IMG/VR virus record: IMGVR_UViG_3300030110_003257
Span: 1 to 38,703 of that record
DNA from: a virus
DNA length: 38,703 bases
Strand: one strand, 5' to 3'
Shown here: piece by piece, positions 1 to 38,703 of the stretch
Numbering within the stretch: position 1 is the first letter of the stretch
How the letters are laid out: each line of letters opens with the position of its first letter
Notes under the pieces: model-generated
Seen by the model: the letters and a program-made list of their open reading frames with translations, nothing else
Told to the model about the DNA's origin: nothing
Databases searched by the model: none
Position numbers and translations under genes: made by a program

Positions 1-788
1 TTGTCGGCTCGCTCAGAAATTTTGATGGACGGCTCAGAACCAACTGCGAGTTTCATTCCAGCCTTTTGGTAGAATAAAACTTTGTGATCGCTGTTGGTGT
101 CGGTGCCAATCAGTTCAGTACGTATGAACTCAAAACCCATGAAGGTATCGACCTCACCATTCACAAGGGCTTTCACCGATGCGAAGTCTGAACTGGTAAC
201 TTCAGTTTGACCTAGAAGGTTCTGAAGTTGTTTGGCGTTGATGATCATATATCTATCATCATCATCCGCCTCATTGGCGTCGAGGATCTGCTTGGCAGCG
301 CGCAACTTGCCGACGTTCAGACCCGTATCAGCAGCAGGGCTGATACCAACCTGGACATCAACAGTGTTGGAACTGTCATAGCTTGTTGAGGTGCCCCCGG
401 CGACGCCCGTAAAGGCGGTGCCATCAGCGGCCGCAACAATCTGTTCATCCATCGCACGGCCCATGGCCCAGGCTGCTGCCTCGGCATAGGGGCTTTGCGG
501 ATCGATCAACATTCTGACGCGGTCCTCGTCATCGATAAGGTCTGCCCAATCAAAATCGATCAGGGAAACCCGGCGCCTCGCATGGGGTGTGTCCATTCGA
601 GGAGTGTCACTGTGGCGTGACGTGCGCTGCTGAGCGGCAGTGCTTCCCACTTGCTCAAAGAAGGCGTTCTTGCCCACAACGGTTTCAACCGAAACCGAAT
701 CACGCAGACGAGAACCCTTCTGCTGAACAAGGTGTTCAACATTGCCTCGATATTGCTCGACAAACGCAGTAGTGATCTGAACTGACAC
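1..788 (-). CDS. Major capsid protein, copy A (3' end cut by window edge)
   Basis: The first 262 codons of a coat protein of the P22-fold/Phage_capsid_2 kind; this subunit builds the icosahedral head. The reading frame opens with GTG at 788-786, preceded by the Shine-Dalgarno AAGGAG about nine bases upstream, and runs off the window start. It aligns without any insertion or deletion to the complete coat gene at 37713-38594 (constant offset of 37806 bases). By hand translation there are 17 mostly conservative substitutions in 262 residues and none across roughly residues 112-195. Scaffold and portal genes lie directly upstream, as expected for a podovirus head operon. The start codon is GTG here and ATG in copy B. 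Whether this is an allele from another strain or a second genomic copy cannot be decided from this window. Confidence 0.9.
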   Translation of the reverse strand, partial: MSVQITTAFVEQYRGNVEHLVQQKGSRLRDSVSVETVVGKNAFFEQVGSTAAQQRTSRHSDTPRMDTPHARRRVSLIDFDWADLIDDEDRVRMLIDPQSPYAEAAAWAMGRAMDEQIVAAADGTAFTGVAGGTSTSYDSSNTVDVQVGISPAADTGLNVGKLRAAKQILDANEADDDDRYMIINAKQLQNLLGQTEVTSSDFASVKALVNGEVDTFMGFEFIRTELIGTDTNSDHKVLFYQKAGMKLAVGSEPSIKISERAD

Positions 789-845
789 TGGTCAATTCTC
801 CTTCTTCACTGGTTGCGATGTAGGGGTGAAGTGGTTGTCCCTGCG

Positions 846-901
846 GGGGCCACGCGCCGTCTTTCCGGCTGTCTGTCGTCGGGCCTTGCGGTTATCCGAC
901 A
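846..901. repeat. 56-base exact terminal repeat, left copy
   Basis: These bases are identical to 38648-38703, the very end of the window. The block covers most of the spacer between scaffold and coat plus the last codons of the scaffold gene. The base before the match differs (G here, C in the other copy). Ending exactly at the window edge, it is what an assembly graph leaves when a circular genome closes on itself. The repeat is more conserved than the coat genes beside it. Confidence 0.85.
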
Positions 902-1728
902 GATACGTTTTGCGCGACGACATCTGTGCCGTGCGCTAATTCTGCAAGCTTTGCCATCTTTGCGACAAGCGGTTTGTGTTCTGGATGGCTGTTGTCCCAA
1001 TAGGCTGGGTTAGCGCGGATTTGCGCCATTTGTTCCTTGGCCATGTCTGGCGTAGTGCCAAACTGCCCGGCGCTTTCGCCTTCCTTGAATTGTGGACCGC
1101 TGCCCAGCCCCATGCCAATCTTGGCAAAGGCGCGGACAACATGCGGGTTTGACCCCAGGCCGCTATCACTCAACACTTGGCGCAGTTCGTCAGAGCCATA
1201 TTCACGGAGAGCGCGTTTTGCTGCCTCTACCCGTTGCGGAAATGCCGAACCATACTCACGTTGCAATTCGCCTTCCCATTCGGCCTGTTGGTCTGCCGCC
1301 TGGGACTGCGCCGCTTGCGCTTGGCCCATCATGTTTTCAACAAAGCGGTCATGCAGACCTTGAGCCATTGCCGCCGGCACTTTCATTTCATGGGCCGCGC
1401 CACGAAACCAATCCGACAAGTCCTGGTTGTATGCTTCAAAACCTTCCGGTGCGGCCAGTTGATAGTCTTCCGCGTTTTCCGGCGTTCCTAATTTCTGCCA
1501 ACCCTCCCATTCGGAAAGATTGCTGCCGTCCGCTGGCAACACAACTTTGTCCGCGCCCACCTGTTTTTCCAGGTTGACGTATGATTTCAGAACATCATCG
1601 GCGCCTTTCCATCCTTTGGCTTCGATGACTTCATGGTAATCGTCCAGACCTTGCGTCCAATCGGCTGCAACTTCTGGGTTGCCCGCATCCTCTGTTAGGA
1701 TGGCGGACCCTTCAGTTTCATTCGGCAT
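892..1728 (-). CDS. Capsid scaffolding/assembly protein
   Basis: A 278-residue acidic, helix-rich protein with no transmembrane segment, rich in Gln, Ala and Glu in the middle (about residues 130-190). It lies between portal and coat genes, the place of T7 gene 9-type scaffolds, which line the procapsid interior and leave before DNA fills the head. It opens with ATG at 1728 behind GGAGA at good spacing. A motif of the type W-x-G-L-D-D-Y near residue 25 and a stretch resembling other podophage assembly proteins near residues 80-125 (LGTPENAEDY) support the call. Its start overlaps the end of the preceding Bbp19-like gene by 11 bases. The role rests mainly on position and composition. Confidence 0.85.
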   Translation of the reverse strand: MPNETEGSAILTEDAGNPEVAADWTQGLDDYHEVIEAKGWKGADDVLKSYVNLEKQVGADKVVLPADGSNLSEWEGWQKLGTPENAEDYQLAAPEGFEAYNQDLSDWFRGAAHEMKVPAAMAQGLHDRFVENMMGQAQAAQSQAADQQAEWEGELQREYGSAFPQRVEAAKRALREYGSDELRQVLSDSGLGSNPHVVRAFAKIGMGLGSGPQFKEGESAGQFGTTPDMAKEQMAQIRANPAYWDNSHPEHKPLVAKMAKLAELAHGTDVVAQNVSVG

Positions 1729-1978
1729 TGATGTCTTCTCCTATTGCTAGTGATAAAAGTCGGTCCTCATCGATAGCGAGGATCGACAGGATGCGGCGCA
1801 CTATGTCTTGTGAGCCGTGCATGTGTTGCAGTTCGGCACTGTCTCTCTGGCCGGTGATGGTCAGGATCCCGCTAACCTTGATAAGGTCCAGCAGAATAGC
1901 CTTGCCTTGCGGCGTGTAGAGAAAGATTTCTTTGTAAGCTTGGGCCAGTTCGGCCTGGGCCTTATGTTGTTCCGGCAA
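1718..1978 (-). CDS. Bbp19-like small phage protein
   Basis: An 86-residue protein with the pattern of the Bbp19 family from Bordetella phage BPP-1 relatives: an early F-x-T-P-x-G-K stretch (IFLYTPQGKAIL, residues 18-29), then a helix ending in an acidic tail. The family's function is unknown, but it regularly sits between portal and scaffold, as here. The start is TTG at 1978, immediately after the TAA stop of the portal gene, with only a weak G-rich Shine-Dalgarno upstream, so translation is probably coupled to the portal. The 3' end overlaps the scaffold start by 11 bases. Confidence 0.7.
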   Translation of the reverse strand: MPEQHKAQAELAQAYKEIFLYTPQGKAILLDLIKVSGILTITGQRDSAELQHMHGSQDIVRRILSILAIDEDRLLSLAIGEDINAE

Positions 1979-3598
1979 TTACTGTTGCCCCATTTCCGCT
2001 ATTTGAGCCACTTTCAACCCGGCATCGGCCAGTTGTGGCGCAGAGTTCATGCCCGCTTGCATGGCTTCTGCTTGCTGGCGTTGACCGCGCATTTCCGCAA
2101 CTTCTTCCTCATCGCGCAAGATACGTTGCGGAGCGCCGTTAATTTCAGCCAAGGACCGCGTAATTTCGTCCGTATTGAAATTATCCATGACCGATGGGTC
2201 AACGGCCGCAATGGCCTGGACACTTTCAAGAGTACGCAAGATGCCGACGCCTTCTGGTGCCCGCATGGCTTGGGTTAGAGGGGAAACATACTCAACTTCG
2301 TATTCGCCCGTTGCTTCTTCCAATGCTGGGGGTAGGGCAGGGATTAAACCTTGCTCTGCCAACACGGCAAACTCGCGTTCAATCAATGGCCCTAGCGCCT
2401 CAGACTGTTGCCGCCCTACGGTGGGTGCCAACAAAGCGCCCTTTTCTTGAGAACGCTGCAAGACTTCAGTAGCCGTCATTTGCGGCGATTCCACAAGGAT
2501 TTGGAAGAGGGTAACAAGGAAACTATCGTTTATAACCTTGCGCCGTTGCTCCATCATTTCAAAACCGATGTCTACACGCGCACCTGTAAAGAGGGGTTGA
2601 ATGGGCGCTTGGGACCGCCCATCCATCCTTGCAAACGTCGCCGCGCCAGGCTTGGCATTGACGGGGAGGATTACGCCATCGTCTGCAATAATCAAAGGTG
2701 GGTCCACAGCCTTTTGACCAGCGCGGATAACCGTCTTTGACATTTCGTTAATCATTTTGATGTCAGGGAGAATAGTCATGGCCGGACTGCGGCCATAAAT
2801 TTCCCGTGGGCCAGTGACATAGCGACTGACAATATACGGCATATCATCGAAGCCGCCTTCTTCAATCAGTTCACGCTCTTCAACTTCGTAGTACCCAGAA
2901 AACCATGCACTGTTGCGCCGGTCCCGTGCAGTGGGATCACGATCAGTGCGCGGGCAAACCAGATGCATAAGTTCAAGTTTATCGTCAGGCTTGTCTTCTG
3001 CCATTTTGCGAAGGTTGTCGGACAGATTGCCGTCCTCAAACATGCGAAGGGCTTGCCGGGCCGTCACTTGAAACTTACGAAACACCGTATCAATGCGGCC
3101 CATTTCGTTTTCAGCAATGTAAAGATCCGACAAATGTACTTGGCGGTACATCAAACCGCCATCAGGATGCTCATCAACAAAGAGAGCGCCCGTGCCGAAC
3201 GCACCTAGCGCCATATAGCCTTCGTGCATTTCCTTGGAGAAACACGCCTTGGGCGAGTAGCGGTAGTTAAACATAATGCTTGTGACCTGATCGAACCACA
3301 GGCGCACATCATGGTTGCGGTTAAGCACAGGATCGGTGGCGCGCAACTGGTGCCAGCGTGAGCCGCGAGGCGTCAACAGGCTTTCAATTGCCGACGCAAA
3401 GCGTTCACAGGCGAGGGCAGCGGTGGCGTCATATAATTTTGATGTGCGTTTGTCGCCCGGTGTCAACTCGCCTGTGAAGATACGCGAACGCGGCAAGACC
3501 CGTTCGGCAATTTCTTCCCAATGGCTTTCCCACACAGACCTGTCGCTTTTGAGGCGACTATAGCGCGAGAAGACTTCGTCTGTATCTGGTGCAGCCAT
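1979..3598 (-). CDS. Portal protein (head-to-tail connector)
   Basis: A 539-residue T7-type portal of the Head-tail_con family. Twelve copies form the ring at one vertex through which DNA is pumped in and ejected. Typical features are the N-terminal SDRSVWESHWEEIAERVLPR helix (near residue 18), the LTPRGSRWHQL block (near 74-84), the basic-aromatic core with GYYEVEERE and YGRSPAM (near 270), and the late region ATEVLQRSQEK (near 373) typical of gp8 homologues. Length agrees with T7 gp8. ATG at 3598 shares bases with the stop of the preceding gene (TAATG), which indicates coupled translation. Confidence 0.95.
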   Translation of the reverse strand: MAAPDTDEVFSRYSRLKSDRSVWESHWEEIAERVLPRSRIFTGELTPGDKRTSKLYDATAALACERFASAIESLLTPRGSRWHQLRATDPVLNRNHDVRLWFDQVTSIMFNYRYSPKACFSKEMHEGYMALGAFGTGALFVDEHPDGGLMYRQVHLSDLYIAENEMGRIDTVFRKFQVTARQALRMFEDGNLSDNLRKMAEDKPDDKLELMHLVCPRTDRDPTARDRRNSAWFSGYYEVEERELIEEGGFDDMPYIVSRYVTGPREIYGRSPAMTILPDIKMINEMSKTVIRAGQKAVDPPLIIADDGVILPVNAKPGAATFARMDGRSQAPIQPLFTGARVDIGFEMMEQRRKVINDSFLVTLFQILVESPQMTATEVLQRSQEKGALLAPTVGRQQSEALGPLIEREFAVLAEQGLIPALPPALEEATGEYEVEYVSPLTQAMRAPEGVGILRTLESVQAIAAVDPSVMDNFNTDEITRSLAEINGAPQRILRDEEEVAEMRGQRQQAEAMQAGMNSAPQLADAGLKVAQIAEMGQQ

Positions 3599-3807
3599 TA
3601 GACCCCCATAAGCGTATTCTTGCGGATTGCCGACACATCAGTGTTGCGCGGCGTTCCCATCAGTGTTGTCTGCATGCCGTTACGCGGGGCAGAGCCACCG
3701 CCGTATGCTGCCGACGCATTGCGTTGTGCCGTATCCAAGCGGGCGCCCATCGATGTTGGCGGCAGCTTCTTGCCCGCCGATTGACGCTGCATGGTCGGCA
3801 CACACAC
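3598..3807 (-). CDS. Small Met-Cys / TLMG-motif protein (third paralogue)
   Basis: A 69-residue basic protein starting with GTG at 3807 (MCVP...) and ending ...TTLMGTPRNTDVSAIRKNTLMGV. Both ends match two other small genes nearby (4299-4529 and 4531-4755): an N-terminal Met-Cys-Ile/Val and a C-terminal TL(M/L)(T)G, a short linker, then TL(L/M)G. It lacks the proline-rich middle of the other two and has a Gly/Ala-rich middle instead. The function is unknown. Similar small genes occur near portals and terminases of podophages, so a minor virion component is a reasonable guess. The stop overlaps the portal ATG. Confidence 0.65.
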   Translation of the reverse strand: MCVPTMQRQSAGKKLPPTSMGARLDTAQRNASAAYGGGSAPRNGMQTTLMGTPRNTDVSAIRKNTLMGV

Positions 3808-3808
3808 G

Positions 3809-3886
3809 TTACTTGCCTTTGGGCTTCATTGGCTTCTTCGGTGGTCTTCCGCGTTTGGACCCATACGTTCCTTTACCTTTAGGCAT
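3809..3886 (-). CDS. 25-residue Lys/Arg/Gly-rich miniprotein
   Basis: An easily missed short gene: ATG at 3886 behind AGGAG, stop at 3809. The product reads MPKGKGTYGSKRGRPPKK followed by PMKPKGK. The K-G-x-G-T-Y-G-x-K-x-G-R-P pattern is common in tiny genes near the portal of T7-like marine and alphaproteobacterial phages. The GRP core resembles AT-hook-type DNA minor-groove binders, so DNA binding is plausible but inferred. It sits tightly between two other small basic genes. Confidence 0.75.
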   Translation of the reverse strand: MPKGKGTYGSKRGRPPKKPMKPKGK

Positions 3887-3895
3887 AGCGCACTC

Positions 3896-4042
3896 CTATT
3901 TCTTTTTTGCTTTGGATTTGGGAAAGCCGGCCTTCATGTTGCTGTAGGCTTTCGATGAAATCGTTGACTTGCTCTTGGGCCGTGACGTGCCCGCCTTGCG
4001 GCGCTTGTTGATGTTGGCATATAGGCCTGGTTTCTTTGCCAT
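3896..4042 (-). CDS. 48-residue basic phage miniprotein (PGLYANI type)
   Basis: The product starts MAKKPGLYANINKRRKAG and ends in a Lys-rich tail (AKKK). The PGLYANI-x-x-(K/R)R(K/R) signature is recurrent in small proteins next to portal or terminase genes of podo- and myophages; no function is established. An in-frame start 12 codons upstream exists, but ATG at 4042 has GAGGAA at ideal spacing and matches the family start, so it is chosen. The strong positive charge suggests nucleic-acid contact or a head-interior role. Confidence 0.75.
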   Translation of the reverse strand: MAKKPGLYANINKRRKAGTSRPKSKSTISSKAYSNMKAGFPKSKAKKK

Positions 4043-4044
4043 GA

Positions 4045-4296
4045 CTATTTCCTCGACGTTGATCCAGAACACTTCCAACGCTTGCGCGAAAGCCGCAAGG
4101 GACTGTTGGGGTTTTTAGCAGCGGCAGAATGTTTCTTCATCTGGCCGGAACTACGGGCACAGTAGGCATTGCCTTTCGATGTGCCTGGCTTAACCCTTGG
4201 CCCGCCACCTTTGGCTTGCCCAGCTTGTCCGTAACTGACCCGCTTACCGCTTGAGGTAACTTTAACTCGCGCTTTACCTTTCGCTGGCGTTGCCAT
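4045..4296 (-). CDS. 83-residue basic phage protein (YCARS...SPLRLSRKRWKC type)
   Basis: A strongly basic protein with a recognisable phage signature: YGQAG near residue 22, KGNAYCARSSGQMK near 41-54, and the C-terminal SPLRLSRKRWKCSG. Cys46 and Cys75 could pair or bind metal. Homologous small proteins are widespread in marine phages beside structural genes, with no assigned role. Start ATG at 4296 follows a strong GGGAGG ribosome site. It is two bases upstream of the next miniprotein start, within one polycistronic run. Confidence 0.75.
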   Translation of the reverse strand: MATPAKGKARVKVTSSGKRVSYGQAGQAKGGGPRVKPGTSKGNAYCARSSGQMKKHSAAAKNPNSPLRLSRKRWKCSGSTSRK

Positions 4297-4298
4297 GC

Positions 4299-4529
4299 TT
4301 AACCTCCCAGGAGCGTGGTTCGGCCGACATTCGGGTCATCAGAGACACCGGATGGGCCGGTCATTAACGTAGAGCGGCGACCGCTTGCCTGGACGCGGGC
4401 GCGGCGTCGTAAACGCGCTCCTTCGCCAGACCCCCCGCCAGATCCCCCGCTTACAGGTGCGGGGGTTGGTTCTGTGCCCATTGGCGCGGGTGGCGGTGAA
4501 GGCGGTTTGGGATCGGGAGTAATACACAT
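4299..4529 (-). CDS. Small Met-Cys / TLLG-motif protein (second paralogue), proline-rich
   Basis: A 76-residue protein starting MCITPDPKPPSPPP and ending RRSTLMTGPSGVSDDPN followed by VGRTTLLGG. Its layout is an N-terminal Met-Cys, a Pro/Gly-rich flexible segment (residues 5-36), an Arg-rich stretch (about 40-52), then the TLMTG...TLLGG tail. It is clearly related to the gene just upstream (4531-4755). ATG at 4529 follows a G-rich Shine-Dalgarno and sits one base beyond the upstream TGA. A longer in-frame start exists at 4556 but would overlap the neighbour and hide the conserved MC start. Function unknown; a flexible minor virion protein is possible. Confidence 0.75.
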   Translation of the reverse strand: MCITPDPKPPSPPPAPMGTEPTPAPVSGGSGGGSGEGARLRRRARVQASGRRSTLMTGPSGVSDDPNVGRTTLLGG

Positions 4530-4530
4530 A

Positions 4531-4755
4531 TCAAGCCCCCAACAATGTTTTGCCAATATTGGCTTGCGTTTCGTCGCCCATAGACCCCGTCAGGATTGTT
4601 GAACTTCTGCCCTTCATGGAAAGCCGCCTTTTCCGCATAGCCCGCGCTTCCTCATTGACACGAGGATCATCCCGCGTGGGCGGCGGTTCCGGCATCGGTG
4701 GCGGCGTCGGGGCGGGCATCTTTGGAATCTTTGGCGCCAAGGGTCCAACACACAT
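4531..4755 (-). CDS. Small Met-Cys / TLLG-motif protein (first paralogue), proline-rich
   Basis: A 74-residue protein starting MCVGPLAPKIPKMPAP, with a Pro-rich segment (residues 5-28), a basic helix (NEEARAMRKRRLSMKG), and the tail STILTGSMGDETQANIGKTL followed by LGA. TILTG...KTLLG is a recurrent signature in podophage miniproteins near terminases. ATG at 4755 lies seven bases after GGAG; the adjacent ATG at 4758 is too close to it. The gene overlaps the end of the gp13-like gene by 89 bases, unusually long for this compact genome. Same family as 4299-4529. Confidence 0.75.
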   Translation of the reverse strand: MCVGPLAPKIPKMPAPTPPPMPEPPPTRDDPRVNEEARAMRKRRLSMKGRSSTILTGSMGDETQANIGKTLLGA

Positions 4756-5239
4756 CATCTTTCTCCAATCTGGTCTGCGTCCACGAATAACAGTGATAGG
4801 GCACTCTGTTCTGCCCGTAGTCTTCAACGGTGGCTTCGCGGACGGCGCCCAACAGTTCTAACCATCTGTGGGCCACATGGTGATTGTCATGGCTCCAACA
4901 TTCAGCCCGCACAAACCCGGCATCAATCAGTGTCGGCATCACCACCTGATTGATGTGGCGCGTCACGCTGATTGCAACTTTCGGCCACCTGTCCGTTGCG
5001 AACATCCAGACGCTGGCTACTTTGGGACGTGTTTCCGTTGCCCCCCAGGTAGCGACAGGGACCACCCCATAGCGCGCAACAAACTTCAAGCCGTTTCCAG
5101 CCACAGTTCCCAGGGCCAAACTCTCTGGCGTCTGGACAGATGTCACTGGCCATATTTCTTCTGCGTCCAACTCACGCATATTGCGGGCAATATCGACAAC
5201 GTCAGGATAGCGGGCATCAATAATATTAACCGAACTCAT
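4667..5239 (-). CDS. gp13-like internal virion protein A (GNAT-fold, DUF2833-like)
   Basis: A 190-residue protein with an acetyltransferase-like layout typical of T7 gp13 relatives: VPVATWGA (strand before the cofactor turn), SVWMFATDRWPKVA, and the block AECWSHDNHHVAHRWLELLGA near residues 118-139, matching the conserved GF-x-R-x-E-C-W-S...A-x-R-W-L-x-x-L-G-A segment. T7 gp13 is needed for proper head interior assembly; enzymatic activity is not established for this group. ATG at 5239 overlaps the terminase end. GTG at 5248 is an alternative, and neither has a clear Shine-Dalgarno. The C-terminus overlaps the next gene by 89 bases. Confidence 0.7.
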   Translation of the reverse strand: MSSVNIIDARYPDVVDIARNMRELDAEEIWPVTSVQTPESLALGTVAGNGLKFVARYGVVPVATWGATETRPKVASVWMFATDRWPKVAISVTRHINQVVMPTLIDAGFVRAECWSHDNHHVAHRWLELLGAVREATVEDYGQNRVPYHCYSWTQTRLEKDDVCWTLGAKDSKDARPDAATDAGTAAHAG

Positions 5240-6557
5240 TGTAATCACTGATTACAACGGGCTGGCCCCCCGGCTGGCGCCCTGTCTGTGCCATCATGGC
5301 GTAATCACTGCCGTCACCGTCGCGCAATCCAATGGCGGCATAGCGCATGGCGTCGGCAGAATGCGAACTGGCATCGTGGTTGGGCTTCTCCCGCCACGTT
5401 TGGTTCCGGTCATTCCACTGCCTATGGTAATGCCTAAGATATTTCAGCCCTAGGCTACAGTTCTGACGGTCAAAATGTAGGGTGGGGAGTAACCCCCTCA
5501 CCGCTTCGATGCCATCCTGTAGCGATAATTTGGCGACAATGGTCGGGCGTACCCCCAACCCCTGCAACATTTCATAACGTGATGAACCACTGCCCAACTC
5601 GCGGACAAGAACATCGTGAGGAAAATAATGCTCACCATAAACATAAGGCTGAGAACGCAAGTGAGCGATGTAGTGATGTAGTCCTTCACCGCTGCTTTCA
5701 TAATAGTCAATAATCCTATGCCCGGCCTCACCACGTATAGACTGACCAAACCATATGGCCGTACTATCGCGCATCCCTAAGTCAAAGGCCGTCCAGACGG
5801 GCACGTTCGGCTCCCACGGGACTGACCCGATCTGGCCCTGTAACTCCATGCGGTCGAGCATCTTGGCGTAGTAGGCGCCCACCAGGGCTGCCGACCAGGA
5901 GCATTCAAACTCCTGATCATACTGGCTTTCATCCATGGTATCCCGTGCGGCCTTCAGTTCCTTCTCAGGAATAATCCCGGTCTGGCTGGCAGGGAAGCGC
6001 ATGGCAAACCACTCATCGTCGCCATCTTCCATGTTCCGAATGGCCGTATCGTAAATCGTTCTGAATTGATTGTCGCCTCTGGGCGTTCCGATCCACAGGC
6101 ACTTGCCCGTGCCAAAGTCAGAGAGCGCCGGCCTTACAATTTCGGGGAACAACCTCGCATTCATGTCTGCATATTCGTCTAGCACGGCGGCATCAAGCCT
6201 CAAACCCCTGAGAGCATCAGGATTTTCCGATCCCAGCAGCCAGATCCGCTTGCCATCAGGTAGGTCACAGCGGAGTTCCGCCTCGTTAAACCGTACCTGG
6301 GGGATAACCCCGGCATATTCCCGCAACATAATCCACGCAATCCGCTTGGCGCTTGAATACGTGGGCGCAATATAAGCCCCCTGCGCGTTCTTACGGTCAC
6401 AGGTGAGGATTTCACGCAATAACCAGTTGATGGCCATGACGGTCTTGCCAAAGCGCCTGTGACAAACGGCAACATTAAAGCGCCGGCATTGCTCATGAAA
6501 CGTTTGCTGCAACGGCCTGGGCGTGTACGGAATCGTAACCCTGTTAGGTTCAGTCAC
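5226..6557 (-). CDS. terL: Terminase large subunit (DNA packaging ATPase and nuclease)
   Basis: A 443-residue motor that pumps phage DNA through the portal and cuts it. Visible landmarks are the Walker A variant CHRRFGKT (residues 32-39), Walker B AAVLDEYAD with Asp127 and Glu128, the coupling motif LWIGTPRG (154-161), and an RNase-H-like nuclease half beginning with VWTAFDLGMRDSTAIWF (Asp259) and closing with SSHSADAMRYAA. GTG at 6557 is chosen because it overlaps the upstream TGA in a GTGA junction and has AGGA upstream. A GTG ten codons earlier lacks a ribosome site. The packaging mode cannot be read from sequence alone. Confidence 0.93.
   Translation of the reverse strand: MTEPNRVTIPYTPRPLQQTFHEQCRRFNVAVCHRRFGKTVMAINWLLREILTCDRKNAQGAYIAPTYSSAKRIAWIMLREYAGVIPQVRFNEAELRCDLPDGKRIWLLGSENPDALRGLRLDAAVLDEYADMNARLFPEIVRPALSDFGTGKCLWIGTPRGDNQFRTIYDTAIRNMEDGDDEWFAMRFPASQTGIIPEKELKAARDTMDESQYDQEFECSWSAALVGAYYAKMLDRMELQGQIGSVPWEPNVPVWTAFDLGMRDSTAIWFGQSIRGEAGHRIIDYYESSGEGLHHYIAHLRSQPYVYGEHYFPHDVLVRELGSGSSRYEMLQGLGVRPTIVAKLSLQDGIEAVRGLLPTLHFDRQNCSLGLKYLRHYHRQWNDRNQTWREKPNHDASSHSADAMRYAAIGLRDGDGSDYAMMAQTGRQPGGQPVVISDYNEFG
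5240..5256. repeat. 17-base perfect palindrome at the terminase/gp13-like junction
   Basis: TGTAATCA-C-TGATTACA: two 8-base arms around one base. It lies in the last codons of the large terminase and touches the start of the gp13-like gene. It could be a binding site for a dimeric protein or a packaging-related site, or be chance within coding sequence. Confidence 0.6.
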
Positions 6558-7279
6558 GCTTGCATGTCCTGTTCGGCTATCACGCACAGAAAATCACAAT
6601 CAGGGGCAATGGGCGCCGTCACCGCGTAATCAGCAGGGATTTCGTCAATAAACACCCGCTCATCATCAATCCTCGCCAGCCGCACCCCCAGGTCGCGACT
6701 TAACTTCACCATGCGCTCGAACTTGTCTGGAAACTCTTTGCGTACCAAAGCCCAATAGGCAGGGCTTGTGGCCTTCACACAGGGCAAACAATTGGCGTTT
6801 GGGAACCCCAGAGCGTAAGTTAAGGGTGGGCTTATCCCCGCCGTTTTAACCATTGATAAACAAGCACTCTTTGTAATCCCCCGCTCAATCAAGGGAAACT
6901 CACAAACCAAATCCGGCCAATGCTCCCGCAAGGCTTCCGCCCGTTTCACATCAGGGCCGTCAGCCGTATAGCCAAACACATGGACATCCCCCGGCTGCTC
7001 AAACTCCAGGCGGGGTTTAATCTTCAATTCGCCCGTGCAGGGCGCGCCAGCAATGCCAGCAAGAAACTTACGTTTTTCCCAGACTTCCCAGGTATCCGCA
7101 TACTTGTCGCTCTGCAAAAACGTAATTTCCTGGCCAAACCAGGCCACGCAATCACGCATAAACCGCGCATTGTCTTCATGCTCAGAACCCGTGCGGCAGT
7201 ACGCAATGACATCAGGGTCCGACAATTTCGTGGCAACGGCAGATGCCGCCCCACAGGAGAACCAACTAATACGGCGCAA
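6554..7279 (-). CDS. PP-loop ATPase, phosphoadenosine-phosphosulfate-reductase-like
   Basis: A 241-residue member of the adenine-nucleotide alpha-hydrolase/PAPS reductase superfamily. The pyrophosphate-binding loop is FSCGAASAV (Ser8-x-Gly10-x-x-Ser13). Cysteines follow in GAPCTGELKIKPR (Cys81) and PNANCLPCVKA (Cys164, Cys167), the latter suited to a metal or Fe-S site. True CysH reduces PAPS to sulfite; phage members of this shape are common, but their substrates are unproven and include nucleic-acid-modifying relatives. The start is TTG at 7279 with a modest GGTAAG upstream, ten bases after the oxygenase stop. It ends in a GTGA overlap with the terminase start. Confidence 0.85.
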   Translation of the reverse strand: MRRISWFSCGAASAVATKLSDPDVIAYCRTGSEHEDNARFMRDCVAWFGQEITFLQSDKYADTWEVWEKRKFLAGIAGAPCTGELKIKPRLEFEQPGDVHVFGYTADGPDVKRAEALREHWPDLVCEFPLIERGITKSACLSMVKTAGISPPLTYALGFPNANCLPCVKATSPAYWALVRKEFPDKFERMVKLSRDLGVRLARIDDERVFIDEIPADYAVTAPIAPDCDFLCVIAEQDMQA

Positions 7280-7289
7280 AACTTACCGA

Positions 7290-7721
7290 CTACGCCGTTT
7301 CATAGTCGCCCTGCAAAAACATTAGCAAGCAAATGCGCCAGCCATTGTGCGGCGTCACCCTATGCCGATTCTGCTTATCCTGATCCCAAACCCATAAAGC
7401 CCCTGGCTCTTGGGCGGGTACATTATCCGCAAACTCTAAAACACCCCCCACCCCATCATCAGGGCGCTCTGTCAGCAAAACAGACGCCGACACACCACAC
7501 CAGGGCATATGACTACCATTGTCCAAATGCCAATCATGGCCCTCCTTACGGCACTCAACCCGCACAAAAGACGGGTCACCAAGGTCGACTTCAAACCTGT
7601 CCCGTACAGCCTCAACAGCCGGGCTGACAAGCGGGTCATCAAACCCCCTATACCCAACCTCATTGGCCAGCAAACCGCACTGTGTGGCGTCCAGAGCGTC
7701 AGGGACAACAACTCTAACCAA
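7290..7721 (-). CDS. 2-oxoglutarate/Fe(II)-dependent oxygenase (prolyl-4-hydroxylase-like)
   Basis: A compact 143-residue double-stranded beta-helix oxygenase. The iron ligands are visible as His65-x-Asp67 (DWHLDNGS) and distal His120 (RHRVTP), with Arg129 (GWRICLLMFL) placed to bind the 2-oxoglutarate carboxylate. Between them lie SASVLLTERPDDGVGGVLEF and EPGALWVW, matching P4Hc-type phage and bacterial proteins. Substrate unknown: protein side chain, nucleic acid or small molecule. The start is TTG at 7721, overlapping the previous gene by eight bases. Its tight linkage to the PP-loop enzyme suggests joint action, which is inference. Confidence 0.88.
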   Translation of the reverse strand: MVRVVVPDALDATQCGLLANEVGYRGFDDPLVSPAVEAVRDRFEVDLGDPSFVRVECRKEGHDWHLDNGSHMPWCGVSASVLLTERPDDGVGGVLEFADNVPAQEPGALWVWDQDKQNRHRVTPHNGWRICLLMFLQGDYETA

Positions 7722-7926
7722 TTAGCTTGCCATTCAGATACCGTCCACCAACAGCCCGCTGGGCCTCTCTCTGGACCTCTGGGGCCGGTTCCTGGACAAA
7801 AGCCTCATTAACGTCAGGCGTAGCAGGATCATCAGCCTGGAACGTCCCATCAGCCTTCTTAGCCCTAGCCCTACGCTTGGCCGGCTCTTTTTTGGTCGAT
7901 GTGATCTTCGTAGATGCTCTAGCCAT
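7714..7926 (-). CDS. 70-residue basic protein with DDPATPDVNEA motif
   Basis: The N-terminal half is Lys/Arg-rich (MARASTKITSTKKEPAKRRA), followed by KKADGTFQADDPATPDVNEA (about residues 23-42) and an acidic-to-basic tail. The K-x-G-x-F-x-x-D-D-P-x-T-P-x-x-N-E-A pattern is recurrent in short genes near terminases and portals of phages; function unknown. ATG at 7926 has GGAG nearby; a longer in-frame start far upstream has no ribosome site and falls in the intergenic control region. It is the first gene of the leftward packaging/head operon visible here. Confidence 0.7.
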   Translation of the reverse strand: MARASTKITSTKKEPAKRRARAKKADGTFQADDPATPDVNEAFVQEPAPEVQREAQRAVGGRYLNGKLIG

Positions 7927-8320
7927 TAACTTTCTCCAACTGTAGGCAGATACAGGTTGTGGTCCCATCAGACTGTGTGCGCGTCGGCCGTCGGCGGGGT
8001 ACCCCTGCCTGACTACCCCCACCGTCAAAAAATAAGAGTACACCGACAATTTATGACAACAGCGCCGCAAGCCTAGGATTGCCGGGCCTTTTTGATTCCA
8101 GGGATTGGCGACGCTATCGATCGGGCAAGCATTGCCGGCCGTTGTATGGTGCCGACGTTCGCGCCCGCGACGAGAGTGATACCTATCGGCGAACCTTCAC
8201 CACCCCACCGTCACAATATCGCAAATCTTTTTTGTTCTTATAACTTGACGACCGATTCGGGCTCGTATATACGTCTATTCATAGGGCGATTGTGTCCACC
8301 ATAAATAGGGAAATAAACCG
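7927..8320. other. Divergent control region between packaging operon and accessory cassette
   Basis: About 390 bases with no convincing gene. Leftward genes start at 7926 and rightward genes at 8321, so promoters for both directions should be here. A rightward sigma70-type promoter is visible at 8245-8273. For the leftward direction only a poor candidate is seen around 8025-8055 (TTGTCA, 19 bases, TATTTT on the minus strand). A short G-A mismatched palindrome GCAAGCCTAGGATTGC lies near 8067-8082, followed by GGGCC and five T. I see no tRNA here. Confidence 0.6.
8245..8273 (+). promoter_or_regulatory. Putative sigma70 promoter of the rightward accessory cassette
   Basis: TTGACG (8245-8250), 17 bases, then TATACG (8268-8273); an overlapping TATATA lies at 8266-8271. 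Transcription would start near 8280, about 40 bases before the first gene of the cassette (ATG 8321). Confidence 0.55.
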
Positions 8321-8512
8321 ATGGAAAACCGCATAAATACCGCAAGCGACATTTTATATCGATGGGCTTGCGACCTTATTCCGACAATCGACGCCAAATC
8401 ACAAATCTTAGCATTGGCGGATTTTGAGGTCGATTTCCGCCAACCCGACGTTGGCGATTATGTTGACGCCTTAGACCGTGTTTCGGGCGTTTTTGTCCGC
8501 ATTCATTTTTAG
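8321..8512 (+). CDS. 63-residue hypothetical protein
   Basis: First gene behind the 8245 promoter. The sequence begins MENRINTASDILYRWACDLI, is mostly helical in its first half, then ends in a short hydrophobic strand (GVFVRIHF). No family recognised. A short A/G-rich leader (AGGGAAATAAACCG) precedes the ATG and contains a usable AGGG. An AGGAGGG site directly after the stop belongs to the next gene, which fits an operon. Confidence 0.6.
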   Translation: MENRINTASDILYRWACDLIPTIDAKSQILALADFEVDFRQPDVGDYVDALDRVSGVFVRIHF

Positions 8513-8525
8513 GAGGGCGGATCCA

Positions 8526-8627
8526 ATGGATATTTATATCAGCGCTTACATGGTCTTTCTGTTTTTCGCCTTATGGGGCGTTTTCGGCGCCATCTGCTAT
8601 TTCGGCATAAAGGCGTCGCTGTCATGA
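8526..8627 (+). CDS. 33-residue single-pass membrane miniprotein
   Basis: A short gene with an excellent AGGAGGG ribosome site. The product MDIYISAYMVFLFFALWGVF plus GAICYFGIKASLS is essentially one transmembrane helix (about residues 5-27) with a short basic C-terminal tail. Its stop overlaps the start of the next gene (ATGA). Small single-pass phage proteins can act as superinfection-exclusion factors, lysis regulators or holin-like peptides; nothing here decides which. Confidence 0.6.
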   Translation: MDIYISAYMVFLFFALWGVFGAICYFGIKASLS

Positions 8628-9019
8628 AAATTAACCAGCACAAAATCACGCCGGGCGACGTCGTAAGAGTACATCGCAATTTAAACACCGGCGCGTGGGC
8701 GATTAGCGTAAAAATTCCTAAGAAGGGATGGCGCGTTGCCAATAACCAAATCAGCGAATGCTCTATTGCCGACGCGACGCCGATCACAAGCGACAAGGGC
8801 GCCGTTCGTATTCAGTCTAAGGGGCATCGGGAAGTAATAGCCAAAATTGAGGGCGTATTCCTAGGCTTGCATTGTGAGCCTATCAGCGACGCCGCGACGG
8901 TTCACTATAACCCGTTTAAATCGTCTGATTTCCATTGGAACAACGGCGACGTTTTCAAGGGCGCCGGCGTTGTCAGTTTTCACAAGGGCGCATTCCACGC
9001 CGTAGCAGAGAGGGCTTAA
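8624..9019 (+). CDS. 131-residue hypothetical protein
   Basis: Begins MKINQHKITPGDVVRVHRNL, a beta-rich start like small-barrel domains, and ends HWNNGDVFKGAGVVSFHKGA FHAV with several aromatic and His residues. A longer in-frame opening (8573) is rejected because ATG 8624 is coupled to the membrane miniprotein stop (ATGA). No family recognised. It lies in the middle of the rightward cassette and is followed by another closely spaced gene. Confidence 0.6.
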   Translation: MKINQHKITPGDVVRVHRNLNTGAWAISVKIPKKGWRVANNQISECSIADATPITSDKGAVRIQSKGHREVIAKIEGVFLGLHCEPISDAATVHYNPFKSSDFHWNNGDVFKGAGVVSFHKGAFHAVAERA

Positions 9020-9021
9020 GC

Positions 9022-9198
9022 ATGACTCAATATTGCATCTGTTTTAAGACGAACGCCGAATTACGCCGTTTCCTAATGTTGCAAAAAAAGACCTATCCCG
9101 ATTGCCCGGAGCGCGTTTGGGATAGGTATTCGATCTATGTGCATTGCGTCGGTTTTAATGAATACCCCAAAACCCTACACGATTGGTTGGGGGATTAA
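9022..9198 (+). CDS. 58-residue hypothetical protein with three cysteines
   Basis: Begins MTQYCICFKTNAELRRFLML and ends NEYPKTLHDWLGD. Cys5, Cys7, Cys28 and Cys42 are present without a clear zinc-finger spacing. The start at 9022 follows GAGAGGG at good distance, two bases after the preceding stop; a longer frame from 8935 overlaps the previous gene and is rejected. No known family. Confidence 0.55.
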   Translation: MTQYCICFKTNAELRRFLMLQKKTYPDCPERVWDRYSIYVHCVGFNEYPKTLHDWLGD

Positions 9199-9200
9199 TC

Positions 9201-9443
9201 ATGGATAAGTTCCCTATAACGCCAGAACTTGAAATAGAACTAATAGAGGCCGGCGCGTTGGATTCTACCGGGTATATCTTGCGCCCGAAATTACGCGCCG
9301 TATTTGACCGAATTGTTGACAACGGAAGCCGTTGGTCCCTTTTTCCTATAAGAAGGGCACAACACTTCATTCTAATGCTGCATAGGATGGCCAAGAAATC
9401 CGGCGTATCTTTTGACGAATACTGCGAAAAACTAAACTACTAA
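9201..9443 (+). CDS. 80-residue hypothetical protein
   Basis: Begins MDKFPITPELEIELIEAGAL and ends SGVSFDEYCEKLNY. Predominantly helical and amphipathic, with a basic stretch in the middle (PIRRAQHF). ATG 9201 follows GGGGGA at good spacing and lies two bases beyond the previous stop. Function unknown; it is part of the rightward cassette. Confidence 0.55.
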   Translation: MDKFPITPELEIELIEAGALDSTGYILRPKLRAVFDRIVDNGSRWSLFPIRRAQHFILMLHRMAKKSGVSFDEYCEKLNY

Positions 9444-9486
9444 CACCAGGGCAATTGTGCCCGCAAACTCTCGATGGAGAAACACC

Positions 9487-10161
9487 GTGAATTTTTATTT
9501 GAACCCGAAATCCAAAAACAAGAAAACCGGCAATATGCCCGTATCAACCAGTGATCGCGGCACATGCCCCGACGCTTGCCCCTTTAAAAATAATGGATGC
9601 TATGCCGAAGGGTATCCGCTGAAAGGGCGATGGGACGAAGTAACAAATGGCAAGCGTGGCAGTTTGTTTTCCGATTTCGTTAACCAGGTCGCCGCATTGC
9701 CCGCCAATATCCTATGGCGCCATAACCAGGCCGGCGATTTGCCCGGCGATGGCAAAAACGTTGACCGCGGCGCGCTTTTGGCATTGGCTGGCGCGAACGC
9801 CGGAAAACGTGGTTTCACGTTCTCACATTACAACGTGGAATCGAACAAACATAATCGCGCCGCGATAGCGACGGCGAACGCCAAGGGCTTCACAATAAAC
9901 CTATCGGCGAACAATCTAGATCACGCCGATAAATTATCCGATCTAGGCATCGGTCCCGTTGCCACGGTGTTACCGCACGATTTTGACGCCCGCAAAACAA
10001 CAACGCCCAAAGGGCGCATTGTAGCACAATGCCCGGCGACGTATCGCGACGATGTAACATGCAAAACGTGCGGACTATGCCAAAAACAATCAAGAAAAGT
10101 GATTGTCGGATTCCCGGCGCATGGTAACAGCAAAAAGAAGGCTAGCGCCGTCGCTTCATAA
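9487..10161 (+). CDS. Cysteine-rich DUF7227-like phage protein
   Basis: A 224-residue protein beginning MNFYLNPKSKNKKTGNMPVS, followed by TCPDACPFKNNGCYAEG with three close cysteines (about residues 27-38) and, near the C-terminus, CPATYRDDVTCKTCGLCQKQ with four more. Between them are alternating strand and helix segments (ILWRHNQAGDLPGDG, KRGFTFSHYN, GFTINLSANN, VATVLPHDFD), consistent with a TIM-barrel-like fold. The family is frequent in phages and plasmids, and the cysteine groups suggest an iron-sulfur cluster or zinc. GTG 9487 has GGAG seven bases upstream; GTG 9457 is an alternative start. The activity is not established. Confidence 0.75.
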   Translation: MNFYLNPKSKNKKTGNMPVSTSDRGTCPDACPFKNNGCYAEGYPLKGRWDEVTNGKRGSLFSDFVNQVAALPANILWRHNQAGDLPGDGKNVDRGALLALAGANAGKRGFTFSHYNVESNKHNRAAIATANAKGFTINLSANNLDHADKLSDLGIGPVATVLPHDFDARKTTTPKGRIVAQCPATYRDDVTCKTCGLCQKQSRKVIVGFPAHGNSKKKASAVAS

Positions 10162-10190
10162 ACGCGCCACAAGCGCGATTTATCGCCATT

Positions 10191-10220
10191 GCCGGGATTC
10201 CCCAGGGATTGCCCGGCTTT
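10191..10220 (+). terminator. Possible weak terminator hairpin after the DUF7227-like gene
   Basis: GCCGGG (10191-10196) pairs with CCCGGC (10212-10217) and is followed by TTTGG. The loop (15 bases) contains CCC and GGG, which could extend the structure. The T run is short, so this may be a processing or regulatory hairpin instead. A second small hairpin (GGGC, six bases, GCCC) lies just before the next gene. Confidence 0.3.
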
Positions 10221-10261
10221 GGCCGTGAGCGGGCGATTTTGCCCATGTGAAAGGATACGAA

Positions 10262-10534
10262 ATGAAAACGCCACAAGTGACGCCCCCATGGTCGACGGGT
10301 ATCTATATCGGAAACGGTGTAGTTGCGACACCGTCGCCGCAATTTAAAAAAGGCGATAGAGTCAAAATCTATGTTGCAAAATCTAAAAAGCCCGAAATGC
10401 GGGTTTTAGCAGATAAAATCGGCGACGAATTAGACGGAGTTGTTTTATTCCAGACTGGGAATATTGTTTCATGCGACACCGTACATGGCCAAATAAACCC
10501 GCGCACTCAGGACATTGAATTGATTATGCAATGA
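10262..10534 (+). CDS. 90-residue hypothetical protein
   Basis: Begins MKTPQVTPPWSTGIYIGNGV; the middle KKGDRVKIYVAK and later VVLFQTGNIVSCDTVHG look like a small all-beta barrel. ATG 10262 has AAAGGA six bases upstream, preferred over GTG 10247. The stop overlaps the ATG of the following HTH gene (ATGA), so the two are co-translated. No family recognised. Confidence 0.55.
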   Translation: MKTPQVTPPWSTGIYIGNGVVATPSPQFKKGDRVKIYVAKSKKPEMRVLADKIGDELDGVVLFQTGNIVSCDTVHGQINPRTQDIELIMQ

Positions 10535-10731
10535 CGCCCGATGAATTGAAAAGCATTCGCCGCGCCCTAGGCTTATCGGTTTACGGCTTGGCGGACGTGC
10601 TATCCGAACCTGGCCATAAACCTGTAAACCCGCGAACAGTGCGCCGGTGGGAAGACGGAACCCAGGATATACAAAGCCCGGTCGCCGTCGCTTTGCGCCT
10701 AATTTTGGCTGAGAAAAACCGTCAAAATTGA
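10531..10731 (+). CDS. Helix-turn-helix DNA-binding protein (XRE-like, 66 residues)
   Basis: A single helix-turn-helix domain: TPDELKSIRRALGLSVYGLA, then a loop containing KPVNPRTVRRWEDG, then a final helix with SPVAVALRLILAE. The W-E-D-G turn and the spacing resemble the HTH half of phage and antitoxin-like XRE proteins. It may regulate this rightward cassette or the divergent region at 7927-8320. It closes the cassette, and the convergent candidate small terminase ends only 11 bases away with no terminator visible between. Confidence 0.75.
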   Translation: MTPDELKSIRRALGLSVYGLADVLSEPGHKPVNPRTVRRWEDGTQDIQSPVAVALRLILAEKNRQN

Positions 10732-10742
10732 TCGAATTGGGG

Positions 10743-11153
10743 CTAGTGGGCTAATCGCGGTTCACTAGTTTCATCGGCTGGCGTTTCGTTTTCCCACCCT
10801 ATGATCATGGGACCGCTATGCTTGACTTCGCTTTTCTGAATCGGCTGGAAATCTTTAAGCAGTTTTTCGGCTTCCCAGCGACTATGCGCCAAGCATTCTT
10901 TCGCCCTCAAAATGTCGTCACGGCTAATCGCCGCTTCAAGCGCCAGCTTGTCGGCTTCCAGGCGGGCAAGTATACCGTCGCGCCTAGCCTCATTCACCAT
11001 TTCGCGCAGTTCTGGATCCTTGCGCTTCCAGATTCGGACGTTCGTCGGATGTACATCCAGTTCCGCGCACAATTCATTTTCGTACCGGCCAGCCTCAAGG
11101 CCTAGCAGCAGGGCATCGATCAATTTCTGACTGCGTTTGGTTGGTCGGCCCAT
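10743..11153 (-). CDS. terS: Candidate terminase small subunit (Sf6-type HTH protein)
   Basis: A 136-residue protein with an N-terminal HTH (about residues 8-50: SQKLIDALLLGLEAGRYENE and LDVHPTNVRIWKRKDPELR) followed by helices with HSRWEAEKLL and a loose C-terminal segment. The combination of HTH, long helical hairpin and a conserved S-R-W-x-A-E-K motif resembles Sf6 gp1-like small terminases, which recognise packaging sites and guide the large subunit. It is about 4 kb from the large terminase, separated by the rightward cassette, which is unusual. A different DNA-binding role remains possible. Start ATG 11153 lies behind GAGGTG. Confidence 0.65.
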   Translation of the reverse strand: MGRPTKRSQKLIDALLLGLEAGRYENELCAELDVHPTNVRIWKRKDPELREMVNEARRDGILARLEADKLALEAAISRDDILRAKECLAHSRWEAEKLLKDFQPIQKSEVKHSGPMIIGWENETPADETSEPRLAH

Positions 11154-11165
11154 CGCCTGGCACCT

Positions 11166-11202
11166 CGTAAAACGGGACGCGGCCGGGTTTTACGCCGGCC
11201 GC
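11166..11202 (-). promoter_or_regulatory. Leader with two mutually exclusive hairpin pairings upstream of the candidate terS
   Basis: On the plus strand CGTAAAAC (11166-11173), a 5-base gap, GCGGCCGG (11179-11186), GTTTTACG (11187-11194) and CCGGCCGC (11195-11202). The GC arms form an 8-bp hairpin whose 8-base loop is perfectly complementary to the 8 bases beyond it. Read on the minus strand the second segment abuts the GAGGTG ribosome site of the 11153 gene. This could be a switch or attenuator, or simply a terminator of the upstream gene. Confidence 0.5.
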
Positions 11203-11297
11203 TAAGAGTCTCAAAACAAGTTTAGGCGGGACAATCCCACCGTGTCGAACTGTACCCAATCAGAATCGGCCTGTAAACTAGGGCATTTCGTTGATAA

Positions 11298-11774
11298 CTA
11301 CATTTTGTAGTAGTTTTTTAGTCCATCTAGCACCAAACGTAGTGTTTCGATGGACGATTTGCCGTTCCGCCAGGTGCTAATCGGGTTGGAATTGCCCAGG
11401 CAATGTTCGGCTAAATCGGCCAATGGGTAGCCTATGTGGCGCATCGCCTGGCGGACTTCCGCCTTGGCCCGCTGGACGCTCTCCAGCATTTCGATGTCCG
11501 GCGTCGCCGGTATGTGGCCAAATCGCACCGTGGCGTAAACCTCCGCCAGCATGGCCTTGCGGAATATTTCGGCAAATCGCTGACCGGCTGCATATTGAGC
11601 CGCATCAATCAGTTCACGCTTTCGCAAGGTTTCGATGGGATCGACGGTAGTGTTACGCGCCCGCTTGACGCCAGCGACCATGGTTTCTTCCAACACAAAC
11701 ACCCCGTGTTGCTTGGCTTCCGCCGTTCCAAGGTCGCTATGTGGCGCTTTCAGTTTGCGCTTACGCCGAACCAT
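11298..11774 (-). CDS. DUF6456-like protein, possible regulator
   Basis: A 158-residue protein. A basic start (MVRRKRKLKA) is followed by DPIETLRKRELIDAAQYAAG (about residues 45-64) and a C-terminal helix bundle GYPLADLAEHCLGNSNPIST with ...IETLRLVLDGLKNYY. The order L-R-x-R...Q-Y-x-A-G-x-x-F and the closing L-x-x-L-x-x-Y are reminiscent of DUF6456 proteins of alphaproteobacteria and their phages, whose function is not established. Its ATG shares bases with the SSB stop (TAATG). It lies in the replication operon, so a control role is plausible. The match is by eye only. Confidence 0.5.
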   Translation of the reverse strand: MVRRKRKLKAPHSDLGTAEAKQHGVFVLEETMVAGVKRARNTTVDPIETLRKRELIDAAQYAAGQRFAEIFRKAMLAEVYATVRFGHIPATPDIEMLESVQRAKAEVRQAMRHIGYPLADLAEHCLGNSNPISTWRNGKSSIETLRLVLDGLKNYYKM

Positions 11775-12109
11775 TAAAACGGTATATCGTCGTCGAGTTC
11801 GTCGGCCATATTATCGGGCTTGTTCGGCGGTAATGGGCTTGTCGCTAGGTCTTTCGTCACCTTCCAAGCCTTCACGTCAGTGTACCATCGGGCGTTATAT
11901 TCACGGCTCTCTAGGTCAAATGACACATCTGCAAAATCGCCTTCTCGCATCGACCATTCATCGATCTTGTCACCCCATGCAATGAAGCAAACTTTCTTGG
12001 GATACTGGCCGTCGGTTTCCAAAACATATTCCTGTTTGCGCCACGGCCCCTTGGCCGATTCGCCAGACTGTTCTTCCATCACCTGGATGATTGTGCCCTT
12101 GATATTCAT
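11774..12109 (-). CDS. Single-stranded DNA-binding protein (DUF3127 type)
   Basis: A 111-residue OB-fold protein. The strand pattern MNIKGTIIQVMEEQSGESAK, WRKQEYVLETDGQYPKKV, CFIAWGDKID and SREYNARWYTDVKAWKV agrees with DUF3127 proteins, compact SSBs best known from Bacteroidetes and phages. The acidic end DELDDDIPF copies the SSB C-terminal tip that recruits replication partners. It should coat single-stranded phage DNA during replication and RecT-type recombination. ATG 12109 has AGGA upstream and overlaps the previous gene (ATGA). Confidence 0.9.
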   Translation of the reverse strand: MNIKGTIIQVMEEQSGESAKGPWRKQEYVLETDGQYPKKVCFIAWGDKIDEWSMREGDFADVSFDLESREYNARWYTDVKAWKVTKDLATSPLPPNKPDNMADELDDDIPF

Positions 12110-12630
12110 GCTTTAAATCCTCTCGCAGCTTGGTTGATTACGGTTCGTGTTCGGTTAGGCGTCAGCTTCTTTTCCAGCGCATCGCGCATTTTTGCCCGCC
12201 GGTTACGCCAATCGATTTCCTCTTTCAATTCATGCCAGGAAGGCCACCACATGGACTGATCCGGCCACTTGCTAAGAACCTCATGCACGATGTCGGCTGG
12301 GTACTGTTCCAGGCGTGAGCCGTAGGCCTCAACGGCTAGATCCAACGTGATCTGGTCATCCTTTTTTCTCTTGGTCAGGCTAAACACTTCAGCGATTAGC
12401 ATGCCCAACGCCTTCGCTGGCATCGGCTGGCTGGCGGCGTCAATGGCTGCAATTGCGGCCGTAAGGTCATCAACGGGGCAGGGGCCGTCTACCGTGTAGG
12501 CGACGATGTTGTAATCGCCATCAACCACCGCGGCGAGCGACAAAACCACTGACGGCGGCAGCGATGCTTCCAGATTGTGTTCCGTTTCCACCACGGATTG
12601 CAATTGGCGTTGGATTAATTGCTGTGTCAT
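12106..12630 (-). CDS. Replication-associated protein, helicase-loader-like by context
   Basis: A 174-residue helical protein. Its second half contains YPADIVHEVLSKWPDQSMWW followed by PSWHELKEEIDWRNRRAKMR, a W-P-x-x-x-E-L motif also seen in phage proteins that work beside DUF1376/YdaU-type replisome organisers. It follows the DUF1376 gene and precedes the SSB gene, so recruitment of the host helicase is the natural guess; no catalytic motif (no Walker A) is visible. ATG 12630 is preferred over TTG 12636 because of AAAGGTGG at good distance. It overlaps the DUF1376 gene by 110 bases. Confidence 0.5.
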   Translation of the reverse strand: MTQQLIQRQLQSVVETEHNLEASLPPSVVLSLAAVVDGDYNIVAYTVDGPCPVDDLTAAIAAIDAASQPMPAKALGMLIAEVFSLTKRKKDDQITLDLAVEAYGSRLEQYPADIVHEVLSKWPDQSMWWPSWHELKEEIDWRNRRAKMRDALEKKLTPNRTRTVINQAARGFKA

Positions 12631-13252
12631 CGTCAAGCCACCTTTCCTGGTTCAACCATGTGCTAGGGTAGGGGATGTAATTTTTGTCCTGACCGCTTGC
12701 CGCCGCGATGAATCGATCACGGCCCTGGCAGAGGGTTTCAAAATCGGTTTTTTTAAGGGCAGCTTTGAACGCTTTTCGTGCGCCACCTTTGCCAACTTTT
12801 CGGGGCCAAGGCTCATACCAAACCTCGAACAAATCGTCAGATTTGGGCGAAGGAGTTACGCTAGTAACTCCTATAGGTGTAGGTATAGGTATAGGGGCAT
12901 TGCGTTCGCATACCTGTTTTTCCTTTTGCCACCGTGACTTAGCGGAAACGCTATTCTTTTTCGCTTTTTTCTTAACATACTCATATTCGTCTTTTAATCG
13001 CTTTTGTGTGATGTGATTTCCGCTGGTGGTGAAGAACTCATCCAGCAGATTTTTGACCAGGTTTTCCATCTGATCATCGGTGGCCCGCAAGCGCCTTTTT
13101 ACCCACGTCAAATCGTTCGGAATTTTGCAGTCTGGTGACCGCCAGATCGTCATCAGCAACATCAGATATAGACCATGTTCTTCATGGGTTAGGTGCAGCG
13201 TGTCGGCCATATAGGCATCGGTCCAAAGGGGTAGGTGAGGAAACTTAGCCAT
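12521..13252 (-). CDS. DUF1376 (YdaU-like) replisome organiser
   Basis: A 243-residue protein. Residues 3-90 form the DUF1376 domain (FPHLPLWTDAYMADTLHLTH, EEHGLYLMLLMTIWR). A Lys-rich stretch (92-112) and a Pro/Ile/Thr linker (about 120-135) follow, then a C-terminal domain containing FEVWYEPWPRKVGKGGARKA and YIPYPSTWLNQERWLDD. Such proteins bind phage origins and open replication. The linker DNA carries short direct repeats and a perfect inverted repeat next to an AT-rich tract, a possible origin. The last 35 codons or so overlap the following gene. ATG 13252 follows AAGGGG. Confidence 0.85.
   Translation of the reverse strand: MAKFPHLPLWTDAYMADTLHLTHEEHGLYLMLLMTIWRSPDCKIPNDLTWVKRRLRATDDQMENLVKNLLDEFFTTSGNHITQKRLKDEYEYVKKKAKKNSVSAKSRWQKEKQVCERNAPIPIPTPIGVTSVTPSPKSDDLFEVWYEPWPRKVGKGGARKAFKAALKKTDFETLCQGRDRFIAAASGQDKNYIPYPSTWLNQERWLDDDTAINPTPIAIRGGNGTQSGSIAAAVSGFVARRGG
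12851..13020. other. Origin-like block inside the DUF1376 gene
   Basis: A perfect 9-bp inverted repeat AGGAGTTAC-GCTA-GTAACTCCT (12851-12872) is followed by about four hexamers of the type (A/G)TAGGT (12873-12896) and then an AT-rich tract (about 12945-13000, with runs such as TTCTTTTTCGCTTTTTTC). Iterons beside AT-rich DNA inside an initiator gene is the arrangement of the lambda origin. The repeats also encode the protein's Pro-Ile/Thr linker, so a purely coding explanation is possible. Confidence 0.4.
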
Positions 13253-13691
13253 TGTTTAGTTCCCCTTGCGGCACGAAGTAGGCCGGGCGCCCACCTACTG
13301 GATCGCGCCACCATTTGTCCTGTTTGCCTTCCGCGCCAAGGATATTGCCGCGCACCTCGTATCGGCCATTTGACCCCGTCAGTAGCCAAAACACCCGGTC
13401 ATCAGGGTCATCAGGGTGTAAGATCAAACGATTGTCCGCGCCGGCAGTTGTGCGAACGTCACAGTCACCAACGTCTGGGCCGCGAATAACGCCTGTACCG
13501 CCAACGTAAACGTCCAGGTGCTTAGCCAGAGCCATTTCGCCCAACGCGCCTTCAATATCCATTTGCCAGCCGTTGTTTGCAGAAGCGCCATAGCGATGCT
13601 TGCGACCAGCCTTAAGATTCTGAACGTGGCGCATCACGCCAAGCATAGCGCCTTGCAATATTTCTGAGTATGACAACCTAACTTCTGTCAT
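13245..13691 (-). CDS. Phage protein with possible PD-(D/E)XK-like nuclease core
   Basis: A 148-residue protein with EGALGEMALAKHL (residues 47-59), GDCDVRTTAGADNRLI (about 75-90) and DPDDRVFWLLTGSNGRYEVR (about 95-115), ending in PAYFVPQGEL. An acidic residue followed later by D-x-(R/K) and a Thr, with alternating strands, resembles the cores of small PD-(D/E)XK enzymes, but the full motif is incomplete. Similar phage proteins are common and uncharacterised. It overlaps the DUF1376 gene start by eight bases and begins right after the TAG of its neighbour. Confidence 0.45.
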   Translation of the reverse strand: MTEVRLSYSEILQGAMLGVMRHVQNLKAGRKHRYGASANNGWQMDIEGALGEMALAKHLDVYVGGTGVIRGPDVGDCDVRTTAGADNRLILHPDDPDDRVFWLLTGSNGRYEVRGNILGAEGKQDKWWRDPVGGRPAYFVPQGELNNG

Positions 13692-13853
13692 CTAACAATG
13701 CTCATCGTCGGCCTCTCCCGTTCCCCGGCACTCATCGCACTCGACCTCGCGTTCCTCCCAGAACGGCTCGCGAAACCGGGCATAGTTGAGCGACATCAAC
13801 GCCATTACTTCTGTGATCACCACGCCGTCACCGTTGCATTCGGGGCAGATCAT
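13692..13853 (-). CDS. 53-residue zinc-finger protein (DnaJ-type CxxCxGxG)
   Basis: Two CxxCxGxG-like knuckles are visible: CPECNGDG near the start and CDECRGTG near the end, matching the zinc-binding repeats of DnaJ's central domain. They would bind one zinc ion and hold a short hydrophobic and acidic segment (EVMALMSLNYARFREPFWEE). ATG 13853 overlaps the stop of the upstream zinc protein (ATGA). A longer in-frame start at 13904 is less likely. Role unknown; such miniproteins may modulate host or phage protein complexes. Confidence 0.7.
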   Translation of the reverse strand: MICPECNGDGVVITEVMALMSLNYARFREPFWEEREVECDECRGTGEADDEHC

Positions 13854-14047
13854 GCCCGCGCCGCCTGGTATTCCATTTCCGCCAGCCGGGCGCACCGTGG
13901 ACAAGCATCGGCGCCGCCCAGGACGACAGTTTCTTGCACGTAGTAGTTCTCAACCACGCCACGGCTTTGCATAGATCGCGTAGATTCCACGGTTCTTGTA
14001 TGGATAGGCCGCACGATTTCACCCCTGCCCTTGCAAATGTGACACAC
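13850..14047 (-). CDS. 65-residue second zinc-finger protein
   Basis: Starts with GTG 14047: MCHICKGRGEIVRPIHTRTV, with a CxxCxGxG knuckle at the very N-terminus and a second CPRC pair in ADACPRCARLAEME. Start and upstream stop overlap (TAGTG), and AGAGG lies at good spacing. Its pairing with the neighbouring zinc miniprotein and DUF1064 gene suggests one translational unit. No function recognised. Confidence 0.65.
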   Translation of the reverse strand: MCHICKGRGEIVRPIHTRTVESTRSMQSRGVVENYYVQETVVLGGADACPRCARLAEMEYQAARA

Positions 14048-14367
14048 TAGAGAACCTCTTGGATCTTGACGCCAGGGTACAGGGCTTCGACCAACTTTTT
14101 TTTGAGCCGATACACGGGTGTTTTCATACCCTTGACGTCTTCAACAACGGACCCGTTGGCGTTGAAATAACGAAAGTCAGCCTTGTAAGTGCAGATCTTG
14201 TGGCCGTTCACCACGCAATCATATTTTGGCTGAAGTTCCAGGCGCGAAATTTCGCCAGCACGTTCCAGCAAGACAAGTTCCATGTACCGTGCGGCCTCGC
14301 GCTTGCTATCAAACGTGATGCCATCGACTTCCGTTTTGACGGCCCTGTATTTGTTTTTAAACACCAT
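14047..14367 (-). CDS. DUF1064 protein, PD-(D/E)XK endonuclease-like
   Basis: A 106-residue protein with the DUF1064 pattern: KNKYRAVKTEVDGITFDSKR, EAARYMELVLLERAGEISRL, then YDCVVNG, YKADFRYF, VVEDVKGMKTP and YRLKKKLVEALY. The D-F-x-Y...E-D-V-K-G block gives the Asp/Glu-x-Lys metal-binding core of this nuclease group, which includes Rap-type Holliday-junction resolvase relatives. A junction- or replication-cleanup role is likely, not proven. ATG 14367 starts at the domain; the longer frame from 14442 would lie over the repressor gene. Confidence 0.85.
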   Translation of the reverse strand: MVFKNKYRAVKTEVDGITFDSKREAARYMELVLLERAGEISRLELQPKYDCVVNGHKICTYKADFRYFNANGSVVEDVKGMKTPVYRLKKKLVEALYPGVKIQEVL

Positions 14368-14548
14368 CTTGATCCGCCGGCATGTGACCCTGCAAGTCCA
14401 CCACGTTGCCCTTCTCCGCGCTAAATTGGGCATCCAGGGCACGTTCTATGATCATGGTCATGGTCATACCCCGGCGCTCCGACTCTTCCCGCAAGGTATC
14501 CATCAGGTCGGCCCGCAATCGGATATAGAAAGGGGTCTTGGTTTTCAT
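14357..14548 (-). CDS. Arc-like ribbon-helix-helix repressor
   Basis: A 63-residue protein: MKTKTPFYIRLRADLMDTLR, then EESERRGMTMTMIIERALDA. The short strand (PFYIRL) and two helices are the Arc/MetJ RHH fold, which binds DNA as a dimer through the paired strands. The C-terminal tail is acidic and loose. The gene starts 24 bases from the -35 box of a strong divergent promoter, and palindromes lie inside that promoter, so it probably represses the rightward early operon and may control itself. ATG 14548 has no good ribosome site; TTG 14554 is an alternative. Confidence 0.8.
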   Translation of the reverse strand: MKTKTPFYIRLRADLMDTLREESERRGMTMTMIIERALDAQFSAEKGNVVDLQGHMPADQDGV

Positions 14549-14572
14549 CGTCAAACTTTTTTTATTTAAAAC

Positions 14573-14601
14573 TTGACACTCTTATAACATATAAGTATAT
14601 A
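14573..14601 (+). promoter_or_regulatory. Near-consensus sigma70 promoter of the early rightward operon
   Basis: TTGACA (14573-14578), exactly 17 bases, then TATATA (14596-14601). A start near 14608 gives a leader of about 60 bases before the first gene (14667). It is the strongest promoter-like sequence in the window and faces away from the RHH gene. Two palindromes overlap it. Confidence 0.8.
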
Positions 14602-14609
14602 CCCGTATA
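14581..14609. promoter_or_regulatory. Candidate RHH operator palindromes
   Basis: CTTATA-ACA-TATAAG (14581-14595) fills the spacer between the -35 and -10 boxes. TATAC-CC-GTATA (14598-14609) overlaps the -10 box and start point. Protein bound to either would block RNA polymerase. Arc-type repressors bind short half-sites of this size, so the divergently transcribed RHH protein is the natural candidate ligand. Confidence 0.55.
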
Positions 14610-14666
14610 GTCATTGCGTTTTGATAACATTGGGTTGTCAGAACATTTACAGAGAGGAATAGGAAA

Positions 14667-15104
14667 TTGACAAACGCAATTACGATTGAGCAGACTTGGA
14701 AACTGAACCCAGGTAAAGATGATTGGAATCATCTTGGTTATAAAACGATCACCGTCCACACGATATATTTGTCGCGAGTGCGGGTGCGGCCAGATTACAT
14801 GGCTGACAATCGGCGTATGCGGTGGGCAACTGTCATCAAAATTCTCTTTAATTTAGGCAGAGAGGAATACCACTGGAAAGGTAAATCTTTGGCAGAGCGG
14901 TGGGAAATTATTAGCGGCATAGAAAAACGCTGGTTTCCGCAAGTATGGCCCCGTCCGAAAATTCATGTTTACGAATATGCGGGCATTGCAACGTGCGATG
15001 GTGAATTGGACACGTTTTTTGATTGGGATGATTTCCAAGAACTGCTGGCATACGACGTGTATTCGTTAGTGAAGTCCAAGACCACCAAGAAAAAAGCAGC
15101 GTAG
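14667..15104 (+). CDS. 145-residue hypothetical protein, first gene of early operon
   Basis: Starts with TTG after AGGAATAGGAAA. The protein is rich in Trp and basic residues (KLNPGKDDWNHLGY, RVRVRPDYMADNRRMRWATV) and ends with a Lys tail (KTTKKKAA). No family is recognised. As the first product of the strong early promoter it is a candidate host-takeover or regulatory factor by position only. The next gene follows after about 12 bases. Confidence 0.6.
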   Translation: MTNAITIEQTWKLNPGKDDWNHLGYKTITVHTIYLSRVRVRPDYMADNRRMRWATVIKILFNLGREEYHWKGKSLAERWEIISGIEKRWFPQVWPRPKIHVYEYAGIATCDGELDTFFDWDDFQELLAYDVYSLVKSKTTKKKAA

Positions 15105-15116
15105 GGGAGAAGGGTG

Positions 15117-15335
15117 ATGCGATTTTACCAAGTGCAAGATATAGCCCAACAAGAGGGCGTTCACGAATCGGCAGAGTGGTTTACGACACGCCGCGAAGCG
15201 GAGAAACGGGCGCGGGAAATAGACCGTGAAGATGGCACGGCTTTTGTGAGGACATTCGACATTCCAACAACAAAGAAAGCGTTGCTGGCGTGGCTCAATC
15301 ATTACGGCAATCCAACAGGCATGGGTTTTAATTAA
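15117..15335 (+). CDS. 72-residue hypothetical protein
   Basis: MRFYQVQDIAQQEGVHESAE, then WFTTRREAEKRAREIDREDG with a charged helix, ending WLNHYGNPTGMGFN. ATG 15117 follows GGGGAG at good distance. The pattern strand-helix-strand is common in small phage proteins. Function unknown. Confidence 0.6.
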   Translation: MRFYQVQDIAQQEGVHESAEWFTTRREAEKRAREIDREDGTAFVRTFDIPTTKKALLAWLNHYGNPTGMGFN

Positions 15336-15345
15336 GGGGGGAATG

Positions 15346-16194
15346 ATGACAGAAGAACTAAAAGGCTCAACGACGCTTGCCGATGGCGGCGTCTATGAGT
15401 ACGGCGGCGGTACGGATGACCCGATGGTATTGTACTTTCGGGTGTCCACTGCGAAGCAGGGCGCCGACGGCCTGGGTATCGATGCACAAAAACAGATGTG
15501 CATCAACTACCTCAATGGCGGCAAATGGAAAGTCATAGGCGAATTTATTGAGGTGGAATCCGGCGGCAAATCGGAGAAGGAAAGGAAGCAACTGGATGCC
15601 GCGCTGGCGCTATGTCAAAAGCACGGCGCCACGCTCCTGGTGGCGAAGCTGGACAGGCTAAGCCGCTCAGTGGCGTTCGTGTCCAGGCTCATGGAATCGG
15701 GCATCAAGTTCGTATGCGCCGACCAGCCCCACGTATCTGACCTCACCATCCACATCATCGTGGCCATGGCTCAATATGAGCGTGAGCAAATCAGTGATCG
15801 GGTCAAAAAAACCCGCGCCGAAATGAAGCGCATCATCGCGGAAGACGGGTTCTATGCCACCAAGTCGTCTAATCGCCAGAAGAAACTTACCAAGCTAGGA
15901 TCCGACAATTGGGATCAGGTCCAGAAGGAAGGGCAAAAGGTCAAGCAGACCAGGGCCGACGCCTATGCGCTCAGCGTATGGCCTGAAATCGTGCAGTGCC
16001 GCCAGCTTGGTATGACTACCATGCGGCTAATCGCGAAAGAACTGACCAGGCGTGGCGTTCAGACCCGCGCACGGCAGCGACAGATCGACAAGGACAAGGC
16101 CGTGTTTGGCAAGCCCGGGTATGGGGAGGGGGAATGGCACTGGCACCCGCAACAGGTGAAAGCCATCATTGATCGTGTCGAAGGTGATAAATAG
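15346..16194 (+). CDS. Serine recombinase (resolvase/invertase family)
   Basis: A protein of 282 residues (283 if the preceding ATG at 15343 is used). The catalytic domain opens with VLYFRVSTAKQGADGLGIDA, where the Ser after R-V is the nucleophile, and continues with the KLDRLSRSV motif and the MAQYEREQISDRVK helix that leads to the DNA-binding half. The C-terminal part holds an HTH-like segment (MTTMRLIAKELTRRGVQTRA) before WHPQQVKAIIDRV. It is longer than classic resolvases (about 190) and shorter than large serine integrases. No tyrosine integrase is present, so it may integrate the phage, resolve dimers or invert DNA. No attachment site was recognised. Confidence 0.88.
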   Translation: MTEELKGSTTLADGGVYEYGGGTDDPMVLYFRVSTAKQGADGLGIDAQKQMCINYLNGGKWKVIGEFIEVESGGKSEKERKQLDAALALCQKHGATLLVAKLDRLSRSVAFVSRLMESGIKFVCADQPHVSDLTIHIIVAMAQYEREQISDRVKKTRAEMKRIIAEDGFYATKSSNRQKKLTKLGSDNWDQVQKEGQKVKQTRADAYALSVWPEIVQCRQLGMTTMRLIAKELTRRGVQTRARQRQIDKDKAVFGKPGYGEGEWHWHPQQVKAIIDRVEGDK

Positions 16195-16220
16195 TTGACA
16201 TTTAAAATTGTTGATATAAA
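16195..16220 (+). promoter_or_regulatory. Weak promoter candidate after the recombinase
   Basis: TTGACA at 16195-16200, followed after only 14 bases by TATAAA (16215-16220). The spacing is too short for a good sigma70 promoter. The AT-rich gap of 68 bases before the next gene makes local control possible. Confidence 0.25.
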
Positions 16221-16262
16221 TCACCAAAAAAACTTGATAGAAACGTAGTAGAGCAGTTACAG

Positions 16263-16604
16263 ATGGGAACTAAATTTAACAAAAGGCTTGAGCAGTATGA
16301 CCAAAACCATCCGAAATCACGGCGTGAATTACGTTCTGTTGTGCGGAAACTTGGCGATGGTCATGCGCGATTGCTTGTCCCAATGCTGCACCCCGATCAC
16401 ATTCGGTTTGCGGCCATTGTCTTTGAAGACCTTGCCAAAATATTCGATGAAATTGCTGGCAAGCGTACTACCAACATCCAAAAAGTGCTAACCGCGAAGG
16501 CTGTTTTGAAGAAAGCAAACGATGACCTGGAGAACTATGCCCGTGACGATATGTCGTATGTGTACGGTCTAAGGTCGTTATTCCATGACAGACGCGAAAC
16601 CTAA
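16263..16604 (+). CDS. 113-residue hypothetical protein
   Basis: MGTKFNKRLEQYDQNHPKSR opens a basic helical protein that contains VVRKLGDGHARLLVPMLHPD and LTAKAVLKKANDDLENYARD. No recognised family. It follows a 68-base gap after the recombinase and has only a weak ribosome site, so its expression may differ from its neighbours. Confidence 0.55.
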   Translation: MGTKFNKRLEQYDQNHPKSRRELRSVVRKLGDGHARLLVPMLHPDHIRFAAIVFEDLAKIFDEIAGKRTTNIQKVLTAKAVLKKANDDLENYARDDMSYVYGLRSLFHDRRET

Positions 16605-16628
16605 TTAGATTGGCAGAGGAGAAGAACT

Positions 16629-16784
16629 ATGTATCAACCAAGGCCGCATAATATGTACTCTGATAAGAGTAGACTTTTCATCAACACTTTGAAAATGCTG
16701 GGCGGTGTCACGTTATTCGCGGCACTAATGGTAGGCGTTTATGCCTGGACGATTATGGGCGCCGCGATGTTGGGGGTTCTGTAA
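16629..16784 (+). CDS. 51-residue single-pass membrane protein
   Basis: ATG 16629 lies behind GAGGAG at ideal spacing. The product begins MYQPRPHNMYSDKSRLFINT and then has one long hydrophobic helix (about residues 23-51, LGGVTLFAALMVGVYAWTIM) reaching the C-terminus. The basic N-terminus suggests it stays in the cytoplasm. The stop shares bases with the next ATG (TAATG). A lysis-timing or host-membrane role is conceivable, but unsupported. Confidence 0.65.
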   Translation: MYQPRPHNMYSDKSRLFINTLKMLGGVTLFAALMVGVYAWTIMGAAMLGVL

Positions 16785-16993
16785 TGAACCTCTTCCAATA
16801 CGCGGACTATACCGCATTGCAGGGGGATTTGAAAGTGGCTCAATCCCGCTGCCAAACACGTCGCATCAATCACATCCACAACGAACTGAAGGCCGTGGTC
16901 ACGGACATCCTGCGGGATGAAACGGGGGTAACGGTTCCCGTCAAGAACCAAGTGGGTTCGGCCTACGCCAGCGACATGGGGGGCACTAAATAA
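16784..16993 (+). CDS. 69-residue hypothetical protein
   Basis: MNLFQYADYTALQGDLKVAQ followed by SRCQTRRINHIHNELKAVVT, helical and amphipathic. It overlaps the membrane protein stop (TAATG), has a G-rich ribosome site and is directly upstream of the exonuclease. No family recognised; possibly a small partner of the recombination proteins. Confidence 0.55.
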   Translation: MNLFQYADYTALQGDLKVAQSRCQTRRINHIHNELKAVVTDILRDETGVTVPVKNQVGSAYASDMGGTK

Positions 16994-16994
16994 A

Positions 16995-17942
16995 ATGGTA
17001 GGCAAACTGACATCAAACGTCATGTGTAGCTGTAGTATCTTGCCCTATGTCATGGGCTTATCGCCGTATAAAACCCGCAACGAACAGCTACTGGAAATGT
17101 GGGCACACAAGGAAGGCAAGGGCAAAGAGTGGGAAGGCAATGAAAGCACACACTTTGGCAATGTCCTTGAGCCAACAGTCCTCACGGAAGGGTGCAACCG
17201 CCTGGGCCTCGTTCCCGAACTTAATATAACCGAACCTGTGGTGCATCCAACACTGCCGCTGGCGGGTAGCCTAGATGGCAGGGCCGATGGCAAGAGTATG
17301 ACCATACATCATGACCCGTCGAAGGGTATCTATGTAGTGGGCAATAGCCGCATTGTGTTGGATGGCATCGGCGTTCTTGAGAGCAAGGTGACGCGGAGCC
17401 GGGCAGAAGACTTCCCACCCATGTGGCGCGGCCCTGTCCAGGTGCAGGGTCAGATGATGTGCGGCGGCTATAAGTGGGCGGCACTGATCATCTTATACGG
17501 CGGCGTGGAAATGCGGATCTTCCTGTTTACCCTTCATGCCGGCACAGAGAAATCCATCAGTGAAGCATGCTTGGATTTGGATAGACGGCTAAACGCCGAC
17601 GAAATCGAATACTACGATCTTGCCGATGCGGCCGATGCCGCACTTGTTTACTCGCTTGGCGACAAGGAAGAACCTATCGATCTGCCAGCCGGGTTTGACA
17701 TTCTCTGCGAAGAATACTTGTTGCTGAAAGAAAAGATTAAAGAAGGCGGCGAGGCACTTGGAGTGCTAACCGCTGAAATCCAACGGAAGATGGGCAACCA
17801 CACATCCGGCCTGGCCGGAAACTATCGTGTCTCTTGGCCTGTCAAAAAATATCGTGAGCAACCTGAGAAGATCGTACCGGCTAAGCCGGCGCATCAGGCG
17901 CGTCAAAAAACCATTAATGTAAAGGAAATGAAAAATGGGTGA
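16995..17942 (+). CDS. YqaJ-type viral recombinase (5'-3' exonuclease)
   Basis: A 315-residue member of the YqaJ/lambda-exonuclease fold. The N-terminus shows LPYVMGLSPYKTRNEQLLEM (the G-x-S-P-Y/W-K-T entry), ESTHFGNVLEPTVLTEGCNR (Glu in the active site), then GVLESKVTRSRAEDFPPMWR (Glu-x-Lys metal-binding core) and VQVQGQMMCGGYKWAALIIL. Such enzymes chew one DNA strand so that RecT-type annealases can act. It overlaps the RecT gene by eight bases, the classic exonuclease-annealase pair. Confidence 0.88.
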   Translation: MVGKLTSNVMCSCSILPYVMGLSPYKTRNEQLLEMWAHKEGKGKEWEGNESTHFGNVLEPTVLTEGCNRLGLVPELNITEPVVHPTLPLAGSLDGRADGKSMTIHHDPSKGIYVVGNSRIVLDGIGVLESKVTRSRAEDFPPMWRGPVQVQGQMMCGGYKWAALIILYGGVEMRIFLFTLHAGTEKSISEACLDLDRRLNADEIEYYDLADAADAALVYSLGDKEEPIDLPAGFDILCEEYLLLKEKIKEGGEALGVLTAEIQRKMGNHTSGLAGNYRVSWPVKKYREQPEKIVPAKPAHQARQKTINVKEMKNG

Positions 17943-18942
17943 AGTAGCTATTAAACAGAGCGGGATCCTGACGCCACGGAATATGGGCGAGGCCATGCAA
18001 TTTGCGGAAACAATGGCGGCGTCTGCGTTCTGTCCGAAAGCGTTCCAGGGTAGGCCGGCAGATATTGTGGTCGCCGTCCAGTGGGCAAGTGAAGTTGGGC
18101 TGGCGCCACTAGCTGCGATGCAGAACATGGCCGTGATAAATGGGAAGCCAAGCCTGTATGGTGACGGCATGATGGCGCTGATTACCGGCCATCCAGAATA
18201 CGTCAGCCATAAGGAATGGCGAGAAGGTGACGAAGCCTTTTGCACGATTGTTCGTATGCGGTTTGGCGAGAAAATTGAAACCACAAGATCTTTTTCTTTA
18301 GCCGACGCCAAACAAGCGGGGTTGACAGGCAAGGGACCGTGGCGGTCCTACCCCAAGCGCATGTTGCAGATGCGGGCGCGTGGGTTTGCGGCCAGGGATA
18401 GCTTCCCCGACGCACTCAGCGGCGTGATTATCAAGGAAGAGGCCATGGATTATCCGACAAAGCCGGATCAACCCAAAGATATTACCGATCAGGTGGTGGT
18501 TGCACCGTCAAACCCGATGGACGCGACGTTTGGGGGGGATGTTCCAGAAAGTGACCCGCCAGAATTGCCTGAGAGCAACGCTGTGGATGTTTCTGATGCT
18601 GGTGTCCCAGAAAATGCGGATGTTGCTGAGAGCGCAACAGAGGACAACACAGACGAAGGCGACGAACGCGCCTGGGAAATGAACCATGAAGACGGCATTA
18701 AGGAGTTTTCAACAGCCGATAAATGGAAGACGGCCATGTGGAAGGTATGGAAGGACATTGAAGCCGACAAGGACATGAGTTTTGAAGACCGGCGCCATGA
18801 AATCGCGGAACACAAGAAAGATCACGACGATACGATTGATCGGCTCAAAGCGGAACACCCCGACAAGGCGGAAGCGTTCGGCAATGATTACAAAAAGATC
18901 CTACGGCGCTTGTCCGCCAAGGCAAAGGAAGCACAGAAATGA
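17935..18942 (+). CDS. recT: RecT-family single-strand annealing protein
   Basis: A 335-residue protein whose first 170 or so residues show the RecT pattern: MGEAMQFAETMAASAFCPKA, GRPADIVVAVQWASEVGLAP, LAAMQNMAVINGKPSLYGDG and RSYPKRMLQMRARGFAARDS. It anneals the single strands made by the adjacent exonuclease and supports phage recombination. An acidic Pro/Glu/Asp-rich linker (about 190-245) joins a helical C-terminal extension ending AKAKEAQK. The ATG has AAAGGA upstream and overlaps the exonuclease stop. Confidence 0.9.
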   Translation: MGEVAIKQSGILTPRNMGEAMQFAETMAASAFCPKAFQGRPADIVVAVQWASEVGLAPLAAMQNMAVINGKPSLYGDGMMALITGHPEYVSHKEWREGDEAFCTIVRMRFGEKIETTRSFSLADAKQAGLTGKGPWRSYPKRMLQMRARGFAARDSFPDALSGVIIKEEAMDYPTKPDQPKDITDQVVVAPSNPMDATFGGDVPESDPPELPESNAVDVSDAGVPENADVAESATEDNTDEGDERAWEMNHEDGIKEFSTADKWKTAMWKVWKDIEADKDMSFEDRRHEIAEHKKDHDDTIDRLKAEHPDKAEAFGNDYKKILRRLSAKAKEAQK

Positions 18943-19325
18943 GAGCGTCTTTAACACCGATGCAAATCAAGGTGTATGGTTTTATACGCCAGTACCGGGT
19001 TGAACATGGAACTGTTCCAACCAACCAAGAAATTGCCACGGGTGTGGAAACCACGTCGGCAAATGCTCATAGAATTATTAAAGGGCTAACCGCCCGTGGG
19101 TACATCATCCCAGGCCCGCCCAGGACATGGCGGTCGTACACCCTGGTCGAAGATCACGAAAACGTAAACCCGATGATGGGAGTACATTCTGCCGCCACCG
19201 ACTTCGTCCGCAAGCATCGCGCATTTATGGACGCCGTTGAGAGCGGGCAAGACACAGAAGATATGGGCCATGAGGTGCAGCAAGCACTCAAAAAATTAAC
19301 CGTCGAAGTGGGGGAGAACGTGTGA
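18939..19325 (+). CDS. LexA-like winged-helix DNA-binding protein
   Basis: A 128-residue protein. Residues 5-58 match the LexA DNA-binding winged helix: LTPMQIKVYGFIRQYRVEHG, TVPTNQEIATGVETTSANAH and RIIKGLTARGYI, with a wing-like segment RTWRSYTLVE. There is no Ser-Lys protease half, so it is not self-cleaving LexA. It overlaps the RecT stop (ATGA). It is the most likely early-to-late or lysogeny regulator on this strand. Confidence 0.8.
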   Translation: MRASLTPMQIKVYGFIRQYRVEHGTVPTNQEIATGVETTSANAHRIIKGLTARGYIIPGPPRTWRSYTLVEDHENVNPMMGVHSAATDFVRKHRAFMDAVESGQDTEDMGHEVQQALKKLTVEVGENV

Positions 19326-19555
19326 TGAATAATCGTCAATGTATTGAGCGGGAATTGCGAAACGCAAAGCGCGTGATCACAAACCCTGACAAGTTTTCAT
19401 CAAGCCTAATTAATACTGCATGGGCTGTGATTAAGTCTGCAAACCGGCAGAATATTTATTTACACCCACTGCCTTTTGTCTCAGCGTCGGACGCATATTC
19501 CTGTTCGCCGTCACAGCAATCAAGCACGGGTTGTTTGCATGAGGTGCAGACATAG
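19325..19555 (+). CDS. 76-residue hypothetical protein overlapping an opposite-strand gene
   Basis: Starts at ATG 19325 behind GGGGGAG at good spacing, overlapping the stop of the winged-helix gene. The product begins MNNRQCIERELRNAKRVITN and ends with a Ser/Cys-rich tail. Its last 100 bases lie over the well-supported zinc-ribbon gene on the other strand (19456-19626), so the end of the protein may be under conflicting constraint. No family recognised. Confidence 0.45.
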   Translation: MNNRQCIERELRNAKRVITNPDKFSSSLINTAWAVIKSANRQNIYLHPLPFVSASDAYSCSPSQQSSTGCLHEVQT

Positions 19556-19626
19556 TGCGACTTCACCTGTTCCAGGCGGGTTGACTGTCCACACCACGGG
19601 CAGTCGATCAGTCTGTCGGGGATCAT
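19456..19626 (-). CDS. 56-residue zinc-ribbon protein (CPWCG...CTSC type)
   Basis: A short gene starting at ATG 19626, directly after the lysozyme TAG. The product runs MIPDRLIDCPWCGQSTRLEQ, VKSHYVCTSCKQPVLDCCDG, then EQEYASDAETKGSGCK. Two CxxC knuckles, a (R/K)P(V)-x-D-C-C-D-G-E core and the T-R-L-E-x-V segment recur in zinc miniproteins of marine and alphaproteobacterial phages. Function unknown. It converges with the rightward early operon. Confidence 0.75.
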   Translation of the reverse strand: MIPDRLIDCPWCGQSTRLEQVKSHYVCTSCKQPVLDCCDGEQEYASDAETKGSGCK

Positions 19627-20067
19627 CTAGGATAAGAACAGGTTGCGCTCAGCCACACGCCGACGTACTAGCCCCGGCAATATGCGGCCGGCTGATCGCC
19701 GCCACTTGGGAAACTCATCTGCTGCGCCTTCGTAATCCAAACGTGAAATCTTCTGGCGAAGCGTACTGCGAAAAAAGTTTCCGCTGCCTATGTTGTAGCT
19801 AAGACTGCATAAACTTGAGAACTGGTTCTCAGTTAAAGGCGCTTTGACAACTCGCGCAATTGTACCCTCAACGTGTTGCACCTCGCGTCGGAGCAAAGCT
19901 TCGCCTTCGACTTCATCAATGTCAGCGTGATCAGGGGTGACACGATCGCCATTAAGATCATATGTAGAACCCCAACCGATTGTCCATCGGGCGCCGCAAT
20001 GGTAGACGCTGGATCGCCAGCCTTCAAAGCTTTTGATAATCCCCAGACCGGCCGCATTTATTCTCAT
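19627..20067 (-). CDS. Endolysin, T4/P22-type lysozyme (GH24)
   Basis: A 146-residue muramidase that cuts the glycan strands of peptidoglycan at the end of infection. The catalytic entry is GIIKSFEGWRSSVYHCGARW, with Glu15 as the acid, and TIGWGS follows. Where most family members have Asp nine residues after the Glu, this protein has Cys24 (a Cys is also known there), with Thr29 nearby. ENQFSSLCSLSYNIGSGNFF is the second family landmark. No signal anchor is evident, so export relies on the holin. ATG 20067 overlaps the holin stop (ATGA). Confidence 0.9.
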   Translation of the reverse strand: MRINAAGLGIIKSFEGWRSSVYHCGARWTIGWGSTYDLNGDRVTPDHADIDEVEGEALLRREVQHVEGTIARVVKAPLTENQFSSLCSLSYNIGSGNFFRSTLRQKISRLDYEGAADEFPKWRRSAGRILPGLVRRRVAERNLFLS

Positions 20068-20510
20068 GTTTGTGTTTTCCGCGCCATGGTGCGCGAGCCA
20101 AACCAGAAACTAACCACCGCCGCCCAGACGGCTTGGAACTCATCGTTCCATATCAAGCTGTATTGTTCCGTTGTCATCCAATCCATGCTTACGCACAGGG
20201 TCAACACACCAAACTCAAGCGCGAGGAGGTAGGTCAAACATGGCCGGACAGAAGCCGCTAGGTTAACTACCCACGGGCTGGCCTTCGCTTGCAAGTTGGA
20301 TGAGTGTTTCAGCAGCGCCTCGCCCTCACGGATGTCGGCCTCAACGTGCAGATGTTGGAGTTTAATTTCGCCCAATGCTTTCTGCTGATCGATCTGAGCC
20401 GACATTAGCTTGAGTTCGTGGGCCTTATCGCTTTTGTCTTGAAAATAATCCATAACCTTGGGCAGGAAGCTAGTGCCAAATCCCAAAACACTACCTAGCA
20501 ATGATAACAT
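20064..20510 (-). CDS. Holin, GTA/3TM type
   Basis: A 148-residue membrane protein that sets lysis timing. The first 60 residues carry an amphipathic coiled segment (DYFQDKSDKAHELKLMSAQI, DQQKALGEIKLQ), then SVRPCLTYLLALEFGVLTLC and AAVVSFWFGSRTMARK give the R-P-x-x-T-Y...F-G-x-R-x motif shared by 3TM holins. Start ATG 20510 has GGAG at good spacing. It directly precedes the lysozyme gene, the usual order. Confidence 0.8.
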   Translation of the reverse strand: MLSLLGSVLGFGTSFLPKVMDYFQDKSDKAHELKLMSAQIDQQKALGEIKLQHLHVEADIREGEALLKHSSNLQAKASPWVVNLAASVRPCLTYLLALEFGVLTLCVSMDWMTTEQYSLIWNDEFQAVWAAVVSFWFGSRTMARKTQT

Positions 20511-20511
20511 T

Positions 20512-20709
20512 CTAAGTCTCCTTGCCCGGCTCGCTAAAATACACGGTCGTACACAGCGCCGCCCAGTGTTTAAACGCGCCTAACTTTTGATGGTGGTCAT
20601 AATATTGTTCTGTAACATCTTGCGGCGGACACGAACTGACCGGCATTGAGGTCACGTCATGGGTGCCCTCGTTTGTGATAATGAAAACAACCAAGACCAG
20701 AAGTTTCAT
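20512..20709 (-). CDS. 65-residue small protein with hydrophobic N-terminus
   Basis: MKLLVLVVFIITNEGTHDVT begins with a short hydrophobic core typical of a signal or anchor, followed by a Cys (residue 27) and a later Cys in ALCTTVYFSEPG. The position beside TM-coiled-coil and holin genes fits an envelope protein of the lysis cassette, possibly spanin-related, but the lipobox (VSSC) lies too far from the hydrophobic stretch to be convincing. ATG overlaps the previous stop (ATGA). Confidence 0.5.
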   Translation of the reverse strand: MKLLVLVVFIITNEGTHDVTSMPVSSCPPQDVTEQYYDHHQKLGAFKHWAALCTTVYFSEPGKET

Positions 20710-21059
20710 GCGTCTGGCTTTGGATGTTTACTGTTATGGATGTGCATTAGGTGATCAGTCATCTGGCGAAGCACTTTTAACTCAGCTTGCACCGTTGCCA
20801 TTTCACGGTTCTGATCGCGCAGCGCCGACACGCTGTTGATTTCTTTGAGGACATCAATTTGGCTATTGAAAACCGCTCGTTGACTTTCTGCATCATCAAG
20901 GCGGGCATCAAAGTCTGATTTAAATTTGTCGAAGTTTTTGTGAAAGATTTCCAAGTCTTCCATGACGCGCGCCAGGTTGCTCTTCACAACAGCATAGCCA
21001 CCTACGACGGTGGCCAACAGCAAAACCCCTTGGATTGCATGGGTGGCTGTTAGTTCCAT
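20706..21059 (-). CDS. Membrane-anchored coiled-coil protein of the lysis cassette
   Basis: A 117-residue protein with an N-terminal membrane helix (AIQGVLLLATVVGGYAVV, residues 8-25) and a long charged coiled coil (about residues 30-108). One anchor plus a coiled coil is the layout of an inner-membrane spanin (Rz), which fuses envelopes after lysozyme action. The small gene downstream would be the outer partner if it were lipidated, which is doubtful. Start ATG 21059 with GAGG close upstream. Confidence 0.6.
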   Translation of the reverse strand: MELTATHAIQGVLLLATVVGGYAVVKSNLARVMEDLEIFHKNFDKFKSDFDARLDDAESQRAVFNSQIDVLKEINSVSALRDQNREMATVQAELKVLRQMTDHLMHIHNSKHPKPDA

Positions 21060-21060
21060 A

Positions 21061-21597
21061 TTACCTCACCGCCGGTCCATAAGTTGCCGCCCACCATAAA
21101 AACCAGGCAATGCCGCCAGCGACGACTGCAACTGCCAAGCCCTTGGCAACTTCAATCAAGATTGCTTTTCGTTTTTCTGCGCGTTCTTCTGCGTCAATCT
21201 TATCTTGCTTTTCGCGTTCCTTTTTCTCAGCAACACGCTTTTCTCTTTCAGCTAAGATTTGATCCCAAGTGCTTTTTTCGCCAGGCTTGGACGGCCACTT
21301 GCGATTGATTTCATCGCGAAGGTCGGATAATTGAATTTCTAACTGACGAGCCTCGATTACCGATGCTGCTGCCGCGCTAATACTGTCGTCAGCGCCATCG
21401 TCCTTGGCGCGTTTCTGAAGAATACTTTTGTTTTTCTCGCCAATGCTGTTGCCAGGTTTATGGTTCTTATTCTTTTCGTGATCGTCTTGCGCCTGGAAGA
21501 CGCCGTCCAACCCGTGAACAATTTCCTGCACTCCACGGGCAGATTTAACTAACGTCTTCGTGGCGGCTACAGCAGCAGCAATTGTGAGAGGATCCAA
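21061..21597 (-). CDS. 178-residue phage protein with C-terminal membrane helix
   Basis: Starts with TTG 21597 behind GAGGTG; a longer frame would run deep into the tail-fibre gene and is rejected. The product opens with DPLTIAAAVAATKTLVKSAR, a frequent D-P-(L/I)-T-I entry in T7-like phage proteins near the fibre and lysis genes. A highly charged helical middle (REKQDKIDAEERAEKRK) and a C-terminal helix (GLAVAVVAGGIAWFLWWAAT) follow. Function unknown; probably envelope- or lysis-related given its neighbours. Confidence 0.7.
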   Translation of the reverse strand: MDPLTIAAAVAATKTLVKSARGVQEIVHGLDGVFQAQDDHEKNKNHKPGNSIGEKNKSILQKRAKDDGADDSISAAAASVIEARQLEIQLSDLRDEINRKWPSKPGEKSTWDQILAEREKRVAEKKEREKQDKIDAEERAEKRKAILIEVAKGLAVAVVAGGIAWFLWWAATYGPAVR

Positions 21598-21601
21598 ACC
21601 A

Positions 21602-23926
21602 TCACCTCGCTCTTGCCTGTGCCACACCTGAGCCACCGAAGGGGCGAATACCCCACGCCCACACCAACATAGGATCATCAGCGTCCTTACCAAAAGCCGA
21701 ACCAGCACTAGGACGCATTTTGTATCCGTTGGCAGTTACATCTCCAATCGTGATGCCACTATAACCTTTTTCTCCATTGCCCCAGTTATAACGAATATCG
21801 GTAGGATTGCCCGTGCCGTTGCTGGTGTAACTTGGAAATGTTGCAAAGAAATCGTTGGAATTGGAGGAGTCGATGTTCCTCCATGCGACTAGTGACGCCG
21901 ATCCATTAAGATGCACATAAGGACCATCAGTCGTCGAACCGTTATGGTCATACCCGGTAAACGCGCTGAACCCTTCGATTTGCTCCCACACAATGACCCG
22001 ATAGGTGCCAGTTGCGAAGCTACTATTTAATGTGACGTTGGTTCCATCGACCGTCACAAGTTCGCTGGTTGTCGCTTCTTGTACGTTAAAGCGGATGTTG
22101 GCCGAAGACATATTTGGGTGTGATACATACCAATCGCCCGTACTATCTGACCTTTTCGCAACAGCTGTTTTTGCGCCACTCCCTAGACTATGGGCTTGGT
22201 TTGTCGCCGAGCCGTTACTATGGCTAATTTCTGCCGTGTAACACCCGTAAGTTGCACCTACGCGCCAAGACCATGCAGAGTAGTTCACGCCTGACGCTAG
22301 GGTTGCCTCTGAACCTGCGGCGGCGTTTGTATTGAAGTGCATTGAATTTCCGCTGTCGTCAGAAAACCGAACGTCATAGTCTTCGTTGTTTGTATCCTCA
22401 CGCTTAAATACGTCAATAAAGCTTCCCCACCCTGCACGTGCGTTGGCTAGGCTGGCCTCAATGGTATCCCCGTCCTCCAATGTGATTAGCGCAAACCCAT
22501 TATCAGGGTTCTTCACCGTGGGAGCCGGAAGATTAGCGGTGTTAAGAGTTTTATATCCCGATACTCCAATACTGTTTTCAAAATTTGCAGAATTAGTAAC
22601 CAAGGTACAATCTGCTGAACCACCGCTGTAAATAACAGCCATGATCTTATACGGTTGTGTAAGACCACTTATATCAACAGTAGAACCTTGCTTGCTGCCA
22701 TTCACATAGATCATTAGTTCTTCAGCGTCAGAATCAACTAAGAATTGAAAAGCCTCTCCATTATTAAAAGTGATGTTACTCGCTTGATCGTCTTCACTTG
22801 CAGTCTGGTTAAAGATTCTAAGGTCATTTACGCCATCGTCCCTATAATCAAATAGGATAGTTCCAGCAGCACTTCTTGCAGCCGATGGAAGTACATTATG
22901 AGAAGCAACACCTACAGCTAACCACCCACCAAAAGGATCAGTGCCGTGTAGTTTAGTTTCCCACACCCACTTGCCTGTGGATGGTATAGCTTGCGTTGCA
23001 AATACCGCTTTCCAAGAACTAGCACTATCTTGTTCTGCTACTGTGTTCCCTAACGATAAACTTACATTGCTGTCTTTGTCGATTGGTGACCAAGTACAGT
23101 AGTTCCCAATATCATCATCAGCAGAATCAGTAGGCGTGTCGGTAACTTTCTGCGCTGCCGTCAGGCTGTTATCAGTGAAGTGATTTCCGTTGCCAGATAC
23201 GTCAGTTCCAGCGCCGTTTCCTGTGCCGGGGGCTACTTTAAAATCGAGGTGAAATCCGTTAGTTCCGAAGGTTAGACCAGATGGGTCAACAGGCCCCCAC
23301 ACACCGTTGGAATCGTAACTACCAAAGCTACTGGCATCAGAAACAGCCGTGCCGTCCAGCATGATCACATCGGCCATGTAGCCGTCCATAAATTGACTAG
23401 CACTTCCTCCTCTTGACCCGACATGCTGAGCCGCAGTGTGGTTCATCATAGTCAGATAGTCTTCAGCAGGATAAGATGCTGTATCCAAATCACTCGCTGT
23501 AAGCAGAGTACCATTGATATAAATTTTTACACGATTTGCAGCAGTTCCTTGCTCAGTATCTACAGCTACAACAAAATGGGTCCACGCTGTTGGATCACGG
23601 AAATATGTTTTTGTTTGTAAACGCCCATCCCCTGTATCGTTGAACTGGACGTTAAGCCTATCGTCCGTATCACCATTTCCAAATGAAATTCTATCTCCAA
23701 ATCCTGATCCTCTGTCTGTACCAAATAAATGTACTCCATCGCCGCTCGAAGGCCCGCCGGTAATTGCACTTCTTTTTACCCATGCACTAAATGTCCATGT
23801 TTTTCTATTCCCTGAACTGCTAGGGGTTCTGGACAAATAATCTGATGAACTGGCATCAAACTTCAATGCGTGGGTTATGATGTAGCTGCCGTCAGATGAC
23901 ATCATCGTGATTGGGAAAGTAAACAT
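21602..23926 (-). CDS. Tail-associated protein with LamG/SPRY-like domains
   Basis: A 774-residue protein. The first third resembles a LamG jelly roll (HALKFDASSSDYLSRTPSSS, NRKTWTFSAWVKRS, AWTHFVVAVDTEQG, NRVKIYINGTLL), with GLTFGTNGFHLDFK at about residue 218. A second beta-sandwich (about 300-460, KWVWETKLHG, GEAFQFLVDS) looks SPRY-like. Such modules bind sugars or host surface. It sits directly after the T7-type tail fibre and is likely a receptor-binding or accessory tail protein. The end of the gene, not the start, carries a short Ala/Gly-rich tail. ATG 23926 with TAGG upstream. Confidence 0.8.
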   Translation of the reverse strand: MFTFPITMMSSDGSYIITHALKFDASSSDYLSRTPSSSGNRKTWTFSAWVKRSAITGGPSSGDGVHLFGTDRGSGFGDRISFGNGDTDDRLNVQFNDTGDGRLQTKTYFRDPTAWTHFVVAVDTEQGTAANRVKIYINGTLLTASDLDTASYPAEDYLTMMNHTAAQHVGSRGGSASQFMDGYMADVIMLDGTAVSDASSFGSYDSNGVWGPVDPSGLTFGTNGFHLDFKVAPGTGNGAGTDVSGNGNHFTDNSLTAAQKVTDTPTDSADDDIGNYCTWSPIDKDSNVSLSLGNTVAEQDSASSWKAVFATQAIPSTGKWVWETKLHGTDPFGGWLAVGVASHNVLPSAARSAAGTILFDYRDDGVNDLRIFNQTASEDDQASNITFNNGEAFQFLVDSDAEELMIYVNGSKQGSTVDISGLTQPYKIMAVIYSGGSADCTLVTNSANFENSIGVSGYKTLNTANLPAPTVKNPDNGFALITLEDGDTIEASLANARAGWGSFIDVFKREDTNNEDYDVRFSDDSGNSMHFNTNAAAGSEATLASGVNYSAWSWRVGATYGCYTAEISHSNGSATNQAHSLGSGAKTAVAKRSDSTGDWYVSHPNMSSANIRFNVQEATTSELVTVDGTNVTLNSSFATGTYRVIVWEQIEGFSAFTGYDHNGSTTDGPYVHLNGSASLVAWRNIDSSNSNDFFATFPSYTSNGTGNPTDIRYNWGNGEKGYSGITIGDVTANGYKMRPSAGSAFGKDADDPMLVWAWGIRPFGGSGVAQARAR

Positions 23927-23935
23927 CTGTTGAGC

Positions 23936-25696
23936 CTACGAGAAGTTAAGCTGGGCCACGCCGAACATAGATGAGCCGTCCGAAACAAAACTCAAAATGT
24001 CTACAGCGTTCGCGCCCGTGCTAAGAGTTGGTTCTGTTCCCCCTGGAAATTTATAAGCTGATGCGCTTGTGTTCAGCGTTCTTGAGCCAGATCCATCCTG
24101 TTTGACAATGAGAATATAGGTTGCCCCTGCAACCTGGTTGCTTGGTGCATCAAGTGTTCTGTTCCCGGCAAGCGTGACTGAGGCTACTTGGTTTTGCGAC
24201 AGATCCCAGGAAATGTTGGCACCGTCACTCAAAGCAGTCGCATTAAAATTCTGCGTCTTGGTGTACTCTCGCGCCGTAGCTGTTAGTTCAGTTGAGCCAA
24301 ATAGCTGTGTCGTTGTAATTTTCTTGTGGGCTGTAGCATCGGCATCATAAATAGCAAATTCGTCTGCTGCGACAGGGGAAGCCCCCAGCGAGGACTGTCC
24401 GTTGATGCTGACAGTGACGGTGCCGGTGGATGTTATGGCACCACCTGTTGCCAATCCAGCGGTGGCGATGTTTGTGACCGTGCCGCCAGAGCCTGGGACG
24501 ATGTTAGCGAAAACTATTGCCGTTGTATTGAGAGTACCCCCGGCGTTCGACGTGCAGTGAAATAGCTTGTCTGCTCCCGCCGTTCCTTCTTCAACGTGAA
24601 TTAGGGCACCACAATGTTCATCGTATGTGTCAAACAAACTGTCCCGCGCAGGGCTAGAGCCAACAACGTAAATTCCATTTTGGTTTTGTGTACTTTGATT
24701 TTTTACGAGCACTTTATTTCCATCGGCCAGGGTTACACCATCGAGTGTGTCTCCGTTGTTCAAGGCCGTGGCTATTGTGATGTTTGCAGTTGTTGCAACG
24801 CGCACCGTTGATCGTTTAGCAAGGCCAGCCAACAAGCCATCAACATATTGTTTGGTTGCAATATGCAGCGCGCTTGTTGGATCACCCGCCATCGTTGACG
24901 TTGCCACGATGCTGTTATACGTCCCGCCGGTTACTGTCTTGCCGGTGAAGGTAATTGCATCAGGTATGCTGATGGTTGGATTGCCTGACACGCCGTCGCC
25001 ATTTGTCAGCGTGATTTGATTGCTGGTGCCGGTGATGGTTCGCGGTTCTGCTGCACCCGATCCAGCGTGGGCAATCATGCCGTTGCCTTCTGTGGCAAGC
25101 AGTGCGGTGAAAACTTGTGCCGCCGTCTTCATATCGTAGTTCGTCGCGCCCGCATTGACTTGAATAAAATTGCTTGCTGTCAATGAAGCTGGCAACGCAA
25201 CCTCTGAACCATTGGCAAGCGCGTTGGCACTGCTGTTCCATTGAAGCACCTTGTTGGCGCTTGGTTCTGGCACCAGGTTCGATGCGCCGCCGGTGTAGGT
25301 GTCGGGGTATTTGAAGCCTTGGCTGATGTCGCCGTCACGTTCCTGGCCGGCCATCGCCAGCCGATCGATGTCGCCTTCCAACGTGTCAGCAGGGAAGGGA
25401 TCGTTGGTGACATAATTGGAATTTTGCAAAGTGCTTGTGTTGCGGCGGATGTGCCACTGCACTGTATCGGCCGGCGCTGACCCAGCAACAACGGTTCCGG
25501 TAGATCCATCGCCGCCGGTCACAGTGAAGTGCGTCGAATAACTAAGCGTCGTTTCCGCGCCTGTTGCAATAGTCCGCTGCACCACAGTCAATTCTGCCGC
25601 ACTGCCCGTGCCTTGAAACGCAAACGTCGTGGGAAACGAAGTCGTTGAACCATCGCCCGTGTATGATTTGGTTGAAGTGGTCGCTGTAACCGTCAT
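23936..25696 (-). CDS. Tail fibre protein with T7-type N-terminal attachment domain
   Basis: A 586-residue fibre. Residues 10-115 match the T7 gp17 N-terminal domain that fixes fibres to the tail: SYTGDGSTTSFPTTFAF, GAETTLSYSTHFTVTGGDGS and QWHIRRNTSTLQNSNYVTND, then FPADTLEGDIDRLAMAGQER. The rest is a beta-rich, Thr/Asn/Gly shaft (for example NQITLTNGDGVSGNPTI). The C-terminal part holds VASVTLAGNRTLDAPSNQVA and GATYILIVKQDGSGSRTL. It is the host-recognition spike together with the following LamG-type protein. GGAG precedes ATG 25696. Confidence 0.88.
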   Translation of the reverse strand: MTVTATTSTKSYTGDGSTTSFPTTFAFQGTGSAAELTVVQRTIATGAETTLSYSTHFTVTGGDGSTGTVVAGSAPADTVQWHIRRNTSTLQNSNYVTNDPFPADTLEGDIDRLAMAGQERDGDISQGFKYPDTYTGGASNLVPEPSANKVLQWNSSANALANGSEVALPASLTASNFIQVNAGATNYDMKTAAQVFTALLATEGNGMIAHAGSGAAEPRTITGTSNQITLTNGDGVSGNPTISIPDAITFTGKTVTGGTYNSIVATSTMAGDPTSALHIATKQYVDGLLAGLAKRSTVRVATTANITIATALNNGDTLDGVTLADGNKVLVKNQSTQNQNGIYVVGSSPARDSLFDTYDEHCGALIHVEEGTAGADKLFHCTSNAGGTLNTTAIVFANIVPGSGGTVTNIATAGLATGGAITSTGTVTVSINGQSSLGASPVAADEFAIYDADATAHKKITTTQLFGSTELTATAREYTKTQNFNATALSDGANISWDLSQNQVASVTLAGNRTLDAPSNQVAGATYILIVKQDGSGSRTLNTSASAYKFPGGTEPTLSTGANAVDILSFVSDGSSMFGVAQLNFS

Positions 25697-25708
25697 GTCA
25701 TGTCTCCA

Positions 25709-28174
25709 TTATCGCACGGCTTCGGTTGGTGGTCTGAATGGCGCAATGCCAAAGTCCATAAATTCTTGCCCTGTCTCATCCCGAATACGTTGTTCGTGAT
25801 TCCTAGCCCAGCCAGGCTTCATGTATTCTTGCATGTTCCAAAAAAGCAGATAGTCGAGCGCCCACCGTGCATAGAATATGTTGGCGCCGGGCAGCATTGA
25901 TTTGCCTACACGATAAGTTGTTGAAGCAGCGCGGTCATAATCTTCGCTGAACAACATTTGAGGAACTTTGCCTAAACGAAACAAATTGCCAATTACGGGG
26001 CCACCAGCAAGTTCAGCAAACCCCTCGCCGTGCCGTGTTTCGCCGCCAACCAACCCAACTAAAATGTCTCCATAGAAACCAGCGCCACCACCTTGCATCA
26101 GGCTTCTAAACATTATTTTCCCAGGATTTTCAGCTACGTTCATCGGCTCTTTGCCCTTGGCTAGATCTTTAAGGGTTGAAGCTAAATATCCGTAGACCAT
26201 TGAGGTCAGCAGAATTTTGACCAGCATGCCTGTTCGGTGGCCTTCGTTGGCCTTGCTAAAACCGCGAGACAATATTTCCATGCCGTAAGTTACAGAGAAC
26301 GACTTGAGGTGCATGAACAGATTGTAAAACTCTGACTTAACTGTGCCGCGCTCTAAACCTCTAGAGAAGACATTCGAGCGGGCGCCTGGTGTTAAAATTG
26401 CGCTGTCGGCAAAGCCGGTAAAGAAACCGTTGATGCGTATCTGAGCGTCTACGTCATCAATGGCGCTTATGTCATGGTATTTTTTACCATCAACTTCGCG
26501 GATCACACCGTTCATTAATTCAAAATCTTCTGGCGTAATTCCGTAGGCTTCCATTTCTGTGCGAATTGATGTTTCAAGTTGGCTAAATTTTTTGCCTGAC
26601 TGTTTTGCAATGTAATTAGAAAGCGTAATTCCTACTGCTGTTTTAAGGCTGTCGTTCATCCAGTTCATGCCGGTCACGCGCATCAGCCAACTAACGGCAG
26701 AGGCGCCTTGCCCATCAAGCGCATCATTGCCAAGGAAACGCGATTGAACGCTGGACATTAACGCGTCCATGCCGACGCCTAAACTGTCAGCTATTTCCCT
26801 TGTCTCGCCGCTTCCCCTGCCTCTCACAAGACCTTCAAGCACAGAAAGGTTGGCCTCAAAAAACGGAACACCAACTTCATTAAGGCGTATTGACGCCGTT
26901 CCAATGTCACCAATAGACGCTATAGTTGTGCCGCCCAACAACGCAGCAGAAGTGAAATTTTTAGCAAGGTTAGAGCCTCTTGCGAGGTAGAAGCCTGATT
27001 TGCCCAGCCCCGGTAAGGCGTTGCCTTGCCCCGTAACTTCATCATACAACAAATCAGTTTTTGCCTTATGAGCCTGGTCAAGTTGGCTGGCAACGTCCAA
27101 ATTATCTTCATCAATGGCGCGATTGATTGCCCTTTGATAAAACTCGTCTAGCATGTGCTTGGGGTTTGGCCCCAGGTGCATCATGCCGCCAACGGAATCG
27201 GACATTGATAGCAGTTGATTGGCAAAAGCCGTGCCAATGTGATCGTTGCCATAGGCTTGGTTGTATTGCCATGCGCTTTTGCCATCTTGTTTAAAGTGCA
27301 AAGATCGTGATCGCGACAATCTTTTTCCCATGTTGGCAGGGCCGGTAAAACCTGGAGGGGCGCTTAGATCAGCAACCGTGTCGCTTCGTTTTCCAAACAC
27401 AATAGATTTATGGACATTTGCTAGAAACTTTAATTGCGCCGCCTCGCTCATGGGGCGCCCGAATGTTTTAGTTTTATCAAGCAACGGCAAAATGTCCCTA
27501 GACCACTGCTCCTTACTTACTCGCGCTACTTTTGTTTTGTCGTGCGATTGTTTAACAATACGCCCTGGTATGCGCCCAATGTCCGCGCCACTAAGATTGG
27601 CTTGACGCCGCAACACTTCATTAGCCGCTTCCATTGCTTCAGCTACAGCTTTTGCCGTGGCGTTTTTTGACGAACCTGGATTGTCTACTTCTTGCACCAA
27701 GTAACGGCCATTTTTCTTGTTTTGCAAAAACCCAATAGCGACGTTTCTTGGCACCCCGCCTTTTTCAATAGTTTGCAGAAACACTGCCTTGGCCATAGAA
27801 ACCAAGCCACGGGATGTGCTTTCAATAGATTGCTTGTATTGGCTTTTGCCCATTTCGCCGGCAAGGATTGCTTGCAGCATGCGGGGCACTTCATCAATAG
27901 GCGTTTCTCTCAGCTTGGTAATAAACGCCAAACGCACCCGGTAGTTAATTGCCGCATTGCGTTTTAAAATTGCAGCCTCACGCACACCGTCCGCTACACG
28001 GGTTTTAATTGCCTCGTCTACAAACGCCTGTAGGTCTATGACTTTTTGATCAGCGTTGTTGCTTTTGATGGTATCGACAATATCAACAACCTCTGCCAAC
28101 AACGCTTCAGCTTGCGCGTCGTCTAGATCTGGCATGGCATCGCGAACTGTTTTAATGCACTTATCAATGGCCAT
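25709..28174 (-). CDS. Internal virion protein, T7 gp16-like (C-terminal core)
   Basis: An 821-residue protein, mostly helical, that would be stored in the head and injected ahead of DNA to build the trans-envelope channel. Telling segments are VSMAKAVFLQTIEKGGVPRN, FTSAALLGGTTIASIGDIGT (membrane-like, about residue 415), EILSRGFSKANEGHRTGMLV and the closing YARWALDYLLFWNMQEYMKP with PGWARNHEQRIRDETGQEF, similar to gp16-family C-termini. No lytic-transglycosylase motif is evident here. ATG 28174 shares bases with the preceding TGA and has GGAGGG upstream; an earlier start is less likely. Confidence 0.8.
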   Translation of the reverse strand: MAIDKCIKTVRDAMPDLDDAQAEALLAEVVDIVDTIKSNNADQKVIDLQAFVDEAIKTRVADGVREAAILKRNAAINYRVRLAFITKLRETPIDEVPRMLQAILAGEMGKSQYKQSIESTSRGLVSMAKAVFLQTIEKGGVPRNVAIGFLQNKKNGRYLVQEVDNPGSSKNATAKAVAEAMEAANEVLRRQANLSGADIGRIPGRIVKQSHDKTKVARVSKEQWSRDILPLLDKTKTFGRPMSEAAQLKFLANVHKSIVFGKRSDTVADLSAPPGFTGPANMGKRLSRSRSLHFKQDGKSAWQYNQAYGNDHIGTAFANQLLSMSDSVGGMMHLGPNPKHMLDEFYQRAINRAIDEDNLDVASQLDQAHKAKTDLLYDEVTGQGNALPGLGKSGFYLARGSNLAKNFTSAALLGGTTIASIGDIGTASIRLNEVGVPFFEANLSVLEGLVRGRGSGETREIADSLGVGMDALMSSVQSRFLGNDALDGQGASAVSWLMRVTGMNWMNDSLKTAVGITLSNYIAKQSGKKFSQLETSIRTEMEAYGITPEDFELMNGVIREVDGKKYHDISAIDDVDAQIRINGFFTGFADSAILTPGARSNVFSRGLERGTVKSEFYNLFMHLKSFSVTYGMEILSRGFSKANEGHRTGMLVKILLTSMVYGYLASTLKDLAKGKEPMNVAENPGKIMFRSLMQGGGAGFYGDILVGLVGGETRHGEGFAELAGGPVIGNLFRLGKVPQMLFSEDYDRAASTTYRVGKSMLPGANIFYARWALDYLLFWNMQEYMKPGWARNHEQRIRDETGQEFMDFGIAPFRPPTEAVR

Positions 28175-30054
28175 CAGGTAAGCCCTCCAAGCACACACAC
28201 GGCCGCTTGCTGCCACGCTGCTTCCGTTTCACGGGTTTTCTGTAAAAGCTGTGTTGCGTTGTCCAAGTCTTGTTGTGCCAATGCGTCGTCGCCAGCCTCT
28301 GCCCTCATGGTTTCAATCTGTGCTTCAAGTTCGGCAATTTCTGCTTCGATTTGGGGAACATCTGCCGTTTCGGTAATGTTCTCCATGATGCGGTCAACTT
28401 CTGCCGCTAACTCTCGCTCTTGAATTTCACCAAAGTTTGAGTCATCGGAATGAACATCACGAATATCTTGTTGTGCTTGTTCTTGTATAGTTGGCCCTTG
28501 TGCTTCGGGGCTTAACTCCGACCGCACAACAGGCACTTCTAACGGCATTTGTATTTCGTTGCCGCTGGCATCAAGCGCGTTGCGTATACCCAATGCCGTG
28601 CGCGTATTTGCTTGCACCTCGTAAAGTAAAAACTCATCGCCCATACGGACAACATGCAAATCTGTATCAGGATTTTTATTTAACTTAGCTGCATACTCTG
28701 CTGTTTTTAAATCACGGTATATTGCGTATTCGCCGTCAGGGTGGCGCACAAAATTGTTTTCAATGTCAAGGTCAATACGGTGGTCGTCTTCGCCGAGGGA
28801 CCGTACCTTTGCAACAAACCCTTTTTTTTCTAGTTGCTTAACTTTTTTCTCAGCAACAGCCACGTCCCGATATGATGTTTGAACATTCTGGCCTTCACTA
28901 GCTGTAACCCTTATTGAATTGCCACTGGCTAATGACGGTTCATTTTCTAGCCGAGAATTGAGCGGATCAATAATTACATTGCGAGTTGGCGTCGGCCCTG
29001 GTGCTACGGTAAAAGTTTCTTCTAAGCTTTTCCGCAACATTGTGTCCAGCCCGTTTACTTGCTTGCCAGACATCACCATGCTTAATGCTGCACTAATATT
29101 ATGGCGACGATCTTGTTCGCTTATTTGCTCAACAGAAGTTGCAATGCGTTGATTAGCTAAACTTTCGGGTGAGCGCGTTGGTTGCGGTGGCGTCACTTCG
29201 GCTTGCGGTGCATCAGGCGGGGCATCTTGGCGCCGCAAGCGGCTTTCCATTCCCGGCAATCCGCCATAAGTTTTGCCACTTATGTCGCGTACTGCACCCG
29301 CCAGCCCGTGCATACCGCCGCCTAAAGCAGCCCCAAAAGCAAGGTTTGCAAAGCTGTCGTAAAGGTCATAGTCGTACTGTGTTGCTCCAGTTGCCAAAAG
29401 CAATCCGGGTTCAATTAAAGCAGTACCAACAATGCCTTCAGCCGCTCCAACTTGGGCGCGAACTCGTGTTCGCCCTAAAGCAGATGCTTGTTGTTGCAGC
29501 ATTTTGCTATAACGCGCTACGCCAATAACGGGCACAAAGCCAGCAGCGACATTTAATGGATCTAGCATACTGCCAAAAAGGCCAACACCAAATTGTGCCA
29601 CCATTGTCGATACGTCACCGTCAGATCGCGATAACACATAGGCGCGGGCCAGTTCTTCTTGTTTCCATTTGATACGGAGCGCCAAGCCTTCTTCAGTTTC
29701 ACCCTCTACAGCAGTTAATTTGCCTTCAAGATTTAGTTCTTTAATAGCTTTTAATTGTTCTTCCTCAGATATTGTATCTGGTTCACCAATGTTTCTTCTT
29801 GGTGATCTTCCGCTGCGAACGCGGGGAACGGTCATTGGTTCGTTGTCGTCTAACCCACCAGTAAAATATTGCGGCTCACCTTGTGCGCGTCGCGCCGTAG
29901 ACAATTCATTCCAACGCCAAAGTTGTGTTACCGGGTTGGTGGCAATAGTTTCGCGAAGCGTTGTCGCAAGAACCGTGCTTGTGTCAAATTCAATTTGATG
30001 CTCCAACAAACCCAGTTCGTTTGTTGGCCCGATAGAATTAAAAAGCTGTGCCAT
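28174..30054 (-). CDS. Internal virion protein (gp15/gp16-like, first part)
   Basis: A 626-residue protein preceding the gp16-like gene. It carries two membrane-prone segments (FGVGLFGSMLDPLNVAAGFV near residue 155; YDSFANLAFGAALGGGMHGL near 235) followed by a long soluble half rich in Gln and Glu (TISEEEQLKAIKELNLEGKL early, ETADVPQIEAEIAELEAQIE late). With its neighbours it would form the ejected core stack. Splitting of the gp15-gp16 region into several proteins is common in T7-like relatives. The C-terminus touches the next gene's start codon. Confidence 0.65.
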   Translation of the reverse strand: MAQLFNSIGPTNELGLLEHQIEFDTSTVLATTLRETIATNPVTQLWRWNELSTARRAQGEPQYFTGGLDDNEPMTVPRVRSGRSPRRNIGEPDTISEEEQLKAIKELNLEGKLTAVEGETEEGLALRIKWKQEELARAYVLSRSDGDVSTMVAQFGVGLFGSMLDPLNVAAGFVPVIGVARYSKMLQQQASALGRTRVRAQVGAAEGIVGTALIEPGLLLATGATQYDYDLYDSFANLAFGAALGGGMHGLAGAVRDISGKTYGGLPGMESRLRRQDAPPDAPQAEVTPPQPTRSPESLANQRIATSVEQISEQDRRHNISAALSMVMSGKQVNGLDTMLRKSLEETFTVAPGPTPTRNVIIDPLNSRLENEPSLASGNSIRVTASEGQNVQTSYRDVAVAEKKVKQLEKKGFVAKVRSLGEDDHRIDLDIENNFVRHPDGEYAIYRDLKTAEYAAKLNKNPDTDLHVVRMGDEFLLYEVQANTRTALGIRNALDASGNEIQMPLEVPVVRSELSPEAQGPTIQEQAQQDIRDVHSDDSNFGEIQERELAAEVDRIMENITETADVPQIEAEIAELEAQIETMRAEAGDDALAQQDLDNATQLLQKTRETEAAWQQAAVCVLGGLT

Positions 30055-30055
30055 G

Positions 30056-32470
30056 TTAGTTAGCCGGGGTTTGGCCTAGACGCTCAAACATGATAGCGCC
30101 ACCCCTAGCACCCGGACCTAATGGCCCAACAATGGTTTGTTGTACGTTGGCTGTTGGCACAATAACGGGGCGACCTTCTCTGTCCTCAATAGGGGTTCCA
30201 TTTTCAGTGCGTAATTCGGCCGCGTTGCCGTCGGGCGTTAATGTCCAACGTGCATTTTCCCGTATGGCTTGACGTGTTGTTTCATCATTAGCGCCAGGTG
30301 CTATGAGGTTTCCGTCAATTGCTTCTAAATTTGCATCATCTTGCAGCCATCTGTTTAACCCAAGTTGTAACATTGGGGCATTTGTAACGCTGCCTTTCGG
30401 AACAATCCCTTTTAATTTTGGCAAATTTAGAATTTGATAGTTATCAGTAACGACAAGTTTCATTGCACGGTCTACAGCGTCGCCAATATTGCCATCGCGG
30501 GAATAGGTACTGAATGCCAACATTTCTGCCGCTGCATACAGACTGTTAACCATTCCAATATTATTGGCCTCACCAATATCGCCTAACTCTGACAAACGCG
30601 ATGCAATATCTGTCCCTATTTCTTTTGTAACACCAGGCGATTCTTTATCGAGTCTTTTTTTCAACGCACCTATGCCGCCATCAATTTGTGCAATTGCAGC
30701 TATTTCTTGTTGCGCCAAATTATCAGATACAACAGCAAGCGCCCCAATTGCTTTGGGCAAACCTTCATTGGTCATTTCTTTGAGCATGTGGTTCCAATCG
30801 TCACCCATCGTTTGGGTCATAAGGAAAAACCTTCGCCCTACTTGTTCAGGATCACCCTGAATTGCGAAAGCTACTTGCTCTTTTACAAAACTTTTGGGAA
30901 ACCGGCGGCGCATATCAAGTCTAAAATCCATGTCGCCATAAGCAATATTGCGGGCACGTTCGTAATTGCCATATGCTATTGCCGTTACTTCTGGATCATT
31001 CGACGGGTCTAAAGATCTTATATATGTTTGGAACGCTTCAGATACAGTTTCGTTATTAGCAATTACATATTGAGCGGGGTCTTTCTGACGCGCTGTATCA
31101 TCTGCACTGAAAGCTTGTTGTACAATTTGTACTTGTTTTGCATTTTGTGCCGCAAGTATTTCTTCAGCTTGGTCGCCAAGAGGCGCATCACGGTCAGCAA
31201 TTAATTGATCTAAAATTGCTTTTTTTTCTGCGTTTGATGCCCCGCCAATGCGGTTATAGACAAGGTTAAAATCTTCCGCATCTTTTATGCGAAGTTTAAG
31301 TTCTTTTGCTTTAATTGGATCTTTGACATTTGCGTCAATGCTTTCGTCACTAAATTGGCCTACTCGCGCATCAGGTATGTTGCCGCCAGCTTGTAACGCT
31401 TTAATCCTTATCGCCGCTCCATTTATATATTCTTTCTCTTTTGCATCGGCCGCTGTTTTCTCTTTTCTTTCTAGTTGCGCCACCCGCGTTTGCGCTTGCA
31501 CAACAAATTTTGACCGTTGTGTGCTTTCTAAATTAGGCAAGTATTTTTTATTTTTTTCGTTTTTTATATATTGAGCAGGGTTGGCCTCAATCTGCATCTG
31601 CGCCATGGCGGTATCGACTTTGCGAAGAAACGCCAGCCGTATTTTTGTACCTTGTGTGCGCGTTATGGCGCCGAACTCCACGGCCTCTTTAATGGCAACA
31701 TCTAGCTTATCAAGCCGTTCTTTTGGCGCGCTATCTTCTTCATCAATGTCAACGGTCCTCAAACCGTCTGCTTCAGCCAATTCAATGCCAACAGTTAGGC
31801 GGTCGCCTTTAACCTTATCCATTTGTGCGCGAAATGTTTGCCGTAACTTTTCAGCTTTTTTCGGCCCGATCTGGCGGTTGAACTCCAGGCTATCAATACT
31901 TTCGATGCCCTTCTTTAACGATGCCACCCACACAGCGTCGGTGCCGTCTTTTGTAGACCCCCTAACAAGTGTGTCTAATACGGCAAGGTTGTGGGCTTGC
32001 AACTCCGCGTTGTCGCGAGTTACCTGTTCCTGGCGGATTTCAATCTGACCCTTGGCCGACAACATAGAGTAGTCTTTTTTAAACTTCTCAAGCCCATAAG
32101 GCGACAAACCTTCAGATGCCGTTTCATAAATCTGCGCCATCCGCGCGTTAACATCATCTGGATCAGCCGTTGGCGCCACGGCACCTGGGTTAAACTGACT
32201 GCTATTAGGATCGGACTCCCAAGACAAAATTTTGTTGGTATCAATGCTCTCTTTTAACTCATCCATCTTGAGCGTGGCATTGACGTAAGACTGCGTGACC
32301 ATCGCATCGGCCCGCGCCCGTAATTGGTTTTCCCCAATTTCAGAAACAACGCCACCAACCTGTTGCAGTCCTTGCCCCGCTTGATCATCAGTTAAGACGA
32401 CAGGCGCAGCAGGGACGCCCGTAGTTGTCGGGAGCGTGGCGCGTCGCTGAAGTGTAGGAATACGAGCCAT
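30056..32470 (-). CDS. Internal virion protein (gp15-like)
   Basis: An 804-residue helical protein that begins MARIPTLQRRATLPTTTGVP and continues as long amphipathic helices (ARADAMVTQSYVNATLKMDE, LKKGIESIDSLEFNRQIGPK). Length and position, right after the gp14-like gene, are those of T7 gp15, a component of the ejected internal core that contacts the periplasmic channel. No enzyme motif is visible. ATG 32470 has GGGG at good distance. Confidence 0.7.
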   Translation of the reverse strand: MARIPTLQRRATLPTTTGVPAAPVVLTDDQAGQGLQQVGGVVSEIGENQLRARADAMVTQSYVNATLKMDELKESIDTNKILSWESDPNSSQFNPGAVAPTADPDDVNARMAQIYETASEGLSPYGLEKFKKDYSMLSAKGQIEIRQEQVTRDNAELQAHNLAVLDTLVRGSTKDGTDAVWVASLKKGIESIDSLEFNRQIGPKKAEKLRQTFRAQMDKVKGDRLTVGIELAEADGLRTVDIDEEDSAPKERLDKLDVAIKEAVEFGAITRTQGTKIRLAFLRKVDTAMAQMQIEANPAQYIKNEKNKKYLPNLESTQRSKFVVQAQTRVAQLERKEKTAADAKEKEYINGAAIRIKALQAGGNIPDARVGQFSDESIDANVKDPIKAKELKLRIKDAEDFNLVYNRIGGASNAEKKAILDQLIADRDAPLGDQAEEILAAQNAKQVQIVQQAFSADDTARQKDPAQYVIANNETVSEAFQTYIRSLDPSNDPEVTAIAYGNYERARNIAYGDMDFRLDMRRRFPKSFVKEQVAFAIQGDPEQVGRRFFLMTQTMGDDWNHMLKEMTNEGLPKAIGALAVVSDNLAQQEIAAIAQIDGGIGALKKRLDKESPGVTKEIGTDIASRLSELGDIGEANNIGMVNSLYAAAEMLAFSTYSRDGNIGDAVDRAMKLVVTDNYQILNLPKLKGIVPKGSVTNAPMLQLGLNRWLQDDANLEAIDGNLIAPGANDETTRQAIRENARWTLTPDGNAAELRTENGTPIEDREGRPVIVPTANVQQTIVGPLGPGARGGAIMFERLGQTPAN

Positions 32471-32476
32471 ATAACT

Positions 32477-33142
32477 TTACCCCAATAAACTTGTGCCAGC
32501 GCCGTAGCGGTATTGCGTGTAGCCACCTTTGGCCAATTCTGTGCCGGCGCCTATAGCGCCGCTTGTGCCGGCCGTCTGTGCATTGAGGCGATAACGGGCA
32601 GCAGCGGCTTCTTGTCCAACAGCCTGTTGCAGATACGCTTCAGCCTGTGTCTCGCCCTTGTAGAGAATGGCAAGGCGCTCTAGTGACGCCTGGGTGTCTG
32701 TTTCTAAAGCAACAGCGTCAGGCGTTCCCTCGTCAATAACCACACCACTCTCGCCGCCATAGCCCACTCTCTGCGATGAAATCAATCGTCGCCGCTCAAG
32801 GTCAAATGTGTCGGCGTCAAACTCAGCGGCGCGGCGGGCCATCAGCGCATTGTTTTCAGAAATCTTTTTATTGTAGGCCATCATGCCGGCTTGGTATTCG
32901 TAATTAGCCTCTTGCACAGCGCCTTGGTAGGCAGCGCCGTAAGCGGATATGCCGGCCCCGGCCAGATTGGCTATAGTGCCAAAGCCAATGTTAGAAACGG
33001 CGCTGCTTATGCCGCTGAACAGCGTTCCAGCAGATAAGTTGAACGCACCACCCGCGCCCAGAAGTCCAGCGGTGGCGCCAGCCCCCACGCCGCCAAGTGC
33101 GCCCGCCGTTTGGGCAGCGCCGACCAATAACGGAATACACAT
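32477..33142 (-). CDS. Internal virion protein B (T7 gp14-like)
   Basis: A 221-residue protein beginning MCIPLLVGAAQTAGALGGVG, with a Met-Cys start like T7 gp14 and an Ala/Gly-rich membrane-prone N-terminus (about residues 5-70). After it come QANYEYQAGMMAYNKK-like helices and the segment RLISSQRVGYGGESGVVIDE followed by ETQAEAYLQQAVGQE, recurrent in gp14 relatives. T7 gp14 forms the outer-membrane pore during ejection. Its neighbours (nozzle gene upstream, gp15-like downstream) agree. Confidence 0.8.
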   Translation of the reverse strand: MCIPLLVGAAQTAGALGGVGAGATAGLLGAGGAFNLSAGTLFSGISSAVSNIGFGTIANLAGAGISAYGAAYQGAVQEANYEYQAGMMAYNKKISENNALMARRAAEFDADTFDLERRRLISSQRVGYGGESGVVIDEGTPDAVALETDTQASLERLAILYKGETQAEAYLQQAVGQEAAAARYRLNAQTAGTSGAIGAGTELAKGGYTQYRYGAGTSLLG

Positions 33143-33147
33143 GTTAT

Positions 33148-35913
33148 TTACCCATCGTGTGTTATGATGCGAGTGATAAGCGCGGTGATGTGGGCGGGCA
33201 AAGGTTCGTTATTTAGATAAACCGTTTGCCCCGCAGTATCCCAACCGCCACGAATATTGATGCGCTTGTCGCCGGTAAATAACGGCGGCGAACTGTCCAT
33301 TGGGTCAGACCCCGTGCGGAAAATGATTTCATCTGTTGTCGATATGTCTGGGCCGATCTTGCCGCCCAACGTATCAATGAGCCGCAAGGTGACTTCAAAG
33401 TCCCGCTTGGCTTTACCTTGAGAAGTCCCGTCATCGCCGCCAGCTTCCGGCCGCAACGTCTTCATTATGCATTCGTTTGCAAGTCCGATCTGCGCTTTCG
33501 TGACTGTCGGATCAATAGACGAAATCGCACCCGACGACACGTTGCGTTTAGTGTAGACCGAACCGTTGCCCAAGATAGACACAGCCTGACCCTCCAGGTG
33601 GTCAAGGCCAGTGATACTCGCAGCGGCAGTGCCCGAATATGAAAGCCCGCTGTCCACAAAAAATGCGTCAGCTTTTGTCTGGTTCTCTTCTGGGTCAAAT
33701 TGATCGGAAAGATATTCCACATAACGGCGGGTTGCTCCGTTTATTGTGCGCTGCACAATCATCCACACTTCTTCCTCACCGCTGGTTGACGATGGAATGA
33801 TGGCAAGGCTTTCAACAACAGCAATGGCTTGATCTGTTGTTGTCAGGCGCGTGGTGTCACTAGATGTCACGGTTAACGGCCTAGCGCCGGCTGACGTTGT
33901 TTCTTCGACAGTTACAACCGCTGCTGCCGGATTGGCTACGGTAAAATCTGCATGAGCATTGATGCGGGTGTAAATGTTGTCAGCGGTTACATTATTACTG
34001 GTGTTTGGTCGCCACCCTAAAGATGTATCTGACGGGTCAGAACTGCCCGCCGCTTCGGATGTAAACGTCACGGTTGACCCGTCCGACTTGGTAAACGTCA
34101 GCGTGGTTCCGGCGGCAATGTTTGCATAGTCGGACACGGTAATCGTACACGCGCCTGACACGCCGCCGATCTTATGCCGATGCCAAGCCACCACCTGTTG
34201 ATCGCGTAGATACGTCATGCCAACCAGTTGGCCATCAGCTTTGACGCCCCACACAACCGTGCTTGGCTCTTGCTGATATGCAATTTCTGTCAGCCCGCCT
34301 TTGCTGATCTGATTGGAAAGTATAGTCAAGTCGGGCGACTGATAGCTGTCGCTGTCAAAAGCGTACACAAACTCGCGCAGCTTTCGCTGCTGGCGCTGGA
34401 TAAAGATCACCACGTTATCGATACGGATGGGCCGGTGCGATGCCGATCCCCGTGTGCCCTCACGCACAACCCTGACGTTGGTTGGCGTCAGCGCGTCAGC
34501 CGTAGTTGAACCCGAAATAACAAACTCGCCGCCCACTGTGCCGATGGCCATGACCTTGCCTGGTGACAACCAACGGATAGCGTTCACCTGGTCTGTGGCC
34601 AACGTGTAGATGACAGGGTCATCGTCCAGCGTACCTGGCGTGTGGTTTTCGTAGTCTCCTGATTTACTGCCAAACAACGTCTGTGGTTGTTCACTGGTGC
34701 CGGCAAAAAACAATCTTTGTTCGTAGAACGCTACTGCTGCCGGAAACCCTGTCGTTTCAGAAAACGCCCCCAGGCGCCATTTAGTTTCAGCGGAAGTGCC
34801 GCCAAAAGTTTCGTTAACGGTAACCGTTACCTCTGTCGTACTGGTGCGACCCGTCACTTTAGCGTATCCCCATTGGATGCCGCCATCGCGCAAAAATTTC
34901 CAGGTGCAACTGTTGTCAACGATTTCGTCGCCTTCGCCTGATGGGCCACCCGATCCGGCAGACGTACCAGCTTTGATGCACTCGTAAACATTGCCGCTGT
35001 TACGCACTACGGCGCCGACGCTGTAACTTGTGCTTGCGGCCCAGGCTGCTGCTTGGTGACCAATCGATATTAACCGCCCAACGTCTGTCGTCTGAAATCC
35101 GTCGCCACCATTAATCCCCGTTACGGCACTTGCGGTAATCGTTCGCGAACTTCCTGTGGTATGGCTAGGTGTCAGCGTCGTATCAGTAATATTCTCATCT
35201 TGGTATGGGCCATCCTCAAAGTCGATTTCTTCAAGCGTCCAAGACGTATGACCCGTTCGCGATAACTTGCGTGGCGCATATGAATTGTGCGTCAGGTAAA
35301 GGATGTCAGCAGATTGGGCAAACTGAATGTCAAACAGGTCTGCCGTGGCATAGGTCGTTGTGACGGTGTAGACCCGCGCCGCGGTGCCGGCAGATGAATA
35401 CGCAGTGAACCCGGTAGAATTAATGTTTGTGTCATCAACGTCGGTCAGTTCAAACGTGTTTGTCGTCTTGTTTTTGATTTTATAATATTTGCCATTGAGT
35501 TCGGTCATGCCGACGACAGACGCGATATAGATTTCATCGCCGTTAGAGAAACCATGTGAGGTCGCCGTCACCACACACGGGTTGGCCTGTGTCGCCCCGC
35601 TAATGGTTTTGTTAGCCTCAAGTATAATGCCGTTGTCTTTGTAGAAACGGACATACAGATTGCCAAACTCAATGCAGTAAGCCTGGGTTGTGCTAAACTC
35701 AAACGGCACCAGCCGCGTCTTGGCCGACGATGTTTTGACTTCTTTTACAAAGCGTGTGCCTGGTCGCCGCGTAATGCCACCGTGAGGCTGCACAATAAAG
35801 TTCTCTAGGGTTTCGGCGCCATTTGCATACTTGGTAATGTCCACGCGGCCGAACAGGTCTTTGGCAAGTTCGCCCGCCGTCCAGTTGGTTTTGATCTGCG
35901 TGACGCGAGACAT
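33148..35913 (-). CDS. Tail tubular protein B (T7 gp12-like nozzle)
   Basis: A 921-residue beta-rich nozzle protein. The start MSRVTQIKTNWTAGELAKDL followed by LFGRVDITKYANGAETLENF is a strong gp12-family signature, as is IVQPHGGITRRPGTRFVKEV. A domain near residue 100 (CVVTATSHGFSNGDEIYIAS) and another near 280 (YSVGAVVRNSGNVYECIKAG) are probable inserted beta modules that lengthen the protein compared with T7 gp12 (about 790). It caps the tail tube and binds the fibres. Confidence 0.93.
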   Translation of the reverse strand: MSRVTQIKTNWTAGELAKDLFGRVDITKYANGAETLENFIVQPHGGITRRPGTRFVKEVKTSSAKTRLVPFEFSTTQAYCIEFGNLYVRFYKDNGIILEANKTISGATQANPCVVTATSHGFSNGDEIYIASVVGMTELNGKYYKIKNKTTNTFELTDVDDTNINSTGFTAYSSAGTAARVYTVTTTYATADLFDIQFAQSADILYLTHNSYAPRKLSRTGHTSWTLEEIDFEDGPYQDENITDTTLTPSHTTGSSRTITASAVTGINGGDGFQTTDVGRLISIGHQAAAWAASTSYSVGAVVRNSGNVYECIKAGTSAGSGGPSGEGDEIVDNSCTWKFLRDGGIQWGYAKVTGRTSTTEVTVTVNETFGGTSAETKWRLGAFSETTGFPAAVAFYEQRLFFAGTSEQPQTLFGSKSGDYENHTPGTLDDDPVIYTLATDQVNAIRWLSPGKVMAIGTVGGEFVISGSTTADALTPTNVRVVREGTRGSASHRPIRIDNVVIFIQRQQRKLREFVYAFDSDSYQSPDLTILSNQISKGGLTEIAYQQEPSTVVWGVKADGQLVGMTYLRDQQVVAWHRHKIGGVSGACTITVSDYANIAAGTTLTFTKSDGSTVTFTSEAAGSSDPSDTSLGWRPNTSNNVTADNIYTRINAHADFTVANPAAAVVTVEETTSAGARPLTVTSSDTTRLTTTDQAIAVVESLAIIPSSTSGEEEVWMIVQRTINGATRRYVEYLSDQFDPEENQTKADAFFVDSGLSYSGTAAASITGLDHLEGQAVSILGNGSVYTKRNVSSGAISSIDPTVTKAQIGLANECIMKTLRPEAGGDDGTSQGKAKRDFEVTLRLIDTLGGKIGPDISTTDEIIFRTGSDPMDSSPPLFTGDKRINIRGGWDTAGQTVYLNNEPLPAHITALITRIITHDG

Positions 35914-35914
35914 T

Positions 35915-36469
35915 TTAGGTTCTCACTGACAACCAAGAGTCTTCAGATGCAGATGTTGTTTCTTGCGCGTCAACCAACCGCGCTTCCTGTATGAGCGTTG
36001 AATAAGCGGCAGATGCCGATGCAACGACAGTTTGTGAGGACGTAATTTCATAGGCCACGTCAGATGCGAGGCGCATGGCGTAGGCTTCTGTAAACTTAGC
36101 ATCGTAAATCGATGTGTCCGTAATGTCGGCAATATAGAGGATGTTCAACGGCGCGGCGGCATCGCTGACAATGTTGCGACCTTCGACGGCCCATTCCTCT
36201 GTCGTATCTACTTCGATAATCCGCAAACAATTTGATGGCCACGGGAATAGGTTCGCGTATTCCCAGACCGGCGTGGTGGTGTCGGCCGCAAGGGAAACAC
36301 GGGTCATAGCAAAGTTCCATGGATGATCCCTTAAACAATACTGTCGGCTTTGCTCATGAATGCGATTGATGGCCCGCCCCTCAACCGTGTCATCCGTAAG
36401 AGCAGTAATCGCGTTGGCGCCCAAATAGGTCAGACCTTTGTTCGCAATGTCTACAATTGATCCGGCCAT
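35915..36469 (-). CDS. Tail tubular protein A (T7 gp11-like adaptor)
   Basis: A 184-residue head-tail adaptor that joins portal and nozzle. Recognisable are MAGSIVDIANKGLTYLGANA, the helix VEGRAINRIHEQSRQYCLRD, HPWNFAMTRVSLA (conserved H-P-W-x-F) and the SNCLRIIEVDTTEEW stretch. Length close to T7 gp11 (196). It is the first gene of the tail operon and has a very strong AGGAGG site six bases before ATG 36469; its stop and the gp12 ATG are one base apart. Confidence 0.93.
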   Translation of the reverse strand: MAGSIVDIANKGLTYLGANAITALTDDTVEGRAINRIHEQSRQYCLRDHPWNFAMTRVSLAADTTTPVWEYANLFPWPSNCLRIIEVDTTEEWAVEGRNIVSDAAAPLNILYIADITDTSIYDAKFTEAYAMRLASDVAYEITSSQTVVASASAAYSTLIQEARLVDAQETTSASEDSWLSVRT

Positions 36470-36587
36470 GCAAAACCTCCTAATTTCCGATTTTTGTCAA
36501 AACCGCCAAAACTCGAAAAAAACACTTTTTTCAAAAATGAAATGATAAGTAAGCGTTTTAATTCAGTGACTTAATTTTTCGACTCTC

Positions 36588-36609
36588 AAAAAACCCAGCG
36601 TTTCTAGGG
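36588..36609 (-). terminator. Possible leftward terminator, bulged stem plus T6
   Basis: On the minus strand CCC(T)AG-AAACG-CTGGG is followed by six T. The stem is only five pairs with one bulge, so termination is likely partial. It would insulate the tail operon from leftward transcription crossing the orphan gene. Confidence 0.4.
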
Positions 36610-36636
36610 CTTTCAGCCATTTTTGAAAAATGCGCG

Positions 36637-36645
36637 TGTTATAAT
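36637..36645 (+). promoter_or_regulatory. Extended -10 promoter for the orphan rightward gene
   Basis: TG (36637-36638), one base, TATAAT (36640-36645): a perfect extended -10 element. The -35 region is poor. A start near 36652 gives a leader of about 85 bases that begins with the hairpin GCGGG-AAAA-CCCGC (36657-36670) and includes the left inverted repeat. Confidence 0.65.
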
Positions 36646-36656
36646 AGGTCAACAAA

Positions 36657-36670
36657 GCGGGAAAACCCGC
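36657..36670 (+). promoter_or_regulatory. Leader hairpin GCGGG-AAAA-CCCGC
   Basis: A perfect five-pair stem with an AAAA loop, placed just after the predicted transcription start. A 5' stem-loop can protect an mRNA from decay. Read on the minus strand it is followed by TTTGTT, so a weak leftward terminator is also possible. Confidence 0.45.
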
Positions 36671-36683
36671 GCCGCTATTTTAC

Positions 36684-36713
36684 ATTGTGAATAGGTAATC
36701 GTGTTGCCGTGGC
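36684..36713. repeat. 30-base inverted repeat, left arm
   Basis: Pairs with 37151-37180: 26 of 30 bases match the reverse complement. The four differences are all transitions of the kind that still pair as G-U in plus-strand RNA. The arms enclose the complete orphan gene with its ribosome site. Confidence 0.8.
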
Positions 36714-36737
36714 TTTCGCCATGAAAGGAGAATTGCC

Positions 36738-37097
36738 ATGGCCAACTCAAAAGACTTCCTTTGCTACATCCCGATGATGACAGGCGGCTCATACGGTCGC
36801 AACGAGGATCGGAGTGCAGCGGCCTTTGAAGCCTTCCAAACATTCACATCTGATTGGGGCAGCATGTTTGATGTCTTTGATCAAGAAGTGAAAGGCTACA
36901 TTGCCGATATTACTGGGTTTGACAAAGTTCAATTCGGACCCGGCAAAGGCATATGGGCCGAAACTGAGGATGGCAGTGAACATCTTTTTGAGCTTGAGGA
37001 AATTTCTATCCGAATGCCCAAGCTATTAGAAAGAGAGCGCCCGTCATCTAATGGGTTTCGCCGTAGGCTAAAGAAAGTTGTTTTAGCCTCTAAGTAA
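36738..37097 (+). CDS. 119-residue orphan protein on the opposite strand of the late region (moron-like)
   Basis: Begins MANSKDFLCYIPMMTGGSYG, acidic in the middle (SMFDVFDQEVKGYIADITGF, EDGSEHLFELEEIS) and basic at the end (RRRLKKVVLASK). No family is recognised. It is the only rightward gene in a long leftward late region, has its own promoter (TATAAT 36640) and a strong AAAGGAG site, is bounded by 30-bp inverted repeats and has terminators on its far side for leftward transcription. These are features of a moron, a self-contained extra gene often expressed in lysogens, though they do not tell its function. Confidence 0.75.
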   Translation: MANSKDFLCYIPMMTGGSYGRNEDRSAAAFEAFQTFTSDWGSMFDVFDQEVKGYIADITGFDKVQFGPGKGIWAETEDGSEHLFELEEISIRMPKLLERERPSSNGFRRRLKKVVLASK

Positions 37098-37122
37098 AAA
37101 ACGCCTAGGGCTGGACCCCTAG
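37096..37122 (-). terminator. Leftward intrinsic terminator
   Basis: CTAGGG (37105-37110), a six-base loop, CCCTAG (37117-37122). On the minus strand the hairpin is followed by GCG and six T. It lies at the end of the orphan gene and stops leftward transcription coming from the coat operon side. Confidence 0.75.
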
Positions 37123-37150
37123 ACGCTTCTATCTAACTTCTCTTAACACC

Positions 37151-37180
37151 GCCACGGTAGCACGGTTACTTATTCACAAT
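37151..37180. repeat. 30-base inverted repeat, right arm
   Basis: Reverse complement partner of 36684-36713. It lies between the two leftward terminators at 37096 and 37186, outside any gene. Confidence 0.8.
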
Positions 37181-37185
37181 CAATT

Positions 37186-37214
37186 TAAAAGGAAAGGGGG
37201 GCGCGAAGCCCCCC
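37186..37214 (-). terminator. Strong leftward intrinsic terminator of the coat operon
   Basis: GGGGGGC (37196-37202), loop GCGAA, GCCCCCC (37208-37214), and on the minus strand the stem is followed by TTTCCTTTT. It begins just after the stop of the probable decoration gene and should end most coat-operon transcripts. Confidence 0.85.
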
Positions 37215-37220
37215 AATCCG

Positions 37221-37700
37221 TTAGTCAACGACGTAGTGGATGATGAAACTCATGTCACCGCCGGTTCCACCTTCCGCATGCATCGTTGCCGCGACATAGT
37301 AGAAACCGCCTGGATCAGTTGAATCACCAGCCAATTCATACATCTTTTGACCACAAGTGTTGATGTCTGCCGCTTCGTGGCGAACATCAGCCATTGCCCC
37401 CGCATCAGCAACGGCAGTAGCAAAGACATCTTCGTCCTTAACCACGCCAGCCGATGTGTAGATGCCTACGTTGAACGTGCAGCTTCCACCAAACGTATCA
37501 GACCCGATAAAAATATGCGGGACTGTTGCGTTGCTTGGAACGGGCGCCAACATAACGATGTCGTTATCGTTGGTGTCCCCAGCCGCAAGAGCCACAGTGC
37601 CTTGTGCAATTCGCACACGGCCACCAAGTTCGGCGACGTTGTTCATCGTAGGGGGAGTTGCCTCGTAATTGGCAATCAGATCAGTGTTTTTAGTTCCCAT
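37221..37700 (-). CDS. Probable head decoration/minor virion protein
   Basis: A 159-residue, Ala/Gly/Thr-rich beta protein: MGTKNTDLIANYEATPPTMN, ALAAGDTNDNDIVMLAPVPS and GGFYYVAATMHAEGGTGGDM. It lies 12 bases after the coat gene stop and ends at a strong terminator, the usual site of a capsid-stabilising protein. Similar proteins adjoin coat genes in many T7-like marine phages. No enzymatic motif is visible. GGAGGG precedes ATG 37700. Confidence 0.65.
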   Translation of the reverse strand: MGTKNTDLIANYEATPPTMNNVAELGGRVRIAQGTVALAAGDTNDNDIVMLAPVPSNATVPHIFIGSDTFGGSCTFNVGIYTSAGVVKDEDVFATAVADAGAMADVRHEAADINTCGQKMYELAGDSTDPGGFYYVAATMHAEGGTGGDMSFIIHYVVD

Positions 37701-37712
37701 TGATCATCCCTC

Positions 37713-38594
37713 CTATGTTGGATCGCATTCGATGTAGCCCACCAACTTTTCCTGCATGCGAGTTGCGCCAATTGCCATGCTGCAAAATACTTGCGTTGCA
37801 TGGTTCTTGTCGGCTCGTTCAGAAATTTTGATGGACGGTTCAGACCCAATAGCAAGTTTCATTCCCTTCTTTTGATAGAAGAGAACTTTATGATCGCTGT
37901 TGGAATCGGCGCCAATAAGTTCCGTTCGGATGAACTGGAAGCCCATGAAGGAATCCACTTCTCCGTTTACAAGACTTTTTACAGTGGCAAAATCGGAACT
38001 GGTAACTTCAGTTTGACCTAAAAGGTTCTGAAGTTGTTTGGCGTTGATGATCATATATCTATCATCATCATCCGCCTCATTGGCGTCGAGGATCTGCTTA
38101 GCAGCCCGCAACTTGCCGACGTTCAGACCCGTATCAGCAGCAGGGCTGATACCAACTTGAACATCAACAGTGTTGGAACTGTCATAGCTTGTTGAGGTGC
38201 CCCCAGCAACGCCCGTAAAGGCCGTGCCATCAGCAGCCGCAACAATTTGTTCATCCATCGCTCGACCCATGGCATAGGACGCGGCCTCTGCATATGGGCT
38301 TTGCGGATCGATCAACATTCGGACCCGATCCTCGTCATCGATAAGGTCTGCCCAATCGAAATCGATTAGGGAAACCCGACGCCTTGCGTGAGGGGTATCA
38401 ACCCTTGGTGTATCCGCATGGCGCGATGTACGTTGTTGAGCGGAGGTTGTCCCGATTTGCTCAAAGAAAGCATTTTTGCCCACGACGGTTTCTACTCCAA
38501 CCGACTCACGTAGACGAGAACCTTTCTGTTGAACTAAATGTTCGACATTGCCTCGATACTGCTCAACAAACGCAGTAGTAATTTGTACACTCAT
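37713..38594 (-). CDS. Major capsid protein, copy B (complete)
   Basis: A 293-residue coat protein that builds the head. Landmarks are RLRESVGVETVVGKNAFFEQ near the N-terminus, the loop VSLIDFDWADLIDDEDRVRM, MLIDPQSPYAEAASYAMGRA and MDEQIVAAADGTAFTGVAGG, then a conserved middle GLNVGKLRAAKQILDANEAD and the end MQEKLVGYIECDPT. It belongs to the P22-coat-like/Phage_capsid_2 type. ATG 38594 has AGGAG upstream. The first 262 residues match copy A at 1-788 with 17 differences, so it represents either the other allele or a second gene. Confidence 0.95.
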   Translation of the reverse strand: MSVQITTAFVEQYRGNVEHLVQQKGSRLRESVGVETVVGKNAFFEQIGTTSAQQRTSRHADTPRVDTPHARRRVSLIDFDWADLIDDEDRVRMLIDPQSPYAEAASYAMGRAMDEQIVAAADGTAFTGVAGGTSTSYDSSNTVDVQVGISPAADTGLNVGKLRAAKQILDANEADDDDRYMIINAKQLQNLLGQTEVTSSDFATVKSLVNGEVDSFMGFQFIRTELIGADSNSDHKVLFYQKKGMKLAIGSEPSIKISERADKNHATQVFCSMAIGATRMQEKLVGYIECDPT

Positions 38595-38647
38595 TGCACA
38601 AAGTCTCCTAACGTGTTGATATTAAAGGGTGAAGTGGTTGTCCCTAC

Positions 38648-38703
38648 GGGGCCACGCGCCGTCTTTCCGGCTGTCTGTCGTCGGGCCTTGCGGTTATCCG
38701 ACA
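38648..38703. repeat. 56-base exact terminal repeat, right copy
   Basis: Identical to 846-901. It reaches the window end and contains the final codons of a scaffold gene, showing that a scaffold gene lies beyond the window on this side too. Joining the two copies closes the genome into a circle of about 37.8 kb. Confidence 0.85.
38694..38703 (-). CDS. Extreme 3' end of a scaffolding gene
   Basis: The stop TAA (38694-38696) and the two codons before it (Val-Gly) match the end of the scaffold gene at 892-901. Almost certainly the same gene seen again through overlap of the contig ends, although a duplicated locus would look the same. Confidence 0.7.

Follow-up and report, generated by a model that had tools for sequence, protein, structure and literature searches.

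A phage gene cassette that probably imitates the front and back of an rRNA operon around exchangeable protein genes

The present study describes a cassette in a 38,703-nucleotide stretch of viral DNA (IMG/VR record IMGVR_UViG_3300030110_003257, positions 1 to 38,703; hereafter, the window) that places one small protein gene inside a conserved RNA frame. The cassette spans approximately 36482..37186 on the plus strand, from the promoter region to the 3′ elements, its ends being estimated by comparison with an empty site and of the left flanks. We consider it probable that this is a moron cassette that mimics an rRNA operon, with a transcript that imitates the operon's front and back. Its layout, a long helix, two covarying hairpins, a similarity to boxA, and the exchange of cargo and site can be read from the sequences; the RNA helix and the cassette exchange are both well supported at that level.

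Results

The window phage, with a GC content of about 51%, belongs to the podoviruses and is a relative of HTVC010P-type pelagiphages; its capsid protein (PF19821) shares 56% identity with the counterpart in Pelagibacter phage Baldr. The two contig ends (1-901 and 37807-38703, in the capsid region) are 85% identical in an overlap of about 900 nt; this probably reflects a circular genome joined across two strain variants and not a true repeat. The first-pass annotation had described a lone rightward gene in a leftward late region, and the gene indeed lies between the tail-tube and decoration genes, inside the leftward late operon. The leftward terminator of the decoration gene (37195..37214, minus strand) adjoins the cassette from the outside and is also found at the empty site of a related locus, L037. 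In the cultured relatives Baldr and HTVC010P, the cassette is absent from the window's site, and no DNA copy of it was found in cultured phages.

The cargo is an ORF of 119 aa (36738..37097, plus strand), found with 64 to 100% identity in 11 IMG/VR loci and under purifying selection (dN/dS 0.2-0.5). A ribosome-binding site, AAAGGAG (36724..36730, plus strand), lies 7 nt 5′ of the ATG at 36738 and is conserved in the relatives. The protein has no Pfam or PHROG match, and a cargo profile search of 385 alphaproteobacterial genomes gave no match. Its predicted structure is of low confidence (pLDDT 61.5), with no fold match and no relative in the PDB.

The two arms of the inverted repeat reported in the first-pass annotation, a leader arm at 36684..36713 and a trailer arm at 37151..37180 (both plus strand), match at 26 of 30 positions, a complementarity higher than that of any other long inverted repeat in the window. 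In the window, each of the four differences gives a G-U pair on the plus strand, as had been noted. Across the family, this is a tendency and not a rule (26 G-U cells versus 4 A-C and 4 U-U, over 8 distinct sequences). Our own count of distinct imperfect pairs over all phage groups (about 11 G-U versus 3 A-C) makes a plus-strand bias suggestive only. When the RNA from 36650 to 37210 was folded, the arms were fully paired (z = −5.7; 0 of 100 shuffles did as well), and all 11 IMG/VR loci with the cargo gene retain both arms.

The arms change between relatives in ways that preserve pairing, which supports the stem at the RNA level that had been proposed among other readings. At helix position 11, the pairs seen are G-C, G·U, and C-G; at position 12, they are G-C and A-U plus a single A·C; and at position 13, they are U-A, A-U, and U·U. 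Covariation was scored over 8 distinct sequences for a structure consisting of the 5′ hairpin, the 30-bp helix, and a hairpin after the stop codon (both described below). Of the cells, 93.8% were paired, and 8 pairs had both partners changed, compared with 4.4 in shuffles. The covariation score was 0.175 versus 0.105 after shuffling and was reached by 0 of 500 shuffles, a control that is lenient because the 8 sequences are few and related. When the partners were slid by one to three columns, paired cells fell from 94% to 34-45%, and the score did not exceed 0.074. The covariation support for the helix is thus strong, though not final. Separately, among closely related phages, L007 differs from L008-L012 by one right-arm base, and the pair at helix position 12 is broken (A-C) or restored (A-U) accordingly.

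Upstream of the arms, the frame contains an extended −10 promoter, TGTTATAAT (36637..36645, plus strand), which is kept in every relative; the first-pass annotation was therefore right to give the gene its own promoter. A 5′-terminal hairpin, GCGGG-AAAA-CCCGC (36657..36670, plus strand), follows in a boxB-like position, and it covaries from G-C to A-U in L036 and L037. Between this hairpin and the left arm lies a 20-mer, GCTATTTTACATTGTGAATA (36674..36693, plus strand), the most invariant part of the frame, whose end overlaps the first 10 nt of the arm. Hence, the bounds drawn earlier were correct for the arms and excluded what lies just upstream, namely the promoter, 5′ hairpin, and one half of the 20-mer. 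Behind the stop codon, a hairpin formed by CGCCTAGGG and CCCTAGACG (37102..37125, plus strand) has one conserved C×A mismatch in most copies, and among copies that carry different ORFs, four of its pairs have both partners changed. This hairpin is without a good U tract, and no terminator-like site was found on the plus strand. Rfam gave no match in the window or in the loci of the related family.

Long-distance pairing between the 5′ and 3′ ends of a small-gene mRNA recalls the hok/aapA type of control, in which removal of the 3′ end opens an otherwise translationally closed full-length mRNA. A 6-bp hairpin, GCCAUG:CAUGGC, which can hold the start codon and has a counterpart in L036 (ACCAUG:CAUGGU), would fit such control. 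However, the helix covers neither the Shine-Dalgarno sequence nor the AUG. The predicted cost of opening this region changes inconsistently upon removal of the right arm, rising from 9.6 to 11.9 in the window and falling from 9.9 to 5.8 in L007. We regard control of this type as improbable.

The frame of the window from the extended −10 promoter through the 3′ arm, which we call F1, encloses three unrelated ORFs of 119 aa, 153 aa (L036), and about 93 aa (L037), and it occurs at three genomic sites in different podoviruses. At the tail-tube/decoration site, it is found in the window and, around the unrelated 153-aa ORF, in L036. At the scaffold/capsid site of another podovirus (L005/L006), it carries the window's gene and arms, and beside the portal gene in L037 it carries the unrelated ORF of about 93 aa. 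The presence of three unrelated ORFs at three sites indicates a portable cassette that swaps its cargo. The sites are also found empty: L037 has a 48-nt gap at the window's site, reading CTCC directly followed by AAAAGAAAAGGGGG where the filled site reads CTCC, the cassette, and AAAAGGAAAGGGGGG, and the window has no cassette at the portal site of L037. Two upstream subtypes are found, paired with differing sites and cargo, a pattern indicative of recombination.

The edges of the cassette bear on how it moves. The first-pass annotation had suggested that the repeats are the ends of a nonautonomous mobile cassette, and the search for the frame at other loci and in other phages upheld the mobility, with other sites and other ORFs, and not the placement of the ends. 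Conserved sequence stops just beyond the right arm and extends about 180 to 200 nt to the left of the left arm, so the two arms cannot both be the ends of the transferred unit. A nonautonomous transposon, with the repeats as terminal sites for a transposase or recombinase, would account for the sharp right edge and for the presence of this gene and its arms at separate sites in different phages. It would also suit the extra gene of L026 and L038, which has a weak inverted repeat of its own and separates the 20-mer from the outer arm. Against it stand the far left edge, the lack of a target-site duplication (none had been reported earlier and none was seen here), the variation of cargo between copies, the insertion at gene junctions, and the fact that hairpins and promoter position are features of a transcript. 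Such an element is very unlikely.

Inversion of the segment by the serine recombinase encoded at 15343-16194, also raised earlier, deserves almost no credence. The recombinase domain is real (Resolvase; DNA invertase/integrase), but the arms are imperfect and differ between copies. Moreover, relative to the late genes, the orientation is uniform in all 12 copies with the cargo gene and in L036 and L037, contrary to that proposal. The window phage encodes a RecE-like exonuclease and a RecT-like annealing protein (16995-18942), and the frame is probably reused through homologous recombination or annealing at its conserved ends.

Cargo families are also found outside the frame. Citromicrobium phage RXM encodes a distant relative of the 119-aa protein (L016:1977-2270). 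Relatives of the L036 cargo occur in Sinorhizobium, Tunturiibacter, and Myxococcus phages (51 to 57% identity), and the cargo of a second phage group, F2, has a relative in Roseobacter phage CRP-901 (44%). No comparable inverted repeats surround the unframed relatives examined; frame and cargo thus evolve separately. The RXM gene lies five genes from one annotated as the anti-CRISPR AcrVA2, and the relative of the L036 cargo in Sinorhizobium phage Phosso (L058:1501-1929) lies within a tRNA array.

A scan of phages for exact matches to GCTATTTTACATTGTGAATA found the 20-mer in three unrelated groups, F1, F2, and F3, with one copy per phage record. In each group, there is an extended −10 element (TG-n-(−10) hexamers at the equivalent position in F2 and F3), a hairpin 0 to 5 nt before the 20-mer, and inverted repeats around the ORF that follows. 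The hairpins share this position and are unrelated in sequence between the groups. The F2 phages (L026, L038, L039, and L042), whose DNA polymerase is nearest to HTVC023P-like phages, have a different, nearly perfect 27-bp repeat around an ORF of about 258 aa. In L026 (12881-13990) and L038, where the extra small gene is inserted, a single 20-mer is thus followed by two tandem genes, each of which has an inverted repeat to itself. The F3 phages (L040 and L041), nearest to Baldr, have ORFs of 90 and 78 aa. Their right arm pairs with the 20-mer itself as well, in a helix of 12 + 11 complementary bases seen in two phages, with an energy not above that of shuffles. The position of the helix relative to the 20-mer varies, a point against a common rrn-like scheme: it overlaps half of the 20-mer in F1, lies downstream of it in F2, and overlaps it fully in F3. 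No 20-mer within 4 mismatches was found in the stretches examined of Baldr, HTVC010P, and MEP301, and a scan with a 17-mer added only chance-like matches, mostly within coding sequence.

This comparison also weighs on an explanation in which the 20-mer and the hairpin act as an antitermination leader and the arms are recombination homology whose pairing has no function. The arms do travel with the conserved frame between sites, the RecE/RecT-like proteins could recombine by homology, and the F2 helix lies outside the 20-mer. On the other hand, the arms change together to preserve pairing at positions 11, 12, and 13; unrelated arm sequences stand at the equivalent place in F2 and F3; and direct homology needs no complementarity between the arms. 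We therefore find a leader without a functional helix unlikely.

The 20-mer is not confined to phages. One bacterial genome, L043, has a single exact copy; chance was ruled out here, as the copy belongs to a multicopy boxA-like family. One alphaproteobacterial genome has 11 copies with no more than 3 mismatches, and its family, in which the common form is GCTCTTTGACATTGTGAATA, has copies in 16 of 48 genomes; the reversed control gave 0 in both cases. For comparison, the boxA in the E. coli rrnH leader reads TGCTCTTTAACAATTTA. Leaders of the 16S genes found among 115 alphaproteobacterial genomes were then compared with 200 shuffled leaders each. Leader L107 has GCTCTTTGACATTGTGGATA at −180 from 16S, L124 has GCTCTTTGACATTGTAGATA at −269, and L102 has GCTGTTTGACATTGTAAAAA at −186, each beating 200 of 200 shuffled leaders. 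Overall, the 16S-adjacent matches have 3 to 6 mismatches to the 20-mer, and 0 to 1 of 200 shuffles were as good. Many other 16S leaders tested had no significant match. GAAGGGATGCGCAGGCGGCG, or a close form, follows boxA in several 16S leaders. In L078, GCTATTTGACATTGTGAATA differs from the phage form at a single base and is followed by this rrn signature, there GAAGGGATACGCGGGCGGCG; the signature also follows the motif in L080, L081, L085, L087, and L094. Several of the signature-bearing contigs end soon after the motif, as broken rRNA operons do.

Taken together, the matches in 16S leaders and the signature behind them make the 20-mer best read as an rrn-type boxA with a downstream extension, as judged against alphaproteobacterial rrn leaders. 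One point against this reading is position 4, at which the 20-mer has A and the gammaproteobacterial boxA consensus, GYTCTTTAANA, has C (PMC5725501), although the rrn-type leaders of the relatives also have an A there.

Most of the bacterial boxA-like copies lie neither upstream of rRNA nor before a helix-framed ORF, so boxA alone is not proof of rRNA mimicry and serves wider purposes in these genomes; these copies are possibly noncoding RNAs or other Nus targets. Up to 13 boxA-like 20-mers per genome were counted in one alphaproteobacterial family (L062-L072, L073-L100). GTTC-N7-GTTC, the pattern of the alphaproteobacterial LexA box, occurs within 150 nt upstream of the motif in L073, L074, L088, L090, L091, L098, L099, and the phage locus L039. 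Pairing of the 20-mer with 16S/23S rRNA was considered and rejected, as it was no better than that of shuffles in E. coli rRNA.

Discussion

We propose that host polymerase would initiate at the extended −10 promoter and transcribe, in order, the hairpin in the boxB position, the boxA 20-mer, and the left arm of the helix, with the right arm following past the ORF. NusB-S10 and other host Nus factors would bind boxA and remain with the polymerase, and the Nus-bound rightward transcript, inside a leftward late operon, would resist Rho. The left arm, tethered through boxA, could then pair with the right arm upon its emergence. The closed helix, with or without trimming by RNase III, would yield a discrete mRNA with protected ends. 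In this scheme, the order of the elements and the helix come from the sequence comparison, and Nus binding, antitermination, tethering, RNase III processing, and mRNA stability are what the resemblance to rRNA operons leads us to infer.

More tentatively, phages of several unrelated groups may keep a "pseudo-rRNA operon" format, that is, end-clamped, cargo-swapping single-gene mRNAs that recruit the host's rRNA antitermination complexes. BoxA antitermination and the leader-trailer helix have been treated mainly as features of rRNA. A cassette in which the two surround varying protein genes would let their nonribosomal roles be tested in a natural setting. The rrnTAC structures (PMC10250234) raise the question of whether boxA tethering makes distant RNA ends pair, for which such a cassette would be a test case. 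If true, the proposal would explain how a gene opposing the phage late operon is transcribed. Besides, the 20-mer and the arms offer a sequence handle for finding accessory genes of marine phages.

The closest known system is the leader of rRNA operons. There, the order is boxB-boxA-boxC, boxA is necessary and sufficient for the antitermination complex, and NusB-bound boxA has been proposed to retain the leader strand until the trailer emerges; the leader-trailer helix is about 30 bp for pre-16S and 27 bp for pre-23S (PMC10250234). The cassette shares the promoter, the hairpin near the predicted start, the boxA match, and a 5′-3′ helix of about 30 bp with this leader (PMC10250234, PMC4807359). 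It differs in enclosing a phage ORF with its own ribosome-binding site and swappable cargo, with no rRNA (no Rfam match in the window), and a separate boxC was not identified in it. The nut site of lambda (boxA, boxB, and the N protein) likewise combines a hairpin and a Nus-recruiting boxA in a phage transcript (PMC10250234), whereas in the cassette the hairpin precedes boxA, as in rrn, and one small gene is enclosed by a helix. The suhB mRNA, likewise from a protein gene, carries boxA in its 5′ UTR (PMC5725501). However, that boxA represses, and no leader-trailer helix has been described there; the cassette mRNA would be closed by its helix.

As a genetic unit, the cassette resembles a phage moron (PMC7067206): a lone gene with its own promoter, variably present among relatives, and oriented independently of its neighbors, here against the late operon. 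It differs in the reuse of one conserved RNA frame around unrelated genes. The PeSL elements of T4-like phages (cited in PMC4503421) are also units of a promoter and an RNA stem that are thought to shuffle small genes. PeSLs combine an early promoter with an adjoining stem-loop and occur in many copies per genome, whereas the 20-mer occurs once per phage record, and the stem of the cassette joins the two ends of an mRNA and includes boxA. Mycobacteriophage MPME1 (PMC3029335) is similar as a phage unit of about 0.4 to 0.7 kb that holds a single small ORF and has inverted repeats. In contrast, MPME1 is identical between sites and adds 6 bp upon insertion, while in the cassette the cargo varies, the arms are internal, and no addition was seen.
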